A stretch of 36,347 nt of DNA, from the NCBI GenBank assembly GCA_021820245.1, contig JAKADT010000007.1, forward strand, positions 1 to 36,347, written 5' to 3'. A model generated the notes under the pieces. That model did no database searches. It saw only the letters and a program-made list of their open reading frames with translations, and was not told the DNA's origin. The position numbers and the translations under genes are program-made. This DNA comes from Thermoplasmata archaeon (lineage in GTDB: Archaea > Thermoplasmatota > Thermoplasmata > Thermoplasmatales > Thermoplasmataceae). Numbering within the stretch: the first letter of the stretch is position 1; every line of letters begins with the position of its first letter. Below are positions 1 to 36,347 of the stretch, in pieces.

Positions 1-96
1 TCTTTTTCCATAATCGTAAATAATTCAAAAGATAAACCGGAGGATTTAACAGCAGAGGTTGACGGAATCTTGAGGAAAAACCTAACTTCCTTTTAG
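1..96 (+). CDS. C-terminal fragment of a CDS that starts before the window
   Basis: Open frame from base 1 to TAG at 94-96, reading SFSIIVNNSKDKPEDLTAEVDGILRKNLTSF*. Family not identifiable. Confidence 0.4.
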   Translation, partial: SFSIIVNNSKDKPEDLTAEVDGILRKNLTSF

Positions 97-515
97 AAAT
101 CTATGATTTTGTATACGATTGATCAATTGAAAAATTTACCATACAATGAAAGTCCCACGCGACTTTCCATAGAAAACTACCATGGTCCAAAGTGTTAGGC
201 CCATGAATCAGTAATGTTAACTTTATATCTGATTGTTAACGAACAGACAGGTGTCATTGAGGAATTATGCTTTACTGACGCCTTTTATTCATGGAGAACA
301 AATAAAGAAAGCCTGAAATAATTTTCATGCACGATACCTTGTGAAAGAATAATTCTTGAAGAATGGGGTGACGAAATGGCGAACAACTGCAAGATTGTCC
401 AGACTTTTTTTCCCGGAGACACAGTTCTGGTCAGCTCCTATTTATTGGCAGCTACGGAGAGCTTATGTTGTTGTAGTTGGAAACCTGAGAAATGTAAGGC
501 AGGATATTTCACCTT

Positions 516-2006
516 TTATTCCGGAACAGGCAACTTTTTCTCTTCGGATTTTATTTTCTCTGAAGCACTCCTCTTACCCAACACCTCCCTTGCGAAGGTT
601 ATCATTAATATAGCTGCAAAGAACGACAGCGCACCAATAAGGAACGCATAGAAATACGCGGTCTTGTCTGGAAACAAAAAGGATACGGTTCCGGAGGACG
701 TGTTAACAAAGCTTTGAACCACAAATGCTGATAGTATTGCCCCAGCCACAGGTGCTCCTACGCTGCTTCCTAGATATCTGAATGTACTGTTCATGGATGT
801 TGCAAGTCCCATATGTCTTGGATCCACTGAGAGTACCAGCAGATTGATCAACGACGCATTCATTATGGACATTCCCGATCCTATAACAAATTCAAATACC
901 AGTGTCATTACATATCCGGGGGCTGTCGTGAGCAGCAAAAACCCAACTCCGGCTATGAATGACCCAAGCATTGCAAGTGGTTTTATCCCAACTCTTGAAA
1001 TAACTTTCCCAGTCAGGATGGCAAAAACTATCATGCCTCCAGCAAATGCCACCATTGACAGACCTGTCCCAAGAATAGAAAGACCAAAGCCATAAGGTGA
1101 GGGGGTCTCGAATTTATAGGAAAGCGCCTGCATCGAAAGATACGTCCCAAAACCCGCAATAGTCAGCGTAATGTTAGCTATGAGGACGTTTCTTTCAGAT
1201 AGAAGTTTCAGGTCGAAAATTGCCTCCCCACCCTTTTTATGATAATAAGATTCGTACATAAACATTGGAATGAACAGAAACATACCAACTGAGATCATGC
1301 CCAGGAAGAGAAAAGAAGTCCATCCCCATGCAGAACCCTCTGATAAAGCAAGTACAACCAGTGCAAGAGGCGTTCCGAGAGCTAATGCGCCAATATAATC
1401 GACCTTTACGTCTGGTCTCCTGTACCTGGATTCATGTACCTTCACAATTGTAAGTACTGTAAGCAAAACTATGAATGGTATTGCAGTGTGATATGTCCAC
1501 CTCCATCCAAATTTATCTGAAATCAGGGAACCCAGAGGAAGGCTGATGGCAAAACCTGCACCAAACATTCCGCTTATCAGTGCCTGTGCCTTTGGGACCA
1601 TATCCTTTGGAAATTCTTCCCTAATAAGGGACATTCCAAGTGGCATTATCGTGAGGCCTATCCCCTGAACTGCTCTCGAAGCGACCATAAATGTAAAATT
1701 GGGTGAAAACCCTGTCACAGTAACAGCAGAGGCGTAAAGAAGCATGACAATTGACATCATCTTTTTCTTACCGTAAATGTCGGCAAGTTTCCCTACTATT
1801 GGGCTGAGGGCAACACCAGTTATAAGATAAGTAGAGAGTACAAGACTCACCTGATCTACTGTGATTCCAAAGCCCTCTGCTATTGATGGGAGTGATGGTG
1901 TTAGCATTCCTTCAACATACATTACTGCCACTATTATCATTGCAAGCAGCATCATAACGAAATTAGCGTATTTTCTATCGTATTTCTGTTCTTCCATTCC
2001 AATCAT
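516..2006 (-). CDS. Major facilitator superfamily transporter, probable multidrug efflux (DHA2-like)
   Basis: 496 aa with many hydrophobic segments and an MFS-like GKLADIYGKKK loop. Overlaps the upstream MarR gene. Start may be 2006 or 1997. Confidence 0.88.
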   Translation of the reverse strand: MIGMEEQKYDRKYANFVMMLLAMIIVAVMYVEGMLTPSLPSIAEGFGITVDQVSLVLSTYLITGVALSPIVGKLADIYGKKKMMSIVMLLYASAVTVTGFSPNFTFMVASRAVQGIGLTIMPLGMSLIREEFPKDMVPKAQALISGMFGAGFAISLPLGSLISDKFGWRWTYHTAIPFIVLLTVLTIVKVHESRYRRPDVKVDYIGALALGTPLALVVLALSEGSAWGWTSFLFLGMISVGMFLFIPMFMYESYYHKKGGEAIFDLKLLSERNVLIANITLTIAGFGTYLSMQALSYKFETPSPYGFGLSILGTGLSMVAFAGGMIVFAILTGKVISRVGIKPLAMLGSFIAGVGFLLLTTAPGYVMTLVFEFVIGSGMSIMNASLINLLVLSVDPRHMGLATSMNSTFRYLGSSVGAPVAGAILSAFVVQSFVNTSSGTVSFLFPDKTAYFYAFLIGALSFFAAILMITFAREVLGKRSASEKIKSEEKKLPVPE

Positions 2007-2433
2007 TCCTGGTTCTTTCGCTGTTTATAGACGCTGCGATGCTGTCTATGACCTCTGATGCTGCAATCAGTTTCTTATGATCTATTTTCGATAATGCCTT
2101 TTCCATAATGGTTTCAAACCTGTCATGAATGGTGAACATACTCAAAGATCTTTCTGTGGCTTTGACCCATGTGACTCGACGATCATTTTCATCGTATTCC
2201 CTTTTCAGCAACTCTCTTGCCTCGAGCGAATCCACCAGGTAAGTCATTGAAGATTTGGTTTGTCCCATTCTTGCAGCCAGAACAGAAAGTTTTTGAGGTC
2301 CACGTTTCCCTAAATAAGAAAGAAGAACCATTCCCGAGAATGATATGTTTTCGGTCTTAAGTTGCCTCTCCCTGTAGGCCATGATTTCGTATGCCAGGTT
2401 ATTAAGTGACCCAATAACCTGCTCTTCAGTCAT
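1975..2433 (-). CDS. MarR-family transcriptional regulator
   Basis: 152 aa with a typical MarR winged-helix pattern (LSVLAARMGQTKSSMTYLVDSLEARELLKREYDENDRRVTWVKAT). Confidence 0.88.
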   Translation of the reverse strand: MTEEQVIGSLNNLAYEIMAYRERQLKTENISFSGMVLLSYLGKRGPQKLSVLAARMGQTKSSMTYLVDSLEARELLKREYDENDRRVTWVKATERSLSMFTIHDRFETIMEKALSKIDHKKLIAASEVIDSIAASINSERTRNDWNGRTEIR

Positions 2434-2440
2434 TCCTTCG

Positions 2441-2455
2441 ATATTGGTTCAATAT
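2441..2455. promoter_or_regulatory. Candidate operator: ATATTG-gtt-CAATAT inverted repeat just upstream of marR
   Basis: Perfect 6-bp arms with a 3-bp spacer, 8-22 nt upstream of the MarR start. Confidence 0.4.
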
Positions 2456-2620
2456 ACTTAACTATTTTAGTTATTTGATTATTAAGAGTGTCTGACTATA
2501 TTGTATATAGATGGATAAATGGCCACAATATGTATCCTGTTATTCTGAAAATATGTTTTATGATATGCGGTCATAATTTTAAATGAAAAATTTATCAGCG
2601 GATTTCTCTTTCATTTTCAT

Positions 2621-3646
2621 TTGAAAAAGTTATCGTTAGAAGAAAGGATACTCAAACTCATAACAAAAAGTGGAAAACAGGGCATTTTGCAGACCCACTT
2701 AGTTTCCACCCTTGGTTATTCAAGATCATATATTTCGGAAACCCTAAAGAAGATGGAGAATAATGGTATTATAAAGAGAGAACGCGAAAACCCCTTTCAA
2801 TTGAGAATTTATCTTTCGGATAGCGAAAAGAAGAATAACCGCCATTTTACTGTGGGTTTGCTTGTATCTTCAGAGTATATTTTCGTGATTGCTGCCTTAA
2901 GGAAAATTGCGAGAAAATATGGAATTACTGTGAGATTCAAACTATATAAGAATACCACGAGGTTAAATGAAGATGCAATTGCCGGAAAAATTCAGGTTAT
3001 ATTGAGCCCAACCTTGAATCAGCTTATTATGTCACTAACTTCGGATTCTATTTCAATGCTTCGCCCAATAGCTACTGGTGGCAGCTTCATCGTAGAGAAC
3101 AAGGAGGGAAAGAACGATCTTAATATTAGCAGCAGTTCATCCACAATGATACTTATGATGAGGAAATTTCTAGACGGAAGAGGAAAAAGTGAAATCAGGA
3201 GAATGGAGGATGCTGCAAAATCAATTGACCTGATCAAAAATGGGAGTTACAAGCGAATTGCAATTTGGGAGCCATATGCTTCCAGTCTTCTTCTTGAAAA
3301 AAATTGCGTAGTTTCAGCATCTTACCGGGAAATCCTTGGAAACTTTCCATGCTGTTTTATTTGTACTACACACACGTTTGGGAGGGACATGCCGGAAATA
3401 GTTTCGTTGATTGGTGATGAGTATGATGCTGAGATTGAAAACATGAATTTAAGAGAAAAAGATGTTACATGGGCAATTGGTTTGATATCTACAAAAACAG
3501 GTATTCCCATACCTTTGGTTGAAAGATCGCTGGGAAATTATAATTTTAAAATAAAGTACAGCCGTGAGGAGTTACTGGATTTCATAGAAGAACTGAAGAT
3601 TTACCTCACAACTGAACAGATAGAATCCCTGTTTGGAAAGGAATAG
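2621..3646 (+). CDS. Winged-HTH regulator fused to a solute-binding-protein-like (SsuA/NMT1-like) domain
   Basis: 341 aa, TTG start. N-terminal wHTH (GILQTHLVSTLGYSRSYISETLKKMENNGIIKRERENPF); C-terminal region has SBP-like segments (ISSSSSTMILMMRKFL; IDLIKNGSYKRIAIWEPYASSLL). Confidence 0.65.
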   Translation: MKKLSLEERILKLITKSGKQGILQTHLVSTLGYSRSYISETLKKMENNGIIKRERENPFQLRIYLSDSEKKNNRHFTVGLLVSSEYIFVIAALRKIARKYGITVRFKLYKNTTRLNEDAIAGKIQVILSPTLNQLIMSLTSDSISMLRPIATGGSFIVENKEGKNDLNISSSSSTMILMMRKFLDGRGKSEIRRMEDAAKSIDLIKNGSYKRIAIWEPYASSLLLEKNCVVSASYREILGNFPCCFICTTHTFGRDMPEIVSLIGDEYDAEIENMNLREKDVTWAIGLISTKTGIPIPLVERSLGNYNFKIKYSREELLDFIEELKIYLTTEQIESLFGKE

Positions 3647-3695
3647 AGGTATTAGTCCTGCAGGTTTCTTATAGATTCTTTAGCCTTATTGACCT

Positions 3696-5294
3696 TTATA
3701 GGTAAATTTCAAAGAATGAGACGGGATTCTTGAGCTGAAATTTTTCAATGATGTGCGGGGTGAGTTCACCCATTATGCCGTTTATTCCATCGCCTGCTAC
3801 CAAACCTCCCCTCCCAGGGATAATATCATCTATGGATTCAGGTAATACTTCATAACTTCCTGGGAATATTCTCAGGTTTAGATTATCTAGAACTGATTTA
3901 ACGTCGGAATATGATGCGTCCGAGCTTTCATACATAACACACAGTTTCGACATTTGTCTGCCTTTCTCCACTATTTCCCCTATTTCGAATATTTTTTGTG
4001 GCAGCTGCCTTCTTTTATTTATTGAAAGAAAATTGATCATTCCCGGGTAAAGCCTGTCCCTTATCACTGAAAAATCCAGGCTCTTTGGGTTTAATATCTC
4101 AAAGCCCCCTTTATAGTGTTCACCTCCATAAAAACCACTGGAAGTTACAACGAAATTCATAACCTCATTGAATCCCATTGAGATCATAACGTCTCTTACC
4201 TTTTCGAGCATTGAAACTTTTTTAATCCCTTCTCCCATGGTGAAAAGCTTTAACGGAACTTCATCAAGTTTTGAGAAATCCATTGCTTTTCCAATATCTT
4301 CTATGATATCAACTGGACCCATCACGTCAATTCTGTTTCCAGGTACTTTCACTTCAATTCCATCTGAATGGTTTTCAACGGCATAACCCATTTTATTCAG
4401 TGCACTGTTGATAACATCGACTGATAGATTGATTCCAATTACATTTTTTACCATTCTTCCTGTCAGTCTCACTTTCCTTTCCAGATAATTTTTTATTTCA
4501 GTGCAAATTTTTTTCCCGCTTCCAGTCATCCTCGGAAATTCAATATTATAACCAAGAGTTGACATCTCAAACATTAAAAGGATTGAGGCGTTTCTTACTC
4601 CAATTTTATCCATACCGGTGATATCTACAAAAAAATTCCTTGTCCCCTCATCCAGGGCAGTCTTCTTTCCATTAATGACAGGAGGCATGGAAAGTACATC
4701 TCCCCTGCCATCTTCAATGAATACGGCATTGTCACCTGAAGGGATGAGGTTGGAGAATTCCTGTCCCTTTGGGTGTCTTGAAAGAATCTCTCTGGCAGTT
4801 CCGTGAATGAAAGAATCATAAGTTTCAAAAGATTTCGAGTCGATATTTTCGACCCTGTATTCTACTGGAGGGGTGATTTTATCTAGGTTGTGTATTCCTA
4901 TAGCCACCTTTGATCTGTTTTTTCCTATTCCACTGTGAAGCCGCTCCTGAAAACCTATTAGAGAATTAAACTTTGCAGCTATGGGTTTCCCCTTTGCGAC
5001 GAAACCAAATGCAAACGGCCTGATTTCTTCAACTGTCCGGTAAATCTTGAACTCTATTTCAGACTCACTATACTTGAAACCCTTCCATTTTCGTCCGTCG
5101 TAAAAACACTCAATTGCATGTTCAAGAGAGTAAAATGATAGAAGATCCTGCCTATCCGGATTAAATTCCAGTTTAAGTTCACTATCCATTTCAACAGAAT
5201 AACCTATTATTCTGGAAAAATCTATAACTCTCTCAATAAAACCTGCCGGAAATTCACTTCTTAATTCGGATACCGATTCCCTTAGAACAACCAT
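3696..5294 (-). CDS. pheT: Phenylalanyl-tRNA synthetase beta subunit
   Basis: 532 aa, archaeal PheT architecture (FVDITGMDKIGVRNASILLMFEMSTLGYNIEFP; DVMGPVDIIEDIGKAMDF; LNPKSLDFSVIRDRLYPGMINFLSINKR). Confidence 0.93.
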   Translation of the reverse strand: MVVLRESVSELRSEFPAGFIERVIDFSRIIGYSVEMDSELKLEFNPDRQDLLSFYSLEHAIECFYDGRKWKGFKYSESEIEFKIYRTVEEIRPFAFGFVAKGKPIAAKFNSLIGFQERLHSGIGKNRSKVAIGIHNLDKITPPVEYRVENIDSKSFETYDSFIHGTAREILSRHPKGQEFSNLIPSGDNAVFIEDGRGDVLSMPPVINGKKTALDEGTRNFFVDITGMDKIGVRNASILLMFEMSTLGYNIEFPRMTGSGKKICTEIKNYLERKVRLTGRMVKNVIGINLSVDVINSALNKMGYAVENHSDGIEVKVPGNRIDVMGPVDIIEDIGKAMDFSKLDEVPLKLFTMGEGIKKVSMLEKVRDVMISMGFNEVMNFVVTSSGFYGGEHYKGGFEILNPKSLDFSVIRDRLYPGMINFLSINKRRQLPQKIFEIGEIVEKGRQMSKLCVMYESSDASYSDVKSVLDNLNLRIFPGSYEVLPESIDDIIPGRGGLVAGDGINGIMGELTPHIIEKFQLKNPVSFFEIYL

Positions 5295-5321
5295 TAATTT
5301 ACAGCAGAAAATAAGTGTAGA

Positions 5322-5675
5322 TTATTTAATATTTTCTTGGCTAGTAAGCCGGTTGGGTTCTTTGCTGTCTAACTGATCGAGTTCCTTACTTACTCTCTGG
5401 GCTGTGTAGTCCCTGAGAATTACCCTAATTAGATCTTCCAGAGAGATTGCACTTCCCTGGTCAACGTCCTTTTCAAGATCCTGGATAATTTTCTTTGGAA
5501 GAAGCACATCTACCTTGCTAGTCGGACCCTTCTTGTAATGTCTCTCTACGAATTCATCAACTGCTTTCCTAACAACGTCGGAGACATTGTCATACTGATA
5601 GTTCTCGACGAGTTCCTCCAGCTGGTTCATGGTATTCTTTGAAATTCTAACGGTTACCCTGTAAGGCACGGACAT
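5322..5675 (-). CDS. Ribbon-helix-helix protein with two RHH-like segments
   Basis: 117 aa. Segments RVTVRISKNTMNQLEELVENYQYDNVSDVVRKAVDEFVERH and SKVDVLLPKKIIQDLEKDVDQGSAISLEDLIRVILRDYTAQRV each fit a beta-alpha-alpha RHH pattern. Confidence 0.75.
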   Translation of the reverse strand: MSVPYRVTVRISKNTMNQLEELVENYQYDNVSDVVRKAVDEFVERHYKKGPTSKVDVLLPKKIIQDLEKDVDQGSAISLEDLIRVILRDYTAQRVSKELDQLDSKEPNRLTSQENIK

Positions 5676-5953
5676 TCATTTCACCTCAAATTATATAGGA
5701 CTGATTTTCTAATCCTACACATGTCGGACAATTTTCTCAAAGCATATAAAGTTTCTTCATTTAGAATTAAATGAGAAAATGAGTTGACAACCATAGTAAA
5801 TATCCAATTTATCACAAACTCCTTTCTTTATTGTGAAAATATACTGATCGGACTCCTTTTCATTAACTCCTTGACACTGTGACTTAATAGGTGGCAGTCG
5901 AATGTCGGCATGAACCAACGGACTTTTATTGTTTTAACGGAGAAACTCCTAAT

Positions 5954-5960
5954 GTTAAAT
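5954..5960 (+). promoter_or_regulatory. Probable TATA box (TTAAATA) for the hexapeptide-repeat gene
   Basis: About 23-29 nt upstream of the ATG at 5983, suitable spacing for an archaeal leaderless promoter. Confidence 0.4.
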
Positions 5961-5982
5961 AGATATCAGATAATTCACAGAC

Positions 5983-6492
5983 ATGGGCATAAAAATTGGT
6001 AAGGAATGTTATATCGCAAAAAGCAGTGTGTTGATCGGGGAACTGGAAATTGGAGATTTTGCAATGGTCATGGATAATGCTGTATTAAGAGGTGATCTCA
6101 ACCAGATAACATTTGGCAATTGTAGCAACATTCAGGATAATGCCACCATTCATGTTGAATTGAATCACGAGGCAAAGATTGGAAATAATGTATCAATTGG
6201 TCATAATGCAGTTGTGCATGGTTCAACAATCGAGGACGACGTGATAATAGGTATGGGATCCATAGTCATGAATGGGGCCCTTATAAAAAGTGGTTCCGTA
6301 GTGGCAGCAGGATCGGTTGTAACGGAAAACTTTGTGGGAGAGAATAACGCACTTATTATGGGGATTCCTGGAAAAGTTAAGAGAACAGGGGAAGACCTCA
6401 GGGAATATGCAAAACTGAACGCATCTTCTTACCAGAGACTCCGCCAGGATTACATAAACGGAAAATATGAGATTGAATACGGGAACCATTGA
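5983..6492 (+). CDS. Gamma-carbonic anhydrase / hexapeptide-repeat (left-handed beta-helix) family protein
   Basis: 169 aa with hexapeptide repeats and conserved GDFAMVMDNAVLRGDLNQITFGNCSNIQDNATIHVE and IGHNAVVHGSTIEDDVIIGMGSIVMNGA. Confidence 0.9.
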   Translation: MGIKIGKECYIAKSSVLIGELEIGDFAMVMDNAVLRGDLNQITFGNCSNIQDNATIHVELNHEAKIGNNVSIGHNAVVHGSTIEDDVIIGMGSIVMNGALIKSGSVVAAGSVVTENFVGENNALIMGIPGKVKRTGEDLREYAKLNASSYQRLRQDYINGKYEIEYGNH

Positions 6493-6619
6493 ACTGGTAA
6501 TTTTTGATACTTATCTGTCCATTGATTTTAATCAACCTACACAATGGCATACATGTATGTCTGCATCCTTGGAAATATAGGTTCTTACAGTAATATGAGT
6601 AGTGAATTATACAAAAAAG

Positions 6620-6631
6620 TTATATTAATAT
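6620..6631 (+). promoter_or_regulatory. Probable TATA box for the archaellum operon
   Basis: AT-rich TTATATTAATAT about 30-41 nt upstream of the flaB ATG at 6661, with an SD-like GAGGTG between. Confidence 0.5.
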
Positions 6632-6660
6632 AGTTGAGGTTTCAAGGTCTGAGGTGTCTA

Positions 6661-7428
6661 ATGTATAGAGCCGTATATAGAGGAGCTAAAAAGCTTCGTA
6701 AGGTTTTCAGCCTTAAGGCGGACAATAAGGCTGAAACTGGGATCGGTACCCTGATTATCTTTATAGCCATGGTACTGGTCGCAGCAGTAGCAGCAACCGT
6801 ATTGATCAACACCGCCGGATCATTACAACAGAGAGCGCAGAGCACTGGGTCTCAAACAACAAACCAGGTTTCCACCGGGTTGATTGTCCAGTCCATTTAT
6901 GGAATGGATAATAACAAGGCGAATCCTGAGTCTGGAACTTTGAACTGGACAGCAATATATGTGACTTTGAACACTGGGAGTTCTCCAGTAGATCTGTCAA
7001 ATGTGTCGCTAAGTTTGGAATACAAAGGGCAGTTGGCATCGCTTAAGTACACAGCAGCCTCCACAAATGCAAGTTTTGCAGTTGATACAAATGGAACATC
7101 CAACGTATTCAGTGTACTTACTTCATCAGTTGGATTCAAAAACGGAAAGAACTCATCTGCCGGAGATGTACAACTTAAGAACGTAACAACCGCGGCTAAC
7201 TTCGCAATAGTTGTCATAAGAGACCCGACAAACTCACTCACAAGCTCTCACCCAGTATTGACAACCGGATCGGAAGTAGTTCTATTAGTGAACACATCTG
7301 CAGTATTTGGAGGATTGGGACAGGGACAGAGTGTAACTGGACAGATAACCCCATCAGTAGGGTCACCTGGAATCATACAGTTTACAACACCGTCTGCTTT
7401 CACAGAAACAGTGATGGAACTGCAATAA
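6661..7428 (+). CDS. flaB: Archaellin (flagellin) with class III signal peptide
   Basis: Start moved from 6634 (TTG) to ATG 6661. Signature [35 protein letters not shown]. Confidence 0.95.
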
Positions 7429-7459
7429 GTTCCATTGCATCGGAGTACAGTGACTAACA

Positions 7460-7948
7460 ATGGGTCTCTTGGATAATATATTTGGAAGGAGGAGAAGAGA
7501 GACCACAGCGAACGTGGCTACCCAAAATGTGCCTCAGCAACAACCCCCTGGCCCAATCCAGGGGGCTCCATCCCAATTTGACAGCAAGTTCATAGATGGG
7601 GTTAACCAGAGAATAACCTCAACAGAGAACGAAATCAGCAAAATAAATACTGCACTTGATGGTGCGAAAAGGAGTATTTCCGATATAAGAACTGAACTGG
7701 ACGTAATCAAGGAGAATGTTAAAATGGTAGTATCGTTATATGAGATGGTATCCAAGAAATTCAACCCATTCATGGACACTACACCCGAGGAGATAAAGGA
7801 AATAACTGATGCCCTGAGGGAAGAGATACATGAAGTTGAGCTTCTTGTGAGATCGGCAATTAACGATCTCCGTGAACTATACGGAACCCCTGATGTGGAA
7901 GGTTTGGTATCGGACATAGAGCCGGAGGGAGACAAAGATGATCAGTGA
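7460..7948 (+). CDS. flaC: Archaellum accessory protein FlaC
   Basis: 162 aa, coiled-coil; VVSLYEMVSKKFNPFM motif; lies between flaB and flaD/E. Confidence 0.85.
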   Translation: MGLLDNIFGRRRRETTANVATQNVPQQQPPGPIQGAPSQFDSKFIDGVNQRITSTENEISKINTALDGAKRSISDIRTELDVIKENVKMVVSLYEMVSKKFNPFMDTTPEEIKEITDALREEIHEVELLVRSAINDLRELYGTPDVEGLVSDIEPEGDKDDQ

Positions 7949-8636
7949 ATCACTAAAGGGATACTTGCAGAGCAAACTGGACTCTGCTGATAAGTCCATA
8001 CCAAAATTTGTAATAGAAGAGCTGAGACAAAAAATTCTCAATTCACCAACTAAGTTCTCTAAATCCGACATAGAAACCCTCTTTAACAATCTGCAACAGA
8101 GATACAGTGAAGGCAAGGAAAATTCCCTCCTTGGAAAGGTTGACACCCTGTTCAAGGAGATTACAAACGTGGAACGAATGCTTTCTGGAGACGCGAACAG
8201 AAAGAAGCCTGCAGATGAAGGTGAAGGCGAAGATCAACAGTCTTTGAGGAACAGAAACGTGTGGAGAACCCACAGGAAGTCCAAGCTCGAGGCTATTGGA
8301 GACGATGTTATATCGTTGATGGTGGCCCTGAGATGGCTGGAATTCCTGCTGGATAACTACGGTCCTGAAAATACCATAGACATACTGGACTATTACGAAA
8401 GCATCGGGTGGATCTCATCTACCGTAAAGGAACAGATGATAAAATTCACCAAGATGACTGGAATAATAACACCTGTCCAGGAATACAAAATAAAGCCGAC
8501 AATTCAGGACCACATCGTAACAATGCTCTTCATCGAAAAACTAAATGGTGGAGAAATCAGCAGAGACATTGTTGAGTCCTTGGAGAGGGAGTTTAGAACT
8601 CTTAAGAAGGGAGTTGACGAACTGTATGGGATTTAG
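7938..8636 (+). CDS. flaD: Archaellum accessory protein FlaD/E
   Basis: 232 aa; FlaD/E domain VALRWLEFLLDNYGPENTIDILDYYESIGWIS; overlaps flaC. Confidence 0.88.
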   Translation: MISESLKGYLQSKLDSADKSIPKFVIEELRQKILNSPTKFSKSDIETLFNNLQQRYSEGKENSLLGKVDTLFKEITNVERMLSGDANRKKPADEGEGEDQQSLRNRNVWRTHRKSKLEAIGDDVISLMVALRWLEFLLDNYGPENTIDILDYYESIGWISSTVKEQMIKFTKMTGIITPVQEYKIKPTIQDHIVTMLFIEKLNGGEISRDIVESLEREFRTLKKGVDELYGI

Positions 8637-9045
8637 TTACGTAGCAGCTGTGGCAATTCTGCTCAGCTCTTCCCTTATTTTTTTCGGGATAATCTATTCA
8701 GACTACGTTCATTCAGAAACTCAACTGAGCAATGCCCAGAATGACCAGAATAAGCAAATGTATGACTACATAAATTCGAAGGTTAATATAACAGGATATA
8801 ACGTGTCACCTTTTAATTCGGTTTATAACGTGACAATCAACATGACAAACACAGGCAGCATAACACTGGATTTGATGAGTTCAAATCTGCTGCTTAACGG
8901 AAGTCTCGAAAACTTCAGTTACAGTAGTGAATATCTGTTTCCAACGGCCAATGGAAGCGTAACTTTCCAGACAAGTGCTGGAGATTACCAGGTGGAAATA
9001 GCATTTAACACCGGCTATAAAGTAATAACGGAGGTAAAAGTTTAA
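8626..9045 (+). CDS. flaF: Archaellum protein FlaF
   Basis: Start moved from 8545 to ATG 8626 (MGFSYVAAVAILLSSSLIFFGIIYSDYV), overlapping the flaD/E end by 11 nt. Single N-terminal TM plus beta-rich domain. Confidence 0.85.
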   Translation: MGFSYVAAVAILLSSSLIFFGIIYSDYVHSETQLSNAQNDQNKQMYDYINSKVNITGYNVSPFNSVYNVTINMTNTGSITLDLMSSNLLLNGSLENFSYSSEYLFPTANGSVTFQTSAGDYQVEIAFNTGYKVITEVKV

Positions 9046-9497
9046 TGGCTTCAATAGCGACATCAGAAATGATAATGTTCATCGCCACAATGGTGCTCAC
9101 GGCTTCAGTGGTGGGAGTCCTGGGTGGTGAGACGCTTCACCTTTCAAACAGTCTCACGGGATCATCTACCAGTGCGTCTGCACAGATACAGACTGATTTC
9201 AAAATAATAAACGACCCATCACAGATCCCTTACGACAAAGGATACGTGTTCTATGTAAAGAATACGGGTCAGGTGGGTTTCGAGTTCACCAATAACACCG
9301 TAAACACAATCGTAAATGGATCAATAGTAACCGGGAGCTACATAAATTACAGCACCCCTCCTGGGACAAACGGGGAGCTCATGCCTTCACAGGTGGGTGA
9401 AATAACCGTAAATATAACCCTATCGGCAGGGTATCATACCATAGCGATAACTCTCAATGATGGGGTCACACAGCAAATGGTATTTGAGATTGACTAG
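9045..9497 (+). CDS. flaG: Archaellum protein FlaG
   Basis: 150 aa, N-terminal TM and beta-rich domain; TAATG overlap with flaF. Confidence 0.85.
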   Translation: MASIATSEMIMFIATMVLTASVVGVLGGETLHLSNSLTGSSTSASAQIQTDFKIINDPSQIPYDKGYVFYVKNTGQVGFEFTNNTVNTIVNGSIVTGSYINYSTPPGTNGELMPSQVGEITVNITLSAGYHTIAITLNDGVTQQMVFEID

Positions 9498-9506
9498 TGA
9501 TCTAAC

Positions 9507-10178
9507 ATGTTCCTTAATTTCACAATCGAGGGGGATGAACTCGACAGAAGAATGGGTGGTGGCCTTTACGTTGGCCAGATTGTCACAATCATAGGTGGCA
9601 ATGGTGAGGGGAAGACCCTTCTCTCTCTCAGGTTGTCCTACGGTGTGATGAAACATGGAACAGAGATAGCATACATATCATCACAGTTTCCCATTCGGGA
9701 ATTCGTGTCTGAGGCCGAGGCACTTGGATATTCACTCTTCAACCCAATCCTTTCGGGACAGATATCATACATAACAACTGTATTCCTGCTGAGAAAAAGC
9801 AGAAGGTCTACAGTAGACGAGATGCTGAATAACGACGGCATAAAGGAGAAACAGATGGTTGTTGTGGATTCCTTCAAGAAGGATATGTTCAGGGACTTTG
9901 ACATATCGGATTTCTTCTCAAAGTTGAGGAAATTCTCTGAGGGAAGAGTGGTCATACTAACCGTAAACCCACAGGATTTCACAAATGAAGAGATGACCAT
10001 CATAAAACAGCTCTCCACAACCATAATAAACCTGACCTCCAGGGATCTGGCCGGAGAGAGAAAGCATACCATCGATCTGATGAAATACCCAATGGCTATG
10101 AAATCTTTCCAGCAGGCAATTCCATTCAGGATAGAACCGGGAAGAGGATTGATAGTGGAAATATCAAGCGTATCATGA
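9507..10178 (+). CDS. flaH: Archaellum ATP-binding protein FlaH (KaiC-like)
   Basis: Walker A GGNGEGKT, Walker B-like MVVVDSF, operon position. Confidence 0.93.
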   Translation: MFLNFTIEGDELDRRMGGGLYVGQIVTIIGGNGEGKTLLSLRLSYGVMKHGTEIAYISSQFPIREFVSEAEALGYSLFNPILSGQISYITTVFLLRKSRRSTVDEMLNNDGIKEKQMVVVDSFKKDMFRDFDISDFFSKLRKFSEGRVVILTVNPQDFTNEEMTIIKQLSTTIINLTSRDLAGERKHTIDLMKYPMAMKSFQQAIPFRIEPGRGLIVEISSVS

Positions 10179-10196
10179 TGAAAATGAGGTAATAAA

Positions 10197-11822
10197 ATGG
10201 CAGAAATGATAATATCTGACAGTCTGGAAGTGGCTCAGAGCCGCAATCCACACCTGAGGGCTTACCTGGACAGGTACAGATCCACAACGCAGAGAACTCC
10301 AACTTTTATGCCTGTGCCTGACAACTCACTCAGGGACATGGCGTCCATCGACGTCATCTATCCGGTAGGTGATCCAATATTCATTCACATAAATCTGGAT
10401 GAATTCGGTGAAAAAATTTACACTCCAATTGAACCTAATTTAACAGATGAGGAGGACCTGTTCATGGATGAGATTTTAAATCTAATACTGGCAGTTGCGG
10501 CTGACTATCCTCCTCCCGAGAATGATGAAGTTCTTGAGAACAATCTTGATGAGATATACAAAAAGAAAATTTCCATAGGTACAGCCAACAAGGTCAAGGG
10601 ATCCACTGCTACTGTGACACCTGACCTGAATGCAAGACTTCTTTACAACCTGAAGAAAAATGTACTTGGACTGGGTCCAATAGAACCGCTCATAAGGGAT
10701 TCTCACATAGAGGATATCAGCGGAATAGGGGCGTTTGATGTCTTTATAGTGCATAAGATTCTTGGAACCCTGAGAACAAGGATAAGTTTTGGAAACAACA
10801 ATAAACTTTCACTATACAGCAAAAGACTCAGTGAAAGAGTGGGGAGACCAGTTAGTGACAAGACGCCAATTGTTGATGCAACACTTCCTGACGGTTCAAG
10901 GCTTTCAATTGTTTACAGCAGCGATGTTTCGGCCAGGGGGCCAAGCTTCACAATAAGAAAATTCGCGGATATACCGATAAGCATGGTACAACTTGTGAAA
11001 TACAACACCATGTCTGCTGAGGAGGCAGCCTACCTGTGGCTGGCCCTTGAATACGGTCAGAGTATATTTGTATGCGGTGAAACAGCCAGCGGTAAGACCA
11101 CTGTGATCAATGCCATGGTTCCATTTATCAGGCCTGAATCCAAGATCTTCAGCGCGGAAGATACCCCTGAAGTAAGGGCACCACAACCTGCATGGCAGCA
11201 ACTCGTAACCAGGGAAAGGGGAGCTGAAGACAGCAGAGTCACACTTTATGATCTTCTCAGAACAGCCCTGAGGTCCAGACCCAATTACATAATCGTTGGG
11301 GAAATAAGAGGGGCCGAAGGGTCAATGGCATTTCAGGCCATGCAGACTGGACATCCTGTTCTCGCCACCTTTCATGCATCATCGGTAAAGAAGATGATAC
11401 AGAGGTTTACCGGTACTCCAATCAACATACCGGTAACGTTCATGGATAACCTGAACATAGCGCTGATACAGCAGGCAGTGTATGTCAATGGAAGGTTTCT
11501 CAGGCGTACAACAAGCATCAACGAGATTGAAGGTTATTTCGAAGAACTTGGGGGTGTTTCAACCAAGCAGGTTTTCCAGTGGGACCCATCGACCGATCAG
11601 CATGTCTTCAGGGGTTTGAACAACAGCTACATCCTTGAAAAGAGAATAGCCGCCACTGCAGGCATGAGAGATCCGAAAGCAATCTATGATGAGCTGTTCA
11701 AGAGGACAAGAATCATAGAGGGACTCATAAGAAAGAATGTCAACTCGTACTATGATGTGTTCAATGTCACAAAAACGTTCTATATAAAGGGAGAAGGCGC
11801 TGTATCGGCTCTCTACGGATGA
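10197..11822 (+). CDS. flaI: Archaellum motor ATPase FlaI
   Basis: 541 aa type II/IV secretion ATPase: Walker A CGETASGKTT, IIVGEIRGAEG, HPVLATFHASS. Confidence 0.97.
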   Translation: MAEMIISDSLEVAQSRNPHLRAYLDRYRSTTQRTPTFMPVPDNSLRDMASIDVIYPVGDPIFIHINLDEFGEKIYTPIEPNLTDEEDLFMDEILNLILAVAADYPPPENDEVLENNLDEIYKKKISIGTANKVKGSTATVTPDLNARLLYNLKKNVLGLGPIEPLIRDSHIEDISGIGAFDVFIVHKILGTLRTRISFGNNNKLSLYSKRLSERVGRPVSDKTPIVDATLPDGSRLSIVYSSDVSARGPSFTIRKFADIPISMVQLVKYNTMSAEEAAYLWLALEYGQSIFVCGETASGKTTVINAMVPFIRPESKIFSAEDTPEVRAPQPAWQQLVTRERGAEDSRVTLYDLLRTALRSRPNYIIVGEIRGAEGSMAFQAMQTGHPVLATFHASSVKKMIQRFTGTPINIPVTFMDNLNIALIQQAVYVNGRFLRRTTSINEIEGYFEELGGVSTKQVFQWDPSTDQHVFRGLNNSYILEKRIAATAGMRDPKAIYDELFKRTRIIEGLIRKNVNSYYDVFNVTKTFYIKGEGAVSALYG

Positions 11823-13483
11823 TCAATATGATGGATGCAAAGAGGCTTGGAAGATTTACAGGAATAGAGTTCGGAAAGAAGGATGTAGCCATAGTGCTCT
11901 TCGCGTCGGCTCTTTCCGGCATCTTCCTTATACTATACGGGGAGACAAAGAGCCTTGTTTTTCTCATTGTATCCGCCGTGAGTGCAGTGATGCTTCTAGG
12001 CATATTTCTCAGGCCTATTCTCGAAAGGGACAACAAGAAAAACAACATAAACTCAAATATACCGTTTTTCATAACCGCCTTTGCAACACTTTCCGTGAGC
12101 GCGGCAAACAGGATAGATATAATCGAACTTCTATCAAAAAAGGACAAGCTTGGGGCTGTCAGGGAGGATATGGCAAAACTGGTAAACCTTGTGAGAAACT
12201 GGAAAAGAGGGCTTTCGGAGGCTGCAATGTTTCTTTCCCAGAGGACGCCCAGTGAAGTTTTTGCCGACTTCCTTGCCAGATTTGGCCATGCAATCGACAG
12301 CGGGCAGGATTTCGAGGAGTTTGTGAGGGATGAAGCCGGTACCGTTATGAGTAATTTCGAGACCACATATATCTCAAGCCTGTACACCTTTGATCTCTAC
12401 AAGGATATGTACATTTCACTTTTGCTTGCCTTTGCCTTTCTCATAACGTTCATACTCATAATGCCCATACTCATACCAATAAACATAATAGCGGTCCTTT
12501 CCCTGAGCATGATAACCATCATTATGGGGGAAGCTCTGCTTGTGTATGGAATCAAGATGGTACTCCCAAATGATCCCATATGGCACGACACCGGAATCAA
12601 GACAGATCTTCAGCTGAAGATAAGAAAGATATTCATCATGGCAGGAGTCATTTCCATGGTCCTGCTCACAGCCCTCCTGACAACCGGACTTGCGCTTAAG
12701 ATACCTTTTTACTTTGATATTGCAATAATAATAACTCCATTTGCCTGGCCCGGCATAGTGGGGTCCAGGGAGGAGAAGAAAATCACGAAGAAAGATGACA
12801 TGTTCGGGAGCTTTATAAGGTCGCTTGCAGGATCGGCTTCTGCAAGGGGAAACATGGTCATTGAGGCACTTAAGTCAATTGTTCTTCATGATTTTGGGTC
12901 CCTGACCAGGGACATAAGGAATCTTTACAAAAGACTCACCTACAGGATCAGCAATACGGAAGCCTGGAAGAATTTCAGTGCAGAAACTGGTTCGCACCTA
13001 ATCGAGGTGTTCTCAGAATCATTTGTCGAAAGTATAGACCTAGGAGCTGATGCCGAGAAAGCCGGACTGGTTGTGGCCGATAACTTTGACAAGGTCATAA
13101 GACTCAGGAAGAGAAGGCATTCATCCGTGTCAAGCTATGTTGGGGTTATTTATGGAATCACGGGAGGGCTTGCCTTTTCCCTGGCCATATCTTACGGCGT
13201 CCTGGAGATCATAAGCAAGGTGTTTTCAAGCCTCGATGTATCCAGCCTCAACGACTTTGGCATATTTGTTGCCCAACCACCATCCGAACTGCTCATAATA
13301 GAGATGTTCATTGTTGCAATCCTGTTCCTGCATTCATTTGTTGCCGGCACTGCCCTGAAAATAGCTGATGGAGGGAGAGTGGCACATAGCCTTCACCATG
13401 CAGTCATAATGATCTGGATCGTCTCCATTGTTATTTACGGAACGCTCCAGGTGGTTGTTCTTATGCTTGGCGGAGGACTGTGA
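11819..13483 (+). CDS. flaJ: Archaellum membrane platform protein FlaJ
   Basis: 554 aa multi-TM T2SF-like protein; ATGA overlap with flaI. Confidence 0.95.
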   Translation: MINMMDAKRLGRFTGIEFGKKDVAIVLFASALSGIFLILYGETKSLVFLIVSAVSAVMLLGIFLRPILERDNKKNNINSNIPFFITAFATLSVSAANRIDIIELLSKKDKLGAVREDMAKLVNLVRNWKRGLSEAAMFLSQRTPSEVFADFLARFGHAIDSGQDFEEFVRDEAGTVMSNFETTYISSLYTFDLYKDMYISLLLAFAFLITFILIMPILIPINIIAVLSLSMITIIMGEALLVYGIKMVLPNDPIWHDTGIKTDLQLKIRKIFIMAGVISMVLLTALLTTGLALKIPFYFDIAIIITPFAWPGIVGSREEKKITKKDDMFGSFIRSLAGSASARGNMVIEALKSIVLHDFGSLTRDIRNLYKRLTYRISNTEAWKNFSAETGSHLIEVFSESFVESIDLGADAEKAGLVVADNFDKVIRLRKRRHSSVSSYVGVIYGITGGLAFSLAISYGVLEIISKVFSSLDVSSLNDFGIFVAQPPSELLIIEMFIVAILFLHSFVAGTALKIADGGRVAHSLHHAVIMIWIVSIVIYGTLQVVVLMLGGGL

Positions 13484-13559
13484 TCAGCAATTTTCTTTAT
13501 TTTTGACTGAACATTCGGGACTGGGAAAACTAAAATAGGCTTGGATCGATCCACCTTCA

Positions 13560-16500
13560 ATGGCTGAACTGCCTAAAACCAGAATCAATGGCAGGAAATT
13601 ACTTTCCATGATAGAGATGACCTCCGAAGCATCCATGGGAAAAGATTTCCAGGAATTGTCAGGTGAAATTGTATCCATTGTTTCCGATTTCCAGGATGAG
13701 TTTACACAGAAGGAACAGATGAAATATGATGAAAACGTATCTGCAATCCTGGTCAGAAGCAGGACCGAACTGAGTGAGAATCTCAGGAATAGGATCCTGG
13801 TTTCTCTTGGAAAGCTTTTTCCATCAAATAATTATGTGAAACTTTTCAGGGGAATAGAACTCATAAAAGGTGGGAAACCTGAAGAAGGACTGGTGGAAGT
13901 TGAGACCACTACCGGATGGGAACAGAATGAGGAATTTTTTGACGCTGTTTCCAGGTCTGATATTTCAGATGAAAAGATAGGTTACATTGTGGTTAAATCG
14001 GCTGAATCAGGAGGCGGAAATGCCAGTCTGTGGGACAGGTTCATGCGATCAGGCAGGCATAAGGACGACGTGGTATCTGTAATTGATGCACTCAACGTGA
14101 GCAACCACCTGAAAACACTTGAGAATTTCCTGACTGTTGTGATCCAGTACGATCCAGATCCATTGTACACGGTTAAGATGTGTCAGGTTCTCAATGCACT
14201 TGGAAAGAGAACCGAACTGATCGATTTACTTGGGGAAATGAACATTTTTTCGCTTGAAGATTCCTCCCAGATAAACACTGTATGCGATCTTATGTTACAG
14301 TCGGGGCTCTATGGAAAAGCTCTTGATCTGTGTAATCGAGGCCTTGAAATGTTCCAGGATGAACACCTCATAATGGTAAGGGCAGAATCACTGATTGGAA
14401 CTGGAAATTTGAACGGTGCCATAAAGGTATACCAGGATATGATGGAAAAATACCCTGACAATGTGGATTACAGGATAAGATGTGCCAGATTACAGTATGA
14501 AGCTGGAAAATATGCGGATTGCTCTGAAACGTTCAGGAAAGTACCGTATTCAAAGCTCGACGAGGGGGATTTTACAGCAATGATAAGGGCCAAGGCATCT
14601 ACATCTATGACAATTGAAGCGTTAACAGATGTTTCTGAAATGATGACCATTTACGGAAAAACCATTGAGAACTTACATATCAAGATGGACCTTGAAAAGT
14701 CCCTTGACATGGCCAGTGAATGCTATTACACTGCCGAAGAAATCCTGGAACTTGACCCTGATGACGAGTCAGCAAGGGAATTTTACAGAAATTATCTCTT
14801 CAGGAACCTGGAGTATGAAAAATTTTTGAAATTTATAAATGGTGATGAAAGGAACGCACTGATACCTGAGGTGATTGTCGCACTTGCAGGAACTGGAGAA
14901 TTTATGGATGCAGTGGGCCTGATGAAACTCAATCCACATTCTCTGGAATACCCGAAAGTATGGGACTCTATTTTTTTCAGTGCAAGGACCTCCGAACAGT
15001 TAAGGGCTCTTGAGAATTGCATCACTGGACTTGATACGCCCGGCAGTAGAAACATCGGAAAGATCATTGGTTTCATAAGAGGGAGATCAAATGCTGAAGA
15101 AAATGTTGACTGGGAGGATGTTTCAGATCTTGGATCGGTATCAATTGCATATATTGATATAATGTCACTTTTCAATTCCGGCAGGTTCAGTGAGATTGAA
15201 CAGTCACTTTCATTTCTACCGGAAAACAGGTTCAGCAGTTTGAGAAATATTATTGAGTATATGATACAGGTAAGAAGCGGTAAGCGTACCGGGGATATTG
15301 TGGATTCCTCAGATTTCATGTATCCTGCCACATGGATACTGATTCGCAATGGACTGTATGAAGACGCCTATTCGAAACTTACGAAGCTTGAAAATCCACA
15401 TCCTGACCCATTTTACATATATTATGAGAGCCTCATAATGGAAGGAAGAGGGGATTACACCGGATCTAGAAAAAATATACGTCGCGCGATTGAAGATCTT
15501 GAAAACTTTATGTTTATGGACCTTTCTGCAAGAATGTCACTGAGATGCGGAGACTTCAGGGATGTTATTTCTGTTTACGAGGAACTTTTCAGGTCTGGTG
15601 GGCAGGACTCAATAGATTTTCAGGCCATTTATAATATCCTGTCTGGTGCAAAAAGCCAGGAATTCACAATCAATTTTATTGACCTTTGTGACTATAACTC
15701 ATTCTCCAACAGATGGGTAAAAAGGTTGAAACGTGACATGCTTCTTGAGAGGAGCGAGTGGAAAACTGCCTATGATATTTCAAGAAATATAATTGTAGAG
15801 GGGGGACTGGAAGAATCTGATATAGCTTCCCACCTCTCCATAGTTGAGAAGATGGATCTTGAGCATGACAGGATATCTTTCCTGGAAGATGTACGGAGTG
15901 ATCTTGAGACCCCAAGAATAGATGTCATGATCGGTGACATATACTTCACAAACGGTCGGTATGAGAAGGCACTTCAATGTTACAGGGATGCCATAAGAAA
16001 CGGTATGGATCCCACGAAGATACATAATTATGCCGAAACCCTCATAAATACAGGAAATTACAATGAGGCTTCCGTTGCCATTTCCAATCTGAACTCTCCA
16101 CCTCTTCTTCTTGTGAAGCTTTACAGCGGAAAGAATGACATTGAGAATCTCCTGAAACTTCTGAATAACTTTACCATAAGGGACGAAAAAGATGAAGATG
16201 CCCTGATTTTTGTATGCAACAGTCACTGGAGAGACCCTGATGTGAGGAAAAAACTGAAAGACATCTATTCCAATGGTGGTTATCTTTTCCTTGGTAAGGC
16301 TATTGCTGAGAAACTGACACAGGATGGATCATATGATGAGGCAACGGACATACTGAGAAACATGTTCAAGAATTATCCTGAAGATGTCCAGGTGGCACGC
16401 ATGTATTCAGGGATGCTTATGAGGAGAGGAGACAGGTCTGAAGCAATAAGGTCACTGTCAAGAGGGTTGAAAAATTCTAAGTCAATGGAGGATGCCATGG

Positions 16501-17261
16501 AGTTCACAAATGAGCTTCTAAGGACCTATTACGATGACGGTGATTACAGGTCAGTGACTGATCTTTATGAGACCGATCCATCCCTTGTGGACAGGGACGG
16601 CCTGAAGATCATCATAAGGAGCTATATTGCTCTTGATAAATTTGATGACGCTGAGAGGGTAATGTCAAGACAGGCTAAGATGCTTGACCAGGGCCTTAAT
16701 GATGATCTTTATGTGGAGCTCCAGTCCAGGAAGAATTTCACGGAGCTCCTGACCTACATAAACAGGCTCTTGAAACTTGAATATAAGGCCGGAAGAGAAT
16801 TCAACGTAAATGAGGCTGTCTATAAGGCAGAGATACCTGTTGATAAAATGGCTGAAGTACTTGATTTCCTGCGGGCGGACAGATATTTTGGTGAACCAAA
16901 TCCCGATAAGTACGAACTTCTCTCCAGAGATGTGATCAAGAGAATTGTGAAAGATACCGGCGTGGAAAAGATAACTGATGTCCAGATTTTCATGATCTAC
17001 GGTAACCTTGACAGGAAAGATGCTGTTGTTGCAGTAAATATATATAATTACATAATGGAGAGGATAAGACGGGTAAATATCCCGAGAACTGAGGATGCTG
17101 AAATAATGAAAATGGTCAGAAAGGCGCTGAAGGATAATATTCCATCCGAACCTCTGCATTTGATGTATATGCTCGACATAGGGATAAGCACAGCAATGGA
17201 TGTCATTGCACTCATGGACTACATGGCTGGAATTAAGAATATGGAGAGGGAAGATAGGTGA
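13560..17261 (+). CDS. Large TPR-repeat protein (1233 aa)
   Basis: Many TPR-like helical pairs (LDLCNRGLEMFQDEHLIMVRAESLIGTGNLNGAIKVYQDMMEKYPDNVDYRIR; GDIYFTNGRYEKALQCYRDAIRNG). No obvious signal peptide. GTGA overlap with the next gene. Confidence 0.85.
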   Translation: MAELPKTRINGRKLLSMIEMTSEASMGKDFQELSGEIVSIVSDFQDEFTQKEQMKYDENVSAILVRSRTELSENLRNRILVSLGKLFPSNNYVKLFRGIELIKGGKPEEGLVEVETTTGWEQNEEFFDAVSRSDISDEKIGYIVVKSAESGGGNASLWDRFMRSGRHKDDVVSVIDALNVSNHLKTLENFLTVVIQYDPDPLYTVKMCQVLNALGKRTELIDLLGEMNIFSLEDSSQINTVCDLMLQSGLYGKALDLCNRGLEMFQDEHLIMVRAESLIGTGNLNGAIKVYQDMMEKYPDNVDYRIRCARLQYEAGKYADCSETFRKVPYSKLDEGDFTAMIRAKASTSMTIEALTDVSEMMTIYGKTIENLHIKMDLEKSLDMASECYYTAEEILELDPDDESAREFYRNYLFRNLEYEKFLKFINGDERNALIPEVIVALAGTGEFMDAVGLMKLNPHSLEYPKVWDSIFFSARTSEQLRALENCITGLDTPGSRNIGKIIGFIRGRSNAEENVDWEDVSDLGSVSIAYIDIMSLFNSGRFSEIEQSLSFLPENRFSSLRNIIEYMIQVRSGKRTGDIVDSSDFMYPATWILIRNGLYEDAYSKLTKLENPHPDPFYIYYESLIMEGRGDYTGSRKNIRRAIEDLENFMFMDLSARMSLRCGDFRDVISVYEELFRSGGQDSIDFQAIYNILSGAKSQEFTINFIDLCDYNSFSNRWVKRLKRDMLLERSEWKTAYDISRNIIVEGGLEESDIASHLSIVEKMDLEHDRISFLEDVRSDLETPRIDVMIGDIYFTNGRYEKALQCYRDAIRNGMDPTKIHNYAETLINTGNYNEASVAISNLNSPPLLLVKLYSGKNDIENLLKLLNNFTIRDEKDEDALIFVCNSHWRDPDVRKKLKDIYSNGGYLFLGKAIAEKLTQDGSYDEATDILRNMFKNYPEDVQVARMYSGMLMRRGDRSEAIRSLSRGLKNSKSMEDAMEFTNELLRTYYDDGDYRSVTDLYETDPSLVDRDGLKIIIRSYIALDKFDDAERVMSRQAKMLDQGLNDDLYVELQSRKNFTELLTYINRLLKLEYKAGREFNVNEAVYKAEIPVDKMAEVLDFLRADRYFGEPNPDKYELLSRDVIKRIVKDTGVEKITDVQIFMIYGNLDRKDAVVAVNIYNYIMERIRRVNIPRTEDAEIMKMVRKALKDNIPSEPLHLMYMLDIGISTAMDVIALMDYMAGIKNMEREDR

Positions 17262-17875
17262 ACCGGTTTTCAGGTGGATATTCAAGAGAAAGGGAGGATA
17301 TCGCAGTTGCATTCGTGATGCTCACCTTGAGCTTCTTCATAGCGATGATTTCAGACCGCGGGTACAGGGTTTCCGCACCTGAAGCGGCGCTGCTCATACT
17401 CATGAGCGCCCTTGCGGTTGCCACGGCTTTTTTTCTCCATGAAATGGCACACCGATATGTGGCAAGAAGCTATGGCGGAATAGCTTTTTTCAAGATATGG
17501 TCCTTTGGAATCATTTTTGCATTCATAACCTCATTCTTTGGGTTCATTTTTGCTGCTCCAGGAGCGGTCAACATTGGCGGGATATACAGAAAGGATCAAT
17601 TTGGTAAGTCAGCACTGGCGGGACCTCTCACAAATCTTGTGATGGGATCTATCCTTGTGTTTTCGGATCTGTTCATACCCATGGCACCTATTCTTCATAC
17701 CATCCTTGGTTTTGTTGGCGGTTTGAATCTCTATTTCGGGGTGTTCAACCTCCTTCCGATTCCACCACTTGACGGACAGAAGGTTATGGCCTGGAATATC
17801 AGAGTTTTTATTGTTGTTTTCGCAATAGCCGTAATCCTGAATATAATAAACTTCCTCACCATAGGATTTCTGTAA
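17258..17875 (+). CDS. Site-2 protease-like membrane metalloprotease (peptidase M50)
   Basis: 205 aa; HEMAH (HExxH) within a TM segment, NLLPIPPLDGQK zinc-ligand motif; GTG start overlapping the TPR stop. Confidence 0.9.
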   Translation: MNRFSGGYSREREDIAVAFVMLTLSFFIAMISDRGYRVSAPEAALLILMSALAVATAFFLHEMAHRYVARSYGGIAFFKIWSFGIIFAFITSFFGFIFAAPGAVNIGGIYRKDQFGKSALAGPLTNLVMGSILVFSDLFIPMAPILHTILGFVGGLNLYFGVFNLLPIPPLDGQKVMAWNIRVFIVVFAIAVILNIINFLTIGFL

Positions 17876-17893
17876 TGGATTAGTTCCTGTATA

Positions 17894-18277
17894 TCAGATC
17901 CCAATTCTCCTTAATGTTTCTGCACTATCAGGTTTCAGGAAGAATATTGTGTTCTCTCCAACCTCTATCTTATAAGGAATGGACATTTCCACGCAATTCT
18001 CCCTATCTCCATGGCACAGAACGATTTCTGAACTGTTTTTCATGTATTCCCAGAGACCCTTTGATGGCTTGAGTATGAGTCCAAGATATAATGGTGATTC
18101 TGATGCTATGAAGAGATCAGGGCTTTCAAGAACATGGTCCTTACCTTCACTTCCGAAAGGGATGAAAACACCTTTTTTTCCAACTACAGTTTTGATCATT
18201 TTTTCACGTGGTTCATAGTGCATAAGGATTATATATTTTTCACCAATGGCGGAACGGGTTAATCCATAGATATGCAA
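17894..18277 (-). CDS. Hypothetical protein
   Basis: 127 aa from a TTG start (18277); an internal ATG at 18223 is an alternative. No family recognised. Confidence 0.6.
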   Translation of the reverse strand: MHIYGLTRSAIGEKYIILMHYEPREKMIKTVVGKKGVFIPFGSEGKDHVLESPDLFIASESPLYLGLILKPSKGLWEYMKNSSEIVLCHGDRENCVEMSIPYKIEVGENTIFFLKPDSAETLRRIGI

Positions 18278-18302
18278 TAATCCATGTTAAGGTGTTAAAT
18301 AT

Positions 18303-18470
18303 ATGAGATACAAACAGAACTGCACGTCATGCGGTATCGGACTTGTCGAAATTGGTTATTCACTGTTTGACTGCCCCAACTGCGGGGAAGAGGTCATAGG
18401 CAGATGCAAGGAGTGCAGGGAGCACACAACCGACTATGAGTGCCCCAAGTGCAATTTTGTGGGACCTTAG
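18303..18470 (+). CDS. Small zinc-ribbon protein (HVO_2753-like, 55 aa)
   Basis: Below the ORF-track cutoff. [55 protein letters not shown]: four CxxC pairs, directly upstream of aEF1-beta. Confidence 0.85.
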
Positions 18471-18479
18471 GTGTTGAAG

Positions 18480-18746
18480 ATGGGAGACGTGGCCGTTGTT
18501 TTCAAGATTCTTCCAGGTGATGCGGAAACAGACATGAATAAACTGCAGTCGGATGTGAGAAAAAATATAAAAGAGCTGTGCGAAATCAACAAAATTGAGA
18601 CACAGGAGATAGGGTTTGGACTTTCTGCTTTGAGGCTTGAAGTCATAGTTCCGGATGAGGAAGGAAAAATCACCAGAGTAGAGGATATACTTGGGAAAAT
18701 AGAGGGTGTAGGACAGGTTGATACAGAAGACGTAACCCTCGTTTGA
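18480..18746 (+). CDS. Translation elongation factor 1-beta (aEF-1B)
   Basis: MGDVAVVFKILPGDAETDMNKLQ...IGFGLSALRLEVIVPDEEG..EDILGKIEGVGQVDTEDVTLV. Start trimmed from 18471 to ATG 18480. Confidence 0.93.
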   Translation: MGDVAVVFKILPGDAETDMNKLQSDVRKNIKELCEINKIETQEIGFGLSALRLEVIVPDEEGKITRVEDILGKIEGVGQVDTEDVTLV

Positions 18747-18757
18747 ACTAAAGAAAT

Positions 18758-19837
18758 ATGAATTTTTTTCTCGTATCGCTGTATGTTTTAGGTGCGATCT
18801 CCGTTTTAATAGCACTTGGACTCACTTTCATTTCCTTGATTGGATATAAACAGGAAAAAACTGACGTTAAATTTCATGGAAACGCCCTTGTAATAGTGCC
18901 ATGCAGGGGACTTGACCTTACTCTCAGAGATAACATCGATTCCTTAAAGAGACAGAAATATGGGAACTACAGTCTTATGGCTGTTGTTGACCAAAGCGAT
19001 GACCCATCAGTGGATATATTGAAGTCACTGGATGTGGATTATCTTGTGGCTGATTTTCCCTGTTCTAAATGCAGTGGGAAAGTTCGAGCCATAGCTACAG
19101 CAATAACAAGATTTGGAGATTTCGATGCATACGTTATTGCTGATTCTGACATAATGGCCCGGGAAAACTGGCTGGAGAAACTTCTTGATCCACTTGGAGA
19201 CTTGAAGCATGGTGCTTCCACAACATTTCCATATTTCAATCCGGTTGGCGGTGTATGGGCAAGGATCAAACTGGTCTGGGGTTTTGTTGGGCTTGGAATG
19301 ATGGAATCGGGGATCACAAGGTTTGGATGGGGTGGTTCCCTGGCATTCAGGAAAGACATATTCCGTGATGGCGATTTTGAATTTTTCTGCGAGTTTATTT
19401 CCGATGATATTGCCATAACTAAAATATGCAAGAAGAATAAACTTGATATTGCCTATGTCCCGGAGGCCCAACCATTAATTAATTCATCAGATGACATGAG
19501 TACGTTCATGGAATGGGCCAACCGGCAGACAGCTCTTTCCATTTCATCTTCAGATAGCGTCTTTACCTATGGAATCATTTTCTATGGGCTCACGATTTTC
19601 CTTTTCCTGTGGGCTATTCTGGCCTCCATTTTCATATGGCATCTATTCCTCCTGCTGCTCATACCAACAGTTACAAACGGAATAAAATCTGCAAGAAGAA
19701 CCAGAAAAGGAAAGGTTTCAAGTACGCTTATAAGTATATTCATTCCCTTCCTGTATTTCTATAACCTGATTGCAGCGCACCACATGAAGCAGATTACCTG
19801 GAGAGGGAGGACTTATGATCTGCAGAAGTTCCACTGA
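18758..19837 (+). CDS. Membrane-associated family 2 glycosyltransferase
   Basis: 359 aa, N-terminal TM, VIVPCRG, DAYVIADSDIMARENWLEKLLDPL, C-terminal TM segments. Confidence 0.85.
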   Translation: MNFFLVSLYVLGAISVLIALGLTFISLIGYKQEKTDVKFHGNALVIVPCRGLDLTLRDNIDSLKRQKYGNYSLMAVVDQSDDPSVDILKSLDVDYLVADFPCSKCSGKVRAIATAITRFGDFDAYVIADSDIMARENWLEKLLDPLGDLKHGASTTFPYFNPVGGVWARIKLVWGFVGLGMMESGITRFGWGGSLAFRKDIFRDGDFEFFCEFISDDIAITKICKKNKLDIAYVPEAQPLINSSDDMSTFMEWANRQTALSISSSDSVFTYGIIFYGLTIFLFLWAILASIFIWHLFLLLLIPTVTNGIKSARRTRKGKVSSTLISIFIPFLYFYNLIAAHHMKQITWRGRTYDLQKFH

Positions 19838-19874
19838 TTTAGAGAGTTTATAATGTTGTTCATTATTTCTATCC

Positions 19875-21227
19875 ATGATTAATAATGACCAGAAAGCGAA
19901 GAGACTTTTTGGAACAAACGGCATAAGGGGAGTTCCCAATGAGGATCTTACACCCGAATTTTGCGCACATGTTGGACAGGCAATAGGAACGGTCTTCCAG
20001 ACAAAGAGTATTGCCATGGGCAGAGACACCAGAGTCAGCGGCGAGATGATATGGAGTGCCGTTGAATCAGGGATCCTGTCCACTGGAGTTAATGTAATCG
20101 ATCTTGGGATGCTTCCAACACCCGCAATTCAGTATTACTGCAAGGTACATGGGGTATATGGTGTCATAATAACCGCATCACACAACCCACCCAGGTTCAA
20201 CGGAATAAAGTGTATTGACAGGGATGGCACGGAGATGAGAAGGGAAGACGAGGAAAAGATCGAACTTGTGGTTGAACAGTCCGATTTTAAGAAGGTGACA
20301 GGAAAGGAGTGCGGATTGAAGACTTCATATCCTTCAGCGGTGGATGATTATATTGAAGGCATCAGGAAAATCATCACCCCTGAAAATGTGAAGAAGGCTG
20401 CGTTCCGTGTTGCCATTGACACCGGAAATGGAGCAGCGTTCAGAAGTTCCCCTGAACTGCTTACAGGACTGAACTGCAGAGTCGTTACCCTGAATGCGAA
20501 TCCGGATGGAAACTTCACCTCCAGGAATTCTGAGCCTAAACCTGAAAATCTCGGTGATCTTATAGCACTGATGAAAACTGGAAGGTTTGACCTCGGAGTG
20601 GCCCACGACGGAGATGCTGACAGGTGCGTTTTTGTTGACGAGAATGGGAATTTTGTTGACGGCGACAGAAGTCTGGCGCTCATTGTGAAATACTTCACCT
20701 CAAGGGGTTCAAAGGTCGTTACTCCAGTAAGCAGTTCCGACTGCATAGAGGATGTCTGTGCAAAAAATGGGGCAATCCTGGTAAAGACAAAGATAGGCGC
20801 CCCCATCGTATCGAGAACCATGATCAGGGAGAAGGCACTTATTGGCGGGGAGGAAAATGGAGGTATAATATACGGCAGGCATCAGTACTGCCGTGATGGA
20901 GCAATGACCATGGCACTTATCCTGGATCTTATGGCAAGAGAAAAGAAGAAACTCTCCGCCCTTCTTGGAGATCTACCGCAGTACTCCATGTACAAGACCT
21001 CAATTGAGCTGAAGGAAGAATGGAACGAGGTCCGCAAGCGGATACTCAACAGGGCAGGAGCCGAGGAGATCGATTTCACCGATGGTCTCAAACTATACCT
21101 CAGGGAGGGTTGGGTACTTGCAAGACCATCCGGAACGGAGCCAATCATCAGGATTTTTGCCCAGTCCAGTACACAGGAAAAGGCAAAATCACTGGTGGAA
21201 TTTATCGTGGAAATCGCCGCATCCTGA
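19875..21227 (+). CDS. glmM: Phosphoglucosamine mutase / phosphohexomutase family
   Basis: 450 aa; FGTNGIRG, TASHNPPRFNGIK, DGDADRC and RPSGTEPIIRIF motifs. Substrate not provable from sequence alone. Confidence 0.9.
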   Translation: MINNDQKAKRLFGTNGIRGVPNEDLTPEFCAHVGQAIGTVFQTKSIAMGRDTRVSGEMIWSAVESGILSTGVNVIDLGMLPTPAIQYYCKVHGVYGVIITASHNPPRFNGIKCIDRDGTEMRREDEEKIELVVEQSDFKKVTGKECGLKTSYPSAVDDYIEGIRKIITPENVKKAAFRVAIDTGNGAAFRSSPELLTGLNCRVVTLNANPDGNFTSRNSEPKPENLGDLIALMKTGRFDLGVAHDGDADRCVFVDENGNFVDGDRSLALIVKYFTSRGSKVVTPVSSSDCIEDVCAKNGAILVKTKIGAPIVSRTMIREKALIGGEENGGIIYGRHQYCRDGAMTMALILDLMAREKKKLSALLGDLPQYSMYKTSIELKEEWNEVRKRILNRAGAEEIDFTDGLKLYLREGWVLARPSGTEPIIRIFAQSSTQEKAKSLVEFIVEIAAS

Positions 21228-21286
21228 TTCTATTTTCCACAGATCTTTACAATGTGGGATCTTAAGAAATGAGGTCTTGGAATGGT

Positions 21287-21892
21287 TCAACTTGAATGAT
21301 AAGCGTCATTGAACCTCTTTAAGGCCGTGTAATTCCCGGCAACAGCAAACCAGATGAGCAGTACGACAGTTACCGTTACCCTTAAACTGAAGAAAGTAAG
21401 TGAACCGGGCATGAAAAACTGGACTAGTGTGAAAACGAGCATGAAGACAAGCCTGTCTGCTCTCCCAAGTATGCCGGAATAGTTTCTGCCCAGACCAAGT
21501 GCCTGTGACTGGGTACCCATATAACTGGTAAGCATTATGCCAATGACTGCCAGCAGACCGATTTTCAGATTCCCATACACACTTAAAACCATCCCCAGCA
21601 GAATGAAAATATCAGAGTACCTGTCAAAAACATGATCGATGAGGTCTCCCTTTCTGGACTGTAGATTCCTGATCCTGGCAACTTTTCCATCAAGTGCATC
21701 AAAAAGCGCTGAAAGTGCAATGGAGATAAATGAAAGGATGAGAAAATAGGATCCAATATAATAAAAAATACCAGCCAGTGCGGCCATTACAAGAGAAAGC
21801 AACGATATCGCATTTGGATTCATATTTAGAAATGGTGAGGAGAGTTTTGTCAGTGTCCCGTCAACTTTTGATCTGTAGGAATCCAGTACCAT
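21287..21892 (-). CDS. CDP-alcohol phosphatidyltransferase (archaetidylinositol phosphate synthase-like)
   Basis: CDP-alcohol motif DALDGKVARIRNLQSRKGDLIDHVFDRYSD. Confidence 0.85.
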   Translation of the reverse strand: MVLDSYRSKVDGTLTKLSSPFLNMNPNAISLLSLVMAALAGIFYYIGSYFLILSFISIALSALFDALDGKVARIRNLQSRKGDLIDHVFDRYSDIFILLGMVLSVYGNLKIGLLAVIGIMLTSYMGTQSQALGLGRNYSGILGRADRLVFMLVFTLVQFFMPGSLTFFSLRVTVTVVLLIWFAVAGNYTALKRFNDAYHSS

Positions 21893-21956
21893 GAACAGCC
21901 ATGACCTGCTTGATTTTAATTTTTGTCAGTTTGTTACAGGAACTTCTTCAACCCGT

Positions 21957-22409
21957 TCATTTTACGTAAATCGGTTCCAGAATCTTCAATATCTCCTCCG
22001 GAAGTTTTTCCCTGTTCCATCCTTTATTCTTGACAGTAAATATTCTTACTGATGGTAAAAGATCCAGGGCTTCGGAATAGATTGTCCCTGATTCCTGTAC
22101 CTCAATGTTCTGTTCTGTCTTTTCCCGACCATAACCCCTTGAATCGTATACTTTCCTCAGATCTTCTGGGTCCCTCTCAAGTATTATGACATGAGTGCAG
22201 TACATCAGATGCGAATAGTGTCCCTCGATTATGGCATATAATTTTGTATCAAGTTTCTCCCTGAGACATTGAATGCTGGCTTCGTCGCCAGTAATGCATC
22301 CCATTGACCTTCCCAGTTCCGCAAGGCTGTAGCATTTGAAACCACTCTGGTTCAGCATATGGCATATCATGGTCTTTCCTGTGCCCGGGACCCCCGTAAT
22401 TCCGATCAG
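21957..22409 (-). CDS. AK6/Fap7-like adenylate kinase with probable CTG start
   Basis: P-loop GITGVPGTGKT. No ATG/GTG/TTG in this frame between ATG 22520 (deep inside tiaS) and the P-loop; CTG at 22409-22407 overlaps the tiaS stop as CTGA with an upstream GGGAG. Confidence 0.7.
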   Translation of the reverse strand: MIGITGVPGTGKTMICHMLNQSGFKCYSLAELGRSMGCITGDEASIQCLREKLDTKLYAIIEGHYSHLMYCTHVIILERDPEDLRKVYDSRGYGREKTEQNIEVQESGTIYSEALDLLPSVRIFTVKNKGWNREKLPEEILKILEPIYVK

Positions 22410-23719
22410 GCAAACAACTCCCTTTTCTCTTTTTCCATGCTTATGGGGGAAAAACCAAAAGGCATTGAAAGGTGCCTTCTTGCCATCACGGGCACATTGT
22501 ATTTTCCAGGCTTCAACCATCTTTTTTTCTCGTTGTATGCTGGAATACTGGATCTGGTCCCGCACTTTTCACATTCATAACTGAATTTCCCGCGATTCGC
22601 CATTCTGTCTTCACACTCCCTGCAGATGGGTGGAAAACGGACGTATTCTCTGGAAATGCTGTGTATTTCCATTTTTTCAATGTTGATTGTATCTTTTAGG
22701 AATGATCCGTAAATGGTTATGAAATCCCCAGGGAGAAGCTGCCTGAAAGATGACCTGAATTCCTTTGTGGGCTCAAATGCGGCCATTCTGACCTCCCTGC
22801 CGCTGACAGTCAGGGTTGAGAAATAGTGCGAACCCCCTGATGTGAACGGCCTGGATCCAACGGATCCCGTGATCCTGTATGTATGCAAATCCTGGAGATC
22901 CCCTCCATAGTGTTCAACGTGATCATCAGTACCCTGATTTGTTTCAAAAAGAATCACTGAGTCCAGTTCAAACGGCAATTTACGGTTAATTGTGTCTGAT
23001 GCCTGCAGAAGACTATCCCTGTTTACACCTCTTATACCGTATACCACTGGAGTCCTGGGATTTGGGAAAATGGCAGGATACCTGTTATGGATATCCACGC
23101 TGTTGAACGTTCCATCCACACCGTCGGCGTATAATGCTGCCTCCATTTTTATATCTTCCGGGATTTGATGTGCACCTTCCCTGTACCCGATTATCTCATA
23201 AGTCATGCGTTTTCCTCTCCATGCCATGGCAGCCGATGAACCTATGATGCCTCTTCCGTTCCCAATTCCACCAAATTTTGATCCAAGTTCCATGTTCGAT
23301 CTTACCGCATGATCCAGACCCACTTCGCCTGTTACAGCCTCCTTGTACATATATTCAGGAAAAAGATCTGGAGAAACAACCATTCCGGGGTTAGTGTTCT
23401 CCTCTCTCTGGTAATTTTTCTCCACAATGCTGTAAATATCATCAAAAATGGATTCAGGATCTTCCTCACCCTCTGACCCTTCGTAAGAATAAACAGGATC
23501 ACCCCTGATATAACCGCACAGAGTTTTATTGCCGTTTCCCTTTCCGACCCTTACCCTTACTGCGCCATTACCCCTTGTCTTGTATGGTATGTTGGGATTC
23601 AGCCTAACAAGGGAAGGATACCCTATCAGATCGTATTTACCTGTCCTGATGAGTTCAGTGACCAGGAATGTGGTGCACATCGCATTTCTCGAATCCGTGT
23701 CGTCAAATGATATATACAC
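22406..23719 (-). CDS. tiaS: tRNA(Ile2) 2-agmatinylcytidine synthetase
   Basis: 437 aa; MYISFDDTDSRNAMCTTFLVTELI, GNGRGIIGSSAAMAW, C-terminal zinc ribbon CRECEDRMANRGKFSYECEKCGTR. Confidence 0.93.
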   Translation of the reverse strand: MYISFDDTDSRNAMCTTFLVTELIRTGKYDLIGYPSLVRLNPNIPYKTRGNGAVRVRVGKGNGNKTLCGYIRGDPVYSYEGSEGEEDPESIFDDIYSIVEKNYQREENTNPGMVVSPDLFPEYMYKEAVTGEVGLDHAVRSNMELGSKFGGIGNGRGIIGSSAAMAWRGKRMTYEIIGYREGAHQIPEDIKMEAALYADGVDGTFNSVDIHNRYPAIFPNPRTPVVYGIRGVNRDSLLQASDTINRKLPFELDSVILFETNQGTDDHVEHYGGDLQDLHTYRITGSVGSRPFTSGGSHYFSTLTVSGREVRMAAFEPTKEFRSSFRQLLPGDFITIYGSFLKDTINIEKMEIHSISREYVRFPPICRECEDRMANRGKFSYECEKCGTRSSIPAYNEKKRWLKPGKYNVPVMARRHLSMPFGFSPISMEKEKRELFA

Positions 23720-24496
23720 TCAGGCTCCAAATCTCCTTTTCCTTGACTGATACGAACTGATTGCACGAAGGAAATCCACCTTTTTTAGCTCAGGCCAGTT
23801 GACGTCGGAAAAATAAAGCTCCGAATAGGCCGATTGCCACAGGAGGAAATTAGATATACGCTCCTCCCCGCTTGTCCTGAGGATCAGATCAGGATCCGGG
23901 ATTGAACCGTCGTAAAGGTACTTACGGAATTTCTTCTCGTCTATGGCGTCAAGATCCTCCTTTCCGGACTGAACATCCCTTACAAGCCTCTTAATTGCAT
24001 TTATTATCTCCTCACGTCCGCCATATCCTATTGCGAGATTGAACTTGAAATTCTTGAAACCTCTTGTCGTCTTCTCCACCTCCCTGATGGTCTCCTTCAG
24101 GTAATCCGGAAGCCTGGTTATCTCTCCAATAACCTTCACCTTGATCCCGTTCTTTCTAATTCGTTCGTCTTTCATCAGGTCTTTGAATGCCTCATCTATC
24201 AGATGAAAGAGGAAATCCACCTCACTGTTGTCTCTCTTGAAATTCTCCGTTGAGAAACCGTAAACAGTTACAATCTTGACTCCGATCTCCATGCACCACT
24301 CCAGAACCTCCTCCAGCTTCTCCTTTCCCCTCAGGTGTCCCTGATTGTCTGATAATCCCACCGATCTTGCATAGCGCCTGTTGCCATCAGTAATTATGCC
24401 TATATGTTTTGGTATGGGGTACTGCTTAATCTCCTCAATGAGCACTTTTTCGTATACTTCACCCGCCAGATTACCTATCCTTCTTCCAATGCTCAT
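23720..24496 (-). CDS. uppS: cis-prenyltransferase (polyprenyl diphosphate synthase, UppS-type)
   Basis: 258 aa; HIGIITDGNRRYAR, VYGFSTENFKR, FNLAIGYGGREEI, DLILRTSGEERISNFLLWQSAYSELYF. Confidence 0.95.
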   Translation of the reverse strand: MSIGRRIGNLAGEVYEKVLIEEIKQYPIPKHIGIITDGNRRYARSVGLSDNQGHLRGKEKLEEVLEWCMEIGVKIVTVYGFSTENFKRDNSEVDFLFHLIDEAFKDLMKDERIRKNGIKVKVIGEITRLPDYLKETIREVEKTTRGFKNFKFNLAIGYGGREEIINAIKRLVRDVQSGKEDLDAIDEKKFRKYLYDGSIPDPDLILRTSGEERISNFLLWQSAYSELYFSDVNWPELKKVDFLRAISSYQSRKRRFGA

Positions 24497-24550
24497 GTTT
24501 CACTTACCCTTCCCCATCTTCATTATTAATTGACTTTAATTATTTTCCCA

Positions 24551-25516
24551 TCAAACAGCCGTTTTAACCAGTTCCATTGAATATACATTGAGGAACTTCG
24601 AATAACCGTGGACTATTCTTTTGCTCCTGAGTTCAAGCCCCATGTCCCTGAACCTTTCCATTCTTTTCTCCAGACCCGCATCATCAAGTATCTCATAATA
24701 ATTTATCTTTCCGCCCCTGCGAAGTGAGGCATATGCTTTTTCTATAAATGAGAAAGAACTGTGTGGTAGATTCATAATAATCCTGTCCATTCCCCTGTAA
24801 TTTTCAATCATATGAGATGAATCTCCAAGTTGAGGGAAGATCTGCCCATAAATCCTGTTCATTGCTATGTTTTCATTCATCATATTAATTGCAGCGGGAT
24901 TGCTGTCGAAGGCATAGATTTCACATTTTTTCATACTCGCTATTGTTATGGAAAAGGGACCTATTCCCGCAAACATATCAATGATTCGTTCACCATCTTC
25001 GGTTCCCTTTGCGACTATATAACGTTCCGTGGCCAGCCTTGGTGAAAAATAGGCGCTTCCAACATCCACTGCGAACCTCAGGCCATTTTCCCTGTACATG
25101 GTTTTCGTGCTATTCTCCCCACAGATAAGTTCCAGATCTCTTGTCCTGAATTCACCCTTTACTCCCTTATCGAGAAATACTGACCGTATATTTTTCCTGG
25201 ATTCCATTATGTTTCTGGCTAGTTTCTCCGGATCGTCCATTTCCCCCCTTTTCATTATTGCAATGCTACCTATGACGTCGTATGAACCTGAAAACTTAAC
25301 CGGTTTTACTGATCTTCTCAAATCTGGTCTTCCATCATGCTTCAACCTGAAATACCCCATGGCGATCCGTGGAAGTTCCTGTTGAACTTTAAGTGGTATT
25401 AAGACCGAATCACCCTCAGCTATGACCTTATAGTTGCAGTCCACGGCGTCAAGATCCCGAAGCTTTTTCAGCATGTTCTGAGCCTCTTTCCTTGGTACAG
25501 AGAGATGGTCAATCAT
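24551..25516 (-). CDS. tRNA methyltransferase/aminocarboxypropyltransferase, Trm5/Taw2-like
   Basis: 321 aa; AVDVGSAYFSPRLATER, DMFAGIGPFSITIA, IIMNLPHSSFSFIEKA. Confidence 0.87.
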   Translation of the reverse strand: MIDHLSVPRKEAQNMLKKLRDLDAVDCNYKVIAEGDSVLIPLKVQQELPRIAMGYFRLKHDGRPDLRRSVKPVKFSGSYDVIGSIAIMKRGEMDDPEKLARNIMESRKNIRSVFLDKGVKGEFRTRDLELICGENSTKTMYRENGLRFAVDVGSAYFSPRLATERYIVAKGTEDGERIIDMFAGIGPFSITIASMKKCEIYAFDSNPAAINMMNENIAMNRIYGQIFPQLGDSSHMIENYRGMDRIIMNLPHSSFSFIEKAYASLRRGGKINYYEILDDAGLEKRMERFRDMGLELRSKRIVHGYSKFLNVYSMELVKTAV

Positions 25517-27594
25517 GATCTGATTTCACCTGTTATCCTTCTTGCATTCCTTATTGTTTCCTGTGCAAGCCTGGTTGAAAACCCTGGAATAAGCGATATC
25601 AGTTCCGGGGTGGATCTGGAAATGTCTTCCAGCGTCTTGAGACCTGACGAGAATAGCCTCCTGGCTCTTACACGACCTATTCCTGAAATCATTGTCAGGT
25701 TTATTATCTCCTCCCTTACTCCTTCCTTTATCCTGTAGTTGAGGTTTTCAAGATCCCTCCTGATCTCTGCCTTGTACATGGAAGAAAGCCTCGCAAGTGA
25801 GTATGAAATCCAGTCGCATGATGAAACTTTTGCCTGTATGTCTCCGGGGCCGATGTTAAACTTTTCCGAAATTCTGTTAATTGGAACCTCGTTGATCCAG
25901 TCCATAAGAACCATTGCAGTCTTTGCACTGTGTACTTCATCTTCTGTTTGGAAAATTATGTTCTGATCCATGAAATATTCCATTATGTACTCAACCTCAT
26001 CCCTGTTAGCCCTGAAATTCAACACATCAGGAGTGGTGCAGATTGTGTACAGAGCCAGAATATCACTGTGCTTCTCCTTGAAATAGTCCCTCAGTATTAT
26101 TGCTGTTTTTGGATCTATATACAGATCGCTGACAGTTTTCCCGAATTTTGTAACAGTGAATATACCCATGGTATTCTTGATGAACTCGTTATCCTTGAGA
26201 AATTCCAAAATTCCCTCAATTTTATTTTCACTTACCATTTCCTGTGTTTTTCCGGCGAATGTACTTGAAAGAAAATCCATGATGCTCGCGGTTGAGGTAG
26301 CTATACCCATTGAGATTAAACCGAGGACATTAAACCTAAGGAGACTGTCCTGAAGCATCCCGGATTTCACTGGTTCAGGGTCCGTGGAAAGGTAGGTGTT
26401 TGCCATGTCGAAGGAAGTTTTTGATGCAGCATAGAGGTAAGCATATCCTTCACTGTCATACTGTGGTCTTCCAGCTCTGCCAAGCATCTGCTGTATCTCC
26501 ATGTTTGGCAGGAACTGTGAATATCCATTTGAATAACGTGTAAGGTCTCTTATGACAACGACTCTTGCTGGAAGATTTACACCTGCAGCAAGTGTAGGTG
26601 TGGCCACCAGAACCTTCAGAAGTCCCTCCCTGAACCCTTTTTCAATTCTTGTTCTTGTTTCCCCGGAAAGTCCGGCATGATGGAAACTTACACCGTTTTG
26701 AACCAGATCTCTTAAGGTTTCCTCGTACCTGTCAGTTTCTCCTTTTTCGGGGAAAAAATCTAAATTTTTCATTATTAGATTCGTATCCATCCCGAGAGAT
26801 ATCCTCTTTGCATAGTCCTCAGATCTCTTCCTGGAGTTGACGAATACAAGTGTCTGTCCGCCCCTTGAAAGGTGTGAGTTCACTACGCTGATCACCTCAT
26901 CCTCGCCTTTCAGTTTTTCCTCTTCTCCGTCCAGGTAAGTTATTTTTTTTCTGTAAATGATTCCGGACCTAAGGGGAACCGGTCTGAAATCACTGTTCAC
27001 AGTAGTTGATCCAAGCCATTCCGCAACATCACCTATATTGGATATTGTTGCGGAAAGAGCAAGTATTCTTATTGCCGGGTTCACATATTTAATGGTTGAA
27101 ATTACCATCTCGAGTTTTGGCCCTCTGGACTCGTCTCCCAACAGGTGGACCTCATCCGCCACAACCAGGCCCAGTTCATCCGCAACGGAAGGATCGTGGT
27201 GAAGAAGTGAGTCCGCTTTTTCTGATGTGCATACAATGACATCGAAGTTTTTTATAAACGAGGGAGATGTATCGTACTCACCTATGGAAAGTGCAACCCT
27301 TATTCCAAGTTTTCCGAGTCTGGAAAGTTCAGAGTATTTTTCACTTGCAAGAGCTTTAAGCGGGACGATATATATTGATCTGAGACCCTTCTTGAAAGTT
27401 TCATATATGGCTGAATAGGCCACCAGTGACTTTCCAGCAGCTGTTGGAACAGATACCACCACATTGTTTCCTTCCCGGAATTTACTTATTGCCTCCTCCT
27501 GGTGTGGATAAAGGTCAAAATCCTTCCCGTCAAACAGATCCAGAAACTCAGAAGGATATCCAAGCCCACCTATTTTCATCTTAACTGACAACAT
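25513..27594 (-). CDS. hel308: ATP-dependent DNA helicase Hel308
   Basis: SF2 Ski2-like: VPTAAGKSLVAYSA, VADEVHLLGDESRGPKLE, LVFVNSRKRSEDYAKR, QMLGRAGRPQYDSEG, C-terminal HhH. Start placed at internal ATG 27594; ORF opens at 27609. ATGA overlap with the Trm5-like gene. Confidence 0.93.
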   Translation of the reverse strand: MLSVKMKIGGLGYPSEFLDLFDGKDFDLYPHQEEAISKFREGNNVVVSVPTAAGKSLVAYSAIYETFKKGLRSIYIVPLKALASEKYSELSRLGKLGIRVALSIGEYDTSPSFIKNFDVIVCTSEKADSLLHHDPSVADELGLVVADEVHLLGDESRGPKLEMVISTIKYVNPAIRILALSATISNIGDVAEWLGSTTVNSDFRPVPLRSGIIYRKKITYLDGEEEKLKGEDEVISVVNSHLSRGGQTLVFVNSRKRSEDYAKRISLGMDTNLIMKNLDFFPEKGETDRYEETLRDLVQNGVSFHHAGLSGETRTRIEKGFREGLLKVLVATPTLAAGVNLPARVVVIRDLTRYSNGYSQFLPNMEIQQMLGRAGRPQYDSEGYAYLYAASKTSFDMANTYLSTDPEPVKSGMLQDSLLRFNVLGLISMGIATSTASIMDFLSSTFAGKTQEMVSENKIEGILEFLKDNEFIKNTMGIFTVTKFGKTVSDLYIDPKTAIILRDYFKEKHSDILALYTICTTPDVLNFRANRDEVEYIMEYFMDQNIIFQTEDEVHSAKTAMVLMDWINEVPINRISEKFNIGPGDIQAKVSSCDWISYSLARLSSMYKAEIRRDLENLNYRIKEGVREEIINLTMISGIGRVRARRLFSSGLKTLEDISRSTPELISLIPGFSTRLAQETIRNARRITGEIRS

Positions 27595-27660
27595 AGCTAA
27601 TTGAATCATAAATATTGCTGCAAATGCATCATTTTTATCCTACAATGGCATAGACCAGGG

Positions 27661-28302
27661 ATGGATGGTAGACCCCACATCATAATAAACGTGGCACAGA
27701 GCATTAATGGAATGATAGCCGGTGCCAACGGAAGGAGAGTTTCCATATCATCAAGAGAAGACTGGAAAAGAGTTCGAGATCTCAGGAGGAGTTGCGACGG
27801 CATCATGATTGGTGCCAGAACTGTCATAAATGATGATCCATACCTGGACACCAGCGATCATTTTAAAGCTGAAGAGAAACTCCCTGCGAGAATAATACTT
27901 GACAGAATGTTGAGAATAAGCCCTGAATCTCATGTTCTTGACCGTAGAACAAGAACAATAGTTTTCACTTCAGTCAGTGGAAGGAAACTTGATGGAGCCG
28001 AAATAGTCAGGAGAAATGATGATGAACTGTACATCGGGAATATAGTTCATGACCTTTACCACATGGGTTTTCGGAGAATACTTGTTGAAGGTGGAAAGGA
28101 CGTTATCACCCAGTTTCTTAATGCAGGAGTTTTTGATGAGTTCTTTCTCTTTATTGGAAACATAATCATAGAGAGGGGTGGTCTTCTTCTGCTCGAGCCT
28201 TCTTTTGATCTCGGAGATGCGTCAATGGAAACAAAAGTATACGAAGATGGTATTCTTATGAGATTGAATCCTGGAAAATTGAGGGATGGATTGAAATGGT
28301 AA
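27661..28302 (+). CDS. RibD-C family reductase (2,5-diamino-6-ribosylamino-4(3H)-pyrimidinone 5'-phosphate reductase-like)
   Basis: MDGRPHIIINVAQSINGMIAGANGRRVSISSREDWKRV, DGIMIGARTVINDDPYL, RRILVEGGKDVITQFL. Start trimmed from 27601. Confidence 0.87.
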   Translation: MDGRPHIIINVAQSINGMIAGANGRRVSISSREDWKRVRDLRRSCDGIMIGARTVINDDPYLDTSDHFKAEEKLPARIILDRMLRISPESHVLDRRTRTIVFTSVSGRKLDGAEIVRRNDDELYIGNIVHDLYHMGFRRILVEGGKDVITQFLNAGVFDEFFLFIGNIIIERGGLLLLEPSFDLGDASMETKVYEDGILMRLNPGKLRDGLKW

Positions 28303-29525
28303 GCAATGGATTTTTAAGATTGAGCTGGGCCAGGGATCATATGCCGGTTTCAGCACAGATAAGGAAAAGATTTGAAAAAGAAAAGCCGTTTAAGGGGCTT
28401 AATGTCAGTATGGCGTTGCATGTTGAGGCAAAGACAGGTGTTTTCGCACTCCTTCTGAAGGAGGGTGGGGCAAATATAACCATGTCCTCATGTAACCCCT
28501 TAAGCTCCGATGATGCGGTTGTAGAATCATTGAAAAGTGATTACGGCATGAAGGTCTTTGCAAAAAAAGGGGAAACCGAAGAAGAGTACTATGAATACCT
28601 GCACAGGACTCTGGACACTCCACCAGACATTATAATTGATGATGGAGGGGATCTTACAAAACTGGTACTTGAAGAGAGGAAGGATCTCATCCAGAGACTT
28701 CGCGGAGGAAACGAAGAGACCACGACAGGAGTTGTAAGACTTAAAGCCATGGAGAAGGATGGTGCAATGAAATTCCCAATGTTTGATGTCAACGATGCCC
28801 AGATGAAACACTTTTTTGACAACAGGTACGGTACAGGGCAGAGTACACTTGACGGGATCATGAATGCAACAAACCTCCTTATTGCCGGTTCCAACGTTAC
28901 CGTGGCGGGATACGGATTTTGTGGAAAGGGAGTCGCAATGAGAATGAAGGGACTTGGTGCCAATGTAACAGTAACGGAGATAGATCCTGTAAAGGCAGTT
29001 GAAGCCCTGATGGATGGATTTCAGGTAAAGCCCATGTCACAGGCCCTTAAGGAATCAGACTTTGTGGTTACAGTTACAGGGATGAAAGGCGTAATAAAAT
29101 ATGAGGATCTTCTGACAGCCAAACCCGGAGTTGTTCTTTCCAATTCCGGGCACTTCAACAACGAAATATGTTTTACTGATCTTGAAAAGAGATCCATTAA
29201 GAAGGAGAAGGTCAGGGATCTTGTTACTGCCTACAGGCTTGAAAATGGGAATCTTGTAAATCTCATTGCGGATGGCAGGCTCGTGAATCTCGCTGCAGGC
29301 CAGGGCCACCCCGTTGAGATAATGGATATGAGCTTTGCAATCCAGGCACTCACAGCTGAATATCTTGCGAAAAACTATGATCATCTTGAAAACATAGTTT
29401 ATCCTGTTCCTCCAGAGATCGACAGCGAGGTTGCCAGGATCAAACTCAGGGCAATGAATATCAGTATTGATAATCTCAGTGAGGAACAGGTAAGATATGC
29501 CGATTCGTGGCAGGAAGGTACCTGA
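28296..29525 (+). CDS. ahcY: S-adenosyl-L-homocysteine hydrolase
   Basis: 409 aa; WARDHMPV, GYGFCGKGVAMRMKGLGANVTVTEIDPVKAVEALMDGF, C-terminal QVRYADSW. Confidence 0.96.
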   Translation: MVSNGFLRLSWARDHMPVSAQIRKRFEKEKPFKGLNVSMALHVEAKTGVFALLLKEGGANITMSSCNPLSSDDAVVESLKSDYGMKVFAKKGETEEEYYEYLHRTLDTPPDIIIDDGGDLTKLVLEERKDLIQRLRGGNEETTTGVVRLKAMEKDGAMKFPMFDVNDAQMKHFFDNRYGTGQSTLDGIMNATNLLIAGSNVTVAGYGFCGKGVAMRMKGLGANVTVTEIDPVKAVEALMDGFQVKPMSQALKESDFVVTVTGMKGVIKYEDLLTAKPGVVLSNSGHFNNEICFTDLEKRSIKKEKVRDLVTAYRLENGNLVNLIADGRLVNLAAGQGHPVEIMDMSFAIQALTAEYLAKNYDHLENIVYPVPPEIDSEVARIKLRAMNISIDNLSEEQVRYADSWQEGT

Positions 29526-29571
29526 TTTATCCTGGTGATCTTGAATATTCCATTTCCCGGTAGTTGATCAG

Positions 29572-29587
29572 GGGTCTTTGAAGACCT
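29572..29587. other. Short hairpin 47 nt after the ahcY stop
   Basis: GGTCTT-tg-AAGACC perfect arms at 29573-29586, extendable by a G-T pair. Confidence 0.35.
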
Positions 29588-29689
29588 GGTGATAGATATG
29601 AGAGAAAGGCAGGAGTTAGTGGGAAGAGATACGTTCACAATTGCGGGCGATTTGCATATACCATCGTCTGTGAATCTATGTTTAAAAAG

Positions 29690-29779
29690 GGAAGGAACTC
29701 CCGGCGTTCAGATCTTAAAGACCTTCCTGACACACCCCCATTGGACCCACAACCCCGCGGAACCAGGCCTGAAGGTTCC
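29690..29779. other. Candidate structured RNA element / 5' leader upstream of apgM
   Basis: GC-rich patch with nested complementarity: GGAAGG (29690-29695) with CCTTCC (29722-29727), and GGAACC (29759-29764) with GGTTCC (29774-29779). Confidence 0.3.
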
Positions 29780-29831
29780 CGTCGTAAACATGCGCTGTGA
29801 ACCAATAATTAAAAATGGAGGAGAAAAGAAG

Positions 29832-29945
29832 ATGGACATAAGCACGAAGAGGGTAAAACTGGTAAAATACGGCAAAGGATTGAGGTTCACTTCCCAATTC
29901 CTCCCCACGCTGACGCATAGGATCTCCTTGGGGGGAGTTAGGTGA
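29832..29945 (+). CDS. Possible 37-aa basic small protein coupled to apgM
   Basis: MDISTKRVKLVKYGKGLRFTSQFLPTLTHRISLGGVR; GGAGGAG upstream of the ATG; its TGA overlaps the apgM GTG (GTGA). The ORF extends to 29589, but the upstream part looks non-coding. Confidence 0.35.
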   Translation: MDISTKRVKLVKYGKGLRFTSQFLPTLTHRISLGGVR

Positions 29946-31156
29946 AGAAAATTGTCCTTATAGTCCTGGATGGACTTGGAGACAGACCAAACAAGATCCT
30001 TCATGGAAGAACTGCTCTACAGGCTGCCTACAGACCGAATCTCAACCACCTCGCTTCTCTCGGAATAAACGGAGTGATGCACCCCATTAAACCAGGTATA
30101 CGATCTGGATCAGACACTTCTCACCTTTCACTTCTGGGCTACGACCCGGAAGAGGTATACACCGGTAGGGGGCCATTCGAGGCTTTGGGACTTGGTTTGG
30201 AGGTACTTCCGGGAGACATAGCATTCAGGGCAAATTTTGGAACCGTTGACAGCGGAGGGATTGTCATGGACAGAAGGGCTGACAGAATTTCTCAGGGCAC
30301 AGACTTGCTTGCATCTTCCCTTAATATGAATATTGACGGATACATTTTCAGGGTGAAGGAGGGGGTCGAACACAGAGCAGCCCTTGTCATCCATGGTCCA
30401 GGTCTCTCCAGTGCAGTAACTGATTCCGATCCTCATGAGGTTGGAAAGAAGGTCGAGACCGTAAAGGGGGTTGATGAGGCTGGAAAGAGAACCGCCGAAC
30501 TTGTGAACAGATTTCTAGAAAAAGCCAGAAACATTCTGAGAAACCATCCGGTAAATACTGAAAGAATTAAGAATGGGCTTAAACCTGCCAATGAAGTCCT
30601 CCTAAGAGGTGCAGGGAAAGCACCAGATCTCATACCTTTTGAAAAGAAATACGGCATGAAGGGTGCATGCATTGCCGGAATCCCGATGATTACAGGACTG
30701 TGCAACATGCTTGGTATGGATATAATCAAGGTAAAAGGGGCCACTGGAAGAACTGACACAAACTACGAGGGAAAGGTAAGTGCGCTGATAAATGCACTGA
30801 AGACTCATGACTTCGTTATACTGAATTTCAAGGGAACCGATGTTGCCGGACATGATGGAGATCCCATCCTGAAAAAGAGCGTAATTGAAAGAGTTGACAG
30901 GGCAATTGCCCCACTTAAAAACCAGCTTGAAAACACTGCCATAGCCATAACCGGGGACCATAGCACGCCATGTGAGATGAAAGATCATTCCGGAGACCAC
31001 TTACCAATATTATTTGTTACCTCTGGAAATTTGAGAGATCGCGTCAAACGCTTTGATGAAATAAGCTGTATGGAAGGTGGCCTTGAGATTAACAGCACTA
31101 ACGTTATGGACTACCTTCTCCAGATCTCAGACAGGTCAGACAAGTATGGAGCCTAG
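29942..31156 (+). CDS. apgM: 2,3-bisphosphoglycerate-independent phosphoglycerate mutase, archaeal type
   Basis: 404 aa, GTG start; VLIVLDGLGDRP, SDTSHLSLLGYDPEEVYTGRGPFEALGLG, GTDVAGHDGD, ITGDHSTPCEMKDHSGDHLPI. Confidence 0.95.
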   Translation: MKKIVLIVLDGLGDRPNKILHGRTALQAAYRPNLNHLASLGINGVMHPIKPGIRSGSDTSHLSLLGYDPEEVYTGRGPFEALGLGLEVLPGDIAFRANFGTVDSGGIVMDRRADRISQGTDLLASSLNMNIDGYIFRVKEGVEHRAALVIHGPGLSSAVTDSDPHEVGKKVETVKGVDEAGKRTAELVNRFLEKARNILRNHPVNTERIKNGLKPANEVLLRGAGKAPDLIPFEKKYGMKGACIAGIPMITGLCNMLGMDIIKVKGATGRTDTNYEGKVSALINALKTHDFVILNFKGTDVAGHDGDPILKKSVIERVDRAIAPLKNQLENTAIAITGDHSTPCEMKDHSGDHLPILFVTSGNLRDRVKRFDEISCMEGGLEINSTNVMDYLLQISDRSDKYGA

Positions 31157-31167
31157 AAAAAGGCTCC
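31148..31167 (+). terminator. Stem-loop overlapping the apgM stop codon
   Basis: GGAGCC-TAGAAAAA-GGCTCC, perfect 6-bp stem with the apgM TAG in the loop. No strong downstream T-run. Confidence 0.4.
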
Positions 31168-31188
31168 TTAACAATAAACATAGATATG

Positions 31189-31198
31189 TTTAAATATC
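31189..31198 (+). promoter_or_regulatory. Probable TATA box for the small membrane protein
   Basis: TTTAAATATC about 23-32 nt upstream of ATG 31221. Confidence 0.4.
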
Positions 31199-31220
31199 TT
31201 GTAAGGAATATGTGTCCGAC

Positions 31221-31889
31221 ATGAGTATGACTCTCAAGAGATCCAGGATCAGAAATTTGAAAGCCTCCTGGAGAGACTGGACAATTTACAGAACCATGAA
31301 GAAGAACGAAAACATGAAATCCATGATATATTCACAGCATAAGGGGATATTCTATGGAATTGTATTCTCGATCTTGATGTGGTGGATTCCAATAGCAGGT
31401 CCGGCTGCTGCTGGATATATTGCTGGAAGGTCCTCTGGAACTCCATCGAAAGCGGTCATCTCTACCATGGTGGCCACCTCCGTGCTTATGTTTCTCACTA
31501 TGATGTTCTTACCCTTCAGGACCGGGTTACTCGGATCTGCTGGGACATATCTGAGCTCCGGTGTCATTGCGGTCTCTGGATCAAAGCTGGTTGCTTATTC
31601 AGGCTTTCTCACAGACCTTTACACCTCCTACGGCATACTTAAGACACTGACCATAATAATGCCGGGTTCACTGGTAATATTGAATATTTTCGGTTACGCC
31701 GGCGGTTTTATGTCCCAGATAAAGAGACAGGAAGAGAATTATTCTGCCGGTTATCTGAAAAGCAATCTGGTGTTGTCACAAACGGGAAGAGAGAGGGAAT
31801 CCAGTCAGGACGAGAGGAAAATTATAAGGGAATTCAAGGACGCCAGAAACGACAGTGAGGAAGGTGTTGGTGACTGGTCTTATCTATAA
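31221..31889 (+). CDS. Small multi-TM protein of unknown function
   Basis: About 222 aa from ATG 31221 (ORF opens with GTG at 31212); WWIPIAGPAAAGYIAGRSSGTPSKAVI and further hydrophobic segments; charged C-terminal tail. Confidence 0.75.
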   Translation: MSMTLKRSRIRNLKASWRDWTIYRTMKKNENMKSMIYSQHKGIFYGIVFSILMWWIPIAGPAAAGYIAGRSSGTPSKAVISTMVATSVLMFLTMMFLPFRTGLLGSAGTYLSSGVIAVSGSKLVAYSGFLTDLYTSYGILKTLTIIMPGSLVILNIFGYAGGFMSQIKRQEENYSAGYLKSNLVLSQTGRERESSQDERKIIREFKDARNDSEEGVGDWSYL

Positions 31890-31932
31890 AAGGTACTGAA
31901 CATTTCAAATATGTGATTGAATTTCTGTTACC

Positions 31933-33264
31933 ATGATCGATGTCAAAAAACTCAGAGAAAATCCTGAGATTTTTTACAAGGTGGCTGAGAACAGGTTTTA
32001 TGGTAAAGAATTCATAGATCGCTTTTTTGAACTTGACGGGAAATGGCGTGAGAATCTCAAGCAGATTAACGATCTTAAACACGAAAAGAACATTGCAACA
32101 GAAAGCATTTCACGTAAAATTAAGGAAAATGCTGATGTTGAGACCATAAAGGAAAGTGTCAGGGAACTCAATAACAGGATTTCTGTGCTGGAAACTGAAC
32201 AGAAGAATATTGAGACAGAACGGAACAGCGCAGTCTATGCTATTCCAAATCTTCTCCATGAAACCGTACCTATATGCAAGGGTGACGAAAATAACAGGGT
32301 TGTGAAGACATGGGGAGTCGCACAGGTATTCAGGGATGATGTTCCAGAGTTCAGAAATGCCACAAACAACGCAGGTCAGTACATGATAACAGAGAAAAAG
32401 CCCATTAGTCATGTTGATCTTGCTGAAAAGCTGAGCCTTGTTGATCTGGAAAGGGCAGGAAAGGTTGCCGGTGCAAGATTCTACTATTTGAAAAACAGAC
32501 TTTTAAAACTGGAGATGGCACTTGAAAACTTTGCGGTTGATTTTCTTTCGGAAAGAGGTTTCTCTGTTGTGGAACCCCCATTCATGCTCAATTACCAGTC
32601 AATGGCCGGTGCTACAGACATGGAGACTTTCAGGGACACACTGTATAAAATTGATGGGGAGGACCTTTACCTCATTTCAACCTCAGAACATGCCATAGCA
32701 TCCATGCTGCGTGGTGAAATACTTGATGAAAAAGAGTTACCATTGAGGATAGCTGGATTCTCCCCCTGTTTCAGGAAAGAGGCTGGAGCTCATGGGAAAG
32801 ACACAAAAGGTATTTTCAGGGTTCACCAGTTCAACAAGATTGAACAGTTCATTTTCTGCAGAGAGGAAGATTCATGGGATTTTCTCGAGGAACTTCTGCA
32901 GAATTCTGAAGATATATTCAGAAAATTAAACATCCCTTACAGGGTTGTAAATGTCTGTTCAGGGGAGCTTGGATCACTGGCAGCCAAGAAATATGATATA
33001 GAGGCATGGTTTGGGTCCCAGGGGAAATTCCGTGAGGTTGTATCAGCCTCAAACGATACGGATTACCAGGCCAGATCGCTTGACATAAGATACAGGACAA
33101 AAGATGGGAACAGGACCCCACACACATTGAACTCAACGGCTATTGCAACTACAAGAGTGCTCGTTGCAATAATGGAAAACAACCAGACCGACGATGGTGA
33201 AGGGATTATGGTTCCAGAAGCACTTGTACCTTACACTGGATTCGATCTCATAACCTCCGAATGA
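31933..33264 (+). CDS. serS: Seryl-tRNA synthetase
   Basis: 443 aa; N-terminal coiled coil; class II motifs LYLISTSEHAIASMLRGEI, FRKEAGAHGKDTKGIFRVHQFNKIEQF, NSTAIATTRVLVAIMENNQ. Confidence 0.97.
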   Translation: MIDVKKLRENPEIFYKVAENRFYGKEFIDRFFELDGKWRENLKQINDLKHEKNIATESISRKIKENADVETIKESVRELNNRISVLETEQKNIETERNSAVYAIPNLLHETVPICKGDENNRVVKTWGVAQVFRDDVPEFRNATNNAGQYMITEKKPISHVDLAEKLSLVDLERAGKVAGARFYYLKNRLLKLEMALENFAVDFLSERGFSVVEPPFMLNYQSMAGATDMETFRDTLYKIDGEDLYLISTSEHAIASMLRGEILDEKELPLRIAGFSPCFRKEAGAHGKDTKGIFRVHQFNKIEQFIFCREEDSWDFLEELLQNSEDIFRKLNIPYRVVNVCSGELGSLAAKKYDIEAWFGSQGKFREVVSASNDTDYQARSLDIRYRTKDGNRTPHTLNSTAIATTRVLVAIMENNQTDDGEGIMVPEALVPYTGFDLITSE

Positions 33265-33273
33265 TCTGTATTA

Positions 33274-34728
33274 TTATGCCGACCTCTCCGAATAAGCTAT
33301 TTTAGCCGCCATGGGAGAATATTTCTTCCATCTGTCCACCAGAGGTATGAATTCTTCCGAAACTTTATCCATGATATTAAGGTACTCCAGTATTCCAAGA
33401 ACAGACTGATCAGCATCCCTTACTGCGCTTATGAGATCACGGTTTCCGTTTGTGGAATCTCCACCTGAAAAAAGTCCAGGAATTGATGTCATTCCCTGTG
33501 GATTCACTATTGGCTGCCCCTGTGGAGTCAACCTGAGTTTCCTGAGATATTCCTCCTCCATGAATGTGTAATCATTCTCCTGCCCCGTTGCCTCTATTAC
33601 ATAATCTGCATCTATTTCCTGCACTTTGTCCTTGTTTGGTACGGGCTTTGCTCTTCCTCTGCCATCTGAAACCATCTCATTCTGCCAGTATTTGACTGAT
33701 ACGACCCTGTTTCCCTTCTTTACGTATTCAAAGGGTGTCACTTCCCACACGTAGTGTACGCCTTCCTCCTCTGCCTCTTCCATTTCCTCTTCAGCGTTCA
33801 TGGATGGGTAACCGGGTCGATCGACTTCCCTTCTACGATAAAATATATATGAGTTCTTGGCCCCTAGCCTGAGAGCAGTTCTTGATGAATCGTTGGCGGT
33901 GAAGCCTCCCCCGATTATTACAACATTCTTCCCCACGTCCACTCTTTCCCCGAAACTTGCTCTCCTTAAAAATTCAGTTGCGTGGACGACATTTTCTGCG
34001 TCACTTCCCGGAGTTCCCGTCATTCGTGGTTTCTGGTTACCAACAGACATGAATACAGCGTCATATGTAGTCATCAGTTCTTTGAAATGAATGTCTTTTC
34101 CAACTTTTGTATTGAGGTGGACTTCCACCCCCTGGGACAGGATATATCCAATCTCTTTGTCCAGAACTTCCTGTGGTAGCCTGTACCTCGGTATGCCAGT
34201 CTTCATGAAACCACCGAGAGCAGGGAATTTTTCGTAAATTGTCACCTTCACACCCTGTATGGAAAGATAATAGGCTGCAGTGAGACCAGCGGGGCCCCCA
34301 CCTATAACTGCCACTTTCTTTCCAACGAATTTTTTCCTGGGTACATTGATAATGCTTGAATAGTCATCGAACTTATCTGCGGCATACCTTTTCAGATGTC
34401 TTATGGCAATTGGCCCACCGGTGTCGTAAAGAACACAGATATCCTCACACAGGTGCGTGCATACACGTCCAATTATTGCAGGAAATGGAAGATTCTCGAA
34501 AACTATCCTCACTGTCTGTGCAGGATCGCCAACAGATGTACTTTTTATATAACCGCCAATGTCAAGACTTGCCGGACATGCCTGGGTACAGATGTTGCAA
34601 CCTATACAACGGCTCGCTTCTGCTACGGCCGAACTGTCTGAATATTCTTCCAGAGGTTCGATTGTAAACCCCTGGAGCCTTTTTTTCGGATCGGCATGAT
34701 CTATTTTAACACGTTCAAAGCTAAGCAT
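33274..34728 (-). CDS. GltD-like NAD(P)-dependent flavoprotein oxidoreductase (glutamate synthase small-subunit family)
   Basis: 484 aa; N-terminal Cys cluster CIGCNICTQACPASLDIGGYI, VIGGGPAGLTAAYYLSIQGVKVTIYEKFPALGGFM, VVIIGGGFTANDSSRTALRLGA. Confidence 0.92.
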   Translation of the reverse strand: MLSFERVKIDHADPKKRLQGFTIEPLEEYSDSSAVAEASRCIGCNICTQACPASLDIGGYIKSTSVGDPAQTVRIVFENLPFPAIIGRVCTHLCEDICVLYDTGGPIAIRHLKRYAADKFDDYSSIINVPRKKFVGKKVAVIGGGPAGLTAAYYLSIQGVKVTIYEKFPALGGFMKTGIPRYRLPQEVLDKEIGYILSQGVEVHLNTKVGKDIHFKELMTTYDAVFMSVGNQKPRMTGTPGSDAENVVHATEFLRRASFGERVDVGKNVVIIGGGFTANDSSRTALRLGAKNSYIFYRRREVDRPGYPSMNAEEEMEEAEEEGVHYVWEVTPFEYVKKGNRVVSVKYWQNEMVSDGRGRAKPVPNKDKVQEIDADYVIEATGQENDYTFMEEEYLRKLRLTPQGQPIVNPQGMTSIPGLFSGGDSTNGNRDLISAVRDADQSVLGILEYLNIMDKVSEEFIPLVDRWKKYSPMAAKIAYSERSA

Positions 34729-34830
34729 TTTGCGTACCTTTGGATCTTAATAACTGCAAGAGTTATAAACGTTTTTTAGTTTATGCTGATAAAAATAGGC
34801 ACCGAAGTGATTTTTCAGAAACTTCCTTAA

Positions 34831-35838
34831 TTATTTCGTTTTCCATGAAATTCTTACCGATGAATTTTTATCATAGAGCATCGGGGCAAGTTTAGCGTAT
34901 ATGACGTAATTATCATGGGAAATGTCTTCTCCTATTTTGCTAATTTCCGGGTAATTCTTTATAAAAACCTTGAACGAACCTTCTGCCACAACAATGATCT
35001 GGTTTTCCCTGATCAGTGGTGTAACTTTTATTTTATGAACAAGGTTTTCAACTGCGGTTAATTCTGTCTGTCCCGTGGAATCGATCTCTCTAAGAAGCAG
35101 ATCATAGGCAGAAATTGAAATAAGCATTTCTGGTTTATGGGTGTATCCGGACTCTGCCAGAAGTTCAATTGCCTTCACAATATCCTTTGCCACATTACCT
35201 GGTTTTGACCAGTCACCGGACTTGATTTCAGTGGATCTTCTTACCAGGGACAGTTCATGGTCTGTTATGAGGAGCTTATTTAACATTGCATTAAATTTCC
35301 TCATTGCAGTTTCCTCTTCCATTTCTTTATATATCTTATCACTGTGCCTGCGTATTTTATATTCAACGTTCACCTCCGATAGTGGTATTATCCTCTGGTT
35401 ATCTTCAGGCACTGGCAATCCATCCTGATCCCATGGAATTTCGTCTGTATTGATCACGTAGTGTAGTTGTTTGTTAGTCTGTTCTGGACTCTCGGCTTTT
35501 TCATGAAGTTCCCTACCATTTTCTCTTACATCCATTGGAAAATCTACAGCCTTTCCCAGCAAGTTCGATGCCTCAATCCATCCGGACTTTATCTTTTCAA
35601 AATCTTCTGGAACATAGTCATACAATAATCTTATGAATTCTCCAAAATGAGCCACTTCCTCTTTCGCAATATCCTCATGAACTTTCTTGAATGAACCATC
35701 AGGCATCAGTTTGGACTGCTGAAGGTAAAAATTTATGGCATCAAGTTCTGCCGCCAGGGCCAGCCTTATTGATCTGGATATCTCCTCATTGTCAAGTCTT
35801 CTCGTTCTTTCCAGTTCTGATGGATCTTTTGAAAACAT
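34831..35838 (-). CDS. Encapsulin shell protein with N-terminal EncFtn-like ferritin domain (fusion)
   Basis: 335 aa. N-terminus has E31, Y38, E61, H64 (AELDAINFYLQ..KEEVAHFGEF). C-terminal about 210 aa resembles an encapsulin/HK97 fold (AKDIVKAIELLAESGYTHKPEMLISISAYDLLLRE..VTPLIRENQIIVVAEG). Confidence 0.87.
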   Translation of the reverse strand: MFSKDPSELERTRRLDNEEISRSIRLALAAELDAINFYLQQSKLMPDGSFKKVHEDIAKEEVAHFGEFIRLLYDYVPEDFEKIKSGWIEASNLLGKAVDFPMDVRENGRELHEKAESPEQTNKQLHYVINTDEIPWDQDGLPVPEDNQRIIPLSEVNVEYKIRRHSDKIYKEMEEETAMRKFNAMLNKLLITDHELSLVRRSTEIKSGDWSKPGNVAKDIVKAIELLAESGYTHKPEMLISISAYDLLLREIDSTGQTELTAVENLVHKIKVTPLIRENQIIVVAEGSFKVFIKNYPEISKIGEDISHDNYVIYAKLAPMLYDKNSSVRISWKTK

Positions 35839-35860
35839 GAATCTTAATCTTTAAAAACTA

Positions 35861-35870
35861 CTTAAATATG
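35861..35870 (-). promoter_or_regulatory. Probable TATA region for the encapsulin gene
   Basis: Minus-strand CATATTTAAG, about 23-32 nt upstream of the ATG at 35838. Confidence 0.4.
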
Positions 35871-35884
35871 GTAGAAAGTCAACT

Positions 35885-36204
35885 GCCCACCTCTGAAGAG
35901 GTGGGCTTGTAACCTTATTAGGCTACTATTGGCTGGTTGACATTCCTTTACCGGAGGAAGGAGGCTATTCTTTATCCCTTTCAGGAAACGCTCCACAGCC
36001 TGATTCCAGCAGGGGATTGAGGTATATGTCCCTTCTTCTCACGAAGATCATGCCGCCGAAACCGATATGTTCTCTCGAACAGTCCAGCTTAACTGTCTTA
36101 CTCCTCAAGGGAGTGCCTTCCCATCCCAGGGGTGGACACAATTACATACAACAAAAACATATCAATTTTGTGTTCGCTTTCATCCCACCTCTGAAGAGAT
36201 GGGT
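35885..36204. mobile_element. Probable remnant or non-autonomous IS200/IS605-like element (PATE-like), bounded by two related hairpins
   Basis: GCCCACCTC-TGAA-GAGGTGGGC (35885-35906) and CCCACCTC-TGAA-GAGATGGG (36184-36203) 0.3 kb apart. The right one sits in TTTCATCCCAC...TGGGTATTCCCGC, resembling TnpB-associated element ends. No intact transposase ORF. Confidence 0.5.
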
Positions 36205-36347
36205 ATTCCCGCTCACTGTGATAAATTGTGATGCGTGAAAGATCAGAAATGAACAAAGATCGGTACCACGAGCATGGCAAATAGAAGATCGAAGAGAACC
36301 ACGCAGCTCAGAAGGATATAAAGCCAATTTTTCTCGATATAGAAGGA

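Follow-up and report, generated by a model that had tools for sequence, protein, structure and literature searches.

Many Thermoplasmatales inhabit iron-rich acid, and the gene at positions 34831 to 35838 of the window (the whole stretch of 36,347 nucleotides analysed here) raises the question of whether one of these archaea stores iron inside a protein shell. An earlier note on this DNA had delimited the ORF correctly and had read it as a ferritin-like domain fused to an encapsulin shell, giving no strand. The ORF lies on the minus strand, with the ATG at 35838 and the stop, included in the coordinates, at 34831, and encodes 335 aa; the plus-strand reading of 34831-35838 was ruled out, since it has stops throughout and no open frame. 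The gene model is supported by full-length homologues and by the P. furiosus virus-like particle (PfV; PDB 2e0z), which matched residues 1-286 in a phmmer search (E=1.8e-17), a match raised to 7e-25 with a profile of five fusion sequences. The assignment to a Thermoplasmatales host also held, as the source genome belongs to the same family as a genome with a Thermogymnomonas acidicola contig. Our analysis makes it quite probable that the product is a Flp-fusion (family 1) encapsulin that self-assembles into an iron-storage nanocompartment.

The N-terminal half (residues 1-95; 35554..35838, minus strand) is an EncFtn-like ferroxidase domain. P. furiosus EncFtn (5n5e) matches residues 4-95 with E=2.7e-15 in a phmmer search of the PDB, and the two proteins align without gaps over 95 residues at 40% identity; the match to the Pfam model EncFtn-like is below cut-off. 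In the AlphaFold2 (AF2) monomer model this half has helices at residues 17-44, 49-75 and 77-93, three being the expected number. All ferroxidase-centre ligands are present: E31, F37-Y38, E61 and H64 were found at the positions previously given, and the published ligands of R. rubrum EncFtn are E32, E62 and H65, with Y39 conserved (PMC11202242). Residues E31, Y38, E61 and H64 are, furthermore, invariant across the five intact fusions that we found. Archaeal fusion FLPs have been reported to carry DXXXEEXA(T)H instead of HXXXEEXEH (PMC11202242). The motif of the window protein, D56-xxx-E60-E61-V-A63-H64, matches the fusion form, with T as residue 63 in the four other intact homologues, and the ferroxidase site is therefore of the archaeal fusion type.

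The C-terminal half had been proposed to adopt the encapsulin (HK97) fold over residues 110-335, which is supported by profile and PDB sequence matches and by the predicted structure; we place the shell domain itself at residues 132-335 (34834..35445, minus strand). Pfam Linocin_M18 scores 41.2 bits over residues 199-287 (cut-off 24.3). The NCBIfam model encap_f1 reaches 31.6 bits, over residues 203-288 only, and misses its cut-off of 100; this miss reflects a diverged shell outside a narrow equivalog model and is a matter of annotation threshold, not a biological feature. EncB_fam and ferrit_encaps, also from NCBIfam, were matched as well, each below its own cut-off. The AF2 model, built from 15 sequences (window and locus), has a mean pLDDT of 82.5 and is confident for the shell from residue ~130 (pLDDT ~90), while residues 103-122 are disordered (pLDDT <50); the pTM is just 0.61 because the disordered linker leaves the relative placement of the domains undefined. 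The best 50 Foldseek matches in the PDB are mostly encapsulins, including Bacillus methanolicus 9fy6 (E 1.6e-14) and, at rank 16, 2e0z (E=8.9e-13, target-normalised TM 0.65). Phage capsids also appear among the matches because the HK97 fold is common to both. For the most diverged homologue (G008) the Linocin_M18 score is under the Pfam cut-off, and its model shows the same fold, with Foldseek matches that are mainly encapsulins, again including 2e0z.

Between the two halves lies a variable, largely disordered linker (residues 96-131; 35446..35553, minus strand), which over residues 96-133 shares 14-26% identity with the homologues. Lengths and alignment suggest that the shell is ~50 residues shorter than that of T. 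maritima, mainly in the N-terminal arm, which the linker would largely replace. The earlier note was thus right about a shorter shell, but its proposal of a divergent E-loop is not supported, as the strands at residues 132-163 (35350..35445, minus strand), followed by a spine helix at 168-193 according to DSSP on the AF2 model, are confidently modelled. These strands align with the PfV stretch around IIKFEDGVRVV, and the strand pattern preceding the spine helix suggests that they are the E-loop.

On this basis a mechanism can be proposed. The C-terminal HK97-fold halves of the chains would build a closed icosahedral shell, with the N-terminal EncFtn domain held inside because it is covalently attached to the shell half. 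Paired EncFtn domains would form a di-iron ferroxidase centre with E31, E61 and H64 of each chain and Y38 near, Fe(II) would come in via shell pores and be oxidised there, and Fe(III) would mineralise in the lumen. The result in an acidophile would be that iron is stored and Fenton chemistry limited. Regarding assembly and T number, which we infer, the Flp-fusion shells of P. furiosus and S. solfataricus are T=3 (PMC8346489); the shell described here is short and fast-evolving, and its assembly could therefore differ.

A search with the whole protein in 77 genomes of the source genome's family revealed an intact full-length fusion in five of them (G000, G008, G064, G066 and G067), the four other homologues being 41-48% identical to the window protein. 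Fragments were found in G063 and G076 by the same search and, over 30 residues, in G074 by a profile search. Another genome, G034 (locus L006), carries a decayed copy with a frameshift, an internal TGA and no in-frame start codon, and also has an ordinary ferritin (a strong match, E=5e-31). The copy in G056, on a contig of Thermogymnomonas acidicola JCM 13583, is broken, and it was not counted as a pseudogene because its frameshifts may be sequencing errors. PF00210 ferritin is absent from G008, G066 and G067 and only weakly matched in G000 and G064; mutual exclusion of ferritin and encapsulin over the 77 genomes was considered and dropped, the cases being too few. At class level the fusion profile matched 65 of 400 sampled genomes, the matches beyond the family covering the ferritin-like end only, and those inspected outside the family stand alone, with lengths of about 95-125 aa. 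Linocin_M18 was found in 8 of the 400 class genomes, five of them within the source family; the loci inspected elsewhere in the class (L044, L045 and L050) look like phage capsids and were rejected as encapsulins. A single-protein search of the genome-contig collection with the fusion protein gave no match. Moreover, two MAGs titled Micrarchaeota and Marsarchaeota encode identical stand-alone EncFtn proteins (L041:1531-1875 and L042:123-467), which when aligned share 64% identity with the window protein, and the fusion-profile search of these two MAG genomes found no shell. This looks like transfer between acidophile archaea.

The origin of the fusion is a separate matter. In the tree of the ferritin-like domain the family's fusions cluster together (support 83/77 with and 88/81 without outgroup) and adjoin the stand-alone protein of two DPANN MAGs, with PfV apart. 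A clade of all fusions plus the DPANN protein was not rejected (p-AU 0.196), while a clade of fusions alone was (p-AU 0.0008); the latter result would fit either shell loss in DPANN after transfer or two fusions. With the shell-only profile the Quasibacillus and Bacillus shells score ~44 bits (6nj8 43.8), and the weak similarity to PfV (26 bits) ranks below several bacterial shells; in the shell tree, of ~140 columns, the placement of PfV is not fixed. Judging by these comparisons, the Thermoplasmatales fusion might be convergent, a local EncFtn-type protein having been joined, separately from the event in Pyrococcus, to the shell of another encapsulin lineage, an idea that we regard as tentative and rather doubtful.

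The alignments further indicate that the ferritin-like half is near-invariant and the shell fast-evolving, with patchy loss. Between the window protein and its four intact homologues the former is 76-80% and the latter 28-39% identical, and shell identity between genera is 24-39%. This disparity, together with the G034 copy (start codon and frame lost, stop gained) and the shell-less EncFtn-like proteins of related Thermoplasmata and DPANN genomes, may be taken to mean that EncFtn carries the function, and that the protein, while still a ferroxidase, is losing its shell half or can no longer close the shell. We consider this unlikely, as the closest pair (G067/G064, dS ~0.35) gives dN/dS values of 0.05 in the ferritin-like half and 0.15 in the shell, which in this one close pair indicates purifying selection on both halves, and the shell fold is predicted to be intact even for the most diverged homologue. 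A self-assembling iron-storage compartment is the reading that we retain.

Concerning the genomic surroundings, no constant neighbour gene was found across the intact fusion loci, which is expected because the fusion is self-contained. The gene that follows downstream in the same orientation, after 102 bp, encodes a Fer4_20/Pyr_redox_2 flavoprotein (33274-34728); a conserved operon with it was not seen beside the intact homologues, and it was kept out of the proposed mechanism because of this lack of recurrence. Flp-fusion operons often include ferritin-like proteins or rubrerythrins (PMC8346489), and in several genomes the stand-alone relatives adjoin a peroxiredoxin-like or rubrerythrin-like gene, as read from the ORFs. 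Both points count for a compartment devoted mainly to defence against peroxide and oxidative stress instead of iron storage. However, neither the window gene nor the intact homologues were seen to have such a neighbour, and the two roles overlap, given that Fe(II) oxidation uses up oxygen or peroxide; we therefore judge this emphasis even less probable than shell loss. Descent of the gene as a provirus capsid remnant, to which the HK97 fold and the phage capsids among the Foldseek matches might point, is very improbable and was rejected, as the best scores by sequence and fold belong to encapsulin families, an EncFtn is fused, and no virus structural genes lie beside the window gene, its sequenced side holding the Fe-S flavoprotein and the housekeeping genes for seryl-tRNA synthetase and AdoHcy hydrolase.

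Upstream of the ATG by 21-31 nt there is a TATA-like box, ATATTTAAGTA (35859..35869, minus strand), and TTATATA-type boxes occur at a similar distance at the four intact homologues and the broken T. acidicola copy; this position suggests a leaderless transcript. A repeat of ~348 bp (35878-36225), with the palindrome CCCACCTCTGAAGAGGTGGG at one end, ends 40 nt upstream of the ATG and recurs in the genome as a 96% copy on contig C77 and as shorter matches on C79, C5, C119 and C41; it could be a MITE or an IS200/605-like element. The first 127 bases of another contig of this genome, C84, repeat positions 36221-36347 exactly, and the DNA ahead of the encapsulin ATG therefore probably runs on into that contig. 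Elsewhere in the window, a gene run at 6634-13483 that has an archaellin (Arch_flagellin) first and includes a T2SSE-type ATPase is probably an archaellum cluster.

Comparison with known systems places the protein among described types. The P. furiosus particle (PFC_05175; 2e0z, 5n5e) is likewise a single chain with an N-terminal EncFtn of ~95 aa followed by the shell, and it shares the ferroxidase ligands and the DxxxEExA(T)H motif. The total lengths are similar (345 aa compared to 335). The linker and arm of the window protein are shorter, and the host in our case is a Thermoplasmatales archaeon, presumably acidophilic like its relatives. Bacterial family 1 encapsulins with iron cargo (Quasibacillus 6nj8, Bacillus methanolicus 9fy6, M. 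xanthus EncA) have a similar shell, but they package a separate protein that bears a targeting peptide, whereas here the cargo is fused. Conversely, the stand-alone EncFtn-like proteins of Thermoplasmata and Micrarchaeota (s-FLP-like) have a homologous ferritin-like domain of ~95-100 aa and no fused shell. The fusion architecture claimed in the earlier note is thus confirmed, but its view that such a fusion would be notable has to be tempered, since the Flp-fusion class has already been published, all of its members being archaeal and mostly crenarchaeal in a large-scale survey (PMC8346489). An encapsulin has also been listed for a Thermoplasmata archaeon of marine hydrothermal sediment (PMC6934571). 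Among the papers searched, none was found on Thermoplasmatales fusion encapsulins, which may figure in published lists; as far as checked, the protein is ordinary in kind and new to its lineage.

With this finding the Flp-fusion encapsulins, reported chiefly from Crenarchaeota and Pyrococcus, come to include the Thermoplasmatales. In a survey of acidophilic archaea, Dps was not widespread in the euryarchaea covered and its replacement by something else was suggested (PMC8773360); the fusion encapsulin is a candidate for this replacement. Finally, the frozen ferritin half set against a drifting shell, together with loss in relatives, offers a natural test of which features of the shell are necessary.
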